Origin: Zeimonas arvi
GTDB lineage: Bacteria > Pseudomonadota > Gammaproteobacteria > Burkholderiales > Burkholderiaceae_E
Direction of reading: 5' to 3'
DNA: 64,000 nt
Assembly: GCF_008039575.1 (NCBI RefSeq)
Contig: NZ_VDUY01000001.1
Location: 744,001-808,000 of the forward strand
In this document: in pieces, positions 1-64,000 of the stretch
Layout of the letters: each line of letters begins with the position of its first letter
Position numbering within the stretch: position 1 is the stretch's first letter
Notes under the pieces: model-generated
Told to the model about the DNA's origin: nothing
The model's database searches: none
Seen by the model: only the letters and a program-made list of their open reading frames with translations
Translations under genes and position numbers: made by a program

Positions 1-1061
1 ATCGACAGCCGCGACGCGATCAGGTCGAAGTCGATGCCGGTGGCCTCGGCCGCGGGCAGCTTCAGCAGCGGCCGGTCGTCGGGCTGCCGCAGCTCCACGC
101 CGCCCAGCGATCCGCTGCCGCGCACCGTGACCGCCGCCGGCGCCGACTCGGGCGCCCGGAAGCCCAGGGTGAGCTCGCTGGCCAGCTCGGCGGACACCAG
201 CTTCACCGGCAGCGGTTCGGGCAGATGCGGCAGCAGCCGGGTCAGGTCGAAGGACTGGAGCGAGACCTGCAGCTCGCCGGTGGGTTCTGCCGCGAACGGC
301 AGCATCCGGCCGCGGGCGCGGATCGGCGCACCATCGAGCGTGGCCTCGAAGCCCGGCTCGACCTCGATCGCCTGGTCCACCGGCAGGCTCGACGCGAAAG
401 GTACGCGCAGGCCGATGTCGGTCACCGCGTGGCGGGCATCGAGCTTGCGATCGTCCAGGCCCACGCTGCCACCGGAGAGCTCGATGTTCGCCACCGAAAA
501 GCGGAAAGGCCCGGCGTCTTCCTGCGGCGCCTCGGGCCCGCGGGCGCCGAGCCGCTCGACGATGTCGGCGCCGTCGTAGACACCCTCGGCATCGCGCGCC
601 ACGAACACCGCGGGCTCGGCGAGCTTCAGGCGCTCCAGCACCGGCGCGAGGCGCCGGAGCGAACGCCAGGACAGGTCGGCCTCCAGCAAGGCCAGCCGGG
701 CATGACTGCGGGCCGGGCCGCCGGCGCTGCCGTCGCTCTGCTCGCCCACCGTCAGCCCGTGCAGGCGGAAGACCAGCGCATAGGGCTCGATCTCGATTCG
801 TTCGACGCTGGCTGGCCGCCCGGTCAGCTCGGCCAGCTGGCTGGCGATGGCGTCGCGCAGCAGGCCCGGCGCGACGAAGCGCAGCACGATGCCCCAGAGC
901 GCGACGAGCGCCACGACGATCGCCAGCGCCCTGAACCAGCGGCTGCGCAGCCAGCCGCGGCGAGCGGGCGCTGCCGGAGGCTCGGCCGAGGAGGCCCCTT
1001 CGCCGACGGGCGACGCCGGCGCGGCGGCCGGCCCGGGCTTGCCGTCAGGCGGTGCCGCCAA
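1..1061 (-). CDS. DUF748 / AsmA-like envelope protein, N-terminal part (runs off the left edge)
   Basis: Read on the minus strand, an open frame enters from tldD and continues past base 1 without a stop. After about 40 Pro/Ala-rich residues there is one membrane segment (WFRALAIVVALVALWGIVLR), then a periplasmic region with the look of DUF748/AsmA-like proteins (GLLRDAIASQLAELTGRPAS, then PYALVFRLHGLTVGEQ). Such proteins are anchored in the inner membrane with a long beta-rich periplasmic body and are linked to outer-membrane lipid homeostasis; that role is inferred. I place the start at TTG 1061-1059, preceded by AGGGG seven bases upstream and overlapping the end of tldD by 17 nt. No ATG lies upstream of the membrane segment in this frame. 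The family assignment is by recall. Confidence 0.72.
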   Translation of the reverse strand, partial: MAAPPDGKPGPAAAPASPVGEGASSAEPPAAPARRGWLRSRWFRALAIVVALVALWGIVLRFVAPGLLRDAIASQLAELTGRPASVERIEIEPYALVFRLHGLTVGEQSDGSAGGPARSHARLALLEADLSWRSLRRLAPVLERLKLAEPAVFVARDAEGVYDGADIVERLGARGPEAPQEDAGPFRFSVANIELSGGSVGLDDRKLDARHAVTDIGLRVPFASSLPVDQAIEVEPGFEATLDGAPIRARGRMLPFAAEPTGELQVSLQSFDLTRLLPHLPEPLPVKLVSAELASELTLGFRAPESAPAAVTVRGSGSLGGVELRQPDDRPLLKLPAAEATGIDFDLIASRLS

Positions 1062-2514
1062 CGGTGAGCCCCTCGATCCGCAGCGTGGGCTGGCCCACGC
1101 CGACCGGCACGCTCTGGCCGTCCTTCCCGCAGACGCCCACGCCCGGATCCATGCTCATGTCGTTGCCGATCATGGTGACGCGGGTCAGCGCATCCGGACC
1201 GTTGCCGATGATGGTGGCGCCCTTGACGGGGTACTGCAGCTTGCCGTTCTCGACCCACCAGGCCTCGGAGGCCGAGAACACGAACTTGCCGTTGGTGATG
1301 TCGACCTGGCCGCCGCCGAAGTTCACCGCGTAGAGCCCGCGGTCGATCGACGCGACGATCTCGGCCGGATCGCGGTCGCCGTTGAGCATCAGCGTGTTGG
1401 TCATGCGCGGCATCGGCAGGTGCGCGAAGGACTCGCGCCGGCCGTTGCCGGTGGCCGGCACCTTCATCAGCCGGGCGTTCAGCGAATCCTGCATGTAGCC
1501 GCGCAGGATGCCGTCCTCGATCAGCACGTTGCGCTGCGTGGCGTTGCCTTCGTCGTCGATGTTCAGCGAGCCGCGCCGATCGGGAATGGTGCCGTCGTCG
1601 ACCACGGTGACGCCCCGGGCTGCCACCCGCTCGCCGATGCGGCCCGAGAACACCGAGGAGCCTTTGCGATTGAAGTCGCCCTCGAGGCCGTGGCCCACCG
1701 CCTCGTGCAGCAGGATGCCGGGCCAACCCGGGCCGAGCACCACGGTCATCGTGCCGGCCGGCGCCGGGCGCGACTCCAGGTTGGTCAGCGCCGCGTGCAC
1801 CGCGTCGTCCACGTAGCGCGCGATGACGGCGTCGTCGAAGTAGGACAGGTCGAAGCGCCCGCCGCCGCCGCCGTGGCCCTGCTCGCGGCGGCCGCCCTGC
1901 TCGGCGATCACCGTGACGGACAGCCGCACCAGCGGCCGCACGTCGGCAGCGATCAGGCCGTCGGATCGAGCCACCAGCACGACGTCGTACTCGGCGGCCA
2001 ACCCGGCCATGACCTGGGTGATGCGCGGGTCGCGCGCGCGCGCGAGCTTCTCCACGCGGCCAAGCATCTCGACCTTCATCGCGGCCTCGTAGCTGGCGAT
2101 GGGGTCGTCGGCCGGGTAGAGCATGCGCCCGCGGGCCGGGTTCAGCGTGGCGGCCACCTTGAGGCGACCGGCGCCGCTGCGCGCGATCGTGCGGGTGGCG
2201 CGTGCCGCCGAGAGCAGCGCGGGCCCGGTGATGTCGTCGGAGTAGGCGAAGGCGGTCTTGTCGCCCGACACGGCGCGGACACCGACGCCGCGGTCGATCG
2301 AGAAGCTGCCCGACTTGACGATGCCTTCCTCGAGGCTCCAGCCCTCGTTGCGGGTGAACTGGAAGTAGAGATCGGCGTAGTCGACCCGGTGCCGGAAGAT
2401 CTCGGCCAGCGCGCCGGTCAGGTGGCCCTCGTCGAGTCCGGCCGGCTCGAGCAGCAACCGGCGGGCGATCGCCAGATGTTCGATGGAGGTGTCGATCGGT
2501 TTCATGGCCTTCAT
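1045..2514 (-). CDS. tldD: TldD, metalloprotease subunit (TldD/PmbA family)
   Basis: About 489 residues, close to the 481 of E. coli TldD. With TldE/PmbA the protein forms a cytosolic zinc protease that cuts unfolded peptides, processes microcin precursors and degrades CcdA. The N-terminal region contains YADLYFQFTRNEGWSLEEG and DRGVGVRAVSGDKTAFAYSD, typical of TldD. Further on, GWPGILLHEAVGHGLEGD carries the HExxxH metal site. I start at ATG 2514; a second in-frame ATG at 2505 is equally possible. The stop overlaps the downstream DUF748 start. pmbA is not in this window. Confidence 0.93.
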   Translation of the reverse strand: MKAMKPIDTSIEHLAIARRLLLEPAGLDEGHLTGALAEIFRHRVDYADLYFQFTRNEGWSLEEGIVKSGSFSIDRGVGVRAVSGDKTAFAYSDDITGPALLSAARATRTIARSGAGRLKVAATLNPARGRMLYPADDPIASYEAAMKVEMLGRVEKLARARDPRITQVMAGLAAEYDVVLVARSDGLIAADVRPLVRLSVTVIAEQGGRREQGHGGGGGRFDLSYFDDAVIARYVDDAVHAALTNLESRPAPAGTMTVVLGPGWPGILLHEAVGHGLEGDFNRKGSSVFSGRIGERVAARGVTVVDDGTIPDRRGSLNIDDEGNATQRNVLIEDGILRGYMQDSLNARLMKVPATGNGRRESFAHLPMPRMTNTLMLNGDRDPAEIVASIDRGLYAVNFGGGQVDITNGKFVFSASEAWWVENGKLQYPVKGATIIGNGPDALTRVTMIGNDMSMDPGVGVCGKDGQSVPVGVGQPTLRIEGLTVGGTA

Positions 2515-2591
2515 CCTACCCGAGCGGCCGGACGACGGCAGGCATGGCACCACCGCCCGGGCGGGCTCGGCGGCTCACGGCTTCCCGTGGC

Positions 2592-3452
<861 letters not shown>

Positions 3453-3492
3453 CGCCTTGCTTCCTGTCCTGGAGTGCGGGGAACCGCGTCGC

Positions 3493-6400
3493 TCAATTGC
3501 CGGGCGGCGGCGCCTCGACCTGCGGCCGCGACTTCGTCGTGACCACCGGGTCCGCCCAGGAACCCTTCACCTCGTACTGCCAGGCGAAGATGTCCTTGAG
3601 CGGCTCGCGCAGCAGCCACTGCGCGAGAAAGGTCCCCAGCCCGATCGCCGGGTTGGCCAGCGCCGCGTAGGCCAGCGACGCGAGGCCGGCGTTGAGCTCG
3701 GGCCGCACCTCGACGACCAGGTCCTGGGTCTCGGCGGACAGGTCCGCCTGCCCGGTGATCTTCACCTGGGCGGTCACGCCCTTCATCGTGAAGTCGTCGG
3801 TCTGCGCGACCCCTTTCGAAACCTTCGCGCTGCCCGCAACCTCGTCGAAGGCGAAGCCCTCGGCGAACAGGTCGCGGAAGTCGAAGGCGAGCCGCCGCCT
3901 GAGCGATTGCAGGTTGAGCACCCCGATCAGCTTCGCGATGCCGGGATCGGTCTTCAGGAACTGGCCCTTGCCGAGCTTCAGCGACAACTGGCCGTTAAGC
4001 GAAGGATAGTCGATCGCGAACGGCGAACCGGTCCAGGCGATGCGCCCCGCCAGGCTGCCGGCGCCGGCGCGCATCGTGTCGCGATAGCCGTAGACATCGA
4101 GCAGCCGGCCCGCATCGTCGACGTTGAGCTCGAAATCGAGCGCCATGCCGCGGGGTTCGCCGCCGCGCGGCGAGCGCCAGTCGCCCTGGGCGCGCAGCGT
4201 CGCCGCCTCGTTGGCCACGCTCAGGGTCTCGACCCGCCAGACGGGCGCGGCCGCGCCGCCGGCATTCACCGCACGCAGGGCGAGCCGCCCCAGCCGGCGC
4301 CCGCTGAGCACGAACTCGTCGGCCGCGATGTCCAGCGCGGGCAGCCGCTCCGGCGGACTGTCCAGCAACGATGCGACCTCGTCGCCGCGGGCGCGCGGAA
4401 TCTCTAGCCGGCCGAAGCGGGCGGTCAGCGTGCCGATCTGCTGGCCGGGCAGCGCGGCCCGCCAGGTGAAGAAACCATCCACCTGGCGCGAATGGACGTT
4501 GGCGCGCCAGAAACCGCCGCTGCGGGTCGCCCCGACCACGACCTCGCTCAGATCCTTGCCGGCCAGCCGCAGCTCCTGCGCGACCAGGGACAACTCGCTC
4601 GGCAGCAGCGAGAAGGCCTGCCCGGACTCGGTCGACTCGCCCTCCAGCGCCGGGCCGAGAACCGCAGCCCAGGCGTCGATGTCCACGCGCGGCGCCTGCA
4701 GCCGCACCGCGAATCCGGAGGCCGGCATCAGCGGCTCGGCGGTCAGCGCGAACACGCCGCGGCGCACCTTCATCGAACCCGAGGCCGGGTCGCGCTCGCG
4801 ATCGAACACCAGGCGTACGTCGTCGCGCATCGCGATGCTCAGCGTGTCGCGCCGTGCGCCCGGGCCCTCGCCATTGGCGGCGCGCGCCGGCACGGTCTCG
4901 ATCCGCAGGGGCCAGCGCTCGTCGGCCTGCTTGGCGAAGGGCGCGGGCAGACGCGTCGACAGGCCGGCGAGATCGGACTCGATGACCATGGCCGGCACCT
5001 GGCCGCGCACGTCGATGTCGGCGCGCCAATCGGTCGCGCCGTCCAGCGCGCGGGTCAGCGGGTTGTCGGCCAGCCGGCGGATGCCGTCGGCCGCGGCCCG
5101 CCCGCTCGCGCGCAGGGCCAGGCGGCCCGCCTCGGTCGTCTCGCCGTCGACCCGCACCGCGCCGCCCAGGAAGACCCCGCTCATGCCCCGCAACGCGAGC
5201 GAGTCCTCGGTGAAGGCCAGTGTGCCGGCCACGCGCGAGAACGGAGGGATCGCGGTGTCGAGGACCAGGTCGTTGCCGTCAAACTGCACGCTGCCCGCGA
5301 CCCGGGTGGCCTCGACCTCGTCGAGCGGAATGTCGAGATTGAGCCGGAGCCCGGCCGAGCCCTTCACGTCGATGCCGCGGCTGAAGTCGCCGATCCGGTT
5401 GCGCAGCGGGCTCTCGTCGATGAAGCGAAGCATGTCCTGCGCCGGTCCGTCGCCGCTGCCTTCGATACGCAGCAGCGCCTCGCGATACTCGGCGATCGTG
5501 GCCCGGGTGCGACCCAGCGTCACGCCCCAGATCTGGCCGGACTGCGCGTCGATGTCCATGCCCGCGCCCTCGAAAAGCAGGCGGCCGCGGATCTTCTCGA
5601 TCGCCGGCCAGCCCGGGGCATAGGCCAGCGTGGCGTCGCGCAGTGCCGCCTCGATCCGGAACAGGCCGGTGCCCGGCGTGCGGTACGGGAAGTCGCGCAG
5701 GTCCCCGCGCAGCACGAAGCGCACGTCGTCGGAGCGGCCCGCGCGGATCGCCCGCGACACCCAGTTGCGCACGTCCGCGGAGATCTCGAGCGGCAGGTAG
5801 CGCGCCACCCGGGTCGCGTCGGCGCGGCTCAGGCTGCCGCTCAGGTCGACCACGCCCAGGCCCTTGCCGCCGCTGGTGTAGCGGCCCGAGGTCTCGCCCG
5901 CGGCATCGGCCGCCGCGAAGCGCATCTGCTCGATGTCGACCTCCACGGGAGCCGGCGAGCCGCCCTGCGCCGGCAGCATGCGCCAGGACACGCGCGCGTC
6001 GATGGCCTCGAGCGGGATCGCCGGCTCGGCGAACAGGCCCGGAAAGACCAGCACCGCCGTGCGGCCGGCGGCATTGAGCCGGCCGCCGGCCTCGTTGAAG
6101 CTCACCGAACCCGACAGATTCCTGAACGAAGGCAGCCCCAGTTCGCCCGGCGCGGGAGCCGGGGCCTCGCGCGCGAGGGACAGGCCCTCGAAGCGGGCCT
6201 CGATCGCGTAGCGCAGCGGCGCGCCGCGCCAGGCGAGGTCCAGCCGCTCGACCACGCCGTCGGCGCGGATCGCCGCCAGCCGATCGCGCAGCGCATCGGG
6301 CCCGGGCAGGCGCTGCGCGAGCGCGAGCAGCTTGCCCGCGTCGAAGCGATCGAACGCGAGCTCGCCGCCCTGCAGGCCCGCCTCGGCATCGAAACGAAGC

Positions 6401-7509
6401 GCCTGCATCGCATCCGGCAAGGCCCTGAGCACCAGCCCGTCCTCGACGACCGCCTCCAGCCGGCGCAAGCGCAGCAGCGACTCGCCAGTGCGCTCGCGGC
6501 TCAGCTCGGCCTCGAGATCGAGGCCGGCGATCGGGAGCGGGCCGTCGGCGAGCGCGAGCTCGGCGTCGACCGCGGAGAGCTTGAGCAAGGCGTCGACCGG
6601 GGCGCCCCCCTCGAAGCGGGTCCAGAGGCGGGCCGCGGCCCTGCCTCGGCCGAATTCCACGCTCGGCGGCGGCGCGTCCGTCGTTTCGCCGGCGCGCTGC
6701 TCGCGCACGAGGGCGCCCAGGCGCAAGTCGCGCGCAAGCGCGCTCACGGCAGGCAGTTCCACCTGCGCCACCGCCAGGTGCAACTCGCCCGTCCAGCGGC
6801 GCCACTCTGCGAGCGGCGCGAAGGCCGGGCGATGCAGCTCGATCGCCGCGTCGACGCCGCTGCCCAGGCCCGGGACCTGCGCGACCTTGAGCGACAAGCG
6901 GTGCCGCCGCCCGACGGCGCCCAGCACCAGGTCCGCGCCCGCCAGCTCGAGCACGCGGCCGGAGACCCGATCGATCCACTCCAGGTCGACGCCGCGCAGG
7001 GCGACCAGGCGCTGCGCGAACAGCCAGTCCGCGCCGCCTGCGCCGCTTCCGACCTTCCCGGCGTCGGCCAGGTCGAGCTCGATGCCGCCCACGATGAAGC
7101 GGCCGGGGGCGAGCCGCTCGACGCGCAGCGACGGCGCCTGCACCTCGAGCCGCGCGAAGCGGACCTGCCCGGCCGCCAGGCTGCCGAGCGACAGCGCCGC
7201 GTGGATCCGATCGACCGAGAAGGCCGGCTCGCCGCTGGCGTCGAGCACCGTCACGCCGTCCACGTCGAGGGAAGGCCGCAACCCGTCGAAACCGGCGCGC
7301 ACCGCGCCGATCTTCAAGGGCCTGCCGACCGACTCGGCGAGCACGCGTTCGACCTGCGGCAGCCACAGCGCCGTATTCGGCCAGACCAGGTAGCGCAGCG
7401 CGAGATAGCCGAGCCCGGCCACGAAGTAGGCGATGACCAGCAGCCAGGCCAGCGCGCGAAGCAGCCGGGTGCCGGCCGGTACACGTTCGGACGAGGCGGA
7501 GGAACTCAC
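3493..7509 (-). CDS. yhdP: YhdP-family AsmA-like phospholipid-transport protein
   Basis: A very long inner-membrane-anchored protein of about 1338 residues. A single N-terminal membrane segment (LLRALAWLLVIAYFVAGLGY) is followed by a periplasmic body with repeated DUF3971/AsmA-like beta modules. Near the end are a LAGRIAWTGSPFAIDYPSLNG region and a C-terminal AsmA-like segment (LSAETQDLVVEVRPELNAGL). YhdP homologues help move phospholipids from inner to outer membrane. The frame stays open upstream to ATG 7599 and beyond, but codons between 7599 and 7509 (CTA, AGG, CGT, GGA, TTG) are unlike the rest of the gene. I therefore choose GTG 7509, which places the membrane helix about 15 residues from the start. 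Neither start has a strong ribosome site. It is divergent from glnE. Confidence 0.85.
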   Translation of the reverse strand: MSSSASSERVPAGTRLLRALAWLLVIAYFVAGLGYLALRYLVWPNTALWLPQVERVLAESVGRPLKIGAVRAGFDGLRPSLDVDGVTVLDASGEPAFSVDRIHAALSLGSLAAGQVRFARLEVQAPSLRVERLAPGRFIVGGIELDLADAGKVGSGAGGADWLFAQRLVALRGVDLEWIDRVSGRVLELAGADLVLGAVGRRHRLSLKVAQVPGLGSGVDAAIELHRPAFAPLAEWRRWTGELHLAVAQVELPAVSALARDLRLGALVREQRAGETTDAPPPSVEFGRGRAAARLWTRFEGGAPVDALLKLSAVDAELALADGPLPIAGLDLEAELSRERTGESLLRLRRLEAVVEDGLVLRALPDAMQALRFDAEAGLQGGELAFDRFDAGKLLALAQRLPGPDALRDRLAAIRADGVVERLDLAWRGAPLRYAIEARFEGLSLAREAPAPAPGELGLPSFRNLSGSVSFNEAGGRLNAAGRTAVLVFPGLFAEPAIPLEAIDARVSWRMLPAQGGSPAPVEVDIEQMRFAAADAAGETSGRYTSGGKGLGVVDLSGSLSRADATRVARYLPLEISADVRNWVSRAIRAGRSDDVRFVLRGDLRDFPYRTPGTGLFRIEAALRDATLAYAPGWPAIEKIRGRLLFEGAGMDIDAQSGQIWGVTLGRTRATIAEYREALLRIEGSGDGPAQDMLRFIDESPLRNRIGDFSRGIDVKGSAGLRLNLDIPLDEVEATRVAGSVQFDGNDLVLDTAIPPFSRVAGTLAFTEDSLALRGMSGVFLGGAVRVDGETTEAGRLALRASGRAAADGIRRLADNPLTRALDGATDWRADIDVRGQVPAMVIESDLAGLSTRLPAPFAKQADERWPLRIETVPARAANGEGPGARRDTLSIAMRDDVRLVFDRERDPASGSMKVRRGVFALTAEPLMPASGFAVRLQAPRVDIDAWAAVLGPALEGESTESGQAFSLLPSELSLVAQELRLAGKDLSEVVVGATRSGGFWRANVHSRQVDGFFTWRAALPGQQIGTLTARFGRLEIPRARGDEVASLLDSPPERLPALDIAADEFVLSGRRLGRLALRAVNAGGAAAPVWRVETLSVANEAATLRAQGDWRSPRGGEPRGMALDFELNVDDAGRLLDVYGYRDTMRAGAGSLAGRIAWTGSPFAIDYPSLNGQLSLKLGKGQFLKTDPGIAKLIGVLNLQSLRRRLAFDFRDLFAEGFAFDEVAGSAKVSKGVAQTDDFTMKGVTAQVKITGQADLSAETQDLVVEVRPELNAGLASLAYAALANPAIGLGTFLAQWLLREPLKDIFAWQYEVKGSWADPVVTTKSRPQVEAPPPGN

Positions 7510-7655
7510 GGGGTCGGTCGGTGGCTGCGGCCGGTTTTGCGACAATGGGCGAACGGAACGGCGGTCTCCTCCGGGGACGAGACGCCTGTCCGCTAGCATA
7601 ACCGGCCGGAACCGGCGTCGCCGGCGCCGCCGACACAAGGAAGTTGCGGTCGATC

Positions 7656-10352
7656 ATGCGATTCGAAGCGGAAGGCCTCTCCAGCTACTTCAGGCGCTCG
7701 CTGGTCTCGCTGGGCGCGAGGCTCGGCGAGCGGGCCGCCGCGGACCGCCTCGAGGCCCTGATCGGCGCGCCGCTCGACGCTGCCGCGATCGACCGCCTGC
7801 TGGCCGCCGAGCTGGCCGGCGCGGACTTGCCGATCGAGACCGCCCTGCGCCGGGCGCGGCAGTGGCTGATGCTCGGCCTGATCGAGCGCGACCTGCGCGG
7901 CGCCGCCAGCCTCGACGAGGTCTGCAGCGCGATGACCGCCTTCGCCGGCGTGGCCACCGGTCACGCGATGCGCGACGCGGCGGCCACGCTGCTCGCCCGG
8001 CACGGCCGGCCGCTGGACGGCGAGGGCCGGCCCCAGGACCTGCTCGCGGTCGGCATGGGCAAGGCCGGCGGCAACGAGCTGAACGTGTCCTCCGACCTCG
8101 ACCTGGTCTTCGTCTTTCGCGCCGAGGGCGAGACCGAGGGCGTCGAGGGCGCGGGCCGCATCGCCAACAGCGAGTGGATGCACAGGCTGGCTCGGCGCAC
8201 GATCGCCGCACTCTCCGAGCTCACCGCAGACGGGTTCGTGTTCCGGGTGGACACCCGGTTGCGCCCCAACGGCGATTCGGGCCCGCTGGTCGTTCCCTTC
8301 GGCATGCTCGAGACCTACTTCTACGCGCAGGGCCGCGAGTGGGAGCGCTTCGCCTGGCTCAAGGGCCGGGTGATCGCCGACTCCGGCGTGGCCGGCGCCG
8401 AGGCCCGGGCCGCCGACGAGCAGGCGCTCGAGCGGATCGTCGATCCCTTCGTGTTCCGGCGCTACATGGACTACGAGGCCTTCGCCGCGCTGCGCGACCT
8501 GCACCGGCTGATCCGCCAGGAGGTCGCCAAGCGCGCGGCCCGCGACCCCGAGGCCTCCGACGTCAAGCTGGGCCGCGGCGGGATCCGCGAGATCGAGTTC
8601 ACCGCCCAGCTCTTCCAGGTGGTTCGCGGCGGCCGCGACCCCGGCCTGCGCGACCGCGGCACCCGGGTCACGCTGGCCGCGCTGGCCGAGCGCGGCCTGC
8701 TGCCGGCCGACGAGGCGGCCACGCTGGACCGGGCCTACCGGCTGCTGCGCCGGACCGAGCATGCGCTGCAGTACCGCGACGACGCTCAGACCCACCGTCT
8801 GCCCAGGGACCCGGCGGTGCGCGCCGACGTGGCGGCGATGCTGCGGATGTCGCCCGCCGAGTTCGATGCCGCGATCGCCGAGGCCACCGACTCGGTGGAA
8901 ACCATCTTCGATCGCCTGCTCTCGCCGGCCGCGGGCGCCGCGGAAGAGCCGCCCAGGGAGGGCGCGCCGACCCCCGCCGAGCTCGACCCCGAAGTGGCCC
9001 GCCGCTTCGACTCGCTGCGCGCCAGCCCGCGCTACGCGGCCGCCAAGGCCAGCACCCGCGAGGCCATCGAGCGCTTGCTGACCGACGCGGTGCGCCTGGG
9101 CAGCGGCAACTCGGGGCTGGTCCGCCTGGTGGATCTGCTCGAGTCGGTCTGCCGCCGGCCGGCCTACGTGGCGCTGCTCGCGCAGTTCCCCGAGGCCTTC
9201 GAGCGGGTGCTGCGCATCCTCGACTGGTCGAAGTGGCCGGCCGACTACCTGATGCGCCACCCGGTGGTGCTCGACGAGCTGCTCGACGGCGAGCTGCTCG
9301 AGCCCACCGACTACGACGCCTGGGCGGCCGAGCTCGCGCAGCGGGTCGACGCGGCGCGAATCGACGACCAGCCCGACGTCGAGCGCCAGATGGACATCGT
9401 GCGCGAGGCGCACCACGCCCAGGTGTTCCGGCTGATGGTCCAGGATCTCGAGGGCCGCCTCACCGTGGAAAAGGTGTCCGACCACCTGAGCGAGCTGGCC
9501 GACCGGGTGCTCGACCTGGCGATCGGCATCGTCTGGTCGCAGCTGCGCCACCGCTTCCGCGAGCGGCCGCGCTTCGCCGCGATCGCCTATGGCCGGCTGG
9601 GCGGCAAGGAGCTCGGCTACGCCTCGGACCTGGACCTGGTCTTCCTGTTCGACGACGACGACGAGCGCGCCCCCGAGGCCTACGCGCTGCTCGCCCAGCG
9701 CCTGTCCGGCTGGCTGTCGACGCGCACCGCCGCCGGCCTGCTCTTCGAGATCGACCTGCGGTTGCGGCCCAACGGCGCCGCCGGCCTGCTGGTCTCCACG
9801 CTGCCGGCCTTCGAGGCCTACCAGCGCCACTCGGCCTGGCCCTGGGAGCACCAGGCGCTGACCCGCGCCCGCTTCTGCGCCGGCGATCGCGCGATCGGCG
9901 AGCGCTTCGAGGCCATCCGCCGCGACATGCTCGCCCGGCGCCGCGACCTCGCGAAGCTGCGCGAGGAGGTCGTCGCGATGCGCCGCAAGATGCACGACGG
10001 CCACCCCAACCGCAGCGAGCTCTTCGACCTGAAGCACGATCTCGGCGGCATGGTCGACATCGAGTTCATCGTCCAGTACCTGGTGCTGGCCCACTCGGCC
10101 GACCATCCGCCGCTGCTCGAGAACCGCGGCAACATCGCGCTGCTCGGGATGGCGGCCGGGGCTGGCCTGATCGACGCCGGCCTGGCAGACGCCGTGGCCG
10201 ACGCCTACCGCCGCTACCGCCGGCTGCAGCACAAGCTGCGGCTCGACGACGCCGAGTACGCGCGCATCCCGCCCGACGACGCGAAGGACGAACGCGCCGC
10301 GGTCACTCAGTTGTGGCGCGCGGTGCTGGGCGCCGACCTGCGCCCGGGCTGA
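7656..10352 (+). CDS. glnE: Bifunctional glutamine-synthetase adenylyltransferase/deadenylase
   Basis: An 898-residue protein that adds or removes AMP on glutamine synthetase, giving covalent control of nitrogen assimilation. Both nucleotidyltransferase halves are visible. The deadenylylase half has GMGKAGGNELNVSSDLDLVF at about residues 134-152; the adenylylase half has GRLGGKELGYASDLDLVFLF at about 645-665. Each carries the SDLDLVF metal-binding aspartates. A GGMVDIEFIVQYLVLAHS segment near the C terminus fits the family. I choose ATG 7656, preceded by AAGGAAG; an in-frame TTG at 7644 would abut that site and is less likely. Length matches the usual 900-950 residues. The gene stands alone on the plus strand, divergent from yhdP. 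Confidence 0.95.
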   Translation: MRFEAEGLSSYFRRSLVSLGARLGERAAADRLEALIGAPLDAAAIDRLLAAELAGADLPIETALRRARQWLMLGLIERDLRGAASLDEVCSAMTAFAGVATGHAMRDAAATLLARHGRPLDGEGRPQDLLAVGMGKAGGNELNVSSDLDLVFVFRAEGETEGVEGAGRIANSEWMHRLARRTIAALSELTADGFVFRVDTRLRPNGDSGPLVVPFGMLETYFYAQGREWERFAWLKGRVIADSGVAGAEARAADEQALERIVDPFVFRRYMDYEAFAALRDLHRLIRQEVAKRAARDPEASDVKLGRGGIREIEFTAQLFQVVRGGRDPGLRDRGTRVTLAALAERGLLPADEAATLDRAYRLLRRTEHALQYRDDAQTHRLPRDPAVRADVAAMLRMSPAEFDAAIAEATDSVETIFDRLLSPAAGAAEEPPREGAPTPAELDPEVARRFDSLRASPRYAAAKASTREAIERLLTDAVRLGSGNSGLVRLVDLLESVCRRPAYVALLAQFPEAFERVLRILDWSKWPADYLMRHPVVLDELLDGELLEPTDYDAWAAELAQRVDAARIDDQPDVERQMDIVREAHHAQVFRLMVQDLEGRLTVEKVSDHLSELADRVLDLAIGIVWSQLRHRFRERPRFAAIAYGRLGGKELGYASDLDLVFLFDDDDERAPEAYALLAQRLSGWLSTRTAAGLLFEIDLRLRPNGAAGLLVSTLPAFEAYQRHSAWPWEHQALTRARFCAGDRAIGERFEAIRRDMLARRRDLAKLREEVVAMRRKMHDGHPNRSELFDLKHDLGGMVDIEFIVQYLVLAHSADHPPLLENRGNIALLGMAAGAGLIDAGLADAVADAYRRYRRLQHKLRLDDAEYARIPPDDAKDERAAVTQLWRAVLGADLRPG

Positions 10353-10358
10353 AGGCCC

Positions 10359-10703
10359 CTAGCTCAGCACGAAGAACACCGCCACGCCCGAGACCAGCGC
10401 GGCCAGCGCGTTGCGCGTGGACCGGCTCACCACCGCCACCGCGACCGCCGAGAGCACGCGCGGATCGACGAAGCCGCCCCAGGCGAAGCCGGGCGCGCGC
10501 AGGATCGGCTGCAGGATCTCGGGGGCCAGCAGCGCCACCAGCGCGGCCAGCGGCGCGTAGCGCAGCGCCCGTTCGAGGGTGCCGCGCGGCTGCCAGTCGC
10601 GCGGCAGCACCAGGAAAGTGTTGCGCAGGCCCACGATCACCAGCGCGAGCAGCAGGATCGTGGTCCAGACATCGAAGGCCGGGATCGAGATCGGCGCGGT
10701 CAT
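10359..10703 (-). CDS. azlD: AzlD-family small subunit of branched-chain amino-acid exporter
   Basis: A 114-residue protein with about four hydrophobic helices, fitting AzlD, the small partner of AzlC. It includes FDVWTTILLLALVIVGLRNT, the PLAALVALLAPEIL helix and the C-terminal ALAALVSGVAVFFVLS helix. AzlCD pairs export branched-chain amino acids or their analogues. Start ATG 10703 overlaps the azlC stop by 4 nt (ATGA), a strong sign of translational coupling. The frame extends upstream to 10802, but that part lies inside azlC and is not hydrophobic. It converges with glnE, whose stop is 6 nt away. ilvE, a branched-chain aminotransferase, is encoded 2 kb away. Confidence 0.88.
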   Translation of the reverse strand: MTAPISIPAFDVWTTILLLALVIVGLRNTFLVLPRDWQPRGTLERALRYAPLAALVALLAPEILQPILRAPGFAWGGFVDPRVLSAVAVAVVSRSTRNALAALVSGVAVFFVLS

Positions 10704-11449
10704 CGCGGCTGCACTCCGGGATCCGGCCGGCCGGCGAAGCGCTCGATCGCCAGCGCCGCGGCCACCCCGGCCACGATCGCCAGGAACATGCCCAGCCGCC
10801 ACGGCCAGTGCCAGCCGATCACCGCCACGAAGGCGCTGGCCGCCGCCGCGCCGATCGCCGGCCGCGAGGAGATCATCGGCACCGTGATCACCAGCATTGC
10901 GAGGATGCCCAGCCAGGCGTAGCGCGGGTCGGGCGGCAGGGCGGCGGCCAGGCCGATGCCGGCCAGCGACCCCAGGTGCCAGGCGAACCAGACCGGCAGG
11001 TTGTAGCCCATGTACAGCGAGATCCGCTGGGGCGGCGTCTCGCGGGCGCGACGCATCTGGTAGAGCGCCATGCCGGAATCGCTCATCAGGTAGCCCCAGA
11101 GCAGCCGCTTGCGCAGCGGCAAGCGACCGATGTCGCGCGAGACCGAGGCGCTGTAGACGATGAAGCGCAGGCCGGTGAGGATCGCGGTGAGCGCGATCAT
11201 CGCCTGCGAGGCGCCGGCCGCCATCAGCGGCATCGCGGCGAGCTGCGTGGTGCCCGAATAGACCAGCAGCGACATGCCCAGCGCCTGCGGCAGCGTGAGC
11301 CCCGACTGGATCATCGCGATGCCGGTCACCAGTCCCCAGCTGCCGGTGCCGAAGGCCGAGGGCAGCACCGCCCGGAATGCCTGACGCCGGTGCTGGCGGC
11401 GCAGGCGCGCCACGCCCGGCGACGGGCCGCGCCGGCCCGCCCGGCTCAC
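10700..11449 (-). CDS. azlC: AzlC-family large subunit of branched-chain amino-acid exporter
   Basis: A 249-residue inner-membrane permease. About 25 Arg-rich residues precede a hydrophobic core with LVTGIAMIQSGLTLPQALGM and LLVYSGTTQLAAMPLMAAG, the characteristic AzlC region, then LTGLRFIVYSASVSRDI. The C terminus has further helices (WLGILAMLVITVPMISSRP). Start is GTG 11449; the first membrane-proximal residues are basic, as expected for an inside-positive N terminus. The stop overlaps azlD by 4 nt and the start is 10 nt behind the MFS gene stop, so the three probably form one transcript. Confidence 0.88.
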   Translation of the reverse strand: MSRAGRRGPSPGVARLRRQHRRQAFRAVLPSAFGTGSWGLVTGIAMIQSGLTLPQALGMSLLVYSGTTQLAAMPLMAAGASQAMIALTAILTGLRFIVYSASVSRDIGRLPLRKRLLWGYLMSDSGMALYQMRRARETPPQRISLYMGYNLPVWFAWHLGSLAGIGLAAALPPDPRYAWLGILAMLVITVPMISSRPAIGAAAASAFVAVIGWHWPWRLGMFLAIVAGVAAALAIERFAGRPDPGVQPR

Positions 11450-11459
11450 GCCGCCCCGC

Positions 11460-12686
11460 TCACGCCGGCCGAGGCGCCGCGGGCGGCGCGGCGCGGCCGA
11501 GGCGCCAGCCCTTTCGGGCGCCCAGCCAGAGCACCGAGCCCAGCACGAAGACGACCGCGGGCAGCGACAGCAGATTCAGGATCGACCAGCCGTTCACGAA
11601 CAGCAGCGCGCCGGAGCTGGCCGACGAGGTGACCATCACCCCGAACACGCACAGGTCCATGAAGCCCTGGACCCGGTTCTTCTCGGCGGGCCGGTAGGCC
11701 GAGGTCAACAGCGTGGTGCCGCCGGTGTACATGAAGTTCCAGCCCACGCCCAGCAGGAACAGCGCCGAGACGAAGTGCATCAGCTCGACGCCGGACAGCG
11801 CGATCGCCACGCAGGCCAGCATCAGCAGGCAGCCCGCCACGATCACCTGCAGCACGCCGAAGCGCGCGATCAGCGCCCCGGTGAAGAGCCCCGGCGCGAA
11901 CATGCCGACCACGTGCCAGGAGATCACGAAGGCGGCTTCCTCGTAGGGCAGGCTGCAGACCTCCATGGCCAGCGGCGTGGCCACCATCAGCAGGTTCATC
12001 ACGCCGTAGCCCAGGGCGGCGCAGACGATCGCGACCCAGCAGGCCGGCTGGCGCAGGATCTCGGCCAGCGGCCGGGCGGCATCGGCGCCGGCCGCCGCAG
12101 CCTGCCTGGCGACCGGCAGGCGCAGCAACTGCGCGAGCAGCAGCGAGGCGAGCGCAAAGGCGACCAGGGTCAGGTAGGTGCCCGCGAACTGCGCCGGCAG
12201 CCAGGTCCGCGACCAGGTCGACAGCGTGGGGCCGATGATGCCGCCCGCAATGCCGCCGGTGATGACCAGCGAGATCGCGCGCGCCCGGAAGTCGGGCCGG
12301 TAGGCGTCGGCCACGTCGGCGGCGGCGAAGCGCAGGCTGGCGCCGAAGGCGTTGTACAGCCCGCAGACGAAGGTGGCGAGGCAGAGCAGCCAGAGGCTGC
12401 CCACGGTGAGCGCGAACCAGCCCAGGACGGCGCCGGCCATGGCCACGATCGAGCCGACCGTGTAGCCGGCCCGCCGGCCGAAGCGGCGCATGAAGCTCGC
12501 GGCCGGCATCGCCCAGAAGGCGCCGCCCAGCACGTAGCCGGTCACCGGCAAGGTGGCCAGCAGCTTGTTGTCGGCGAGCTGCAGGCCGGCCAGCCCGTTG
12601 ACCGCGATCAGCGTGACGTTGTTGGTCAGCAGCAGCGCCTGCATCAGTGCAAGCAGGCCGACCTGGAAGCGGAGATTGGCGAACAT
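11460..12686 (-). CDS. Major facilitator superfamily transporter
   Basis: A 408-residue protein with about twelve membrane helices. An MFS loop 2-3 signature-like segment, FMRRFGRRAGYTVGS, follows helix 2, and DFRARAISLVITGGIAGGII marks the helix 4-5 region. The C-terminal half contains GVGWNFMYTGGTTLLTSAYR, reminiscent of YcaD/MFS-1-type permeases. Substrate cannot be read from sequence. The gene is head of a probable MFS-azlC-azlD transcript and divergent from ilvE across a 128-nt intergenic region, so export of an amino acid or analogue is a reasonable guess only. Start ATG 12686 leaves a short N-terminal tail before helix 1. Confidence 0.82.
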   Translation of the reverse strand: MFANLRFQVGLLALMQALLLTNNVTLIAVNGLAGLQLADNKLLATLPVTGYVLGGAFWAMPAASFMRRFGRRAGYTVGSIVAMAGAVLGWFALTVGSLWLLCLATFVCGLYNAFGASLRFAAADVADAYRPDFRARAISLVITGGIAGGIIGPTLSTWSRTWLPAQFAGTYLTLVAFALASLLLAQLLRLPVARQAAAAGADAARPLAEILRQPACWVAIVCAALGYGVMNLLMVATPLAMEVCSLPYEEAAFVISWHVVGMFAPGLFTGALIARFGVLQVIVAGCLLMLACVAIALSGVELMHFVSALFLLGVGWNFMYTGGTTLLTSAYRPAEKNRVQGFMDLCVFGVMVTSSASSGALLFVNGWSILNLLSLPAVVFVLGSVLWLGARKGWRLGRAAPPAAPRPA

Positions 12687-12718
12687 CGGTCAAGTTTAGC
12701 CGCCCGGCCATCAGGGGA

Positions 12719-12735
12719 TAAAATGTCAAGTTGAC
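12719..12735 (+). promoter_or_regulatory. Possible ilvE -10 element followed by an inverted repeat
   Basis: TAAAAT (12719-12724) is a good -10 hexamer 91 nt upstream of ilvE. It abuts GTCAAGTTGAC (12725-12735), which has GTCAA/TTGAC arms around a central G. A second copy of GTCAAGTT lies at 12689-12696, 36 bp upstream and next to where the -35 would be. The -35 itself (TTAGCC) is poor. The arrangement looks like an operator around the promoter shared with the divergent MFS gene; this is inference. Confidence 0.35.
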
Positions 12736-12814
12736 CCGGAATTCCGGAAGCTCGCGGCCTCGTCGCGCGGGCCCGGTCCGGCACCATCCAAACAGTCCCT
12801 CTGGAGAGATTTCC

Positions 12815-13738
12815 ATGTCGATGGCCGACCGCGACGGTCTGATCTGGTACGACGGCAAGATGGTCGATTGGCGCGATGCCAAGCTCCACGTGCTGACCCA
12901 CTCGCTGCACTACGGCATGGGCGTCTTCGAGGGCGTTCGCGCCTACAGGACCGACTCGGGCAGCACCGCGGTCTTCCGGCTCAACGAGCACACCCGTCGA
13001 CTGTTCAACTCGGCCAAGATCTTCCAGATGAAGCTGCCGCACTCGTTCGACGAGATCGTGCAGGCGCAGAAGGACGTGGTGAAGGCGAACAAGCTCGAGT
13101 CCTGCTACATCCGCCCGATCGCCTGGATCGGCTCCGAGAAGCTGGGGGTGTCGCCGCGCGGCAACACGGTCCACGTGGCGATCGCAGCCTGGTCCTGGGG
13201 CGCCTACCTGGGCGAGGAAGGCCTGTCCAAGGGCATCCGCGTCAAGACCTCGTCCTTCAGCCGGCACCACGTCAACGTGTCGCTGGTCCGCGCCAAGGCC
13301 AGCGGCTACTACATCAACTCGATCCTGGCCAACCAGGAGGTCACCGCCCACGGCTACGACGAGGCACTGCTGCTCGACACCGAGGGCTACGTGTCCGAGG
13401 GCGCCGGCGAGAACGTCTTCATCGTGAAGGACGGCGTGCTGTTCACGCCCGACCTGGCCTCCTGCCTCGACGGAATCACCCGCAACTCGGTGATCCAGAT
13501 CGCGAAGGACCTGGGCATCGAGGTCCGCGAGAAGCGGATCACCCGCGACGAGATGTACTGCGCCGACGAGGCCTTCTTCACCGGCACCGCCGCCGAGGTC
13601 ACGCCGATCCGCGAGCTCGACGACCGCCCGATCGGCGAAGGCCGCCGCGGCCCGGTCACGGAGAAACTGCAGACCGTCTTCTTCGACATCGTCGCCGGGC
13701 GCAACCCGAAGTACGCCGGCTGGCTGGCGCCGGTCTGA
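12815..13738 (+). CDS. ilvE: Branched-chain amino-acid aminotransferase
   Basis: A 307-residue fold-type IV PLP aminotransferase, the usual length for IlvE. It performs the last step of Leu, Ile and Val synthesis and the first step of their breakdown. The PLP lysine is Lys161 in SLVRAKASGYY; the upstream SLHYGMGVFEGVRAY segment and downstream GYVSEGAGENVF and LDGITRNSVI are family signatures. I start at ATG 12815, preceded by GGAGAG; the upstream frame to 12731 has no such support and falls in the intergenic region. A 13-nt gap leads to the zinc-finger gene. Confidence 0.96.
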   Translation: MSMADRDGLIWYDGKMVDWRDAKLHVLTHSLHYGMGVFEGVRAYRTDSGSTAVFRLNEHTRRLFNSAKIFQMKLPHSFDEIVQAQKDVVKANKLESCYIRPIAWIGSEKLGVSPRGNTVHVAIAAWSWGAYLGEEGLSKGIRVKTSSFSRHHVNVSLVRAKASGYYINSILANQEVTAHGYDEALLLDTEGYVSEGAGENVFIVKDGVLFTPDLASCLDGITRNSVIQIAKDLGIEVREKRITRDEMYCADEAFFTGTAAEVTPIRELDDRPIGEGRRGPVTEKLQTVFFDIVAGRNPKYAGWLAPV

Positions 13739-13751
13739 CGGAGACGCAGCC

Positions 13752-13955
13752 ATGTCCGCCGCCACCGATAGCACGGCCATCGTCGAGGTCGAGGGCAAGA
13801 ACCTGCCGGTTCATTGTCCGAATCCGAAGATGCCGGTCTGGTCGTCGCATCCGCGCGTGTTCCTCGACATCGTGCACACCGGCGAGGTCAAGTGCCCGTA
13901 CTGCGGCACCCTGTACCGGCTGCGGCCGGGCACGGTGATCAAGGGACACCACTGA
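13752..13955 (+). CDS. Small zinc-finger (CHCC-type) protein
   Basis: A 67-residue protein with an HCPNP cysteine near residue 22, a histidine at SSHPRVFLDI and a CPYCGTLYRL pair. This is the Cys-His-Cys-Cys metal site of the CHCC zinc-finger family, also found in the mitochondrial complex I subunit NDUFS6. In Burkholderiales the gene commonly follows ilvE; its function is unknown. It is co-directional with ilvE (13 nt gap) and waaF (49 nt gap) and almost certainly co-transcribed. Confidence 0.88.
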   Translation: MSAATDSTAIVEVEGKNLPVHCPNPKMPVWSSHPRVFLDIVHTGEVKCPYCGTLYRLRPGTVIKGHH

Positions 13956-14004
13956 GGAACCTGGCGCGCAGGCCGCCCTTGCCGGCGGCGCGCGCCACCG
14001 GCCC

Positions 14005-15027
14005 ATGCGAACGCTGATCGTCGCCCCGAACTGGATCGGCGACGCCGTCATGTCGCAGCCGCTGCTGGCGCTGCTGCGCGCGCAGCAAGCCGGCGCGCCG
14101 ATCCACGCGCTCTGCCCGCCGCACATCGCCCCGGTCTACCGGGCAATGCCCGAGGTCGACGCGGTCATCGAGTCGCCGAACGTGCACGGCAAGCTCGACC
14201 TGGCCGGTCGCTGGCGGCTGGCGCGCTCGTTGCGAGCCGCCCGCTACGCGCGCGCGGTGGTGCTGCCGAACTCCGCCAAGTCCGCGCTGGTGCCCTGGCT
14301 TGCCGGCATCCCGCTGCGCATCGGCTATCGCGGCGAGGCGCGGCGGCTGATGCTCAACCGGATGCACGAGGACCGGAGGCAGGGCGCCGAGCGCCCGCCG
14401 ATGGTCGATCACTACGCCGCGCTCGCCTTCGAGCCGGGCCGCGCGCCCGACGGCCCGGTTGCCGATCCGAGGCTGACGATCGATCCGGCGCTCGCGCACG
14501 CGGCCCGAGAGCGGCTGGCGCTGCCGGCCGGAGCCCCGCTGTTCGCGCTGTGCCCGGGCGCCGAATTCGGGCCGGCCAAGCGCTGGCCGGCGCGGCACTT
14601 CGCGGGTCTGGCCGATCTGCTGCGCGCGGCGTGGCCCGAGGCCGAGGTGGTCGCGTTGGGCGGTCCCAGGGACCGGCCGATCGGCGACGAAATCGCCGCG
14701 CAGAGCCGCGCACGGGTGCGAAACCTGTGCGGCGACACCACGCTCGCCGAAGCGATGGCCCTCTTGTCGTCGGCCGCCGGCGTGGCCTCGAACGACTCGG
14801 GGCTGATGCACGTGACCGCTGCCTTCGACCGGCCGATGGTCGCCTTGTTCGGGTCGTCGGACCCCCGCCACACACCGCCGCGCTCGCGGCACGCGCGGGT
14901 CGAATGGCTGCACCTCGACTGCAGCCCCTGCTTCGAAAGAGAATGCCCGCTCGGCCACCTCGACTGCCTGAACCGGATCGAGCCGGCGCGGGCAATGCGC
15001 GCGCTGCGGGCCGCCCTGGCCGGGTAG
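14005..15027 (+). CDS. waaF: ADP-heptose:LPS heptosyltransferase II
   Basis: A 340-residue GT9 glycosyltransferase that adds the second heptose to the lipopolysaccharide inner core on the cytoplasmic face. It begins with MRTLIVAPNWIGDAVMSQPL, the family N terminus. The C-terminal ADP-heptose domain has LCPGAEFGPAKRWPARHFAG and SNDSGLMHVTAAFDRPMVAL followed by FGSSDPRHTPP. A conserved C-terminal cysteine group (CSPCFERECPLGHLDC) is present as in E. coli WaaF. Start ATG 14005 gives the family length. It lies in the ilvE run. Confidence 0.95.
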   Translation: MRTLIVAPNWIGDAVMSQPLLALLRAQQAGAPIHALCPPHIAPVYRAMPEVDAVIESPNVHGKLDLAGRWRLARSLRAARYARAVVLPNSAKSALVPWLAGIPLRIGYRGEARRLMLNRMHEDRRQGAERPPMVDHYAALAFEPGRAPDGPVADPRLTIDPALAHAARERLALPAGAPLFALCPGAEFGPAKRWPARHFAGLADLLRAAWPEAEVVALGGPRDRPIGDEIAAQSRARVRNLCGDTTLAEAMALLSSAAGVASNDSGLMHVTAAFDRPMVALFGSSDPRHTPPRSRHARVEWLHLDCSPCFERECPLGHLDCLNRIEPARAMRALRAALAG

Positions 15028-15060
15028 GTCCGGCAGTCCACGACCCCGAAGGAAGCCCCG

Positions 15061-15489
15061 ATGCGCCGCAGCCCGCTTTTCGACACCGCCGAATCGGTCG
15101 AGGAAGCCTTCTACGACGCGATGCGGCGCGGCGACCTCGAGGCGATGATGGCGCTGTGGTCGACCGAGGACGAAGTGACCTGCATCCATCCCGGCAGCGC
15201 CCGCCTGATCGGCCTCGACACGATCCGGGCGTCCTGGGAGTCGATCTTCTCCGGCGGCGGCGTGACGGTGCGCACGCGCGACGTCGCGGTCCAGAGCAGC
15301 GGCGTGGTCTCGGTGCACAACCTTATCGAGCAGATCACGATCAACGGCCGGACGGGCAGCCAGGTGGTCGAGTGCGTGGTCACCAACGTCTACGTGAAGG
15401 GCGCGGCCGGCTGGCGGGTCGTGCTTCACCACGGATCTCCCGCCGCCGAGACCGAGCCCTCGGCTCCGGCCGGGGCCGTGCTGCACTGA
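15061..15489 (+). CDS. NTF2-like / SnoaL-type small protein
   Basis: A 142-residue protein with the alpha+beta cone pattern of the NTF2-like superfamily. An N-terminal helix (SVEEAFYDAMRRGDLEAMMA) and LWSTEDEVTCIHPGSARLIG are followed by IRASWESIFSGG and a beta-rich C-terminal half. The ExVxCIHPG segment with Trp, Asp and His is typical of a DUF4440/SnoaL-like group of unknown biochemical role in Proteobacteria. The last 15 residues are Pro/Ala-rich and likely disordered. Its TGA shares bases with the ATG of the next gene (TGATG), so translation is probably coupled to the hydrolase. Confidence 0.85.
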   Translation: MRRSPLFDTAESVEEAFYDAMRRGDLEAMMALWSTEDEVTCIHPGSARLIGLDTIRASWESIFSGGGVTVRTRDVAVQSSGVVSVHNLIEQITINGRTGSQVVECVVTNVYVKGAAGWRVVLHHGSPAAETEPSAPAGAVLH

Positions 15490-16526
15490 TGCGCGCCCGG
15501 GACGGCCGCCGCGACGGCTACCGGCCTCCGCGCTGGTTGCGCGGCCCGCACCTGCAGACGATATGGCCGGCCACGCTCGCGCCGAAGCCGCCGGTGCGCT
15601 ACGTCCGCGAGCGCTGGGACACGCCCGACGGCGACTTCATCGAGATCGACCTGCTCGCCGACGATCCGCCGCGCGGGGCGGTCCACACCGGCGGATCCGG
15701 CCCGCTTGCCCGCCATGAGGTCCGGCCCTTCGTCGTGCTGTTCCACGGCCTCGAGGGCGACTCCGACAGCCACTACGCCCGCTCGCTGATGGCGGCGCTG
15801 CCCGCGCGGGGCTGGCGCGGCGCGGTCGCGCACTTCCGGGGCTGCGGCGGCGCGCCGAACCGGCTGCCGCGGGCCTATCACTCGGGCGACTCCGAGGAGA
15901 TCGACTGGATCCTGCGCCGCTTCGCGGCGGGCCCCGCACGCGGCGCGCCGCTGCACGCGGTCGGCGTGTCGCTGGGCGGCAACGCATTGCTCAAGTGGCT
16001 GGGCGAGCGCGGCGAGTCGGCGGCCTTCGTGCGCTCGGCGGCAGCGGTCTCGCCGCCGCAGGATCTGGCCGCCGGCGCGGCGGCGCTGGCGCGAGGCTTC
16101 AACCGCGTCTACACCGCGAACTTCCTGGTCACGCTCAAGCGCAAGAGCCTGGCCCAGCTCGATCGCCACCCCGGCCTCTTCGATCGCGAGCGGGTGCTGG
16201 CCGCCCGCGACTTCTTCGACTTCGACGACGCGGTCACCGCGCCCCTGCACGGCTTCGCCGGCGCGCAGGACTACTGGCGGCGCTCGTCGTGCAAACCCTT
16301 CCTGCGCGGCATCCGCGTGCCGACCGCGATCGTCCACGCGTACAACGACCCCTTCCTGCCCGCCGGCGCGCTGGCCGGCCCCGCCGAGGTCTCGGCCGCG
16401 GTGCGCCTCGACTACTCGGCCGAGGGCGGCCACGTGGGTTTCGCGACCGGCGTGCCGCCGGGCAGGCTCGACTGGCTGCCGGCGCGGCTGCTCGAGCATC
16501 TCGATCCGGAGCACGGCGATGGATGA
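15489..16526 (+). CDS. YheT-family alpha/beta hydrolase
   Basis: A 345-residue alpha/beta-fold hydrolase. The N terminus has PRWLRGPHLQTIWPATLAPK, the mark of the YheT/ABHD1-3 family. The oxyanion region is VVLFHGLEGDSDSHY, the nucleophile Ser lies in AVGVSLGGNALLKW, the acid in AYNDPFLPA and the His in GGHVGF. Family members are putative esterases or lipases; substrate unknown. Start ATG 15489 overlaps the upstream stop; the frame is open further upstream but that part lies inside waaF. The stop overlaps the next gene by 8 nt. Confidence 0.88.
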   Translation: MRARDGRRDGYRPPRWLRGPHLQTIWPATLAPKPPVRYVRERWDTPDGDFIEIDLLADDPPRGAVHTGGSGPLARHEVRPFVVLFHGLEGDSDSHYARSLMAALPARGWRGAVAHFRGCGGAPNRLPRAYHSGDSEEIDWILRRFAAGPARGAPLHAVGVSLGGNALLKWLGERGESAAFVRSAAAVSPPQDLAAGAAALARGFNRVYTANFLVTLKRKSLAQLDRHPGLFDRERVLAARDFFDFDDAVTAPLHGFAGAQDYWRRSSCKPFLRGIRVPTAIVHAYNDPFLPAGALAGPAEVSAAVRLDYSAEGGHVGFATGVPPGRLDWLPARLLEHLDPEHGDG

Positions 16527-17067
16527 GCAGGTCCTGAAGGCCATGGCCCGCTGGCCGAACGTGCCGGCGGTGCATGGCTGGCTGCGCCTGGACCGGCGCG
16601 GCGGCTGGCATCTGATCGACCGCGGGCAGGAAGGCTTCGACGAGTCGCGCGACGGTCGGGGCAGCCCGATCACCAGTCCGCCCATCGTCGAGTTCATTCA
16701 CCGCAACTACGCGCACGACGATCTGGGGCGCTGGTACTGGCAGAACGGGCCGCAGCGGGTCTACGCGGACCTGGACGCGGCGCCGCTGGTGTTCAGGGTG
16801 TTCGGCGAGGGCCGGGACGCGCGGCTGGTCGCGCACACCGGCGAACCGGTATCGCGGGTGGACGCCGGCTGGGTCGGGCCCGACGGCGAGGTCCTGCTGG
16901 CCACCGACCTGGGGCCGGGGGGGGTGCACGACCTGGACCTGGGGGCGCTGGCGATCGAGGAGCGCGGCGACACCATGGTGCTGGCTCTGGGCGGCAGGGA
17001 GATCGCCCTGGCGGAGACCGCCGACCCCGCCGGCACGCTCGGGTTCGTGATGCGGCCGCGGCCCTAG
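16519..17067 (+). CDS. Conserved betaproteobacterial protein of unknown function
   Basis: A 182-residue soluble protein. The N-terminal part MDEQVLKAMARWPNVPAVHG, WLRLDRRGGWHLIDRG and later FIHRNYAHDDLGRWYWQNGP recur in Burkholderiales proteins of a DUF294x-type family; I do not trust my memory of the exact number. It is Trp-rich with no signal peptide, membrane helix or recognisable active site. It overlaps the YheT-type hydrolase by 8 nt and closes the ilvE-to-17 kb plus-strand run. It converges on the BepA-like gene. Confidence 0.75.
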   Translation: MDEQVLKAMARWPNVPAVHGWLRLDRRGGWHLIDRGQEGFDESRDGRGSPITSPPIVEFIHRNYAHDDLGRWYWQNGPQRVYADLDAAPLVFRVFGEGRDARLVAHTGEPVSRVDAGWVGPDGEVLLATDLGPGGVHDLDLGALAIEERGDTMVLALGGREIALAETADPAGTLGFVMRPRP

Positions 17068-17092
17068 GATCGGGTCCGTCGCGCCTCCGTCC

Positions 17093-18562
17093 TCAGCGTC
17101 GCTCCCGCTCCTCGCGCTCGCGCAGGTACTCGCGCTCGAGCTCGCGCAGCCGTGCGTCGACCTGCGAGCCGGTATAGAAGTCCAGCGTGCCCGCCTGGCG
17201 CGCGCGCCTGAGCTGGTCGATCGCGGCCGGCAGTCCCCCGAGCAGCGCGAAGTGCTCGGCCGACGCCCGATGCGCGCGCGCCGGCTCGCCGGCGCCGTTC
17301 CAGGCATCGGCCAGCAAGCGCCAGAGCGTGGCGTCGGACGCGTGGATCTCGACCGCCTTGCCCAGCATGTCCGCCGCAGCGCGATGCTCGCGCGCCGCGA
17401 TCAGCGCCTGCGCCTTCACGCGAATCAGCGCACGGTTCGAGGGCTGCTGCGCCAGCGCCGCGTCGGCGAGCTCGCGCGCCCGCACCGGCTGGCCCGCGTC
17501 GAGCGCGATCTGCGCAGCCAGGCGCTCGATCATCGGATGGGCGCCGGCCCGCTTGCGCGCCTCGGCCAGCGCCTCGCGCGCCCGAACCGGATCGCGCTGG
17601 GCATTGCGCACCGTGGCCAGGCCGAACCAGCCGGCTGCCTCGTCGATCGTGCGCTTGCGCAACTGGCGCTCGAAGGTGGCCGCCGCCCTTGCCAGCGTGT
17701 CGACGTCGCTGCCGGCCAGCGCGCGAAGCTTGGCCTGCACCAGCAGGAAATCGATGCTGTCGGCGTGCTGGCGATAACGGGTCTCGCGGAGCCGGTTCTG
17801 GATGTCGGCCATCCGCTCCGAGGTGACCGGATGGCTGCGCAGATAGTCGGGCGCGCCGTTCTCGTAGAGCCGGCCGGCCTGCTGCAACCTGCCGAGGATG
17901 GCGACCATGCCGTTGGCGTCGTAGCCGCCCTCGCGCAGCATGTCCAGGCCGATCCGGTCGGCCTCGCGCTCGGCCTCTCGCGAGAATCCGAGCATCTGCT
18001 GCTGGGCCACGGTGCTGCCCAGCGACGCGACGCCCAGCGCGGCCTGCGGATTCGAGCTGGCCGCCAGCGCCGCGAGCACCAGCGACGCCAGCATGACCAC
18101 CGAGGCCTGCCGGTCGCGCGCCAGCATGCGCGCGATGTGGCGCTGCGTGACGTGGCCGATCTCGTGGGCGATCACCGAGGCCAGTTCGGATTCGCTCTGG
18201 GCCGCCACGATCAGGCCGCTGTGCACGCCGATGAATCCACCTGGCAACGCGAAGGCGTTCAGCGTGCCGTCGCGGATCAGGAAGAGCTCGAGGCTGTAGC
18301 CGGCCGCGGGCGCAGTCGACGCGAGCCGGGCCGCGAAGGCGTTCAGCCAGTCGGTGACCTCGGCATCGTCGGCGATCACCCGCTCGCGGTGCATGTCGCG
18401 AACGATCTGCTCGCCGATCCGGCGCTCCATGGTCGGCGAGAGCTCTTCGGCCCCCGCGTCGCCCAGGCGCGGCAGGTTGGCCGACTGCGCCAGCGCGACC
18501 GGCTGCGCGAACGCGACCGCCGCGGCGACCAGCACCGCGGCCGCTCGTCGGAACGCGGCCAT
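17093..18562 (-). CDS. bepA: BepA-like periplasmic M48 metalloprotease with TPR repeats
   Basis: A 489-residue exported protease, nearly the length of E. coli BepA (487). A signal peptide ends around PVALAQ (residue 26). The zinc motif HEIGH is at 133-137 ([14 protein letters not shown]), with the third-ligand region [12 protein letters not shown] near 195-205. The C-terminal half is Ala-rich helical and repetitive, consistent with TPRs. BepA assists LptD assembly and degrades misassembled outer-membrane proteins; the same role is inferred. The frame is open upstream to 19060, but that region is antisense to moaC, and ATG 18562 gives a proper signal peptide. It is divergent from moaC. Confidence 0.88.
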
Positions 18563-18655
18563 GGAAAACAAGGACAGGAACCCCGGACTCAATGCTGAAC
18601 CTCGCCGCGCCGCCGCCGGCCCCATTGCCCGGCCGCCTGCGGCGCATCGCATTGT

Positions 18656-18661
18656 TATGAT
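18656..18661 (+). promoter_or_regulatory. Possible moaC -10 element
   Basis: TATGAT lies 22 nt before the moaC ATG in an otherwise GC-rich region. The expected -35 position (around 18633) is GC-rich and does not match TTGACA, so this is tentative. If real, the mRNA leader would be under 20 nt, which rules out a molybdenum-cofactor riboswitch in this leader. Confidence 0.3.
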
Positions 18662-18683
18662 AGTTCCCGGACGAAGTCGACCC

Positions 18684-19163
18684 ATGAAACAGACCCTTAC
18701 CCATTTCGATGCCGCCGGCCATGCCCACATGGTCGACATCGCCGACAAGGCGGTCACCCACCGTGTGGCGGTGGCCCGAGGCAGCATCCGCATGAAGCCC
18801 GAAACCCTGGCGCTGGTGAAGCGCGGCAGCGCGAAGAAGGGCGACGTGATCGGCATCGCCCGCATCGCGGCGATCCAGGGTGCCAAGCGCACCGCCGACC
18901 TGATCCCGCTTTGCCATCCGATCCCGATCACCCGGGTCGCCGTGGAACTCGAGATCGACGAGGCCGCCAGCACCGTGCACTGCACCGCCACCGTGGAGTG
19001 CGACGGCAAGACCGGCGTGGAAATGGAGGCGCTGACCGCGGTCCAGGTCGGGCTGCTCACCGTCTACGACATGTGCAAGGCCGCCGACCGGGGCATGGTG
19101 ATCGAGCAGGTGCGCCTGCTCGAGAAGCACGGCGGCAAGAGCGGGAGCTTCGTGGCGGCCTGA
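18684..19163 (+). CDS. moaC: Cyclic pyranopterin monophosphate synthase
   Basis: A 159-residue enzyme of molybdenum-cofactor synthesis that forms cyclic pyranopterin monophosphate from the MoaA product. Family signatures are present: [55 protein letters not shown] and the catalytic KAADRGMVI segment. Start ATG 18684 gives the canonical length; the frame upstream is antisense to bepA. It stands apart from other moa genes, none of which is in the window. Confidence 0.96.
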
Positions 19164-19338
19164 CGGGGGGCGCGGCCCGGCACCGCTCGCGGTCGGCCCC
19201 GCCGCGCCGAACGTCGGCTCGCGCTTTGCGCGCCGCCTCGCCCATGGTCGGATGCCAGGCGCAGCATGCAGGCGATCCGGAAGCTGCCGCGACGCCCCCC
19301 GAACCCTTGACCGACCCGCTCGTACCAGGAACCCCGAC

Positions 19339-19836
19339 ATGAAGCGCTTCCTCTTCGCGGCCGCGCTGGCCGCCGTCACGACGCCGGCATTCGCGACCGA
19401 TGTCGGTGTGTCGGTCAGCATCGGCCAGCCCGGCTTCTACGGCCGGCTCGACATCGGGAACTTCCCCCGGCCCCGGCTGCTCTACGCCGAGCCGATGATC
19501 ATCGAGCCGGTGCCGGTCGGCGTCGTCCGGCGTCCGGCCTACCTGCACGTGCCGCCGGGCCACGCGAAGAACTGGCGCAAGCACTGCCACAAGTACGGCG
19601 CCTGCGGCCAGCCGGTCTATTTCGTCGACGAGGGCTGGTACAACGACGTGTACGCGCCGCGCTATCGCGAGCAGGCGCGGGGGCGTCACATGGACGCGCG
19701 CGACGACCGCCGTGTGGAGTACCGCGGCGACTATCGCGACGATCGCCGCGGGCGCGACGACGATCGCGGCCGCGGCAAGGGCCGGGGCGACGACCACGGC
19801 AAGGGCAACGGCAAGGGCCGCGGCCACGATCGCTGA
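19339..19836 (+). CDS. Secreted protein with charged Gly/Arg/Asp/Lys low-complexity tail
   Basis: A 165-residue protein with a clear signal peptide (MKRFLFAAALAAVTTPAFA, cleavage after Ala19). The middle has GQPGFYGRLDIGNFPRPRLL and a PPGHAKNWRKHCHKYGACGQ segment with two cysteines, then PVYFVDEGWY. From about residue 118 the protein is a low-complexity run of Arg, Asp, Gly, Lys and His (RGDD, KGRG, HGKGNGKG units). I recall similar beta- and gammaproteobacterial exported proteins of unknown function. Start ATG 19339 is 8 nt behind AGGA. It ends 6 nt from the convergent ClC gene. Confidence 0.82.
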   Translation: MKRFLFAAALAAVTTPAFATDVGVSVSIGQPGFYGRLDIGNFPRPRLLYAEPMIIEPVPVGVVRRPAYLHVPPGHAKNWRKHCHKYGACGQPVYFVDEGWYNDVYAPRYREQARGRHMDARDDRRVEYRGDYRDDRRGRDDDRGRGKGRGDDHGKGNGKGRGHDR

Positions 19837-19842
19837 GCCGGG

Positions 19843-21660
19843 TCAGAAGCCGTTGCGGGCGCCCGAGTCGATATCCTGCCGGCCGATGACGCCGTAGACC
19901 TGCTTGCGCCGAGCCGCGCCGCCGCAGACCAGCACCGCCTCGGCGCGACGATCGTCCAGCGCGGCGCGCGCCTCGCGCAGCGTGGCGTGCATCGCCACCG
20001 TGGCGAAGGCGGGCAGCTTTCCGGGCAGCGCCATGGGCGCCGCCTGCGCGCCCGGATCCGCCGCCGGCCCTGCTTCGTCCTCGGCCTGCAGCCCGAGCGC
20101 CCCGGCGGCCAGCACGCCGACCACCGCCTCGCCGTCGACCACCACCAGCCAGTCCGGCCTGCCGACCCGCGCGCGATCCAGCGCCGCCGCGTCGGCGTCG
20201 CGCGCCACGACCGCGTAGCGCCGGCTCATCACCGCCCCGACACCGGTGCGCTCGAGCGCCTGGGCAATCGGATCGAAGCGGAAGTCCATGCCCCGCGAGC
20301 GCAGGATGGACACGAACATCGGGTCCTGGCGAAAGGCCACCCGCGCGACCAGGAAGGCGGTGATCACCGCGACCATGCCGGGCAGCATCGTGTTGGGGTT
20401 GGCGGTCAGTTCCAGGATCGCCATCAGCGCGGCCAGCGGAGCCTGCAGGCTGGCGCCCATCATCGCCACCATGCCGAGCGCCGCGTAGAAGGCCGGCGAA
20501 GCGCTGGCGTCGGGCACGATCGCGTGGCCGACGATGCCCAGCGCGCCGCCCGCGGTGGCGCCCATCACGATCATCGGACCGATCAGCCCTCCCGGCAGGC
20601 CCAGGCCGCCGCAGGCGATCGTGGCCACCAGCTTCATGGCGGCGATCAGCGCCAGCGCGCCCAGCCCGATGCCGCCGATCAGCGTGAGCTGCACCGTGTC
20701 GTAGCCCAGGCCCATGATCTCGGGCGCGACCAGCGCGCACAGGCCGCAGAAGGCGCCGGCGAGCGTGGTGCGCAGCACCAGCGGCAGGTGGCGGAAGCGC
20801 TCGTCGACCTCGCGCACGCCGGCCACGTAGGCAGCGGCCATGCAGCCGACGACCGCGCCCAGCAGAGCGACCCAGGGCAGCTCGAGCAGCGAGACCCGCT
20901 GCAGCCCGGGCACCGCGAAGGCCGGGTCGGGGCCGTAGGCCAGCCAGCTGAGCGAGGTGGCCGCAACCGCCGAGAGGATCACCGGCGCGAAGCCGAGCAG
21001 CGTGTACTCGAGCATCACCACCTCCATCGCGAACACGACGCCCGCGATGGGGGTGTTGAACGAGGCGGCGATGGCGCCGGCCACGCCGCAGGCGACCAGC
21101 GTGCGGATGCTGTTGTTGGGCAGGCGCATCCACTGGCCCAGCAGGCTCGCGCTGGCCGCCCCGACGTGGATCACCGGGCCTTCCCGGCCGACCGAGTGCC
21201 CGGAAACGATCGAGATCGCGCCGCCGAAGAACTGCAGCACCGCGTTGCGCCAGGGCAGGCGCCCGCCCTGCGAGGCCAGCTGCGCCATCACGTGCACCGG
21301 GCCGACCTGGCGCGCACCCACCGCGAACATCCGGAACAAGAGGCCGATCGCGAGGCCGCCGGCAATGGGCAGGCCCAGCCGCCATTCCCAGGACAGCGCC
21401 TCGAAGCGCTCGGCATTCGGCATGACGCCCGCCAGCACCAGGCTCCATTCCGTGAGGAGACGGAAGGCGACGATGACCGCGCCGGTGACCGCGCCGGCAG
21501 CCACGCCGAGCAGCGACAGGCCGAGCAGCGCGTCGGCGCTCGACAGGTAGACGCGGAAGTCGTCGAAGGCCGCGCGCGAGGCGGCCCCGCCTGACCGCCC
21601 GCGCTGCCGCGCGGCGCCAGGTCCGGACTGCTTGCTTGATGAAGGCGCTTCCGAGGGCAA
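19843..21660 (-). CDS. ClC-family chloride channel/antiporter with CBS domains
   Basis: About 605 residues. A 36-residue polar N terminus precedes a ClC membrane domain with the anion-filter sequence SGHSVGREGPVIH, whose Glu matches the external gating Glu148 of E. coli ClcA. SFNTPIAGVVFAMEVV aligns to ClcA AFNAPLAGILFIIEEM: Glu202 is kept but Val replaces Glu203. The position equivalent to Tyr445 appears to be Phe (DPMFVSIL). Two C-terminal CBS-like regions follow. No ATG fits; TTG 21660 is preceded by AGGGGAG at good spacing. Whether it is a channel or exchanger is open. Not CLC-F type, as the motif is GREGP rather than GREGT. Confidence 0.87.
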   Translation of the reverse strand: MPSEAPSSSKQSGPGAARQRGRSGGAASRAAFDDFRVYLSSADALLGLSLLGVAAGAVTGAVIVAFRLLTEWSLVLAGVMPNAERFEALSWEWRLGLPIAGGLAIGLLFRMFAVGARQVGPVHVMAQLASQGGRLPWRNAVLQFFGGAISIVSGHSVGREGPVIHVGAASASLLGQWMRLPNNSIRTLVACGVAGAIAASFNTPIAGVVFAMEVVMLEYTLLGFAPVILSAVAATSLSWLAYGPDPAFAVPGLQRVSLLELPWVALLGAVVGCMAAAYVAGVREVDERFRHLPLVLRTTLAGAFCGLCALVAPEIMGLGYDTVQLTLIGGIGLGALALIAAMKLVATIACGGLGLPGGLIGPMIVMGATAGGALGIVGHAIVPDASASPAFYAALGMVAMMGASLQAPLAALMAILELTANPNTMLPGMVAVITAFLVARVAFRQDPMFVSILRSRGMDFRFDPIAQALERTGVGAVMSRRYAVVARDADAAALDRARVGRPDWLVVVDGEAVVGVLAAGALGLQAEDEAGPAADPGAQAAPMALPGKLPAFATVAMHATLREARAALDDRRAEAVLVCGGAARRKQVYGVIGRQDIDSGARNGF

Positions 21661-21710
21661 GGCTCTCCCCTGCAAGGGCGGGCGCACCGCCCGGCTGGAA
21701 AAGCCCGATG

Positions 21711-22232
21711 CTAACGCCCCTGCGTGTCCAGTCGCGCCATGTTGTCGAGCAGCTTGAGCAGGTAGTGGATCGCGTGGGCCATGTCGTCGACCGAGAAGCC
21801 CTCGAGGGCCCGGGCGTAATAGGCCTCGATCTTGGGCTGCGCCAGCACGGTCCAGACGCGTCGCCCGGAGGGCGTCATCGTGATGCGCCGCGCACGGCGG
21901 TCTTGCCCGTCGGGCGCGCTGGCGAGATGACCGTCGCGCTCCATCCGGCCGATCAGGCCCGAGAGGTTCTGGCGGCTGACCATCAGGTAGCGCGCGAGCT
22001 CGTTGACGGTCATCCCGTCGCCCGCCTGCGGCCTGGACAAGGCCCCGAGCACCGCCCACTGCTGGGTGGTGAGCCCTTCCTCCTCCACCGCGCGTGTGCC
22101 GGTTTTATGCAACATATTGGCGCACTGGTACAGACGGAAGAAGAGACGGTTGGCGAGATCCATGCGCGTGGCATCGATCGCGCCACCCGCCGGAATGTGC
22201 CCCGAATCGGTGTTATTGCTCTCTGTCTTCAT
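21711..22232 (-). CDS. badR: MarR-family regulator, BadR-like
   Basis: About 173 residues with a MarR winged-helix: an N-terminal helix (RLFFRLYQCANMLHKTGTRA), TTQQWAVLGALSRP, the recognition region VNELARYLMVSRQNLSGLIG and wing DGQDRRARRITMTPSGRRVW. It is divergent from badH and shares a 165-nt regulatory region with one perfect palindrome. In Rhodopseudomonas palustris, the MarR protein BadR represses badHI/aliBA until an alicyclic CoA intermediate is present; the same wiring is inferred here from position. Start ATG 22232 (MKTESNN) follows a purine-rich GAGACGAG; an upstream in-frame ATG at 22250 is possible. Confidence 0.85.
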   Translation of the reverse strand: MKTESNNTDSGHIPAGGAIDATRMDLANRLFFRLYQCANMLHKTGTRAVEEEGLTTQQWAVLGALSRPQAGDGMTVNELARYLMVSRQNLSGLIGRMERDGHLASAPDGQDRRARRITMTPSGRRVWTVLAQPKIEAYYARALEGFSVDDMAHAIHYLLKLLDNMARLDTQGR

Positions 22233-22291
22233 GGCTCGTCTCTTGGTCATCGCGCACCCGCCCGGAACGGAATGAGCCTCGGGGAAAACGC

Positions 22292-22320
22292 TTGTCTTGA
22301 TCGATCATATCAGTCAATAT
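22292..22320 (+). promoter_or_regulatory. Predicted badH promoter
   Basis: TTGTCT (22292-22297), a 17-nt spacer, and CAATAT (22315-22320) form a reasonable sigma-70 promoter pointing at badH. It is AT-rich DNA in an otherwise GC-rich chromosome. The -10 lies inside the palindrome at 22313-22326. Confidence 0.6.
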
Positions 22321-22332
22321 ATTGACATACAA
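22304..22332 (-). promoter_or_regulatory. Predicted badR promoter
   Basis: On the minus strand, TTGTAT (22332-22327), a 17-nt spacer and TATGAT (22309-22304) point at badR. The spacer contains almost all of the palindrome at 22313-22326, so one bound dimer would block both directions. Confidence 0.58.
22313..22326. promoter_or_regulatory. Perfect 14-bp palindrome, probable BadR operator
   Basis: GTCAATATATTGAC is a perfect inverted repeat in the badR-badH intergenic region. Size and AT-rich centre suit a MarR dimer. It covers the -10 of the badH promoter and the spacer of the badR promoter, predicting repression of badH and autoregulation of badR. Confidence 0.65.
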
Positions 22333-22385
22333 TTCCGACCAGACCCCGGTTCCCGGCCAGGACATGCCGTGGAGCCCCATCCATG

Positions 22386-22393
22386 AAGGAGGA
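22386..22393 (+). promoter_or_regulatory. Ribosome-binding site that sets the badH start
   Basis: AAGGAGGA is a near-perfect Shine-Dalgarno sequence. It begins directly after an in-frame ATG at 22383 and sits 4 nt before TTG 22398, so TTG is the likelier start. Confidence 0.65.
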
Positions 22394-22397
22394 ACCC

Positions 22398-23165
22398 TTG
22401 AACGCATTCGAAGGCAAGACCGTGATCGTCACCGGCGGCGGCGGCGGCATCGGCGGGGCGACCTGCCGCCGCTTCGCGAAGGCCGGCGCCCGGGTCGCGG
22501 TGCTCGATCGCAACCCCGAGGCTGCCGGCACGGTGGCCCGCGAGATCCAGGCCGCCGGCGGCGCCGCTGCCGCGATCACCTGCGACATCACCGACCGCGC
22601 GAGCGTCGATGCGGCGGTGGCGGCCGCCTCCGGGCAGCTCGGCCCGATCGACGTGCTGGTCAACAACGCCGGCTGGGACATCTTCAAGCCCTTCACGAAG
22701 ACCGAGCCCTCGCAGTGGGACAGGCTGATCGCGATCAACCTGGTCGGCGCGCTGCACATGCACCACGCGGTGCTGCCCGGCATGGTCGAGCGGCGGCGCG
22801 GCCGGATCGTCAACGTGTCGTCGGACGCGGCGCGTGTGGGCTCCTCGGGCGAGGCGGTCTACGCCGCCTGCAAGGGCGGGCTGGTCGCCTTCTCCAAGAC
22901 CATCGCCCGCGAGCACGCCCGCCACGGCATCACGGTCAACGTGGTGTGCCCCGGCCCCACCGACACCGCGCTGTTCGCCGACTACAAGGAAGGCGCGGGC
23001 AACCCCGAGAAGCTGGTCGAGGCCTTCACCCGCTCGATCCCGCTGGGCCGCATCGGCCAGCCCGACGACCTGCCCGGCGCGATCCTCTTCTTCGCGAGCG
23101 ACGACGCCGCCTACATCACCGGCCAGGTCCTGAGCGTCTCCGGCGGCCTCACCATGGCCGGCTGA
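22398..23165 (+). CDS. badH: 2-hydroxycyclohexanecarboxyl-CoA dehydrogenase (SDR)
   Basis: A 255-residue short-chain dehydrogenase/reductase. The NAD-binding motif TGGGGGIGGATCRRF starts near residue 13; NNAG, the catalytic Ser in IVNVSSDAARVGSSG and Tyr/Lys in EAVYAACKGGLVAFSK follow. The sequence resembles R. palustris BadH as I remember it (NNAGWDIFKPFTKTEPSQW; VVCPGPTDTALF; SVSGGLTMAG end). BadH oxidises 2-hydroxycyclohexanecarboxyl-CoA to the 2-keto compound. Start TTG 22398 is chosen because of the Shine-Dalgarno sequence before it; ATG 22383 would add five residues and overlap that site. First gene of the badH-badI-aliB transcript. Confidence 0.88.
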   Translation: MNAFEGKTVIVTGGGGGIGGATCRRFAKAGARVAVLDRNPEAAGTVAREIQAAGGAAAAITCDITDRASVDAAVAAASGQLGPIDVLVNNAGWDIFKPFTKTEPSQWDRLIAINLVGALHMHHAVLPGMVERRRGRIVNVSSDAARVGSSGEAVYAACKGGLVAFSKTIAREHARHGITVNVVCPGPTDTALFADYKEGAGNPEKLVEAFTRSIPLGRIGQPDDLPGAILFFASDDAAYITGQVLSVSGGLTMAG

Positions 23166-23203
23166 GGATGCGAATCCATCACACCATCAGAACGGAACGA
23201 GAC

Positions 23204-23986
23204 ATGAACTACGAAGACATCCTGTACGAAGTGCGCAACGGCGCGGCCTGGATCACGATCAACCGCCCCGAGAAGATGAACGCCTTCCGCGGCAAGACCT
23301 GCGACGAGCTGATCCACGCGATCAACCGCGCGGGCTACGACCGCGAGATCGGCGCCATCGTGCTCGCCGGCGCCGGCGAGCGTGCCTTCTGCACCGGCGG
23401 CGACCAGTCGGCCCACGAGGGCCAGTACGACGGCCGCGGCACCATCGGCCTGCCGGTGGAGGAACTGCACAACGCGATCCGCGACGTGCCCAAGCCGGTG
23501 ATCGCCCGGGTGCAGGGCTATGCGATCGGCGGAGGCAACGTGCTGTGCACGATCTGCGACTTCACCATCGCCTCGGAGAAGGCGATCTTCGGCCAGGTGG
23601 GCCCGAAGATGGGCTCGGTGGATCCGGGCTTCGGCACCGCCTTCCTCGCCCGCGTGGTGGGCGAGAAGAAGGCGCGCGAGATCTGGTACCTGTGCCGCCG
23701 CTACCCGGCCGCCGAGGCCCTGGCCATGGGCCTGATCAACGCGGTGGTGCCGCACGAGCAGCTCGACGCCGAGGTGCAGAAGTGGTGCGACGAGATCATG
23801 GAGAAGAGCCCCACCGCCCTCGCGATCGCCAAGCGCTCGTTCAACATGGACACCGCCCATCAGGCGGGCATCGCCGGCATGGGCATGTACGCGCTCAAGC
23901 TCTACTACGACACCGAGGAGTCGCGCGAGGGCGTCAAGGCCTTCCAGGAAAAGCGCAAGCCCGACTTCCGCAAGTACGCCAAGTGA
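23204..23986 (+). CDS. badI: 2-ketocyclohexanecarboxyl-CoA hydrolase
   Basis: A 260-residue crotonase-fold enzyme, the same length as R. palustris BadI. It hydrolytically opens the ring of 2-ketocyclohexanecarboxyl-CoA to pimelyl-CoA. The sequence is very close to BadI as I recall it: INRPEKMNAFRGKTCDEL, GERAFCTGGDQSAHEG, YDGRGTIGLPVEELH, GQVGPKMGSVDPGFGTAF, and the C-terminal NMDTAHQAGIAGMGMYALKL. The CTGGDQ and MGSVDPGFG segments shape the active site. Start ATG 23204 is 38 nt behind badH. This gene is the strongest anchor for the pathway. Confidence 0.93.
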   Translation: MNYEDILYEVRNGAAWITINRPEKMNAFRGKTCDELIHAINRAGYDREIGAIVLAGAGERAFCTGGDQSAHEGQYDGRGTIGLPVEELHNAIRDVPKPVIARVQGYAIGGGNVLCTICDFTIASEKAIFGQVGPKMGSVDPGFGTAFLARVVGEKKAREIWYLCRRYPAAEALAMGLINAVVPHEQLDAEVQKWCDEIMEKSPTALAIAKRSFNMDTAHQAGIAGMGMYALKLYYDTEESREGVKAFQEKRKPDFRKYAK

Positions 23987-24008
23987 CCACCGGCAGCCAG
24001 GAGTGGCG

Positions 24009-25160
24009 ATGAACCCCTACATCGACGAGGATCTCGCGGCGCTCGGCGAGCACGCCCGGCGCTTCGCGACCGACCGGATCGCACCCGGCTTCCTCGAGCG
24101 CGACCGCACCCGGGTGCTCGACCGCGCATTGATGCGCCAGATGGGCGAGATGGGATTCATCGCGCCCGAGCTGCCGGAGCAGTACGGCGGCCAGGGCATG
24201 GGCTGCCTGGCCGCCGGGGTGATCCACGAGGAGATCGCACGCGCCGACCTGAGCCTGTCCTACATCAACCTGCTCGCCTCGCTGACCGGCCAGATCCTGG
24301 CCGAGCACGCGCGGCCCGACGTCGCCGCACACTGGCTGCCCCGGCTCACCCGGGGCGAGGCGCTGCTGGCGATCGCGCTGACCGAGCCGCGCGGCGGCTC
24401 GGACGCGGCCAACCTGCGGCTCAAGATGACGCGCGACGGCGACCACTATGTGATCGACGGCGAGAAGACCTCGATCTCGGCGGCCGACCAGGCCGACGCC
24501 ACCGTGCTCTTCGCGCGCACCGGCACGGTCGAATCCGGCGCGCGCGGCGTATCGGCCATCCTGGTGCCGATGGACACGCCCGGCGTGACCACCACCCGCT
24601 TCGACTGCCACGGCCAGCGCGCGATCGGCCGCGGCTCGATCTTCTTCCAGAACGCGCGCGTGCCGGCCAGCCACCTGCTCGGGCAGGAAGGCCAGGGCTT
24701 CGTGCAGGTGATGCAGGGCTTCGACTTCTCGCGCGCGCTGATCGGACTGCAGGTGCTCGCGGTGGCGCGCGTCGCGCTCGAGGAGACCTGGGAGTACGTC
24801 GCGCAGCGCGAGGCCTTCGGCAAGCCGCTGTCGGCCTTCCAGGGCGTCTCGCATCCGCTCGCCGACTACGAGACCCAGGTCGAGGCCGCGCGGCTGCTGT
24901 GCCTGCAGACGCTGTGGCTCAAGGACAAGGGCCTGCCGCACACGGCCGAGGCCGCGATGTGCAAATGGTGGGGCCCGAAGCTCGCCTACGACACGGTGCA
25001 CCAGTGCCTGCTGTCCTTCGGGCACGGCGGCTACGACCGCGGTCCGATGGAGCAGCGGCTGCGCGACGTGCTGGGCTTCCAGATCGGCGACGGCACCGCG
25101 CAGATCATGAAGACGATCATCGCGCGCGGGCGGGCGGGGCGAGGTTCGGTGCCGGCGTGA
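24009..25160 (+). CDS. aliB: Acyl-CoA dehydrogenase, probably cyclohexanecarboxyl-CoA dehydrogenase
   Basis: A 383-residue FAD-dependent acyl-CoA dehydrogenase. Flavin and substrate segments are clear: ALLAIALTEPRGGSDAANLR, RAIGRGSIFFQNARVPASH, the middle-domain GQEGQGFVQVMQGFDFSRAL and the C-terminal REAFGKPLSAFQGVSHPLAD. AliB oxidises cyclohexanecarboxyl-CoA to the cyclohexene-1-carboxyl-CoA that feeds BadK, BadH and BadI. The specific substrate is inferred from linkage with badH and badI. Start ATG 24009 has AGGAG at good spacing; GTG 24003 is in frame but worse. Last member of the cluster; aliA (CoA ligase) and badK (hydratase) are not present. Confidence 0.85.
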   Translation: MNPYIDEDLAALGEHARRFATDRIAPGFLERDRTRVLDRALMRQMGEMGFIAPELPEQYGGQGMGCLAAGVIHEEIARADLSLSYINLLASLTGQILAEHARPDVAAHWLPRLTRGEALLAIALTEPRGGSDAANLRLKMTRDGDHYVIDGEKTSISAADQADATVLFARTGTVESGARGVSAILVPMDTPGVTTTRFDCHGQRAIGRGSIFFQNARVPASHLLGQEGQGFVQVMQGFDFSRALIGLQVLAVARVALEETWEYVAQREAFGKPLSAFQGVSHPLADYETQVEAARLLCLQTLWLKDKGLPHTAEAAMCKWWGPKLAYDTVHQCLLSFGHGGYDRGPMEQRLRDVLGFQIGDGTAQIMKTIIARGRAGRGSVPA

Positions 25161-25293
25161 GCGGGCGGGGTCCGGAAAGCGGACCGGGTTCGTCTCCGAA
25201 TCATGTCACCATGCCGGGGACCGGGCCGTCGGGCGAACGGCCCACGCACATCGCCGATGTGGCCCGGTGCCCACCTGCCGACGCCTTCGTTCG

Positions 25294-26058
25294 ATGCTCC
25301 TGCTGCTCAAGCTCGCCCTCGTCCCGGCCTCGATCCTGCTCGCAACCCTGGCCGCGCGGCGCTTCGGCCACGCGATCTCGGGGCTGCTGGCCGGCTTCCC
25401 GATCATCGGCGGGCCGATCGTCGCGGCGCTGATGATCGACCTGCCGCCGGCGCAGGTGGCCGACATCGCGCAGGCCACGCTGGCCGGCTGCCCGGCGTCG
25501 ATCGCGCACATCGTGACCTTCGCCTGGTTGTCGCGCCGGCTGCCCTGGTGGGGTTGCCTGGCCTTCGCGGCGCTGGCCTTCTTCGCGGTCGGAAGCCTCA
25601 CCACCGCCGCCTGGGTGCCGGTGTGGTTCGTGTTCGCGCTCGCGCTGGCCGGGCCCTGGATCGCCTGGGCGATCATGCCGCGCGCACCCAAGGCGAGCGG
25701 CGCGGTCCACGTGCCGCGCGGCGAGGTCCTGATGCGGGTCGCCGCGGGCTTCGTGCTGGCCGCGGCGATCCTGCTGAGCACCGAGCGGGTGCCCGCCGCG
25801 GTGAGCGGCCTGATGCTCGCCTGGCCGATCAGCGGCAGCATCCTGCCCAGCTTCACGCTACCGGTCCACGGCCACGCCGCCACGGTCACCCTGCTGCGCG
25901 GCTTCGCGATCGGGCTGGTCGGCTTCGTGGTGTTCTTCGTGGCGCTGGTGATGCTGCTGCGGCTTTGGAACGCGAGCCTGCCGTCCTTCGTGGTGGCGAC
26001 CGCCTCGTCCGCGCTGGCGGGCTGGTCCGTGCACCGGATCCGCCAGCGACGCGGCTGA
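25294..26058 (+). CDS. Polytopic inner-membrane protein of unknown function with internal duplication
   Basis: A 254-residue protein with about eight hydrophobic helices. Two copies of one motif are visible: SGLLAGFPIIGGPIVAALM near the N terminus and SGLMLAWPISGSILPSFTL in the second half, spaced as in a duplicated transporter fold. I do not recognise a named family. It lies 133 nt after aliB on the same strand, so it could be co-transcribed and involved in uptake of an alicyclic acid, but nothing in the sequence proves this. Start ATG 25294; GTG 25267 adds a basic leader and is possible. Confidence 0.72.
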   Translation: MLLLLKLALVPASILLATLAARRFGHAISGLLAGFPIIGGPIVAALMIDLPPAQVADIAQATLAGCPASIAHIVTFAWLSRRLPWWGCLAFAALAFFAVGSLTTAAWVPVWFVFALALAGPWIAWAIMPRAPKASGAVHVPRGEVLMRVAAGFVLAAAILLSTERVPAAVSGLMLAWPISGSILPSFTLPVHGHAATVTLLRGFAIGLVGFVVFFVALVMLLRLWNASLPSFVVATASSALAGWSVHRIRQRRG

Positions 26059-26300
26059 AGCCGCTGCGCCCCGGGGTATCACGCCGCGCTACCGCGCGCG
26101 CCGCGCTTGCCGCGCCCTCGCCGGCCTGCCGATCATCGCCTCACCGAATGCGAACGAGCGAGGCGACGATGAAACGAGGCAGCACGAGGCGAAGCAGTTT
26201 CCGGAGAGACGACGAGACCGCCGCAGGCGAACGCGCAGGTCGCCACCGGGCGGGCGAGCACGCGACGATCCGCGACCCGGATGCGAACGAGGGCTCGACG
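26059..26300. other. Intergenic stretch with an imperfect direct repeat
   Basis: About 240 nt with no convincing gene. It holds ATGCGAACGAGCGAGGCGAC (from 26148) and a related copy ATGCGAACGAGGGCTCGACG (from 26281), 133 nt apart with one base inserted or lost. Each copy is followed by ATG plus basic codons. No terminator, promoter or RNA gene is obvious. Confidence 0.4.
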
Positions 26301-26486
26301 ATGCGCAGGCTGCGAGCTGCCTGCCTCGGCTGCCGGCTGCTGGCGCTGGCCGCTTGCGCGAGCGGCCTCGCGCTCGCCGTGCAGGCGCAGCCGCACGCCG
26401 CGCATCCGGCCGGGGCTGCCGCGCCGGGCCTCACGCTGGCCCTGCTCGGCGCGATCGTGGCGGCGCTGGCCGGCCGTCAGCGATAG
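26301..26486 (+). CDS. Possible small exported or membrane protein (doubtful)
   Basis: A 61-residue frame starting MRRLRAACLGCRLLALAACA, with a basic start, a hydrophobic segment and an LAAC that could be a lipobox. It ends PGLTLALLGAIVAALAGRQR, a hydrophobic helix with a basic C terminus like some sorting-signal tails. It overlaps the end of the convergent DUF411 gene by 10 nt. The frame is open back to ATG 26148 (112 residues). No family is recognised and the codon evidence is weak. Confidence 0.28.
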   Translation: MRRLRAACLGCRLLALAACASGLALAVQAQPHAAHPAGAAAPGLTLALLGAIVAALAGRQR

Positions 26487-26950
26487 GCGCGCCAGACCGA
26501 GGCGCCCCCCTCCCGGGAAACCAGCAGCACGTCGTAGGGATCCCGCTGATCGCCCTGCTCCATCCCCGGCGAGCCGATCGGCATGCCGGGCACCGCGAGC
26601 CCGAGCGCGGCCGGGCGTTGCGCCAGCAGGCGCATCACGTCCTCGGCCGGCACATGCCCCTCGACCACGTAGCCGTCCACCAGCGCCGTGTGGCAGGACC
26701 CGAACTTCGCCGGCAGGCCGGCCTTCGCGCGCGCGGCCGCGTTGCCCACGTCGTGGATCCGCACGTCGAAGCCGGCGGCCTGCATGTGCTCGATCCAGGC
26801 GCCGCAGCAACCGCAGGTGGGGGACTTCCAGACCTCGAGCAGCGGCCGGGCGCGCGCGGCGAAGGCCGGCATGGCCGGCGCTGCCAGGGCTGCGGCCACC
26901 GCTGCGGACGCCGCAGCCAACAGTTTGCGACGATCGTTCGATCGGTTCAT
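26477..26950 (-). CDS. DUF411 metal-binding exported protein
   Basis: A 157-residue protein with a signal sequence (KLLAAASAAVAAALAAPAMP, cleavage near AFA-ARA). The metal site is KSPTCGCCGAWIEHM (Cys46, Cys48, Cys49), followed by GSCHTALVDGYVVEGHVPAE, the DUF411 signature. DUF411 proteins are often found in copper and silver resistance loci and are thought to bind copper in the periplasm. It follows the cupredoxin gene by 4 nt and is the last gene of the minus-strand copper cluster. Confidence 0.9.
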   Translation of the reverse strand: MNRSNDRRKLLAAASAAVAAALAAPAMPAFAARARPLLEVWKSPTCGCCGAWIEHMQAAGFDVRIHDVGNAAARAKAGLPAKFGSCHTALVDGYVVEGHVPAEDVMRLLAQRPAALGLAVPGMPIGSPGMEQGDQRDPYDVLLVSREGGASVWRAYR

Positions 26951-26954
26951 CTCG

Positions 26955-27458
26955 TTACTCCGTGACGGTGATGCGGCCGACCATGCCGGCCTCGAAATGC
27001 CCGGGAATCAGGCAGGCGAATCGATACTCGCCGGGCTTCGTGAACTGCCAGACGATGCGGCCGCTCTTGCCCGGGTCCACGTGGGCCATGTAGGGCTCCT
27101 CGTGTTCCATGCCGGGGAACTTCTTCATCATCTCGGCGTGCGCCTTCAGTTCGGCCTCGGTGCCGATCACCATCTCGTGCAGGACGCGGCCCGCATTGGC
27201 GATCTCGAAGCTCACCGTCTCGCCCCGGCGGACCTGGATCGCATCGGGCGAAAAGCGCATCGTGTCGCTCATGTCGATGCGGATCGTGCGGGCGGCCTTC
27301 GACGGATCGCCGGTGCGGCCGAAGGCGGTCTCGACGACCTCCAGGGCCTTCTGGCCATGCGACGCATCGTGCGACGAGCCGTGCGCAGAGGCGCCGGGAG
27401 CGGCCGCCAGCAGCGCCGATCCGAACAGCGCAGCGAGGATCGGGGTGTGGAACTTCAT
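26955..27458 (-). CDS. Periplasmic cupredoxin (plastocyanin/azurin-like)
   Basis: A 167-residue exported protein with a signal peptide ending near SAHG (about residue 26). The type-1 copper ligands are visible: His94 (VLHEMVIG), Cys149, His154 and Met159 (FACLIPGHFEAGM). A loop rich in Met, His and Glu (EMMKKFPGMEHEEPYMAH, about 109-126) could bind extra copper. Such CopI-like cupredoxins accompany CopA oxidases and protect against copper. The 34-nt gap from copA and 4-nt gap to the DUF411 gene indicate an operon. Confidence 0.9.
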   Translation of the reverse strand: MKFHTPILAALFGSALLAAAPGASAHGSSHDASHGQKALEVVETAFGRTGDPSKAARTIRIDMSDTMRFSPDAIQVRRGETVSFEIANAGRVLHEMVIGTEAELKAHAEMMKKFPGMEHEEPYMAHVDPGKSGRIVWQFTKPGEYRFACLIPGHFEAGMVGRITVTE

Positions 27459-27492
27459 CGGTGTCTTCCTTTCTCGGAGTATCGGTTTCGGG

Positions 27493-28881
27493 TCAGTGGT
27501 GCCCGTGCGCGCCGGGCTTGCGGACCTGCAGTTCGACGGGCGGTGAATGCGCGGCCCCGCCCGTCGCTCGCGGCGCCGCGAACGGCTCGCCTGTCCACTC
27601 GCGCGCCACGGTGCCCGGCGGGTGCGCGTACCAGCCCGGGTCGCGGTAGTCGTTCGCGGCGAGCCCTTCGCGCACCTTGACCACGGTGAACATGCCGCCC
27701 ATCTCGATCGGACCGAAGGGGCCGCGTCCGGTCATCATCGGCAGGGTGTTCGCCGGCAGCTCCATCTCCATCTCGCCCATGTCGGCCATGCCGCGATCGC
27801 CCATCGCCATGTAGCCGGGCACCAGACGCTCGATGCGCTTCGCGACCTCGCGGAAGTCGACACCGATCGTGGTCGGCACGTCGTGGCCCATCGCGTTCAT
27901 CGTGTGGTGCGACTTGTGGCAATGGAAGGCCCAGTCGCCCGGCGCGTTCGCGACGAACTCGATCGCGCGCATCTGTCCGACCGCGACGTCGGTCGTCACC
28001 TCGGGCCAGCGCGCGGTCTTCGGCACCCAGCCGCCGTCGGTGCCCGAGACTTCGAAGTCGTAGCCGTGCAGGTGGATCGGGTGGTTGGTCATCGTCAGGT
28101 TGCCGAAGCGGATCCGCACCCGGTCTCCCTTGCGCACGACCAGCGGGTCGATGCCCGGGAAGGCCCGGCTGTTCCAGGTCCACAGGTTGAAGTCGAGCAT
28201 CGTGTTGATCTTCGGCGTCGCCGACCCGGGCTCGATGTCGTAGGCGTTGATCAGGAAGACGAAGTCCCGGTCCACCTCGGCGTAGCCGCGCACCGCCTTC
28301 GGGTTCCTCGGGTGGACCACCAGGAAGCCCATCATCCCCATCGCCATCTGCACCATCTCGTCGGCGTGCGGGTGGTACATGAAGGTGCCCGACTTCGTCA
28401 TCTCGAATTCGTAGACGAAGGTCTTGCCAACCGGGATCTGCGGCTGCGTGAGGCCCCCGACGCCGTCCATGCCGCTGGGCAGCAGGATGCCGTGCCAGTG
28501 GATGGTCGTGTGCTCGGGCAGCCGGTTGGTGACGAAGATGCGCACCTTGTCGCCCTCGACGCACTCGATCGTCGGGCCCGGCGACTGGCCGTTGTAGCCC
28601 CAGAGGTTGGCGACCATGCCCGGCGCGATCTCGCGCTGCACCGGCTCGGCGACCAGGTGGAACTCCTTCCATCCGTCCTTGGCCCGCCACGGCGAAGTCC
28701 AGCCGTTCAGCGTGGCGACCGGCCGATAGGGGCGGCCATCGGGCGGCGCGAGCGGCGGCTGCATCGCCGCGCTGTCCATCTGCGGCGCCTCGGGGAGCGA
28801 GGCCGCCCCGGCCTTCGACACGAGGCCGGCGCCGAGCGCGAGCGCCGCGCCGCGGCCGAAGAACTGTCTGCGTGAAACCAT
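27493..28881 (-). CDS. copA: CopA-type periplasmic multicopper oxidase
   Basis: A 462-residue oxidase exported folded by Tat (SRRQFFGRG at residues 3-11). All copper motifs are intact: HWHG at 128-131, HPH at 170-172, HPIHLHG at 267-273 and HCHKSHHTMNAM at 320-331, with Cys321 as the type-1 cysteine. It oxidises Cu(I) to the less toxic Cu(II) in the periplasm, using O2. A Met-rich segment (about 358-383, e.g. MADMGEMEMELPANTLPMM) after the last motif is usual for this family branch. Start ATG 28881 is preceded by GGAAAACG. The frame runs on upstream but overlaps the TolC-type gene. Shorter than the roughly 600-residue Pseudomonas CopA. Confidence 0.93.
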   Translation of the reverse strand: MVSRRQFFGRGAALALGAGLVSKAGAASLPEAPQMDSAAMQPPLAPPDGRPYRPVATLNGWTSPWRAKDGWKEFHLVAEPVQREIAPGMVANLWGYNGQSPGPTIECVEGDKVRIFVTNRLPEHTTIHWHGILLPSGMDGVGGLTQPQIPVGKTFVYEFEMTKSGTFMYHPHADEMVQMAMGMMGFLVVHPRNPKAVRGYAEVDRDFVFLINAYDIEPGSATPKINTMLDFNLWTWNSRAFPGIDPLVVRKGDRVRIRFGNLTMTNHPIHLHGYDFEVSGTDGGWVPKTARWPEVTTDVAVGQMRAIEFVANAPGDWAFHCHKSHHTMNAMGHDVPTTIGVDFREVAKRIERLVPGYMAMGDRGMADMGEMEMELPANTLPMMTGRGPFGPIEMGGMFTVVKVREGLAANDYRDPGWYAHPPGTVAREWTGEPFAAPRATGGAAHSPPVELQVRKPGAHGHH

Positions 28882-28925
28882 GATTCGTTTTCCGTTCGTG
28901 GAGTCGGCTCGTTCGGCGGGCGCGC

Positions 28926-30338
28926 TCAGTGGGGCGCGCCCGCGCCGGCCTGCACCGTGGCGCCCTGCCCGGCCGCGGCCATGGCAGGCGCGACCTCGGC
29001 GCCGCCCGCGCCCAGCATGGCCGCCTGCATCCGCACGTCGGCAAGCCAGAAGTCGCGCTGCGCGGCGATGGCGGCGTTGACGGTGGCGGCCTTCTGGCCG
29101 GCGTCGGCCAACAGGTCGAACACGCCGATCAGCATCCCGTTGTACTTGCGCAGTTGCTCGTCGGAGATGCGCTTGCGCAGCGGGACGATCTCGTCCCGAT
29201 AGTGGCGCGCCAGCTCCCAGGCCGATCGCCAGCCCTGCCAGGACTCGCGCACCTCGGAACGCGCGTCGATGGCCACCCGCGCCGCCTCGGCCGCCGCCTG
29301 CATGTACAGCGACTCGGCCTTCGCCACCTTCGCCGTGCCCCAGTCGAAGAGCGGGATCGCGAGCTCCAGCTCGTAGCCGCGCATCCAGGCGTGGTCGCCT
29401 TCGCGCACCCGGGCGGGGCCGATCTCGAGCAGGCTGACGAAGCGGTTCGCGCGGGTCAGGCCGAGGGCCCGGGCCGTGCCTTCGAGCCCGGCGCGCGCAG
29501 CCGAGATGTCGAAGCGCTGGCGCATCGCCTGGTTTTCCAGGTCGCCTGCCTCGGCGAGCTGCTCCGGCAGCGCGGGCAGACGTTCGGGCAGCTTCAGCTC
29601 GGCGCGCGGTCCCCATACGCCGAGCGCGCGCACCAGCCGCTCGCGCGTCGCGACCGTATGCTGGCGGGCGCGCTCGAGTTGCGCGAGCGACTCCGCGTAG
29701 AAGAGCTGGTCGCGCGCCGCGCTGGCCTGCGGCCAGTTGCCCACGCGCGCCATCCGCACCGACAGGTCGCGGCCGATCTCGGCCGCCTCGACGACGTCGG
29801 CCAGGTAGCGCTCGGCCTCGCGGGCGGCGACCGCCTCGTACCACGCGGCGCGCGCCTCGAGCGCCACGCGGGCGACCGCGGCTGCGGCCGAGAGCCGGGC
29901 TGCCTCGAAGCGACGAGTCTCGACCTCCCGCGCGAGCGGCATCAGCAGCAGGCCGCCCAGGTCGAACAACAGCACGCCTTCGCGCTTGCTGTCGCCGGCG
30001 TCGTTGTCCACCTTCATCCAGGACAGCACCGGATTGCGCAGGCGGCCGGCCTGCACCAGGTCGGCCTCGGCCACGCCCAGCTGCGCGAAGCTCGCCTGCA
30101 GCGCCGGCGCGCCGAGCAGCGCGACCTTCGCCGCGGCATCGGCGTCGAGGATGCCGCTCAGCAGCCGCTCGACCTCGGCATCGACCTTGCGGCGCGATTC
30201 GTCGTCGCGCAGCGGCCCCACGGTCGTGCCGAAGCGCTCGGCCGCGAGCCGGCGGGCCGGGTCGAGTCCGCCGTCGGCCGAGAACTGCGCGCAACCGCCG
30301 AGGACGAGCATGAGGAGCGCCAGGGTGATCCCTTTCAT
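28926..30338 (-). CDS. TolC-family outer-membrane efflux lipoprotein
   Basis: A 470-residue protein with a lipoprotein signal (LVLGGC, Cys16) and two OEP repeats of long helices. The halves contain LRNPVLSWMKVDNDAGDSKR, RAAWYEAVAAREAERYLADV and, in the second repeat, ELELAIPLFDWGTAKVAKAE. TolC-type proteins form the outer-membrane duct of tripartite pumps. No RND pump or membrane-fusion gene is adjacent, so its partner must be elsewhere or absent. It overlaps the CusF-like gene by 4 nt (ATGA) and sits 44 nt before copA. Confidence 0.88.
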   Translation of the reverse strand: MKGITLALLMLVLGGCAQFSADGGLDPARRLAAERFGTTVGPLRDDESRRKVDAEVERLLSGILDADAAAKVALLGAPALQASFAQLGVAEADLVQAGRLRNPVLSWMKVDNDAGDSKREGVLLFDLGGLLLMPLAREVETRRFEAARLSAAAAVARVALEARAAWYEAVAAREAERYLADVVEAAEIGRDLSVRMARVGNWPQASAARDQLFYAESLAQLERARQHTVATRERLVRALGVWGPRAELKLPERLPALPEQLAEAGDLENQAMRQRFDISAARAGLEGTARALGLTRANRFVSLLEIGPARVREGDHAWMRGYELELAIPLFDWGTAKVAKAESLYMQAAAEAARVAIDARSEVRESWQGWRSAWELARHYRDEIVPLRKRISDEQLRKYNGMLIGVFDLLADAGQKAATVNAAIAAQRDFWLADVRMQAAMLGAGGAEVAPAMAAAGQGATVQAGAGAPH

Positions 30339-30997
30339 TTCGCGCCCTCCCGGACCCAGTCGATGATCACGAATGCCTGGCCGCGCTGCTCGACCCGGAA
30401 GCCGATCGTCTCGCCGACGCTCACCGCGTCGAGCAGGGCAGGATCGGCGACCTGGAACAGCATCGTCATCCCCGGCATCTCGAGCTTGGCGATCGGTCCG
30501 TGGCGCAGGCGCACGCGCTGCGCCTCCCGGTCGATCCGGAGCACGGTCGCCACCGCGTCGGCGCCGGCGGGGGCCGACGCACCGGACGACGCATCGGCGC
30601 CGCCGTGGCCGTGAGCGGCCGGCGCGGCCTGGGCCAGCGGCGGGCGCTCGGCCTGCGGCCCCGGCTCACGCCCGGCCTGCGGCGCGCCGGCCGGACGATC
30701 GTGGTCGACGAAGTCCCCCGAGTCGTCGAACAACCGCCGCCAGGGAAGCGGCTCGAGGGCGGGCAGCGGACGATAGCCGCCGGCCAGGCCCTGGCGCTGC
30801 GGCAGCGCGGTGGCAGGCGCTGCGGGGTCGAGCGGCGAAGCGGACGGGGCCGGCGCGGCCGGCGGCGCCGCCCGCGCGGCCGACGCCAGAACGGCCACGG
30901 ACAGGGCAAGCGCGGTGAACGTGGCCGCCGGAGTCGGAAGCGCTGCGCGCGAAGCGGCAGCGACGACGCGGGCGGCGCGTGATGCGAGTCTGGACAT
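30335..30997 (-). CDS. CusF-like periplasmic copper-binding protein with long Pro/Ala linker
   Basis: A 220-residue exported protein. After a signal peptide (LALSVAVLASAARA), residues of about 45-150 are Pro/Ala/Gly-rich with a HGHGG element. The last 75 residues form a CusF-type OB-fold: VLRIDREAQRVRLRHGPIAK and LEMPGMTMLFQVADPALLDA. PGMTMLF carries the Met ligands and a histidine lies in RHGPI. CusF hands Cu(I)/Ag(I) to Cus efflux pumps; here it may serve the TolC-type protein or CopA. Its stop overlaps the downstream gene by 4 nt. Confidence 0.87.
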   Translation of the reverse strand: MSRLASRAARVVAAASRAALPTPAATFTALALSVAVLASAARAAPPAAPAPSASPLDPAAPATALPQRQGLAGGYRPLPALEPLPWRRLFDDSGDFVDHDRPAGAPQAGREPGPQAERPPLAQAAPAAHGHGGADASSGASAPAGADAVATVLRIDREAQRVRLRHGPIAKLEMPGMTMLFQVADPALLDAVSVGETIGFRVEQRGQAFVIIDWVREGAK

Positions 30998-31150
30998 GAT
31001 TCACCTGAACGTCTCGGATGCCGGCCTGCCGCCGGGACGGCGGCGGGACCGGATGAGCCGGCGGGGGCGGCGTCATCCCGCCCGCGACCGGCAACGGCGG
31101 CCGTGAGGCCGCCCCGGGCCGGCGACGGTGCGCCGGTCCGCTATCCGCGT

Positions 31151-31519
31151 TCAGGCGATGGGAGGGGGATCCGGAGGAACCTGGTTCAGGCTGTCGAAGC
31201 GGTCTGCGCGGGAGGCCACCGCCGAGCAGGACGCCTCCGCCGGCGGCACCGAAGCGCCCGGCAACACCAGCGCGATCGACGATGCGAAGCAGAAGGCGCA
31301 GTCCACGCAACTCGCGGCATCGTGCGCGTCGGCCTTGGCGCAGGCGGCGGGCGCGGCATGCGCGGCCGATGCATGACCTTCCGGCGTGGCGTCGTGCCCG
31401 TGGCAAGCGTGCTGGCCCACCCCCGCCGCGACCTGCATGGGTGCCGACACCGCGAAGGCCGTCCCGAGCTGCAGCGGGAGCCACAGCGCGATCAGGGCGG
31501 CAATCAGGCGGCGGAACAT
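31151..31519 (-). CDS. DUF2946-like Cys/His-rich small exported protein
   Basis: About 122 residues. A hydrophobic N terminus (LIAALIALWLPLQLGTAFAV) is followed by His- and Cys-containing stretches (QHACHGHDATPEGHASAAH; AASCVDCAFCFASSIALVL). The CVDCAFC group is typical of DUF2946-type proteins found near copper genes in Proteobacteria, function unknown. I use ATG 31519; GTG 31567 adds 16 non-hydrophobic residues. It is 153 nt upstream of the CusF-like gene on the same strand and probably heads the copper cluster. Confidence 0.72.
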   Translation of the reverse strand: MFRRLIAALIALWLPLQLGTAFAVSAPMQVAAGVGQHACHGHDATPEGHASAAHAAPAACAKADAHDAASCVDCAFCFASSIALVLPGASVPPAEASCSAVASRADRFDSLNQVPPDPPPIA

Positions 31520-31599
31520 GGGCAAGGGCAGCGTCGGTCCGTGGGGTCGGTGACTTTCGACGCTCACTGCGTCGGGCGAATGAGTCTAGCATTACGCAC

Positions 31600-32469
31600 A
31601 TGAAGCAGTCCCCGGTCACGGCAAGGCTCCATCGCGCGGCGATCCTCGGGTTCGCGGCGCTGGCCGCGCTCGGGGCCGCGGCCTGTCCGTCCGCCGCGCG
31701 GGCGCAGCTGCCGCCCGCCCCCACCCCGGTGCCCGGCTCGCTGCTCGATCGCCCTCGGCCGGCGCCGGCTCCGCAAGCCTCGCCGGGCGACCCCGCCGGC
31801 ACCGGCGCCCCGCAGGCGCGGGCGGCACGGCGGATCGCCTTCGGCACTGCCTTCCGGGTGGGCGACGCGGGGCATCTGGTCACCAACCGCCACGTGGTGG
31901 ACGGCTGCACCGCGATCGGCATCGTGGCGGGCAACAAGGCCACGGGGAACCTGCGGCTGGTCGCCGCCGACCGCAAGCACGACCTGGCCCTGCTGGCCGG
32001 CGCGCCGGGGCCGTCCGGGGCGGTGCTGCGGGCCGACGACGACCCGGTGCAGGGCGAGGACGTGCTGGTCTACGGTTACCCCTTGCCGGGCATGCTGTCG
32101 GCCTCGGGCCAGCTCGGCGCCGGCATGGTCACCGCGCTGACCGGCATCCGCAACGACCCCGACCAGTTGCAGATCGACGCGCCGCTGCAGCAAGGCAACA
32201 GCGGCGGACCGTTGCTCGATCGGCGCGGCCAGGTGATCGGCGTGGTGTTCGCCAAGCTCAACGCGCTGCGCGTCGCCCAGCTGACCGGGGACCTGCCCCA
32301 GAACGTGAACTTCGCGGTGCGGCTCGCGCCGCTCAAGCGGCTGCTCGAGGCCAACGACGTGCGCTACGAGCTGGGCCCCGCCGACGGCCCCGCGCTGAGC
32401 AACCAGGAAGTGGCCGCGCGGGCGCGCGACTGGACCGTGCCGATCGCCTGCCAGCGGCAGCCCGGCTGA
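31600..32469 (+). CDS. Exported trypsin-like serine protease
   Basis: A 289-residue S1-type protease with a signal peptide ending near ARAQ (residue 36) and a Pro/Ala-rich linker (37-78). The triad is His98 (NRHVVDGC), Asp128 (RKHDLALL) and Ser201 (QQGNSGGPLLD). No PDZ domain follows, unlike DegP/DegS; the protein ends about 70 residues after the serine-containing strand. Target unknown. It is divergent from the copper cluster head and converges on the hybrid kinase with an 8-nt gap. Confidence 0.88.
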   Translation: MKQSPVTARLHRAAILGFAALAALGAAACPSAARAQLPPAPTPVPGSLLDRPRPAPAPQASPGDPAGTGAPQARAARRIAFGTAFRVGDAGHLVTNRHVVDGCTAIGIVAGNKATGNLRLVAADRKHDLALLAGAPGPSGAVLRADDDPVQGEDVLVYGYPLPGMLSASGQLGAGMVTALTGIRNDPDQLQIDAPLQQGNSGGPLLDRRGQVIGVVFAKLNALRVAQLTGDLPQNVNFAVRLAPLKRLLEANDVRYELGPADGPALSNQEVAARARDWTVPIACQRQPG

Positions 32470-32477
32470 CCCGGGTC

Positions 32478-35400
32478 TCAGGCGCCGCGATTCGGCTCGT
32501 CGAGCACCCTGCGAAGCTTCGCGGCGAGTTCCCCTCGGCGGTATGGCTTGCTCAACAGATGCACGCCCCGGTCGAGACGTCCGTGGTGAACGATCGCATT
32601 CTCCGTGTAGCCGGAGGTGAACAGCACTTTCAGGGCGGGCCACCGCGCCCTCGCCGTGTCGGCGAGTTGCCGCCCGTTCATGCCACCGGGCATCACGACA
32701 TCGGTGAACAGCAGATCGATGTCGGCGTTGCGCTCGAGCTCGGCCAGCGCCGCGCGGCCGGCGCTGGCTCCGGTGACCCGGTAGCCGAGGCCGCGGAGCT
32801 GCGCGATCAGGTGCTCCCGGACCAGGTCGTCGTCCTCGACGACCAGGATGTGTTCACCCCCGCCGATCACCCCGGCGCCGCGCGCCGGCGCAGGCTGATC
32901 GATCGAACCGGCCTTGACCCGCGGCAGATACAGCCTGGCCGTCGTGCCTTCGCCCTGCTCCGAGTAGATCCGCACATGGCCGCCCGACTGCTTCACGAAG
33001 CCGTAGACCATGCTGAGCCCCAGGCCGCTGCCCTTGCCCGCCTCCTTGGTGGTGAAGAAGGGGTCGAAGGCCCGGGCAACCACGTCCGGCGGCATGCCGG
33101 TGCCGGTGTCCGAGACCGAGACCATCACGTACTGGCCGGGCACGAGCTCGCCGTGCATCGCCGCATACTCCTCGTCGAGCGAGGCGTTGCCGGTCTCGAT
33201 GGTCAGCCGCCCGCCGTCCGGCATCGCATCGCGCGCGTTGATCACCAGGTTCAGCAGCGCGGACTCGAGCTGCGCGCCGTCGACCTCGGCGATCCACAAT
33301 CCCGCCGCGCGAACGAACTCGATCTCGATGTCCTCGGACAGGGTCCTGCGCAGCAGCCCGTCCATGCCGGCCACGAGCCGGTTCACGTCGATCGGACGCG
33401 GCTCGAGCGGCTGGCGGCGCGCGAACGCGAGCAGGCGATTCGTCAGCTCCGCGCCGCGCTCGGCGGCGGCGGCAGTCATGTCGGCCAGCTGCTTGCGCGA
33501 CGGCTGGTCGGCGAGCTCCTCGCAGAGCATCTCGCTGTTGCCGATGATCACGGTCAGCAGATTGTTGAAGTCGTGGGCGATGCCGCCGGTGAGCTGGCCG
33601 ATGGCCTCGAGCCGCTGCGACTGGCGCAGGCGTTCGTCGAGCTCCCGCCGCTCGGTGATGTCGGTCATCGACCCGAGCATCCGGACTGCCTTGCCGGCCC
33701 CGTCGCGGATCACGAAGCCCCGGTCGGCGACGGTCGCGTAACGGCCGTCCGCTCGGACGAACCGGTACTCGTCGGCCCAGGTCGTGGCGACGCCATCCAT
33801 CGCCGCGTGGATTCCGGCGGAGACTCGCGGCCGGTCGTCGGGATGGATCCGGCCCAGCCAGGACTCCGGGCCCGGCTCGAGCGACTCGCGCCGGAATCCG
33901 AACACGAGGTGCATGGCCTCGTTCCACCAGACCGTGCCGGCCCGCAGATCCCAGTCCCAGATGACATCGTTCGTCGCCCGGGCGATCAGCCGGAAGCGCT
34001 CCTCGCTGGCGCGCAGGGCCTCCTCCGCCCGGCGGCGTTCGGTCACGTCGCGAAAGTAGACGGCGAGGCCGCCCGCGGTCGGATAGGCAACGACCTCGAA
34101 CCAGCTGTCCAGGGGCGCGAAGTACTCGGTGAACCGCACCGTCTCCCTGGCCTGCACCGCCCGTTCGTACTGCTGCTGGAAGGTCGTGCCCACCGCCCCG
34201 GGAAACTCGTCCCACACCACGCGGCCGAGCAGTCCGGTTCGCGCCCGGCGCAGCAGCTTCTCGGCCTGCCCGTTCAGGAAGCTGAAGCGCCAGCATTCGT
34301 CGAGCGTGTAGAACGCATCGCTGATCTGCTCGAGCGTGCTGGCGAGCTGGCTCTCGGATGCCAGCTCCCGGGTGATGTCCTGGACGACGCCGATGAGCCG
34401 GCGATGTTCCTGCCCGCCCTCGAGCTCGGCCGCGCCGCGAACGTGGGCGATCGTCCCGTCGGGGCGCACCAGGCGATGCGCAAAATCCATGCGCCGCCTG
34501 CCCGATGCCAGGAACGCGTCGAGCGATGCCTGCAGCAGGTCCCGGTCCTCGGGATGCACCCGCTCGAGCTGGGCCGTCCAGCTGCCCGCGAATTCGCCTC
34601 GCCCGAGCCCGAAGATCCGGTACACGTTGTCCGACCACTGGACGGCCCGAGTGTCGACGTCCAGGCTCCAGATCCCGAAGCCGAGCATCCGCTTGGCCAG
34701 CCTGAGGTAGCCGTCCTCGGCCCGCATGCGCGTGCTTGCGGCAGTCGATTCGCGAACCGAGGAGAGCACTTCGCCGAGCGACCAGGCGACCGCGCCGGCG
34801 CTGTCCGGCGACGCGTCGGGTATCGCATCGCCGGCCGGGCCGCGGACCACCTCGGTGACGTCGGTGACCCGATGAATGATGTGCAGGATCGCGCCGTCCG
34901 GGGCCTTCGCCGGCGTGTTGACCGAGCTCCACCATCGTTCGACGAACCCGCCGCCGTGTTCGGGCGGCTGCGGAATCGGGTAGCGCTGGATGGCCATGAC
35001 GTCGGTCTGGCCGGTGGCCTCGACGCGCTCGAGCGATTCGCGCAGTTTCTGCACGCCGTCGCCGGACGGATCGGCCGGATCCGCCGGGAACGCGTCGAAC
35101 AACTGCCGACCCACGATGTCCCGGCGAGAGCGCATCGTCGCCTCGAGATAGGCGTCGCTGGCCGCAACGATCTCCCAGGTTCCGGGGGCGAGCACCAGGA
35201 AGGCGCCGGGGGCCGCCTCGAACAAGGTGCGGAACCGGTCCGCCGCGTCCTCGGCAAGGCGCCGGACCTCGCGCTCGCGCGCGAGCAGCGCGGCGTTCTC
35301 GCGCTCGATCGCGACCTGGTGGCTGACGTCGCGGCACGAGACCAGCCGCGCGCCGCGGCCGCGATACGCGACCTCGTGCGAGGTCACGTCGGCATGGATG

Positions 35401-35660
35401 ATCGCGCCCGACTTCAGTCGATGGCGCCAGACGCCGGAGTGGCTCAGCGCGGGCACTCCGGTGCGAACCACATCGGCGAGCGCGGGCACGTCCTCCGGCG
35501 GCCGGATGTCGGCGATCGTCAGCCGGAGGAACTCGTCGCGTGAATACCCGTAGGCGGCAACGGCGGCTCGGTTGACCTCGAGGATCGCGAGCGTCTCGCG
35601 ATCGTAGATCCACATCGGGACCGGATTGTTCTCGAAGAAGACCTCGGTGGTCAGCTCCAT
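32478..35660 (-). CDS. Soluble multi-PAS hybrid sensor histidine kinase
   Basis: A 1060-residue kinase with no membrane segment or signal peptide. Order: about five PAS domains (first from residue 5, FFENNPVPMWIYDRETLAIL; second near 145; third near 335 with FGIWSLDVDTRAVQWSDNVY; fourth near 455; fifth near 560 with DVIWDWDLRAGTVWWNEAMH), HisKA with the phospho-His at about 696 (GGIAHDFNNLLT), HATPase_c (NLVINARDAMPDGG; GKGSGLGLSMVYGF) and a C-terminal receiver with Asp at about 987 (LLFTDVVMPGGMNG). HDFNN is typical of HWE-like/FixL-related hybrid kinases in Proteobacteria. No adjacent response regulator with an output domain is present, so its partner and signal are unknown. Confidence 0.9.
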   Translation of the reverse strand: MELTTEVFFENNPVPMWIYDRETLAILEVNRAAVAAYGYSRDEFLRLTIADIRPPEDVPALADVVRTGVPALSHSGVWRHRLKSGAIIHADVTSHEVAYRGRGARLVSCRDVSHQVAIERENAALLAREREVRRLAEDAADRFRTLFEAAPGAFLVLAPGTWEIVAASDAYLEATMRSRRDIVGRQLFDAFPADPADPSGDGVQKLRESLERVEATGQTDVMAIQRYPIPQPPEHGGGFVERWWSSVNTPAKAPDGAILHIIHRVTDVTEVVRGPAGDAIPDASPDSAGAVAWSLGEVLSSVRESTAASTRMRAEDGYLRLAKRMLGFGIWSLDVDTRAVQWSDNVYRIFGLGRGEFAGSWTAQLERVHPEDRDLLQASLDAFLASGRRRMDFAHRLVRPDGTIAHVRGAAELEGGQEHRRLIGVVQDITRELASESQLASTLEQISDAFYTLDECWRFSFLNGQAEKLLRRARTGLLGRVVWDEFPGAVGTTFQQQYERAVQARETVRFTEYFAPLDSWFEVVAYPTAGGLAVYFRDVTERRRAEEALRASEERFRLIARATNDVIWDWDLRAGTVWWNEAMHLVFGFRRESLEPGPESWLGRIHPDDRPRVSAGIHAAMDGVATTWADEYRFVRADGRYATVADRGFVIRDGAGKAVRMLGSMTDITERRELDERLRQSQRLEAIGQLTGGIAHDFNNLLTVIIGNSEMLCEELADQPSRKQLADMTAAAAERGAELTNRLLAFARRQPLEPRPIDVNRLVAGMDGLLRRTLSEDIEIEFVRAAGLWIAEVDGAQLESALLNLVINARDAMPDGGRLTIETGNASLDEEYAAMHGELVPGQYVMVSVSDTGTGMPPDVVARAFDPFFTTKEAGKGSGLGLSMVYGFVKQSGGHVRIYSEQGEGTTARLYLPRVKAGSIDQPAPARGAGVIGGGEHILVVEDDDLVREHLIAQLRGLGYRVTGASAGRAALAELERNADIDLLFTDVVMPGGMNGRQLADTARARWPALKVLFTSGYTENAIVHHGRLDRGVHLLSKPYRRGELAAKLRRVLDEPNRGA

Positions 35661-35708
35661 CCCCTGCCTGCCAATCGTCGAAGGCGGCCGACCGGCCGCA
35701 GAACCCGG

Positions 35709-37241
35709 TCAGGCGAAGAAGAGCGTCGCCAGTCCGAGGAAGATCATAAACCCCATGCTGTCGGTGCTGAAAGTGAGCAACACCGACGAGCCGATGGCCG
35801 GGTCGCGCCCCAGGCGCTCGAGCGTGAACGGAACCGCGAAGGCGATCAGCGCCGCCACCAGCAGATTGAGCACGATCGCGAGCCCCATCGTGAGCCCGAT
35901 CAGCCAGCCCTGCGGCGAGGCGCGGTAGAGCAGCCAGGCGGCCAGGCCCGCGATCGTGCCCCAGGCCGCGCCGTTCAGGCCCGCGATCGCGAACTCCTTG
36001 GCCAGCAGCCGGCGCGCGTTCGAGGCGTTCACCTGCCCCAGCGCGATCGAGCGGACCAGCAGCGTCATCGTCTGGTTGCCAGTATTGCCGGCCAGGCCGG
36101 CCACGATGGGCATCAGCGTGGCGAGCGCCACCACCCGCTCGATCGTGCCTTCGAACAGGCCGATCACGCGCGACGCGAAGAAGGCGGTGCACAGGTTCAC
36201 CGCCAGCCAGGGCCAGCGGTTGCGGGCGGAGTCCCAGACGCTGGAGAACAGGTCTTCCTCCTCGCGCAGGCCGGCCTTGGCCAGCGCCTCGGAGTCGCCC
36301 TCCTCGCGGATCACGTCGAGCATCTCGGCCACCGTGACCCGGCCGATGATCCGGTTGTACGGATCGACGACCGGCGCCGAGACCAGGTCGTAGCGCTCGA
36401 AGGCCTGGGCCGCCTCGCCGGCCTCCTCGAGCGGCTGCAGCGTCAGCACGTCGCGCTTCATCACGTCGGTGACCAGCACGTCGGGCTGGTTCACCAGCAG
36501 GCGGTCGAGCGGCAGCGAGCCCAGCAGTGCGCCCTGCTCGTCGACCACGAAGACCTGGTCGGTGTGATCGGGCAGTTCCTCGAGGGTGCGCAGCTCGCGC
36601 AGGACCATGTCGAGCGTGTAGTCGTGGCGAACCGTGATCGCCTCGAAGTCCATCAGCTCGCCGACCGAGTCCTCCGGGAAGGACATCGACGCGCGCAGCT
36701 GCGCGCGCTCCTCGTGGCTGAGGCCCTGGCTGACCTCCTCGACCACGTCGGTGGGCAGATCGGGCGCGAGCTCGGCGATCTCGTCGGTGTCGAGCGTCTC
36801 GACCGCCTCGACCAGTTCCTCGCGATCCATGGACTGGATCAGCGATTCGCGCACCGAATCGGAGACCTCGAGCAGGATCTCGCCGTCGCGCTCCGACTTG
36901 ACCAGGTCCCAGACGATCATCCGGTCCGGGTACGGCAGGGCCTCGAGCACGTAGGCGATGTCGGCCGAATGCAGCCGGTCGAGCCGCGCGCGCAGCTCGG
37001 CCAGGTGCTGCTTCTCGACCAGCTGCTCGACCAGCTCGTGGCGTTCCTCGGCCTCGCCGTGCCGCTGGCGATGCGCTAGCTCGAGCACCACGCGGTGCCG
37101 GCGCAGCAGCTCCTGGACCTCGCCGAGCGCGCGCGAAGCGGCCTCCGGATCCCGCGGCTGCGAGGCGTCCGGACCGGACTCGTACTCGTGCGAAGAGGCG
37201 GCTTCGGCCTCCTCGGCGTTCAGGACGTCTTCGTCGGCCAT
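35709..37241 (-). CDS. mgtE: MgtE-type magnesium transporter
   Basis: A 510-residue Mg2+ channel. Layout: an acidic N-terminal tail, MgtE N domain (about 60-190, with EVSQGLSHEERAQLRASMSF), two CBS domains (VLVTDVMKRDVLTLQPLEEA; SAPVVDPYNRIIGRVTVAEM), then about five membrane helices with the pore segment PIVAGLAGNTGNQTMTLLVR and C-terminal SSVLLTFSTDSMGFMIFLGL. The PxxAxxxGNxGxQ form is the family hallmark. Mg2+ binding to N and CBS domains gates the pore. Start ATG 37241. It lies between the hybrid kinase and mtgA on the same strand; functional linkage is not evident. Confidence 0.94.
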   Translation of the reverse strand: MADEDVLNAEEAEAASSHEYESGPDASQPRDPEAASRALGEVQELLRRHRVVLELAHRQRHGEAEERHELVEQLVEKQHLAELRARLDRLHSADIAYVLEALPYPDRMIVWDLVKSERDGEILLEVSDSVRESLIQSMDREELVEAVETLDTDEIAELAPDLPTDVVEEVSQGLSHEERAQLRASMSFPEDSVGELMDFEAITVRHDYTLDMVLRELRTLEELPDHTDQVFVVDEQGALLGSLPLDRLLVNQPDVLVTDVMKRDVLTLQPLEEAGEAAQAFERYDLVSAPVVDPYNRIIGRVTVAEMLDVIREEGDSEALAKAGLREEEDLFSSVWDSARNRWPWLAVNLCTAFFASRVIGLFEGTIERVVALATLMPIVAGLAGNTGNQTMTLLVRSIALGQVNASNARRLLAKEFAIAGLNGAAWGTIAGLAAWLLYRASPQGWLIGLTMGLAIVLNLLVAALIAFAVPFTLERLGRDPAIGSSVLLTFSTDSMGFMIFLGLATLFFA

Positions 37242-37259
37242 GGCAAGGCCGATTCTAGA

Positions 37260-38030
37260 TCAGGGCGGGTCGATCGACCCCATCCAGCGCGCCACGAAGG
37301 CGGAGCGTCGCGCCAGCGCCGCAGAACCGGGGTTGGCGTCGTAGTAGCGCGGCCTGGGCAGCATCGCGGCCATGCGCGCCGCCTGGCCCGGGGCGAGGCG
37401 CGCGGCCGGCACGCCGAAGTGGTGACGGGCCCCTGCCTCGGCGCCGAACACGCCGGTGCCCCATTCGGCCACGTTCAGGTAGATCTCGAGGATCCGGCGC
37501 TTGCTCATCACCGCCTCGATCATGTAGGTGATGACCAGCTCCTGCCCCTTGCGCAGGTAGCTGCGCTCGCCGGACAGGAAGAGATTCTTGGCGAGCTGCA
37601 TCGTGATCGTCGAGCCGCCGTGGCTGACCCGGCCGCGCACGAGATTGCGCTCCCAGGCCTTCTCGATCGCGTCCCAGTCCACGCCCTCGTGCTCGGTGAA
37701 CCTGGCGTCTTCGGCGGCGATCACCGCCCGCTTCAGGTGCGCCGAGATGCGCTCGTAGGGCACCCACTCGAAACGCAGGTCCGCTTTCGGATTCTCCTGC
37801 CGCAGACGGGCGAGCTCGGCGCGCATGAAGGCGGTGGAGGCGGGGTCGACCTGGCTCCACCAGAGCACGTGACCGAAGTACCAGGCCTGCAGCGCAAGCA
37901 CCGCCGCGAAGGCCAGCGCGGCCGCCCAGCCCAGGGCCAGCCCGGTCAGGCGCAGCATGGCCCCGCGCGCAGCCCGGCGACGGGCACGGCGCGTGCGGCC
38001 GGCATTGCGGCTGCGGTCCCGCTTCGCCAC
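37260..38030 (-). CDS. mtgA: Monofunctional biosynthetic peptidoglycan glycosyltransferase
   Basis: A 256-residue GT51 enzyme that polymerises lipid II into glycan strands. A very basic N terminus is followed by one membrane helix (GLALGWAAALAFAAVLALQA). Catalytic motifs are intact: VIAAEDARFTEHEGVDWDAI (first Glu), GGSTITMQLAKNLFLSGERS and RKGQELVITYMIEAVMSKRR (second Glu region). Start 38030 is 3 nt after the aroE stop. The mtgA-aroE-tonB-like order is a common betaproteobacterial block. Confidence 0.95.
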   Translation of the reverse strand: MAKRDRSRNAGRTRRARRRAARGAMLRLTGLALGWAAALAFAAVLALQAWYFGHVLWWSQVDPASTAFMRAELARLRQENPKADLRFEWVPYERISAHLKRAVIAAEDARFTEHEGVDWDAIEKAWERNLVRGRVSHGGSTITMQLAKNLFLSGERSYLRKGQELVITYMIEAVMSKRRILEIYLNVAEWGTGVFGAEAGARHHFGVPAARLAPGQAARMAAMLPRPRYYDANPGSAALARRSAFVARWMGSIDPP

Positions 38031-38033
38031 GGG

Positions 38034-38882
38034 TCAGCGCGCGGCCTCGGCCGCGAGCTCGGCGCGCAGGGCCCGGTAGACCGGTTCGGTGTCGGGGCGC
38101 GTGCCGCGCCAAACCAGGAAGGACTCGGCGGCCTGCTCGACCAGCATGCCCAGGCCGTCGGAAACCCGCGGGCAGCCGGCCGCGCTCGCCTGCGCCATGA
38201 AGGCGGTCGGCCGCGCGGCGTAGACCATGTCGTAGGCCAGCCGCGCCTCGGCGAAGCGCGCGCCGGGCACCGGCAGCGCCTCGCCGCCCAGGCCGGTCGA
38301 GGTGGCGTTGACCAGCAGGTCGACGGCGCCGCCCTGCCCGAGCATCGCGTCGATCTCGTCGAAGCCGCCGCCCACCACCCGCGCGTCGTCCACATCGGCG
38401 GCCAGCTCGCGTGCCCGGCCGGCGCCGCGATTGGCGATCGCGACCCGGCTCGCGCCGGCGTCGAGCAGCGGCCGGATGACGCCGCGCGCCGCGCCGCCCG
38501 CGCCCAGCAGCATCACCGAGCGGCCGGCCAGCGGCAGGGCCAGCCGGACCTCGATGTCGCGGACCAGCCCGGCGCCGTCGGTGTTGTCGCCGTAGATCCG
38601 GTCGCCGTCGAAGGCCAGCAGGTTCACCGCGCCGGCGGCCTGCGCGCGCGCGCTGCGCAGGCCGGCCAGCGCGAAGGCGTCGAGCTTGAAGGGCAGCGTG
38701 ACGTTGAGGCCGCGCCCGCCTTCGTCGCGAAAGCGCAGCGCGACCTGCGCAAAGCCGTCGACCGGCGCGAGCAGCCGCTCGTAGACGATGTCCTGGCCGG
38801 TGGCCTCGGCAAAGCGGGCGTGGATCGCCGGCGAGCGGCTGTGGGCGATCGGGTTGCCGATCACGGCGTAACGGTCCTTCAT
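38034..38882 (-). CDS. aroE: Shikimate 5-dehydrogenase
   Basis: A 282-residue NADP-dependent enzyme reducing 3-dehydroshikimate to shikimate. The substrate motif NPIAHSRSPAIHARF is at residues 11-25; NVTLPFKLDAF carries the catalytic Lys, and GDNTDGAGLVRDIE the catalytic Asp. The NADP domain has LLGAGGAARGVIRPLLDAG and IANRGAGRARELA. It overlaps the upstream tonB-like gene by 4 nt (ATGA), so the two are translationally coupled. Confidence 0.96.
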   Translation of the reverse strand: MKDRYAVIGNPIAHSRSPAIHARFAEATGQDIVYERLLAPVDGFAQVALRFRDEGGRGLNVTLPFKLDAFALAGLRSARAQAAGAVNLLAFDGDRIYGDNTDGAGLVRDIEVRLALPLAGRSVMLLGAGGAARGVIRPLLDAGASRVAIANRGAGRARELAADVDDARVVGGGFDEIDAMLGQGGAVDLLVNATSTGLGGEALPVPGARFAEARLAYDMVYAARPTAFMAQASAAGCPRVSDGLGMLVEQAAESFLVWRGTRPDTEPVYRALRAELAAEAAR

Positions 38883-39769
38883 GGGCGGTCCACCGCCTCG
38901 GTCTCGAGCCCGCCCCGGGTGAAGTTCCAGGTGCGGACGATCTGCAGGATGTCGCCCTCGCGGGCCATCGCGTCGCTGAAGCGCGGATAGGGCGCACCGG
39001 CGAGCACGATCTGTCGCACCGCGCGGTTGAGCGCCGCGTGCTTCGACGGCTTGTCGACGATCACGTCGACCACGTTGCCGTCGCGGTCGATCTCCACGGT
39101 GATGATCAGCGAATCGTAGAGCTTGCCGCGCGCCTCGGGCGGGTAGCGCTCGGTGCCGATCTTCTCGATCCGGGCGGCCCAGTCCTCGACGTAGCGCGCG
39201 TAGCTGACACCGACCGCGTTGATGCCGTAGGTGAGCCGCTTGGGCCGCTTGTTGTAGTCGGAGATCTGCTTGTCGATCTGCGCCTGCAGGCGGGCGATCA
39301 CCGCGTCGGCGCTCTGGTCGTCCTGCCCGGTCGGCTGCGGCGCGGCCTTGGGCGCGGGACGCTCGGCCTGCACCGGCACCGGCTTGCCGGCGGCCAGCGC
39401 GAGCAGCTCGCGCTGGCGAGCCTCGAGCTCGGCGACCCGCTGGCGCTGCCGCACCAGCGCCTCGCCGTCGCTCGCCTGCTTCTCGGCCGGCAAGGGGCTG
39501 CGCGCGCGCCCCGTGTCGCGGTCGCCGCCGCCCACCATGTCGACCTGCGCCAGCACCTCGGGCCTGGCCGGACGGTTCTCGGTCTGCGCGTTCAGCAGGA
39601 TGACCTCGAGCCGCGGATCGATCGGCTCGAACCTGATCGGCGCCGGCGGGGCGAAGCGCATCATCAGCACGACCAGGTGCAGCAGCACCGACACGCCGAT
39701 CGCGAACGCGAGCCGGTCCCTCGGCACCGCGAGCCGCCGTGTCCAGGCCGGGGCAGTCATGGTGGCCAT
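38879..39769 (-). CDS. TonB-like C-terminal domain energy-transducer protein
   Basis: A 296-residue inner-membrane protein. A single N-terminal helix (LAFAIGVSVLLHLVVLMMRF) is followed by a linker with a coiled-coil-like stretch (QRQRVAELEARQRELLAL) and a TonB C-terminal domain (YVEDWAARIEKIGTERYPPE, then SLIITVEIDRDGNVVDVIVD). No exbB/exbD pair is near. In several betaproteobacteria this gene stands next to aroE and mtgA and is distinct from the iron-uptake tonB. Start ATG 39769 has GAGG upstream and is 10 nt behind the RNase gene. Confidence 0.84.
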   Translation of the reverse strand: MATMTAPAWTRRLAVPRDRLAFAIGVSVLLHLVVLMMRFAPPAPIRFEPIDPRLEVILLNAQTENRPARPEVLAQVDMVGGGDRDTGRARSPLPAEKQASDGEALVRQRQRVAELEARQRELLALAAGKPVPVQAERPAPKAAPQPTGQDDQSADAVIARLQAQIDKQISDYNKRPKRLTYGINAVGVSYARYVEDWAARIEKIGTERYPPEARGKLYDSLIITVEIDRDGNVVDVIVDKPSKHAALNRAVRQIVLAGAPYPRFSDAMAREGDILQIVRTWNFTRGGLETEAVDRP

Positions 39770-39779
39770 CCCGCGAGCC

Positions 39780-41738
39780 TCAGAGCGACCCCGCGACCGG
39801 CTCTTCGTCGGTCTCGTCGAACAGGCTGCCGGCCGCCTCGGCCTCGACGAAACGCGCCTGCACCGACAAGTCGATCTCGTCGGTGGCAAGCAGGTCGGCG
39901 ACGAAGCGCCGGCCCGGCGGCAGCATCGGCATGCCGGGCAGGCGGAAGTAGAGCGGCGCGTTCACCAGCCGCACCAGGTCCTCGCGCACCACCACCGCGT
40001 CGACGCGGGTCAGTCCCTGCTGGGCGACCCAGCGCAGGCACCAGTAGCGCTCCATCCGCTGCTGGAATTCGGCGTAGGCGGCGTACTTCGCATCGAAGGC
40101 GTTCATCACCGAGAACAAGTCGGCGTCGTTCTGGCCGAAGGGCGCGCGCTCGCCGGACAGCACCGCGACCAGCTGGCGCTGGTTGACCAGGTCCACGTAG
40201 CGGCGAAGCGGCGAGCTGGCCCACATGTACTGCGGCACGCCCAGGCCCTGGTGCGGCAGCGGATGGCTGGTGACCCGCACCCGACCTTGCTGCTGCGAGC
40301 GGTAGATGCCGGGCGTGTCGTGCTCGCCGAGCAGCCCGCCCCACTCGCAGTTGGCGAGGATGGCCATCTCGGACACGATCCGGTCCAGGGGCGAGTTGCG
40401 CCCGCGCGGCACGATCCGCACCCGCGGCTCCTCGCCCGCTTCGGCCGGATCGAGATAGAAGCTGAAGTCGGCCCGGAAGCGGGGTTCCGGCTTGCCGCGC
40501 ACCCGCTCCCGCTCGGCGCCCAGCGCCAGCGCGAGCTTCCAGAGCACGGCGAGCTCGTCGGCGAAGCGCAGCGGCTGGCCGTCGGCGTCGACCGCGGGCG
40601 CGTTGGCCGGCCCCAGCACGGCCTCGGTATACACGCCGTCGAGCAGGTCGTGGCGCAGGTTGGCCGCGACGCGCACCCGCTCGGGCTGCGAGTGCCGCCC
40701 GACGATGGCCTCGCCGTCCTCGTCGATGTCCAGGTACAGCGAGAGCGCCGGCATTTCGCGGCCTTCGTCGAGCGAGCAGGCGGCGATCAGCGGCTCGGGG
40801 AGCATCGTGATCTTGCCGCCTGGCATGTAGACGGTGGACATCCGCTCGCGGGCCACCAGGTCGAGCTCGCTGCCCGGCGCGATCGCCAGCGCGGGCGCTG
40901 CGATGTGGATGCCGATGCGCCAGCCGCGCGCAGTGCGGCGCACCGACAGCGCGTCGTCGATCTCGGTGGTGGTGGAGTCGTCGACCGAGAAGGCCTCGAC
41001 CTCTGCCAGCGGCAGCGCCGCCACCGCCTCGGCAAAGCCCTCGAGCGGATCGCGGCGCAGCGTGATGCCGAAGCCGTGAGGGAAGTGCTCGGCGGCGAAG
41101 CGCGCCATGTGCAGGTCGCGCGGCGAGGCGAAGGCGCCGAGCTCGAGCAGCAGCCGCTCCGGGCTCTTGCCGGTGGCCGCCAGCGCCCGGTCGAAGGCCT
41201 TCCAGGTCAGCGACATCTTGTCGGGCCGCACCAGCAGCCAGGCCGCCTGCTCGCCGACCTCCCTGGGCAGCCGGCCCTCGATCATCTCCTGCGCGTGGGC
41301 CTCGATCTGCGCCTCCTGCAGGCGCTTGCGCTCCAGCGCCGCCAGCGCCGCCTTCAGCGTCTCGGCCGGCGCCGGCCGGTAGTGGCCGCGGCCCTTGCGG
41401 TGGAAATGGACCGGCGCGCCCTGCAGCCGGATCAGCAGCGCGGCGGCCTGGGTCGGCGTTGCCTGCCCGCCGAAATACTCGTCGGCCAGCGCGGTGAACG
41501 CGAACTCGTCGTGCGGCGCGCACTCCCAGAGAAAATCGACGTCGATCTCCTCGGCCAGGGCGCGGGCAGCCGGCAGCATCGCCTCGGGTGCCGGCGCGTC
41601 GAAGCGCAGCAGCACGTGCGAGGCCTTGACCTTGGCCCGCTTGCCGCTGGCCAGCTCGACCTGCAGGCTGGAGCCGGCCTCCGACATCAGCGTGCCGGCC
41701 TTGAAATCGCCGTTGTCTTCGAACAGCAGGTGCTTCAT
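39780..41738 (-). CDS. RNase II/RNB-family exoribonuclease
   Basis: A 652-residue 3'-5' exoribonuclease. The RNB catalytic segment is VDDSTTTEIDDALSVRRTAR, with the clustered aspartates that bind Mg2+, followed by IGIHIAAPALAIAPGSELDL and YMPGGKITMLPEPL. The middle has RNSPLDRIVSEMAILANCEW and SSPLRRYVDLVNQRQLVAVL, usual for RNB proteins. The N-terminal 200 residues are less typical and lack a clear double cold-shock domain. The C-terminal S1-like part is short. It resembles the RNase II-like proteins often annotated in Burkholderiales rather than E. coli rnb itself. First gene of the RNase-tonB-aroE-mtgA run. Confidence 0.88.
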   Translation of the reverse strand: MKHLLFEDNGDFKAGTLMSEAGSSLQVELASGKRAKVKASHVLLRFDAPAPEAMLPAARALAEEIDVDFLWECAPHDEFAFTALADEYFGGQATPTQAAALLIRLQGAPVHFHRKGRGHYRPAPAETLKAALAALERKRLQEAQIEAHAQEMIEGRLPREVGEQAAWLLVRPDKMSLTWKAFDRALAATGKSPERLLLELGAFASPRDLHMARFAAEHFPHGFGITLRRDPLEGFAEAVAALPLAEVEAFSVDDSTTTEIDDALSVRRTARGWRIGIHIAAPALAIAPGSELDLVARERMSTVYMPGGKITMLPEPLIAACSLDEGREMPALSLYLDIDEDGEAIVGRHSQPERVRVAANLRHDLLDGVYTEAVLGPANAPAVDADGQPLRFADELAVLWKLALALGAERERVRGKPEPRFRADFSFYLDPAEAGEEPRVRIVPRGRNSPLDRIVSEMAILANCEWGGLLGEHDTPGIYRSQQQGRVRVTSHPLPHQGLGVPQYMWASSPLRRYVDLVNQRQLVAVLSGERAPFGQNDADLFSVMNAFDAKYAAYAEFQQRMERYWCLRWVAQQGLTRVDAVVVREDLVRLVNAPLYFRLPGMPMLPPGRRFVADLLATDEIDLSVQARFVEAEAAGSLFDETDEEPVAGSL

Positions 41739-41808
41739 CGTCGGGAAAGGTTACAGGACTCGGGCGCCGCCGGCCGCGGGCGGCCGATCGGCGGAGCGGA
41801 ACGGCCGC

Positions 41809-42549
41809 TCACAGCATGATGCCGCCGGAGACCTCGATCACCGCGCCGTTGATGTAGCTCGCGTCGTCCGAGGCCAGGAAGGCGTAGACGCCGGCGATCT
41901 CGTCGGGCCGGCCCAGGCGGCCCAGCGGCACCTTGTCGACCATCTTCTGCATGACGGCCTCGGGGATCGTGTCGAGGATGGGCGTGGCCACGAAGCCCGG
42001 GCAGACCGCGGCCACGCGGATGCCCTTGGGCCCGAGCTCGCGCGCCCAGGTCTTGGTGAAGCCGATCAGGCCGGCCTTGGTGGCGGCGTAGTTCGTCTGG
42101 CCGAAGTTGCCGTACAGGCCGACCACGGACGAGGCGTTCAGGATCACGCCGGCGCCCTGCAGGATCATCGTGTCGGCCACCGCCTGGGTGCAGTGGAAGA
42201 CGCCCTTCAGGTTCACGTCGATCACCTTGTCGAACTGCTCGGCGGTCATCTTGACCAGCCGCGCGTCGAGCGTGATGCCGGCGTTGTTCACCAGGCAGTC
42301 GATGCGGCCGAAGGCGTCTCGGGTGGCCTTGACCATCGCGTCGACGCTGGCCCGGTCGGTCACGTCGACCCGCAGGCCCAGCGCCCCGCCTTCGCCCGCG
42401 CCGAGCTCGGCCAGCGCAGCGGCGATGCGCTTGTCGTCGATGTCGGCCACCGCCACCCGCGCGCCGTCGCGCACGAAGCGCTTCGCCGTGGCCAGGCCGA
42501 TGCCGCTTGCCGCGCCGGTGATGATCGCCACCCTGTTCTCGAGACGCAT
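41809..42549 (-). CDS. FabG-like short-chain dehydrogenase/reductase
   Basis: A 246-residue SDR, the size of FabG/PhaB. The cofactor motif is [15 protein letters not shown] (residues 11-25), followed by [27 protein letters not shown], the catalytic Ser in [14 protein letters not shown] and Tyr/Lys in [15 protein letters not shown]. Asp near residue 37 (AVADIDD) after the second strand would favour NAD over NADP; this is inference. It could act on 3-oxoacyl-ACP, acetoacetyl-CoA or another ketone. It has no obvious operon partner: the upstream yqiA is 138 nt away. Confidence 0.85.
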
Positions 42550-42636
42550 GATCGCTTCCTTTCAGTCAGTCCGAATTCGTTTCGTTGCCGCGCGAGGCGC
42601 GACGGGTCGCCGGGGCCCCGGAACGCGCGAAGGGAT

Positions 42637-42665
42637 CGCGGCGCGCGGCCCGAGCTCGCGCCGCG
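42637..42665. terminator. Possible hairpin between yqiA and the SDR gene
   Basis: CGCGGCGCG (42637-42645) and CGCGCCGCG (42657-42665) form a perfect 9-bp stem with an 11-nt loop, 23 nt downstream of the yqiA stop on the minus strand. No U-tract follows, so it may act only weakly as a terminator. Confidence 0.3.
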
Positions 42666-42687
42666 CGGCAGATCCGTTCACGCGCCC

Positions 42688-43281
42688 TCAGCCGTCGGGC
42701 AGCATTCCCGCAAAGCCCAGGACCTCGTCGAGCAGCTCGGCGAAGTCCGACAGGCCGTGATCGCTGCCCTCGAGGACCCTCTGGCGCGCGCCGGCGTAGC
42801 GGCCGACCATCTCGCGCCAGTCGAGCAGCTCGTCGCCCTTGGCGGCCACCAGCAGGTAGCGCCCGGGAAACGTGATCGCGCCGACCTCGAGCGCGGCGAG
42901 CTCGCCCAGGTAGCGAGGTTCGAACACGAAGGGCGCATCGCTGTGGTACATCCGCTGCGGCCCGACGTGACCGCGCAGGTCGCGGGCGGGGTCGACCGCC
43001 GGGTTCAGCAGCACGGCGCGGCAACCATGCCGCTCGGCCAGCCAGGTGGCGTAGTAGCCGCCCAGCGAGCTGCCCACCAGCGTGTCATGCGGCCGGGGCA
43101 GCAGCCGCTCCGACACCAGCGCGACCGCCTCGGCCGGCGAGGCGGGCAACTGCGGGCAGACGAAGTCCGCGCCGCGGCCCAGCGCCTGCATCCGCGCGTC
43201 GATCAGCCGGGCCTTGAACGAGGCCGGCGACGAGCGGAACCCGTGCAGGTAGATCAGGCGGGGTCGTTCGGGATGCTGCAT
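42688..43281 (-). CDS. YqiA/YcfP-family esterase
   Basis: A 197-residue small alpha/beta hydrolase of the UPF0227/YqiA type. It opens with RLIYLHGFRSSPASFKA (oxyanion turn). The nucleophile Ser is in LVGSSLGGYYATWLAE, the acid in AKGDELLDW and His in GSDHGLSDF. Family members hydrolyse short acyl esters; physiological role is unclear. It is 19 nt after the mpl stop on the same strand and probably co-transcribed with mpl. Confidence 0.87.
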   Translation of the reverse strand: MQHPERPRLIYLHGFRSSPASFKARLIDARMQALGRGADFVCPQLPASPAEAVALVSERLLPRPHDTLVGSSLGGYYATWLAERHGCRAVLLNPAVDPARDLRGHVGPQRMYHSDAPFVFEPRYLGELAALEVGAITFPGRYLLVAAKGDELLDWREMVGRYAGARQRVLEGSDHGLSDFAELLDEVLGFAGMLPDG

Positions 43282-43300
43282 GGGAACCGGCCGGAGCGGA

Positions 43301-44656
43301 TCAGCCGAGCGCGGCCAGCAGCCGCTCGTGGATGCCGCCGAAACCGCCGTTGCTCATCACCAGGATCCGGTCGCCCGGACGCGCTTCTGCCGTCACCGCG
43401 GCCACCAGCGCGTCGAGGTCGTCCATCGTGCGGGCACGGGCACCCATCGGCGCCAGCGCGGCCGCGGCGTCCCAGCCCAGGTTCGCGGTGTAGCACCAGG
43501 TCAGGTCGGCATCGGCCAGGCTGGCCGGCAGCTGGGCGGCCATCGTGCCCAGCTTCATCGTGTTCGATCGCGGCTCGAGCACGGCCAGGATGCGCCCCGC
43601 GCCGCCCATGCGGGCGCGCAGGCCGGCCACCGTGGTCGCGATCGCGGTCGGGTGATGGGCGAAGTCGTCGTAAACCTGGATCCCGCCGCGCCCACCGCGC
43701 AGCTCGAGCCGGCGGCGGACCCCGCCGAACCGGCCCAGCGCGGCGATCGCGTCGGCCGGCGCCACACCGATGCGGGCCGCCGCGGCGATCGCCCCCAGCG
43801 CGTTGGCCCGGCTGTGGGCGCCGGCGAGGGGCAGCGCGCAGCGACCGTGGCGGACCTCGCCCTCGAACACGTCGAACTCGGTGCGATCCGGCAGCTCGTC
43901 GACCGCTGCCTCGTGCCAGCCCTCGGCCGAACCGAAGCGCACGCAGCCGCTCCAGACGCCACGGGCGAGCACCCGGTCCAGCGCCGGCGCCTGGGCGTTG
44001 ATCACCAGCCAGCCGCTGCGCGGCACGGTGCGCACCAGATGGTGGAACTGGGTCTCGATCGCAGCGAGATCGGGGAAGATGTCGGCGTGATCGAACTCCA
44101 GGTTGTTCAGCAGCGCCACCTGGGGCCGGTAGTGGACGAACTTCGAACGCTTGTCGAAGAAGGCCGTGTCGTACTCGTCGGCCTCGATCACGAACCATTC
44201 GCCGGCGCCGAGCCGGGCCGAAACCGGGAAATCGATCGGCACGCCGCCGATCAGGAAGCCCGGCGCCAGGCCGGCCGATTCGAGGATCCAGGCCAGCATC
44301 GACGCGGTGGTCGTCTTCCCGTGGGTGCCGGCCACGGCGGCGACCGGGCGGCCGCGCAACACATGCTCGGACAGCCACTGCGGGCCCGAGATGTAGGGCA
44401 GGCGGGCGTCGAGGATCGCCTCCATCAGCGGATTGCCGCGCGACACCACGTTGCCGACCACCCACAGGTCGGGGGCGAGCGCGAGCTGCGCCGGATCGTA
44501 GCCCTCGATCAGCTCGATGCCCAGCTTGCGCAGCTGGTCGCTCATCGGCGGATAGACATTGGCGTCGCAACCGGTGACGCGGTGGCCGGCTTCGCGGGCG
44601 ATCGCGGCGATTCCGCCCATGAAGGTTCCACAGATACCGAGAACGTGAATGTGCAT
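43301..44656 (-). CDS. mpl: Murein tripeptide (L-Ala-gamma-D-Glu-meso-DAP) ligase
   Basis: A 451-residue Mur ligase that joins recycled murein tripeptide to UDP-MurNAc, a step in cell-wall recycling. It begins MHIHVLGICGTFMGGIAAIA, the Mpl-specific N terminus. The ATP loop is GTHGKTTTASMLAWILESAG, followed by DEYDTAFFDKRSKFVHYRPQ. Start ATG 44656; the frame upstream to 44695 is not conserved-looking and overlaps the divergent gene leader. AmpD, another recycling enzyme, is in the window at 58 kb. It is divergent from the 44694 gene with only 37 nt between starts. Confidence 0.95.
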   Translation of the reverse strand: MHIHVLGICGTFMGGIAAIAREAGHRVTGCDANVYPPMSDQLRKLGIELIEGYDPAQLALAPDLWVVGNVVSRGNPLMEAILDARLPYISGPQWLSEHVLRGRPVAAVAGTHGKTTTASMLAWILESAGLAPGFLIGGVPIDFPVSARLGAGEWFVIEADEYDTAFFDKRSKFVHYRPQVALLNNLEFDHADIFPDLAAIETQFHHLVRTVPRSGWLVINAQAPALDRVLARGVWSGCVRFGSAEGWHEAAVDELPDRTEFDVFEGEVRHGRCALPLAGAHSRANALGAIAAAARIGVAPADAIAALGRFGGVRRRLELRGGRGGIQVYDDFAHHPTAIATTVAGLRARMGGAGRILAVLEPRSNTMKLGTMAAQLPASLADADLTWCYTANLGWDAAAALAPMGARARTMDDLDALVAAVTAEARPGDRILVMSNGGFGGIHERLLAALG

Positions 44657-44693
44657 CGGGGCGATAATGAAAAAGGCCCCGGATTCTAACGCC

Positions 44694-45323
44694 ATGACCG
44701 ATACCTCCCCCGACGCGCTGCGACTCGAGATCGCCGCCGTCGCCGCCCGGCTGATCGCCGACGGCGGCCTCGACTACGCCGGCGCCAAGCGCAAGGCGCT
44801 TCGCCAGGTGCTCGGCGAAGGCAGCTCGCCGAAAGCTTCGATGCCCGACAACGACGAGATCGATGCCGCGCTGCGCGAGCACCTCGACCTGTTCGACGAG
44901 GAGCACGCCGGCCGCGTCGCCAGGCGGCGCCAGGCCGCTGCGGCGCTGATGCGCCGGCTCGCACCCTTCCGGCCCTACCTGACCGGCGCCGTGTGGAAAG
45001 GGATCGTCGCCGAACATGCGCCGATCCACCTGCAACTGTTTCATGACAACCCGAAAGACGTGGAAATCCAGCTTCTGAACGACGGCATCCGCTTCGACGT
45101 GGAAACCACCCCGCACTTCCGCGATCGCAGCCGCGACGACGTCGAGGCGATCGTGTTCTGGTGGCGCGACGAGCCGGTGATGCTGTCGCTGTACGACGAG
45201 GACGACCTGCGCGGCGCGCTGCGCGGCGGCAGCGCCGGGGCCGAGCGCGGCGACCTGCCCGCGCTGCTCGCGCGAATCGAAGAGCCCGGCACGGCGGACC
45301 CGGTGGCGCGAGGCGCCCGATGA
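44694..45323 (+). CDS. Conserved protein of unknown function next to mpl
   Basis: A 209-residue soluble protein. The N-terminal half is helical and charged (GGLDYAGAKRKALRQVLGEG; IDAALREHLDLFDEEHAGRV). The second half has APFRPYLTGAVWKGIVAEHA, LQLFHDNPKDVEIQLLNDGI and VEAIVFWWRDEPVMLSLYDE, which recalls minimal nucleotidyltransferase-like folds (G-x-W followed by acidic pairs) but lacks a motif I can call with certainty. Similar proteins sit beside mpl in other betaproteobacteria. Its stop overlaps the tlpA-like start by 4 nt. Confidence 0.78.
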   Translation: MTDTSPDALRLEIAAVAARLIADGGLDYAGAKRKALRQVLGEGSSPKASMPDNDEIDAALREHLDLFDEEHAGRVARRRQAAAALMRRLAPFRPYLTGAVWKGIVAEHAPIHLQLFHDNPKDVEIQLLNDGIRFDVETTPHFRDRSRDDVEAIVFWWRDEPVMLSLYDEDDLRGALRGGSAGAERGDLPALLARIEEPGTADPVARGAR

Positions 45324-45853
45324 ACGCCCGTCGACGCTGGCTGGCCTTCGGAACGGTCGCGGCCGTGGCCGGCGGCCTGGGGGCCTGGACCGCCTGGCGC
45401 CGCTATGCGCCGGACGAAGGCGAGATCGACGCGGCGCATCTGCTGTTCGCCCTCAACCTGCCCGATGCGCAAGGCTTCGCCACCGGTCTCGACCAGCTGC
45501 GCGGCAAGCCGCTGGTCGTGAACTTCTGGGCGACCTGGTGCCCGCCCTGCGTCGAGGAAATGCCGGAGCTCAGCGAACTGCAGCAGCAGTACCGGGACCG
45601 GGGCCTGCAGGTGGTCGGCCTGGGCGTCGACTCGCCGGACAACATCCGCAAGTTCTCCGAGCAGAGACCGGTCGCCTATCCGCTGCTGGTGGCGGGCGCG
45701 GGAGGCAGCGAGCTCTCGCGGCGCTTCGGGAACCGGGCCGGCGGCTTGCCCTACACCGTGGTGATCGACCGCTCCGGCCGGGTGACCCGCCGGATCATCG
45801 GCCGATTCAAGTACCAGGACCTGCGCGACGCCATCGAGGCGGTCGTCGCCTGA
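45320..45853 (+). CDS. TlpA/ResA-like membrane-anchored thioredoxin
   Basis: A 177-residue thiol:disulfide protein with one N-terminal anchor (WLAFGTVAAVAGGLGAWTAW). The thioredoxin fold carries the active site NFWATWCPPCVEEMPELSEL (CPPC at about 73-76) and the cis-Pro segment GGLPYTVVIDRSG. It faces the periplasm and likely reduces disulfides, for example in cytochrome c maturation. ATG 45320 overlaps the previous stop (ATGA). Confidence 0.9.
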   Translation: MNARRRWLAFGTVAAVAGGLGAWTAWRRYAPDEGEIDAAHLLFALNLPDAQGFATGLDQLRGKPLVVNFWATWCPPCVEEMPELSELQQQYRDRGLQVVGLGVDSPDNIRKFSEQRPVAYPLLVAGAGGSELSRRFGNRAGGLPYTVVIDRSGRVTRRIIGRFKYQDLRDAIEAVVA

Positions 45854-45883
45854 GAGCCGGAAAACCCAGGCTCAGGAAATCTC

Positions 45884-45914
45884 TTGACCCGATTTTCGGA
45901 ATCGGCGTTAAACT
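45884..45914 (+). promoter_or_regulatory. Predicted aroQ promoter with inverted repeat in the spacer
   Basis: TTGACC (45884-45889) is a strong -35; TTAAAC/TAAACT (45908-45914) is a fair -10 at 18-19 nt. Between them CCGATT (45889-45894) and AATCGG (45900-45905) form an inverted repeat with a 5-nt loop, so a repressor site or a small hairpin in the spacer is possible. It could drive aroQ and the accBC run. Confidence 0.5.
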
Positions 45915-45960
45915 CCGGCATCTTCGGTGAACGGGCGGTCAAGTTGCGCGCCCACCTTCG

Positions 45961-46422
45961 ATGTCAAAACTGATCTGGATTCTGCACGGCCCGAACCTGA
46001 ACCTGCTCGGCACTCGCGAGCCCGGTGTCTACGGTTCGACCACCCTGAGCCAGATCAACGAAGATCTCGAAAGATACGGGCTGGATCGCGGCATCAAGGT
46101 CGATTCATTCCAGACGAACCACGAGGGCGCGCTGGTCGACCGCATCCAGTCGGCAGGCCCGGCGGGGGTGGACTTCATCGTGATCAATCCCGCGGCCTTC
46201 ACTCACACCAGCGTGGCGATCCGCGATGCGCTGGCGGCCGTGGCGGTGCCCTTCGTGGAGGTGCACCTGTCGAACATCCACCGGCGCGAGGCGTTCCGAC
46301 GCCATTCGTATTTCTCCGACCTGGCGGTCGGCGTGATCGCGGGTCTCGGCCCGGCAGGCTACCGGCTGGCGCTCGACTACGCGATCACCACGGTCGAGGC
46401 CGACAAGGCCGCCCAGGGCTGA
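45961..46422 (+). CDS. aroQ: Type II 3-dehydroquinate dehydratase
   Basis: A 153-residue enzyme of the shikimate pathway, with the compact type II fold. Catalytic residues are visible: Tyr24 in [11 protein letters not shown] and His102 in [12 protein letters not shown]. The N-terminal [15 protein letters not shown] and the [17 protein letters not shown] segment are diagnostic. It has its own predicted promoter and lies upstream of accB (109 nt), the usual aroQ-accB-accC order. Confidence 0.97.
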
Positions 46423-46531
46423 GGCAGTTCCCGGCAGCGCGGTCGGCCCGAGCCGGACCCGAGCGCGGGCCCGGAACGATCCACACACGATTTCCATGGT
46501 GCGGCCGCGAGCCGCCCGAAAGGCAGAGACG

Positions 46532-46987
<456 letters not shown>

Positions 46988-46988
46988 C

Positions 46989-48338
46989 ATGTTCGAGAAG
47001 ATCCTGATCGCCAACCGCGGCGAGATCGCGCTGCGGATCCAGCGGGCCTGCCGCGAGCTGGGCATCAAGACGGTCGTCGTCCACTCCCAGGCCGATACCG
47101 AGGCCAAGTACGTCAAGCTCGCCGACGAGTCGGTCTGCATCGGTCCCCCGCCCTCGCGCGACAGCTACCTGAACATCCCGGCGATCATCAGCGCGGCCGA
47201 GGTGACCGACGCCGAGGCGATCCACCCCGGCTACGGCTTCCTGTCCGAGAACGCCGATTTCGCCGAGCGGGTGGAGAAGAGCGGATTCGTGTTCATCGGC
47301 CCGCGCCCGGACTCGATCCGGTTGATGGGCGACAAGGTGTCCGCCAAGGACGCGATGAAGAAGGCCGGCGTGCCCTGCGTGCCCGGCTCCGACGGCGCGC
47401 TGCCCGACGACCCGAAGGAGATCCTGCGGATCGCCCGCGCGGTCGGCTACCCGGTCATCATCAAGGCGGCCGGCGGCGGCGGCGGGCGCGGCATGCGGGT
47501 GGTCCACACCGAGGCGGCCCTGCTCAACGCGGTCACGATGACCCGCAGCGAAGCGCAGGCGGCCTTCAGCAATCCCTCCGTCTATCTCGAGAAGTTCCTC
47601 GAGAATCCGCGGCACATCGAGATCCAGATCCTGGCCGACAGCTTCCGCAGCGCGGTGCACCTGGGCGAACGCGACTGCTCGATGCAGCGCCGCCACCAGA
47701 AGATCATCGAGGAAGCGCCGGCGCCCGGCATCAGCCGCCGCCTGCTCGACCGGCTGGGTGCGCGCTGCGCCGAGGCCAGCCGCAAGATCGGCTACCGGGG
47801 CGCCGGCACCTTCGAGTTCCTGTACGAGAACGGCGAGTTCTACTTCATCGAGATGAACACCCGGGTGCAGGTCGAGCATCCGGTCACCGAACTGATCACC
47901 GGCATCGACATCGTGCAGGAGCAGATCCGGATCGCCGCCGGCGAGAAGCTGCGCTTCAAGCAGCGCGACATCGTGCTCACCGGCCACGCGATCGAGTGCC
48001 GGATCAACGCCGAGGACCCGTACAAGTTCACGCCGTCGCCGGGGCGGATCATCGCCTGGCATCCGCCTGGCGGGCCAGGCATCCGCGTCGACTCGCACGC
48101 CTACGCGAACTACTTCGTTCCGCCGCACTACGACTCGATGATCGCCAAGCTGCTGGCGCGCGGCGACACCCGCGAGCAGGCGATCCGGCGCATGCGCATC
48201 GCGCTGTCCGAGATGGCGGTCGAGGGCATCCAGACCAACCTGCCGCTTCACCGCGAGCTGCTGGCGGACGCGAACTTCGTGACCGGCGGCACCTCGATCC
48301 ACTACCTCGAGAACCGGCTGGCCCAGCGCAAGCTCTGA
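46989..48338 (+). CDS. accC: Biotin carboxylase of acetyl-CoA carboxylase
   Basis: A 449-residue ATP-grasp enzyme that carboxylates biotin on AccB. Motifs: [35 protein letters not shown], the Gly-rich ATP loop [14 protein letters not shown] and catalytic [14 protein letters not shown]. Length equals E. coli AccC. Start ATG 46989 is essentially contiguous with accB. Confidence 0.98.
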
Positions 48339-48369
48339 TCGCGCGGTCGACCCGAAGGACAATGCCGGC

Positions 48370-49269
48370 ATGTGGAGGGAAGTGATCTTCGTCGTTGCCC
48401 AGGACCGCGTCGAGGCCTGGTCCGACGCGCTGCTCGAGTGCGGCGCGGTGTCGGTGCAGGCCGAGGATGCCGACGACGGCTCGCCCGACGAGCAGGCCCT
48501 GTTCGGCGAACCGGGCGAGCCCGCGCCGGCACAAGGCTGGCTGCGCACCCGCCTCGCCGCGATGATCGGCGACGAGGTCGACGCCGGGCGGATGCTGGCC
48601 GACGCCGCCGCACAGTGCGGCGACGCGCCGCCGGTCTCGCATTCGCTGCGCCCGGTGCCCGAGCTCGACTGGGTCCGACAGACCCAGGCGCAGTTCGAGC
48701 CGATCCCGATCGGCGAGCGACTCTGGATCACGCCGTCCTGGCACCTGCCCAGCGGCGACTCGGCCGGCAACCGCCTGCCCATCGTGCTCGATCCCGGCCT
48801 GGCCTTCGGCACCGGCAGCCATCCGACCACCCGGATGTGCCTCGAGTGGCTCGACGCGAACCTCGCGCCCGGCGCCACCGTGATCGACTACGGCTGCGGC
48901 TCGGGGATCCTGGCGATCGCCGCGGCGCGGCTGGATGCCGGCAGCGTCGTCGCGATCGACATCGATCCACAGGCCGTCGAGAGCACTCGCGCGAACGCCG
49001 CGGTCAACCAGGTGTCGCTCGAGGCGCGCGAGCCCGGCGGCACGCCGCCAGCGCCCGCCGACGTCGTGGTCGCCAACATCCTGGCCAACCCGCTGCGGAT
49101 CCTGGCGCCGCTGCTGTCCTCGCTGGTCAGGCCGGGCGGATGGCTGGTCCTGGCAGGCCTGCTCGACCGGCAGGCCGAGGAGATCGCCGCCTGCTATCCG
49201 GACGTGGCGCTCGAAGCCTGGCGTTCGCTCGACGGCTGGACTTGCCTGGCCGGCCGCGCCCGGTCATGA
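48370..49269 (+). CDS. prmA: Ribosomal protein L11 methyltransferase
   Basis: A 299-residue SAM-dependent methyltransferase that trimethylates L11. It starts with MWREVIFVVAQDRVEAWSDA, has DPGLAFGTGSHPTTRMCLEW in the recognition region and the SAM motif VIDYGCGSGILAIAAARLDA with VVANILANPLRILAPLLSSL later. 31 nt separate it from accC. Position after accC is conserved in Burkholderiales. Confidence 0.96.
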   Translation: MWREVIFVVAQDRVEAWSDALLECGAVSVQAEDADDGSPDEQALFGEPGEPAPAQGWLRTRLAAMIGDEVDAGRMLADAAAQCGDAPPVSHSLRPVPELDWVRQTQAQFEPIPIGERLWITPSWHLPSGDSAGNRLPIVLDPGLAFGTGSHPTTRMCLEWLDANLAPGATVIDYGCGSGILAIAAARLDAGSVVAIDIDPQAVESTRANAAVNQVSLEAREPGGTPPAPADVVVANILANPLRILAPLLSSLVRPGGWLVLAGLLDRQAEEIAACYPDVALEAWRSLDGWTCLAGRARS

Positions 49270-49339
49270 TCGACGCGGCCGGCGAGCCGGCCCCGCGCGC
49301 GCGCAGGCGGCGCGCCCGCTTGCCGATCCTCCCGATCCG

Positions 49340-50659
49340 ATGACCCTCGTCACCACCTGCCCGAACTGCGAAACCAGCTTCCGCGTCGTCGCGGACCAGC
49401 TCAAGTTGCGCCGCGGGTTCGTGCGCTGCGGACAGTGCCGCACCGTGTTCTCGGGGCTGGAGCGCCTGCGCAGGCTCGAGGAGGAATCCGGCGCGCCGAC
49501 CAGCGCGTCGGGTGCGGCGCCCCCTTCGACGGCAGCCCCTCTTGCAGTCACGCCGGCGACGGGACCCGAGGCGGGGCCGGACAGCGGCCCCCTCCCGTCC
49601 TTCGGCGCCCCGGCTTCGGAGGCGGGCGTGCCGTCCTTCGGCGCTGCCGGGCAGATCGACGACGACCCGGGCCCCGAGGACTACGCGCCCTGGCGGTCCG
49701 CGCATGCGCATCCGGCGCGCGAAGACGATCTCGACGGCGAGCACTGGCGCACGGAGCGCTTCGAAGAAGACGCGTCGCCGATGACGCTCTTGGTCGATTC
49801 CGCGGACACCCTTCCGATCGAGGATGAAACGCTCGCGCACGAGGAGACGCTCCCGCGGAACGAAACGCTCCCGCCGGACGAAACGCTCCCGCCGGACGAA
49901 GCGCTCCCGCCGGACGAAACGCACCCGAACGACGACACGATTCCGCACGATGCGGCGCAGCCGCGGCGCGAGGCCTGGCGATCGGAATGGCCGGACATCG
50001 CGCCGAGCAACTTGTTTCGCACCCCGCCTGCGCGGCGGCCTGCCGGTGAGCCTGCGGCGCCACACGACGAAGACCAGCGCTTCGCAGAGGAGCTCGAGGC
50101 AGTCGCGCAGGAACTCGAGGCCTGGGACGACAACGAGTCCGCGATCGACTACTTCTCGGCCGAGCGCCGCCGCCGCGGCTTCATCGGCCGGAATGGCGGC
50201 TGGAAGCTGCTTGGGGCCTCCGCGCTGGTCGCTCTGCTGGGGCTGCAGGCGATGTTCGCCAGCCGCGACTGGCTGGCCGCGCGCTTCCCCGCGCTCGAGC
50301 CGATGATCGCCACGCTGGGCGCGCCCATCGGTCTCGAGATCCGGCTGCCGCGCGCGCTCGAGTCACTGGCCATCGAATCCTTCGAGCTGCAGGCGGCGGG
50401 GCGCCCGGGCCTGTTCTCGGTCTCGGCGATCGTTCGCAACGACGCGAGCTACGCGGTGCGCTGGCCGTCGATGCTGCTCACGCTGACCGATCCGGCCAAC
50501 CGGGTGCTGCTGCGCAAGGCCATCGACCCGGCCGACTACCTTTCGCCCGCAGCCGTCGAGGCCGGCCTGCGGCCGCGCTCCGAGCGCCCGATCCGGCTCG
50601 CGCTCGAGGCCGACGAGGTCCAGCCGGCGGGCTATTCGGTCACGCTCTTCTACCGCTGA
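49340..50659 (+). CDS. Zinc-ribbon/DUF3426 membrane protein with hexapeptide repeat
   Basis: A 439-residue protein. The N-terminal zinc ribbon is TTCPNCETSFRVVADQLKLR followed by VRCGQC (two CxxC pairs, the MJ0042 type). Residues about 50-240 are acidic and disordered and include seven hexapeptide units (162-203). A membrane helix lies near 300 (LLGASALVALLGLQAMFA) and the C-terminal DUF3426 domain spans about 330-439 (SFELQAAGRPGLFSVSAIVR; WPSMLLTLTDPANRVLLRKA). This architecture is common after prmA in Burkholderiales; function unknown. Start ATG 49340; the frame upstream lies inside prmA. Confidence 0.9.
   Translation: MTLVTTCPNCETSFRVVADQLKLRRGFVRCGQCRTVFSGLERLRRLEEESGAPTSASGAAPPSTAAPLAVTPATGPEAGPDSGPLPSFGAPASEAGVPSFGAAGQIDDDPGPEDYAPWRSAHAHPAREDDLDGEHWRTERFEEDASPMTLLVDSADTLPIEDETLAHEETLPRNETLPPDETLPPDEALPPDETHPNDDTIPHDAAQPRREAWRSEWPDIAPSNLFRTPPARRPAGEPAAPHDEDQRFAEELEAVAQELEAWDDNESAIDYFSAERRRRGFIGRNGGWKLLGASALVALLGLQAMFASRDWLAARFPALEPMIATLGAPIGLEIRLPRALESLAIESFELQAAGRPGLFSVSAIVRNDASYAVRWPSMLLTLTDPANRVLLRKAIDPADYLSPAAVEAGLRPRSERPIRLALEADEVQPAGYSVTLFYR
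49823..49948 (+). repeat. Seven 18-bp tandem units encoding a hexapeptide
   Basis: In-frame 18-nt units in the DUF3426 gene encode DETLAH, EETLPR, NETLPP, DETLPP, DEALPP, DETHPN and DDTIPH. The three central units are nearly identical in DNA (ACGAAACGCTCCCGCCGG), which suggests recent slippage and possible copy-number variation without frameshift. Confidence 0.9.
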
Positions 50660-50711
50660 CGCGCCCGCTTCCGACAACGCCCCTTTTCCCGACAACCGAA
50701 CAGGAGTCCCG

Positions 50712-51659
50712 ATGTCCCGCCGCGTGCTGATCAGTGGCTCGGTCGCCTACGACACGATCATGGTCTTCGAGGGCCACTTCCGCGACCACATCCTTCCGGA
50801 TCGCGTGCACATGCTGAACGTGGCCTTCCTCACGCCGCGGCTCAAGCGCGAATTCGGGGGCTGCGCGGCGAACATCGCCTACAACCTGCAGAGCCTGGGC
50901 GGCGAAGCGGTGGTGCTGGCCGCGGTAGGACACGACGGCGAGCCGTTCCTCAAGCGCCTGCGCGCGCTGGGCGTCGACACCGCGCCGATGCTCCGCTGCG
51001 AAGACCTCTTCACCGCGCAGGCATTCATCACCACCGACCTGTCCGACAACCAGATCACTGCCTTCCACCCCGGTGCCATGTCCGAGGCCCACCGGGTGTC
51101 GGCGAGCCAGGCCGCGCAGGCCGGCGCCGCCTGGGGCATCGTGGCACCCAACGGCCGCGACGCGATGCTCTCGCACGCACGGGAGTTCTCGCAGGCCGGC
51201 GTGCCCTGGCTGTTCGACCCGGGACAGGGCTTGCCGATGTTCGACGGCGCCGAGCTGCGCGAGTTCGTGGAGCAGGCCTCTGCGGTGGCGGTCAACGACT
51301 ACGAGGCGGGCCTGCTCACCGAGCGCACCGGATGGTCCGAGGAGGAGATCGCCTCGCGCGTGCAGGCGATGATCGTGACCCGCGGCGCCGAAGGCTCGGT
51401 GCTCTACGAGGGCGGGCGTCGCCAGCTGGTCGAGGCGGTCGCAGTGAAGGACCCGGTCGACCCCACCGGTTGCGGCGACGCCTACCGCGGCGGCCTGCTC
51501 TACGGCCTGTCGGCCGGCTGGTCGTGGCGAGACGCCGCGAGACTCGGCTCGCTGATGGGCGCGCTGAAGATCGCGCACCAGGGTGCGCAGAACCATCCGG
51601 TCAGCCGGGACGAGGTCGCGGCGCGCTACGGGGCGCTGTGGGGCACCCGCCCCTGGTGA
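50712..51659 (+). CDS. PfkB-family carbohydrate/nucleoside kinase
   Basis: A 315-residue ribokinase-fold kinase. It has the first PfkB signature FGGCAANIAYNLQSLGGEAV and the second VKDPVDPTGCGDAYRGGLLY, with the catalytic Asp in TGCGD and the anion-hole glycines. Features such as GSVAYDTIMVFEGHF and NDYEAGLLTE resemble adenosine kinase-like members. The exact substrate (adenosine or a sugar) cannot be decided here. It follows the DUF3426 gene by 52 nt, with AGGAG before ATG 50712. Confidence 0.9.
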   Translation: MSRRVLISGSVAYDTIMVFEGHFRDHILPDRVHMLNVAFLTPRLKREFGGCAANIAYNLQSLGGEAVVLAAVGHDGEPFLKRLRALGVDTAPMLRCEDLFTAQAFITTDLSDNQITAFHPGAMSEAHRVSASQAAQAGAAWGIVAPNGRDAMLSHAREFSQAGVPWLFDPGQGLPMFDGAELREFVEQASAVAVNDYEAGLLTERTGWSEEEIASRVQAMIVTRGAEGSVLYEGGRRQLVEAVAVKDPVDPTGCGDAYRGGLLYGLSAGWSWRDAARLGSLMGALKIAHQGAQNHPVSRDEVAARYGALWGTRPW

Positions 51660-51666
51660 GGGGCGA

Positions 51667-52227
51667 TCAGCGCGCGAAGGCCATCATTCCGGGGAGCAGC
51701 GACTGCAGCAGCGTGAGCAGCACCTGCACCAGGAGGATCAGCACCAGCGGCGAGAGGTCCACGCCGCCGATGGGCGGAACGACCCGGCGGATCGGCGCCA
51801 GGAAGGGCCGCGTGAGCGCCGCGATGGTCGGCGCGATCGGCGCGTGCGGATTGACCCATGAGAGCACCGCCTGCATCAGCACCAGGGCGGTGAGCAGCCA
51901 CAGCGACCACTTGAACAGCCAGAACACCGACAGCATCAGCACCGCGCCGGGCGCCGGAAATCGTCCGCCGCCGAAGAGCGCGACGAACAGCACCGCGAGG
52001 ACCAGCGACACGACGAAGCCCGCCATGATGCTGGCCCAGTCGACAGTCCGGCCAGCCGGCAGCACGCGCCGCAGCGGCCTGACCAGCCAGTCGGTGATCG
52101 CGACCACGAACTGGCCGACGGGATTGCGCGCGCCGAGGCCGACGCGGTTCATGTAGGCGCGAAGCAGGCAGGCCGTTGCGAGCAGGCTGCCCAGCGTTTC
52201 GAGCAGAAGCCAGAGCGCTTGGTGCAT
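51667..52227 (-). CDS. YggT-family integral membrane protein
   Basis: A 186-residue protein with two copies of the YggT repeat, each with a helix pair: ARNPVGQFVVAITDWLVRPL in the first half and NPHAPIAPTIAALTRPFLAP followed by IRRVVPPIGGVDLSPLVLIL in the second. YggT proteins are linked to osmotic-shock tolerance and, in some bacteria, to division-site membrane organisation. It converges on the PfkB gene (7-nt gap) and is downstream of the tandem hairpins behind the histone-like gene. Confidence 0.9.
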   Translation of the reverse strand: MHQALWLLLETLGSLLATACLLRAYMNRVGLGARNPVGQFVVAITDWLVRPLRRVLPAGRTVDWASIMAGFVVSLVLAVLFVALFGGGRFPAPGAVLMLSVFWLFKWSLWLLTALVLMQAVLSWVNPHAPIAPTIAALTRPFLAPIRRVVPPIGGVDLSPLVLILLVQVLLTLLQSLLPGMMAFAR

Positions 52228-52268
52228 GGAGGATCATCCGGGGGGTTCGAACGATTCTCGCACAAAGC

Positions 52269-52310
52269 CCCGTCATGGCCGACGCGCGTTCACGCGTCGG
52301 CCATGACGGG
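52269..52310. terminator. Perfect 18-bp stem hairpin
   Basis: CCCGTCATGGCCGACGCG (52269-52286) and its exact complement CGCGTCGGCCATGACGGG (52293-52310) flank a 6-nt loop. On the minus strand the stem is followed by only GCTTTG, a poor U-tract. It is the second of two hairpins after the histone-like gene and lies 42 nt upstream of the yggT start. It could be a terminator, an mRNA-end stabiliser or a protein-binding palindrome. Confidence 0.55.
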
Positions 52311-52316
52311 AGACCG

Positions 52317-52345
52317 TGCGCGGGCCGAAGCGCTCGGCCCGCGCA
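52317..52345. terminator. Perfect 12-bp stem hairpin next to the histone-like stop
   Basis: TGCGCGGGCCGA (52317-52328), loop AGCGC, and TCGGCCCGCGCA (52334-52345). It begins 5 nt after the stop codon of the histone-like gene. With the adjacent 18-bp hairpin it makes a tandem structure separated by 6 nt. Confidence 0.55.
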
Positions 52346-52350
52346 AACCG

Positions 52351-52893
52351 TCAGGGACGATTGCCGGTCGGAAACGGCCAGGCTGCGGCCGGGTTCAGCG
52401 GCTTGGGTGCCGCGACCTTCTTGGCAGCCGGCTTGCTCGCCGCCGCGGGCTTGGCCGCAGGCTTCTTCGCAGCCGGCTTCTTGGCAGCGGGCTTCTTCGC
52501 CGCAGGCTTCTTCGCCGCGGCTTTCTTGGCGGCGGGCTTCCTGGCGGCGGCCTTCTTGACCGCCTTCACTGCCTTCTTGACGGCCTTCTTGGCAGCGACC
52601 TTCTTGGCGGTGACCTTCTTGGCGACCTTGGCCGCCGCCTTCTTGACGGCCTTCTTGACGGCCTTCTTCGCCGCCGGCTTCTTCGCCGCGACCTTCTTCG
52701 CTGCCGGCTTCTTCGCCGCAACCTTCTTGGCCGCCGGCTTCTTGGCGGCGACCTTCTTCGCCGCCGGCTTCTTGGCGGCGGGCTTCTTCGCAGCGACCGC
52801 GGCCTTCTTCACGGCGGGTTTCTTGGCGGCGGCCTTCTTGGCCGCAGGCTTCTTCGCCGCGGCTTTCTTCGCGGGCTTCTTGGCGGTTGCCAT
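52351..52893 (-). CDS. Lys/Ala/Pro-rich histone H1-like DNA-binding protein
   Basis: A 180-residue protein made almost entirely of KKPAAKK-type repeats: more than twenty units such as KKPAAKKAAAKK, KKVAAKKPAAKK and KKAVKKAVKK, with a short non-repetitive C-terminal end (LNPAAAWPFPTGNRP). This matches histone H1/AlgP/HctB-like nucleoid proteins of betaproteobacteria that bind DNA by charge. Start ATG 52893 has AAGGAGA upstream; the frame open to 52965 adds 24 non-repetitive residues. The antisense strand is open and hydrophobic, an artefact of the Lys/Ala codons. Confidence 0.9.
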   Translation of the reverse strand: MATAKKPAKKAAAKKPAAKKAAAKKPAVKKAAVAAKKPAAKKPAAKKVAAKKPAAKKVAAKKPAAKKVAAKKPAAKKAVKKAVKKAAAKVAKKVTAKKVAAKKAVKKAVKAVKKAAARKPAAKKAAAKKPAAKKPAAKKPAAKKPAAKPAAASKPAAKKVAAPKPLNPAAAWPFPTGNRP

Positions 52894-53218
52894 CACGGAT
52901 CTCCTTGCGTGGATGTTGCGGTAACGGAGACCCCTGTCGGAGCGCCCGAAGGCGCCCACCGACACGGGCCATTCATCGGCGCAAGAACGCGCGGTGTCCG
53001 CGCGAAAGCTCCTACGCTAATGAATTCGGCGCAAAAAAGGCGCCGGCCACCGGGGCGCGACGCCTTCTTCGAGGTCTTTCCGCAGGGGGAAGCAGTCCCC
53101 GCGGCCACCAGGGGCCGCCTTGCCTGTGCTGCTTCGCCGAGTCCCGATCTGCGGTGAGACCTCAATTCGGATCCTGTGCAAGCCGCGACGCCCGCTCGCG
53201 CGGGCCGCCGCCGCGATT
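52894..53218. other. 325-nt intergenic region between the histone-like gene and nrdB
   Basis: No supported gene. It must hold the histone-like gene promoter and the end of the nrdB transcript. A GCCCGC/GCGGGC 6-bp stem with a TCGC loop (53190-53205) lies 14 nt past the nrdB stop but has no U-tract. GGCGCAAAAAAGGCGCC near 53033-53049 is the only A-tract seen. No clear -35/-10 pair for the histone-like gene could be chosen. Confidence 0.5.
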
Positions 53219-54457
53219 TCATTCCCAGCTGAGCGCCCCGCCGGTCTGATACTCGATGACCCGGGTCTCGAAGAAGTTGCGTTCCTTCTTGAGATCGATC
53301 ATCTCGCTCATCCACGGGAAGGGGTTCTCTTCCTGAGGGAACAGCGGATCGAGGCCGATCTGCTGCGCCCGGCGGTTCGCGATGAACCGCAGGTAACCCT
53401 TGAACATCGATGCGTTCAGGCCGAGCACGCCGCGCGGCATGGTGTCCTCGGCATAGGCGTACTCGAGCTCGACCGCCCGCATGAACAGCGCGCGGACCTC
53501 GTCGCGGAACTGCGGCGTCCAGAGCTGCGGGTTCTCGAGCTTGATCTGGTTGATCAGGTCGATGCCGAAGTTGCAGTGCATCGACTCGTCGCGAAGGATG
53601 TACTGGTACTGCTCGGCCGCGCCGGTCATCTTGTTCTGCCGGCCCAACGCGAGGATCTGCACGAAGCCCACGTAGAAGAACAGGCCTTCCATCAGGCAGG
53701 CAAAGACGATCAGCGACTTCAGCAACGCCTGGTCGCTCTCGGCGGTGCCGGTCTTGAAGTTGGGATCGGTCAGCGTGTCGATGAACGGGATCAGGAACTC
53801 GTCCTTGTCGCGGATCGACTTGACCTCGTGGTACGCGTTGAAGATCTCGCCCTCGTCGAGGCCCAGCGACTCGACGATGTACTGGTAGGCGTGCGTGTGG
53901 ATCGCTTCCTCGAAGGCCTGGCGCAGCAGGAACTGGCGGCACTCGGGAGCGGTGATGTGCCGGTAGGTGCCCAGCACGATGTTGTTCGCGGCCAGCGAGT
54001 CGGCTGTCACGAAGAAGCCCAGGTTGCGCTTGACCAGGCGACGCTCGTCGTCGGTCAGGCCGTTCGGGTTCTTCCAGAGCGCGATGTCGCGGCTCATGTT
54101 GATTTCCTGCGGCATCCAGTGGTTGGCGCAGGTGGCCAGGTACTTCTCCCAGGCCCATTTGTACTTGAACGGCACCAGCTGGTTGACGTCGGCGCCGCCG
54201 TTGATGATCCGCTTGTCCTCGACGCGCACGCGGCGGTCGCTCTGCGCGAGCTGCGAGCCGTTGTGCGGCCGGGCATCGGCATGAGGCTGGGCCGGAACGG
54301 CGATCTGGTCGGGTGTGGCGCGGACGGCGGCGGGGGCCTGCGGCCGGGCCGCGGTCGGGGCGGCGGCCGTGCTCACCGGCTGGAGGGCCGGCATCGGCGA
54401 CTGTGCGGGCGCCGGGCGGGCCGGCGTGGCAGGAATCGGATCGTCCCAGGAAAGCAT
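53219..54457 (-). CDS. nrdB: Class I ribonucleotide reductase, beta (R2) subunit
   Basis: A 412-residue ferritin-like R2 protein. Metal ligands and radical site are read by alignment to E. coli R2: Asp153 ([10 protein letters not shown]) for Asp84, Glu184 and His187 ([10 protein letters not shown]) for Glu115 and His118, and Tyr191 for radical Tyr122. The second carboxylate group is in [11 protein letters not shown]. The overall sequence ([49 protein letters not shown]) resembles the chlamydial R2 family from memory, but that one has Glu and Phe at the two key positions. Residues 1-90 are a Pro/Ala-rich extension. Start ATG 54457; the frame is open upstream to 54559 in the leader. Confidence 0.94.
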
Positions 54458-54504
54458 CTGAGGTCTCGCTTCAATACTTCGATTTAACTTCTTGTACTGC
54501 CGCG

Positions 54505-54534
54505 AGATTCCGCCGTTATTCACAAGCGGAATCT
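54505..54534. promoter_or_regulatory. 9-bp inverted repeat in the nrdB leader
   Basis: AGATTCCGC (54505-54513) and GCGGAATCT (54526-54534) are exact complements around a 12-nt loop. The repeat starts 48 nt upstream of nrdB and overlaps the predicted -10. It may be an operator or a 5' mRNA structure. Confidence 0.55.
54516..54524 (+). promoter_or_regulatory. DnaA-box consensus match
   Basis: TTATTCACA matches TTATNCACA exactly. It lies inside the loop of the inverted repeat, close to the predicted nrdB transcription start, where DnaA could couple dNTP synthesis to replication as reported for E. coli nrdAB. Confidence 0.5.
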
Positions 54535-54559
54535 TACGGCGCGCGTGTACTGCACGCAA
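54531..54559 (-). promoter_or_regulatory. Predicted nrdB promoter
   Basis: On the minus strand TTGCGT (54559-54554), 17-nt spacer, TAAGAT (54536-54531). Transcription would begin near 54524-54520, inside the loop of the inverted repeat. nrdB therefore probably has its own promoter in addition to any read-through from nrdA. Confidence 0.5.
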
Positions 54560-54694
54560 CGCATTTGCGCATCGAGTCTTGACGAACGGCCGCTTTGTGG
54601 TGACCGACGCAACAACTCGCGCCTCGGCGCGCGCATCGACGCGGGCCTCGGTGCGCGACGCGCGAAGGGCGCGACGCGCATCGAGGCATCCGTG

Positions 54695-57658
<2,964 letters not shown>

Positions 57659-57750
57659 GCGTGAACCTCCGCGGTGAATGACGATGCGCCCCTGCGGCGC
57701 GGCAGGGGTCAGGCGAAAAGGAAGAGAGGAAGCGAGACCTCGGGGTCTGA

Positions 57751-57766
57751 CCACTAGATGTGGTGC
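57751..57766. promoter_or_regulatory. NrdR-box-like site 1
   Basis: CCACTAGATGTGGTGC fits most positions of the 16-bp NrdR consensus ACACTATATATAGTGT (CACTA, AT, T, GTG). It is 92 nt upstream of nrdA and 15 nt from site 2. Confidence 0.6.
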
Positions 57767-57781
57767 CGCGAAGCTTGTATG

Positions 57782-57797
57782 GCGCTAATTCTAGTGG
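57782..57797. promoter_or_regulatory. NrdR-box-like site 2
   Basis: GCGCTAATTCTAGTGG matches the NrdR consensus at CxCTA and TAGTG. Its first base is 31 bp (three helical turns) from that of site 1, the phasing known for paired NrdR boxes. Confidence 0.6.
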
Positions 57798-57974
57798 CCG
57801 CGGGTGCCGGCGATCAAGTGCGATCGGACCGGTTTCCTGGTCGCCCGACAGGCCCCGCCGCGCGAGACCGCGCGGTGCCTGCATCGACGAAGCCGAAGCG
57901 CACTGCGACGGGGGGTTGCGGCCGATATCGGCCCGCAGGGCGCACGGGCACTGCGCGCGGCCCGTCGCGCTCGC

Positions 57975-58643
57975 TCAGGCCGGCGAGACGCCCGGATGCG
58001 ACAGTCGCGCGAGCCGCGATCGCCGGCGGCGCGGCAGCAGCGCGTCGCCGGCATGCGCCGGCGCGAAGGGCGCGGCCAGCCCGCGCGCCTCGCGCGCGCC
58101 CGCGATCCGCCGCCAGTCGAAGTACGGCCCCGGGTCCTCCTTGCGATCCGGGGCGACGTCGGCGTGGCCGGCGATCCAGCGAAGCGGATAACGTTCGCGC
58201 AGCCGCGCGACCAGCCGCCTCAGCGCCCGGTACTGGCTGGCGGTGAAGCGGTGCGCGCCGTCGCCCTCGAGCTCGACGCCGATCGAGAAATCATTGCAGC
58301 GCTCGCGCCCGTCGAACCGCGAGACACCGGCATGCCAGGCGCGCCGGTCGGCGTCGACGAACTGCAGCAGCTCGCCATTGCGACGGACCAGGAAATGCGC
58401 CGAGACGCGCAGCTCGCCCAGCGGCGCGAAGGCCGGATGTGCGGCGGCATCGAGGCGATTGGTGAACAGGCGCTCGATCGCGTCGCCGCGAAAGCGTCCG
58501 GGCGGCAGGCTGATGTAGTGGACGACCAGCAGTTCGACCGCCGCGCCCGTCGGCCGCTCATCGTGGTTGGGCGAAGGCACGGCCCGCGCGGATCGAAGCC
58601 AGCCGCCTCGCCAGCCACCGGGCCGCGCAGTAGATTTGCTCAC
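57975..58643 (-). CDS. ampD: AmpD-like 1,6-anhydro-muropeptide amidase
   Basis: A 222-residue Zn amidase that cleaves the peptide from anhydroMurNAc in cell-wall recycling and so affects AmpC induction. Metal and catalytic parts: LLVVHYISLPPG (first His), FIGVELEG-like segment FSIGVELEGDG with Glu, and AGHADVAPDRKEDPGPYFDW (second His, Asp, catalytic Lys). RAWHAGVSRFDGRERCNDFS is typical. It has no signal peptide, as expected for cytosolic AmpD. Start GTG 58643 is 6 nt after the pilR stop. The last 35 residues are Ala/Arg-rich and extend past the usual end. Confidence 0.92.
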   Translation of the reverse strand: MSKSTARPGGWRGGWLRSARAVPSPNHDERPTGAAVELLVVHYISLPPGRFRGDAIERLFTNRLDAAAHPAFAPLGELRVSAHFLVRRNGELLQFVDADRRAWHAGVSRFDGRERCNDFSIGVELEGDGAHRFTASQYRALRRLVARLRERYPLRWIAGHADVAPDRKEDPGPYFDWRRIAGAREARGLAAPFAPAHAGDALLPRRRRSRLARLSHPGVSPA

Positions 58644-58649
58644 GCGGCG

Positions 58650-60210
<1,561 letters not shown>

Positions 60211-60224
<14 letters not shown>

Positions 60225-61887
60225 CGGCCCGCGGCTCGACGACGAAGGCGCCGGGGCGCGGACCGAAGGGCGGCTCGTAGCGGATCGACGCGCCGTTGGC
60301 CACGCAGAGCTCGCGGGTCAGGTAGAGGCCGAGCCCGGTGCCGCGCGCCTCGGTGGTGAAGAAGGGTTCGAAAGCCTGCTGCTGCATCTCGGGAGAGAGT
60401 CCGGGCCCGTCGTCGGAGACGCGCAATTCTAATCGATGGGGCCCGCGTTCGCGCCACGAAACCCGCACCGAGGAAGGTCGTGCCGAGGCGTAGCGCAGCG
60501 CGTTGCCGACCAGGTTCACCAGGATCTGGCGAAGGTGGTTGGCATCGAAGCGCATCGGACGCGGCGTGTCCACGGCCAGCGCGATCCGCTCGCGCGGCAC
60601 GCCCGCCTGCGCGGCGAACTCCTCGGCGAAGGCGGACAGGAAGGGCGCCATCTCGATCGTCTCGTCGCCGGGCCGCTCGCGGCGCGACACCGACAGTACG
60701 TCGGTGACCACGCGGTCGATGCGCAGGGTGTTGTCCTCGATGATCTTCGACAGCCGAGCCTGCGCCGGATCGTCCAGCCGCTCGGCAAGCAGCGCGTTGG
60801 CGTGGCGGATCGCGCCCAGCGGATTGCGGATCTCGTGGGCGATCGACGCCGACAGCCGCCCCATCGACGCGAGCTTGAGCTGCTGCGCGCGCTCCTCGGC
60901 GCGCCGCAGGTCCTCGAGCATCAGCACGCTGTCGCCGCCCGGCGTGGCCACGAAGCGCAGCATCACGCGCAGCGGCGCGCCGCGCGGCGCTTCGCCGCCC
61001 GCGGTGGCGCCGCCCATGGAGCCTCCAGCCTCGTCGACCGACGGGGCGGCCGGCCTGGCGGCCGGTGCCTCACGCGGGGGCAACAGCAGCTCGCGCTGCT
61101 CGCCGGGGCGCGCGCCGGCCTCGCGCCACTGCACGCAGGCCCGCGCCACCGCGGCCATGCCGGCGCCGCCGGTGTCCTCGGCGCCGGCGCCCAGCAGCTC
61201 GCGCGCCGCCGGGTTCATCGCGCGGATGCGACCGTCGGGCGCGATCACCAGCACCCCCTGCTCCAGCTCGGCCACCACCCGCTGGGTCACCGCCAGCTGG
61301 TTGCGCAGGTCTTCGCCTCGCGCCCGGGAGATCTCCTCCTGGCGGCGCAGCTGCGTGGCCAGCCAGTTCACCAGCATCGCGGTCACGAAGCAGGCCGCCC
61401 CGGTGAGGCCGGCCATCATCGGCAGCCCGGCGCCGGAGCCGTCGCTGCGCAACCAGGAGAGCGCGGCTTCGCCCAGCAGCAGCAGCGAGGCCGACGCCGC
61501 GAAGAAGGCCGCCATCAGCCTCGTGGACAGCACCGACGCGGCCGTCACCGCGGCCACGACCAGCACGCCGAAGCCGCCGCGCAAGCCGCTTGCCGCATGC
61601 AGCATCACCACCAGCGCGAGCAGGTCGGTCAGCGCGTGGACCGCGAGCTGAGGATGAAAGCGCGGCTTGAGCGGGCCGATCGCCACCAGGAAGACGAAGG
61701 CCGCAGCCAGGTAGAGCCCGGCGGCCCAGCCGAAGAGCGTGGGGTTGCCCAGCCAGCCCACGCCGGTGCGGGCGCCGTCGAGCGAGAGCAGCAGGGTGAG
61801 CGCCAGCGCGACGGCCAGCCTGCTGGCCGCCATCCAGCGCAGCGACAGCCACTGGGACTCGCTTACCGGCTCAGCCTCGGCCCGCAT
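60211..61887 (-). CDS. pilS: PilS-like membrane sensor histidine kinase
   Basis: A 558-residue kinase with about six membrane helices in the first 175 residues (LAVALALTLLLSLDG; LYLAAAFVFLVAIG; VLVVAAVTAASVLS; GLTGAACFVTAMLVNWLA), a PAS-like domain (QGVLVIAPDGRIRAMNPAA), an Ala/Gly-rich insert near 250-300, HisKA with the phospho-His at about 351 (ASIAHEIRNPLGAIRHANAL) and HATPase_c (LVNLVGNALRYASARPSSVR; RGTGLGLYLTRELC). Six-helix N terminus and gene order support PilS. It overlaps the upstream small gene by 17 nt. Confidence 0.88.
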
Positions 61888-62104
61888 TGCGGTGTTCGGC
61901 GCAGCAGTAGTAGTCGTCGCCGCTGCGCAGCGCCTCGGATGCGGGAAGGTGCACGCCGCACTTCGCGCAGGCGACGATGCGCTCGGGCTCGCGCTTCCCG
62001 GCCCGGCGCTCCCCCTGTTCGCGCTTGCGCTGCGAGAGCCGGATCATCGACCAGGCGCCCCAGCCCACGGCGAGCACCACGACCCAGAAGAGGACCTTGC
62101 CCAT
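61871..62104 (-). CDS. PP0621-like small membrane zinc-ribbon protein
   Basis: A 77-residue protein with one N-terminal helix (VLFWVVVLAVGWGAWSMI), a basic linker and a C-terminal metal-binding pair (CAKCGVHLPASEAL ... DDYYCCAEH). This PP0621-type family is usual between the ccsA-like gene and pilS in betaproteobacteria; function unknown. It is 6 nt from the ypjD-like stop and overlaps the pilS start, so it is in one transcript. Confidence 0.85.
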   Translation of the reverse strand: MGKVLFWVVVLAVGWGAWSMIRLSQRKREQGERRAGKREPERIVACAKCGVHLPASEALRSGDDYYCCAEHRNAGRG

Positions 62105-62110
62105 CGGCGC

Positions 62111-62950
62111 TCAGTGCCTGCCCAGGACCACTTCGAGCACGAAGCGGCTGCCGACGTATGCCAGCAGCAGCAGCGCGAAGCCGGTCAGCGTGAGGCGCAA
62201 TGCCGTGCGGCCGCGCCAGCCGCGCAGCCGGCGTCCGATCAGCAGCACGCCGAAGACGACCCAGGCGATCACCGAGAACACGGTCTTGTGATCGGCCACG
62301 AAGGGCCGGCCGAACACCTCTTCGGAGAACAGCACGCCGCTGGCGGCGGTGAGCGTGAGGAAGGCGAAACCCACCGCGATGAAGCGGAACAGGATGCGCT
62401 CGAGCACCAGCAGCGGCGGCAGCTCCTCGAGGAAGCGCCCGAGCGGGCTGTCGAGCGCGGGTCCGGCGCCGCCGTGCAGCGCGCGTTCGGTGGCGGTCAT
62501 CAGCAGCGCGTGCAGGGCGGCCAGCGCCAGCACGCCGTAGGCGAGCGTGCCCACGATCAGGTGCGGCACGAACAGGGGGCGGGCGGCCTGGGCGCTGATG
62601 TCGGCGCCCGGGAAGAACAGCGGCAGCACCGAGGCTGCGGCGGCCACCGGCAGCACCAGCCGGCGCAGTGCCTGCACCCCGACCCGCAGGCCCTCGACCC
62701 ACAGGACGATGACGCCGATCCAGAGGGTGGCCGACAGGATGGCGGCAAAGCCCAGGCGCCAGCCGCCGCCGAGCACTTCGTGGTACAGCGACGCGGCGTG
62801 GGCCGCCAGGCCCAGCGCGAGCAGGACGTCGGCACCACCCGCGCCCCCCCGGCCGGCGCCCGCGCGCGCAGCGGGCGAACCCGATGCGAACCATGCGGCC
62901 AGGTAGAAGGCCGCGGGGAGCAGGTGGACGATAACCAGTAGAATCGGCAC
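62111..62950 (-). CDS. YpjD/HemX-type cytochrome-c-assembly-like membrane protein
   Basis: A 279-residue protein with about eight helices of the CcsA/YpjD type. It includes RPLFVPHLIVGTLAYGVLAL, FLEELPPLLVLERILFRFIA, FAFLTLTAASGVLFSEEVFG and KTVFSVIAWVVFGVLLIGRR, the family pattern with a conserved HxxxG-like segment and DHK before the penultimate helix. It lacks the full CcmF/CcsA WWD motif. In Burkholderiales it is divergent from ffh exactly as here, with 22 nt between starts. First gene of the minus-strand run to ampD. Confidence 0.87.
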   Translation of the reverse strand: MPILLVIVHLLPAAFYLAAWFASGSPAARAGAGRGGAGGADVLLALGLAAHAASLYHEVLGGGWRLGFAAILSATLWIGVIVLWVEGLRVGVQALRRLVLPVAAAASVLPLFFPGADISAQAARPLFVPHLIVGTLAYGVLALAALHALLMTATERALHGGAGPALDSPLGRFLEELPPLLVLERILFRFIAVGFAFLTLTAASGVLFSEEVFGRPFVADHKTVFSVIAWVVFGVLLIGRRLRGWRGRTALRLTLTGFALLLLAYVGSRFVLEVVLGRH

Positions 62951-62972
62951 GAATCCAGTTTACTCCAAGGCC

Positions 62973-64000
62973 ATGCTCGAAAATCTGTCGCAACGGCTGT
63001 CGAAGGTCGTCAAGACGCTGCGCGGCGAGGCGCGCCTCACCGAGGCGAACACGCAGGAAATGCTGCGCGAGATCCGCGTCGCCCTGCTCGAGGCCGATGT
63101 GGCGCTGCCGGTCGTGCGCGACCTGGTCGCCCGGATCAAGGAAAAGGCGCTCGGCCAGGAAGTGGTAGGCAGCCTCACCCCGGGCCAGGCGCTGGTCGGC
63201 GTGGTGCACCGCGAGCTCACCGCGATCATGGGCGGCCAGGCCGCCGAGCTCGACCTGTCGGTGCGCCCGCCCGCCATCGTGCTGATGGCCGGCCTGCAGG
63301 GCGCGGGCAAGACCACCACGGTCGGCAAGCTCGCCAAGTGGCTGAAGGAGAACAAGAAGAAGAAGGTGCTCACCGTTTCCTGCGACGTCTACCGCCCGGC
63401 CGCCATCGAGCAGCTGCGCACCGTCACCGGGCAGGCGGGCGCGGACTTCTTCCCGTCCACCGCCGACCAGAAGCCGGTCGACATCGCGAACGCCGCCCTT
63501 CAGTGGGCGCGCACCCACTACCACGACGTGCTGCTGGTCGACACCGCCGGCCGGCTGGCGATCGACGAGCAGATGATGCGCGAGATCGCCGAGCTGCACC
63601 GGCAGCTGCAGCCGTCCGAGACCCTGTTCGTCGTCGACGCCATGCAGGGCCAGGACGCCGTCAACACCGCCAAGGCCTTCCGCGAGGTGCTGCCGCTCAC
63701 CGGCGTGGTGCTCACCAAGCTCGACGGCGACTCGCGCGGCGGCGCCGCGCTGTCGGTCAAGGCGGTCACCGGCGCGCCGATCAAGTTCGCCGGCGTCGGC
63801 GAGAAGCTCACCGGGCTCGAGGCCTTCCACCCCGAGCGGATGGCCAACCGCATCCTGGGCATGGGCGACATCGTGTCGCTGGTCGAGGAGGCGCACAAGG
63901 CCGTCGATCAGGAAGAGGCGCAGAAGCTCGCCGCCAAGCTGAAGGCCGGCAACCGCTTCGACCTGAACGACTTCGCCGGCCAGCTCGGCCAGATGAGCCG
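62973..64000 (+). CDS. ffh: Signal recognition particle GTPase Ffh (partial, right edge)
   Basis: The first 342 codons of the SRP54-type GTPase, open to the last base. The N domain (MLENLSQRLSKVVKTLRGEA; LREIRVALLEADVALPVVRD) is followed by G1 GLQGAGKTTTVGKLAKWLKE, G2/G3 SCDVYRPAAIEQL and DTAGRLAIDE, and G4 TKLDGDSRGGAALS. The C-terminal M domain that binds 4.5S RNA is just starting (FDLNDFAGQLGQMSR). It targets nascent membrane proteins to FtsY and SecYEG. Start ATG 62973. Confidence 0.97.
   Translation, partial: MLENLSQRLSKVVKTLRGEARLTEANTQEMLREIRVALLEADVALPVVRDLVARIKEKALGQEVVGSLTPGQALVGVVHRELTAIMGGQAAELDLSVRPPAIVLMAGLQGAGKTTTVGKLAKWLKENKKKKVLTVSCDVYRPAAIEQLRTVTGQAGADFFPSTADQKPVDIANAALQWARTHYHDVLLVDTAGRLAIDEQMMREIAELHRQLQPSETLFVVDAMQGQDAVNTAKAFREVLPLTGVVLTKLDGDSRGGAALSVKAVTGAPIKFAGVGEKLTGLEAFHPERMANRILGMGDIVSLVEEAHKAVDQEEAQKLAAKLKAGNRFDLNDFAGQLGQMS

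Follow-up and report, generated by a model that had tools for sequence, protein, structure and literature searches.

A probable BadR operator between badR and badH

We analysed a 64,000-nt stretch of the Zeimonas arvi genome (the window), in which the divergent genes badR and badH are separated by a perfect 14-bp palindrome, GTCAATATATTGAC. Judged by its sequence and its conservation, this palindrome is very probably a BadR operator, and we put at roughly 0.8 the probability that it serves the divergent badR / badH-badI-aliB unit in such a way that one bound dimer would block both promoters. A preliminary description had reported the palindrome, and it is indeed present and perfect over all 14 bp (Table 1).

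Table 1 Features of the badR–badH region (positions in the window).
Feature	Positions	Strand	Remarks
Perfect 14-bp palindrome GTCAATATATTGAC	22313-22326		Between badR (minus) and badH (plus)
Palindrome core CAATATATTG	22315-22324		Fits BadR operator CAATnnATTG
18-bp operator motif, consensus ACGTCAATATATTGACGT	22311-22328		From alignment across relatives
badR -10 candidate TATGAT	22304-22309	minus	Best-scoring badR promoter; 5/6 consensus
badR -35 candidate TTGTAT	22327-22332	minus	17 nt from -10; 3/6 consensus
badH -35 candidate TTGATC	22297-22302	plus	15 nt before TATATT; low confidence
badH -10 candidate TATATT	22318-22323	plus	Inside palindrome; low confidence
Alternative badH -35 TTGTCT (preliminary description)	22292-22297	plus	4/6 consensus
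Alternative badH -10 CAATAT (preliminary description)	22315-22320	plus	3/6 consensus
badR, MarR-family regulator	21711-22250	minus	179 aa from ATG 22250; passes Pfam MarR cut-offs
Operator-core look-alike CAATATGTTG in badR	22110-22119	minus	Last base of codon 44 to end of codon 47
badH, 2-hydroxycyclohexanecarboxyl-CoA dehydrogenase	22398-23165	plus	TIGR03206 over cut-off (scanned from ATG 22383)
badI, 2-ketocyclohexanecarboxyl-CoA hydrolase	23204-23986	plus	TIGR03210 over cut-off
aliB, cyclohexanecarboxyl-CoA dehydrogenase	24003-25160	plus	TIGR03207 over cut-off

The window carries the BadR operator core (CAATnnATTG / CAAN4TTG) between divergent genes, and the site would be an ordinary instance of the already known BadR operator type. 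Genome-wide, the 14-mer has no other match even with up to 2 mismatches allowed, and GTMAANNNNTTKAC has one exact match; near-copies of GTMAANNNNTTKAC (at most 1 mismatch) are not enriched, because they occur at 45 places in the genome vs 54 for the pattern read backwards. CAATNNATTG was found at 8 places in the genome, with the GTM/KAC flanks on the window's copy only.

Conservation of the operator in relatives

A search with the badR protein gave 289 relatives, of which we then compared the best 80. Of these loci, 72 have badH divergent from and adjacent to badR, and in 78 the 18-bp motif lies upstream of badR; no recognisable operator was found in the remaining two, L063 and L086. L086 also yielded no other bad gene at the thresholds used. 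The conserved stretch exceeds the published core, comprising the consensus ACGTCAATATATTGACGT together with A+T-rich flanks. When motif and sites were learned from 40 of the 80 loci only, under strict separation, 39, 39, 39 and 40 of the 40 other loci scored above 10 bits, vs 0/40 for shuffled sequence each time. Elsewhere in the locus the motif was found in 0 of 37–40 cases, a control in which a model of all 80 loci had served to position the training sites. The window's operator scored 21.4 bits, towards the low end and below most relatives. At most column pairs, covariation between the half-sites was no stronger than for shuffled halves; a slight excess appeared at columns 3/14 and 4/13. 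The locus L016, from a metagenome-assembled genome (MAG: Lautropia sp. SCN 70-15), has badH 98% and badR 90% identical to those of the window.

These data bear on two other explanations of the palindrome. The first takes it for an A+T-rich palindrome that arose by chance: perfect palindromes of at least 14 bp are not rare in the window, whose G+C is 71% (18 found vs about 12.8 expected), but those with at least 10 of 14 positions A+T are expected about 0.01 times, and one was found. We rejected this explanation, which we consider barely credible, on the retention of the motif at this place in nearly all of the 80 loci. The second assigns the site to another regulator acting on the badR/badH pair, e.g., an FNR-type protein, on the strength of TTGAT at 22297-22301, which resembles half of an FNR box. 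We consider this very unlikely: inspection by eye shows no second FNR half, and it is the published BadR operator that the conserved motif fits.

Predicted promoters on both sides of the operator

We scored sigma-70 hexamers around the operator in 87 distinct loci with the window excluded; these comprise 78 of the 80 loci and 12 of 14 from genome searches, minus three duplicates, with L011 and L099 left out at scores below 6 bits. In the window itself, a consensus scan of 22150–22450 (at least 4/6 for each hexamer and at least 9/12 in total) returned no promoter on either strand. By score, the top badR candidate in the window is TTGTAT-17-TATGAT, the same promoter that the preliminary description had proposed, and its spacer is filled as described there, the 14-mer plus 3 nt occupying the 17 nt between the hexamers. 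The best badR candidate in L016 is TTGTGC-17-TATGAT, so that the two loci share TTGTRY-17-TATGAT, and in L004 TTGTAC-17-TAGTAT ties with TTGTAC-15-TATAGT.

On the badH side, the proposed TTGTCT/CAATAT has the 17-nt spacing claimed for it, but the hexamers match the consensus at 4/6 and 3/6 and fall outside the top three candidates; TTGATC-15-TATATT scored above them and is the best badH candidate. The placement of the badH -10 within the palindrome fared better, as TATATT also lies inside, although CAATAT itself makes a poor -10. The badH -10 may well be located within the palindrome, where both candidate -10 hexamers fall. Taken as a whole, the earlier observation was borne out for the palindrome and the badR hexamers and proved weak for the badH hexamers.

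Among the relatives, the best badH -10 starts 5–7 nt before the operator in 56/87 loci (shuffled flanks: mean 2.7, max 9), with TTGC as the usual beginning of the -35 and a spacer of 17 nt in 44 of the 56; in the other 31/87 it lies elsewhere. Similarly, the best badR -10 is at one common place in 40/87 loci (control mean 6.5, max 12). Both -10 elements occupy their usual places in 28/87 loci and do not both do so in 59/87, and the two clustering tests are not independent, because the elements overlap on opposite strands. From the clustering of these predicted elements, the commonest layout in relatives has a single operator lying over the spacer of the badR promoter as well as the region where badH transcription would start.

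The frequent badH layout (TTGC, 17 nt, TAWWAT, then operator) is absent from the window and from L016, so that the badH start is uncertain in the window. In 71/88 loci a TTG begins 29 or 30 nt ahead of the operator; the only TTG positions in the window and L016 are -19 and -14, whereas L004 retains -29. The shifted TTG of the window might stem from a 10-bp deletion, but the alignment with L016 and L004 fits substitutions plus small gaps equally well.

The promoter survey also bears on a narrower role for the site, in which the operator represses badH only and badR has a separate start that escapes regulation. Across the family the badR -35 shows little conservation, with many hexamers and spacers of 16–19 nt, and the non-independence of the two -10 predictions also speaks for this alternative. 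The gathering of badR -10 predictions at one place well above the control maximum, and the hexamers common to the window and L016 (with the tied L004 candidate), argue against it, and we regard it as unlikely.

Gene content of the cluster

The window holds a MarR-type regulator divergent from badH, as in a bad cluster, together with badI and aliB; aliA and badK, which a complete bad-ali pathway would have alongside them, do not follow aliB here. The bad cluster of the window stops at aliB (25160). Two gene starts differ among the possible readings: ATG 22232 may be the badR start instead of ATG 22250, and badH probably begins at TTG 22398, following AAGGAGG, rather than at ATG 22383. By eye, L016 has ACG in place of ATG 22250 and GTG in place of ATG 22232, and L005 has an ATG aligned with TTG 22398.

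We searched the genome (G000) for these two genes. No aliA was found over the TIGR03208 cut-off, the best match reaching 231 of 792 bits. The best BadK-like gene is 65% identical and located on another contig, and the NCBIfam model that fits it best describes a general enoyl-CoA hydratase; the nearest operator motif on that contig, with one mismatch, is about 20 kb from the gene. The preliminary description had suggested finding aliA/badK by searching the genome for the 14-mer, a route that led nowhere, as there is one exact motif match only and no aliA over the curated cut-off. In the best 80 of 289 relatives, aliA was detected in 59 loci at the thresholds used, some loci being too short to include it; it was not found in the 10.5 kb around the G003 cluster. 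Across 11 genomes, TIGR03208 was over its cut-off in 5 and gave no match at E 1e-100 in the other 6 (G000, G003, G007, G021, G022 and G030), G007 being only 68% complete.

Comparison with known BadR systems and proposed mechanism

For Aromatoleum sp. CIB, the operator CAATnnATTG has been examined in gel-shift assays, and CAAN4TTG is described as occurring in most Gram-negative clusters (Sanz and Diaz, PMC9795900). The Aromatoleum aliB/aliA promoters share with the window a MarR-type BadR, the core CAATnnATTG and control of bad-ali genes, but there two operators lie over the predicted -35 boxes of two catabolic promoters, whereas the window has one, between badR and badH (PMC9795900). Rhodopseudomonas palustris is similar in having badR divergent from the badH operon and a site quoted as CAATacATTG at the badH promoter (Hirakawa et al. 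2015, via PMC9795900); its operon also contains aliA and badK, whereas neither follows aliB in the window. BadR/PH16_RS27200 of Cupriavidus necator H16 shows the behaviour of a repressor system, with cyclohexanecarboxylate as the inducer, but the available portions of PMC7057948 describe no operator, unlike the site in the window. Reported effectors are cyclohexanecarboxyl-CoA, shown for Aromatoleum, and 2-oxocyclohexane-1-carboxyl-CoA for R. palustris (PMC9795900). A statement that BadR represses badR was not found in the available portions of PMC9795900 and PMC7057948.

For the present organism we infer that BadR binds the site, that it represses badR as well as badH, and what its effector is. 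When alicyclic acyl-CoA is lacking, a dimer of the MarR-type BadR would sit on the palindrome, covering the badR promoter spacer together with the -10 and start of the badH promoter, and this single dimer would block both badR and badH. A pathway CoA ester, e.g., cyclohexanecarboxyl-CoA or 2-ketocyclohexanecarboxyl-CoA, would release it. The earlier proposal, in which a BadR site is so positioned that it closes down both divergent genes, is supported, at the level of prediction, by the published operator and by conservation; its badR promoter scores best in the window, while its exact badH promoter is doubtful and its 14-mer search for aliA/badK failed. The site extends the known BadR switch, which controls genes for the breakdown of alicyclic ring acids, to another lineage. 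What is new beyond the published 10-bp core is the conserved motif of about 18 bp and the frequent promoter layout, which together give clear predictions of bases to test.

A conserved rare codon and an operator look-alike within badR

Codons 44–47 of badR (Ala-Asn-Met-Leu) resemble the operator core, and Leu47 is encoded by the rare codon TTG. In the first set (best 80 of 289 relatives) plus the window, TTG was found at Leu47 in 77/81. Peptide patterns had been used to gather this set, and one of them (YQCANMLH) coincides with the stretch of badR in question; because of the possible bias, we repeated the codon analysis on 66 loci from whole-genome protein searches. Four of these were set aside (two unparsed, one truncated and one with a stop; all four have TTG) and the window was added, giving 63 rows. 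Leu47 was TTG in 50/62 of the 66-locus set vs 7.0 expected on the basis of the remaining Leu codons in each gene, in 41/52 vs 5.7 expected without ten loci sharing an identical badR stretch with the 80, and in 37/48 vs 5.6 expected (sd 2.1) once near-identical rows were removed. At Gln42, CAA was found in 75/81 in the first set vs 49/63 in the other.

With near-identical rows removed, Leu47 and Ala44 were the two most constrained of 94 positions; under the strictest thinning, Ser92 was level with Leu47 and above Ala44. Ala44 was GCA or GCC in 46/47 and GCG once, whereas GCG makes up 371/827 of Ala codons, and this departure of GCC vs GCG from background is not what plain A+T-richness predicts. 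In the control gene badH, the strongest positions were two serines kept in AGC, followed by values well below that of Leu47. These results indicate that the synonymous constraint in badR is real, and the conserved rare codon points to a DNA or RNA signal within the regulator gene.

One reading, which we advance tentatively and with the odds against it, is that badR has a second, weaker BadR-binding element in codons 44–47 (core MAAYATGTTG), maintained through selection on synonymous codons and contributing to autoregulation, e.g., as a transcription roadblock. Should the internal signal be an operator, the simple switch would gain an autoregulatory step. In 135 of 146 pattern-fitting loci (some of them duplicates), no other part of a 460-nt badR stretch resembles the operator better than the internal site. 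On the full 18-bp motif the internal site has a median of -0.6 bits, as it lacks the conserved outer GT and AC, and the core MAAYATRTTK is matched by 42/63 rows only. Two codons beyond the core, Q42 and K49, also tend towards A, so that a general A+T-rich signal is possible. The distance between the internal site and the main operator is 127–233 bp across 136 loci and 205 bp in the window, and no helical phasing between the two was detected over 23 distinct distances (p ~0.35 at a period of 10.5, 0.10 at 11).

Finally, we related the codon to the main operator, scored with the model trained on the 80 loci. TTG was present in 44/50 loci with a main operator of at least 12 bits and in 4/12 below that (Fisher p 3e-4, uncorrected for kinship and G+C). 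The 12-bit threshold was set after viewing the rows; thresholds of 6, 10, 15 and 20 bits gave p values of 0.0002–0.0035 (parsed rows of the 66 loci). CTG despite a main operator of at least 12 bits was seen in L008, L012, L136, L155, L170 and L177, and in the plasmid loci L184 and L185. Among the plasmid loci (6 of 16 matching plasmid records), Leu47 was TTG in 3/6.
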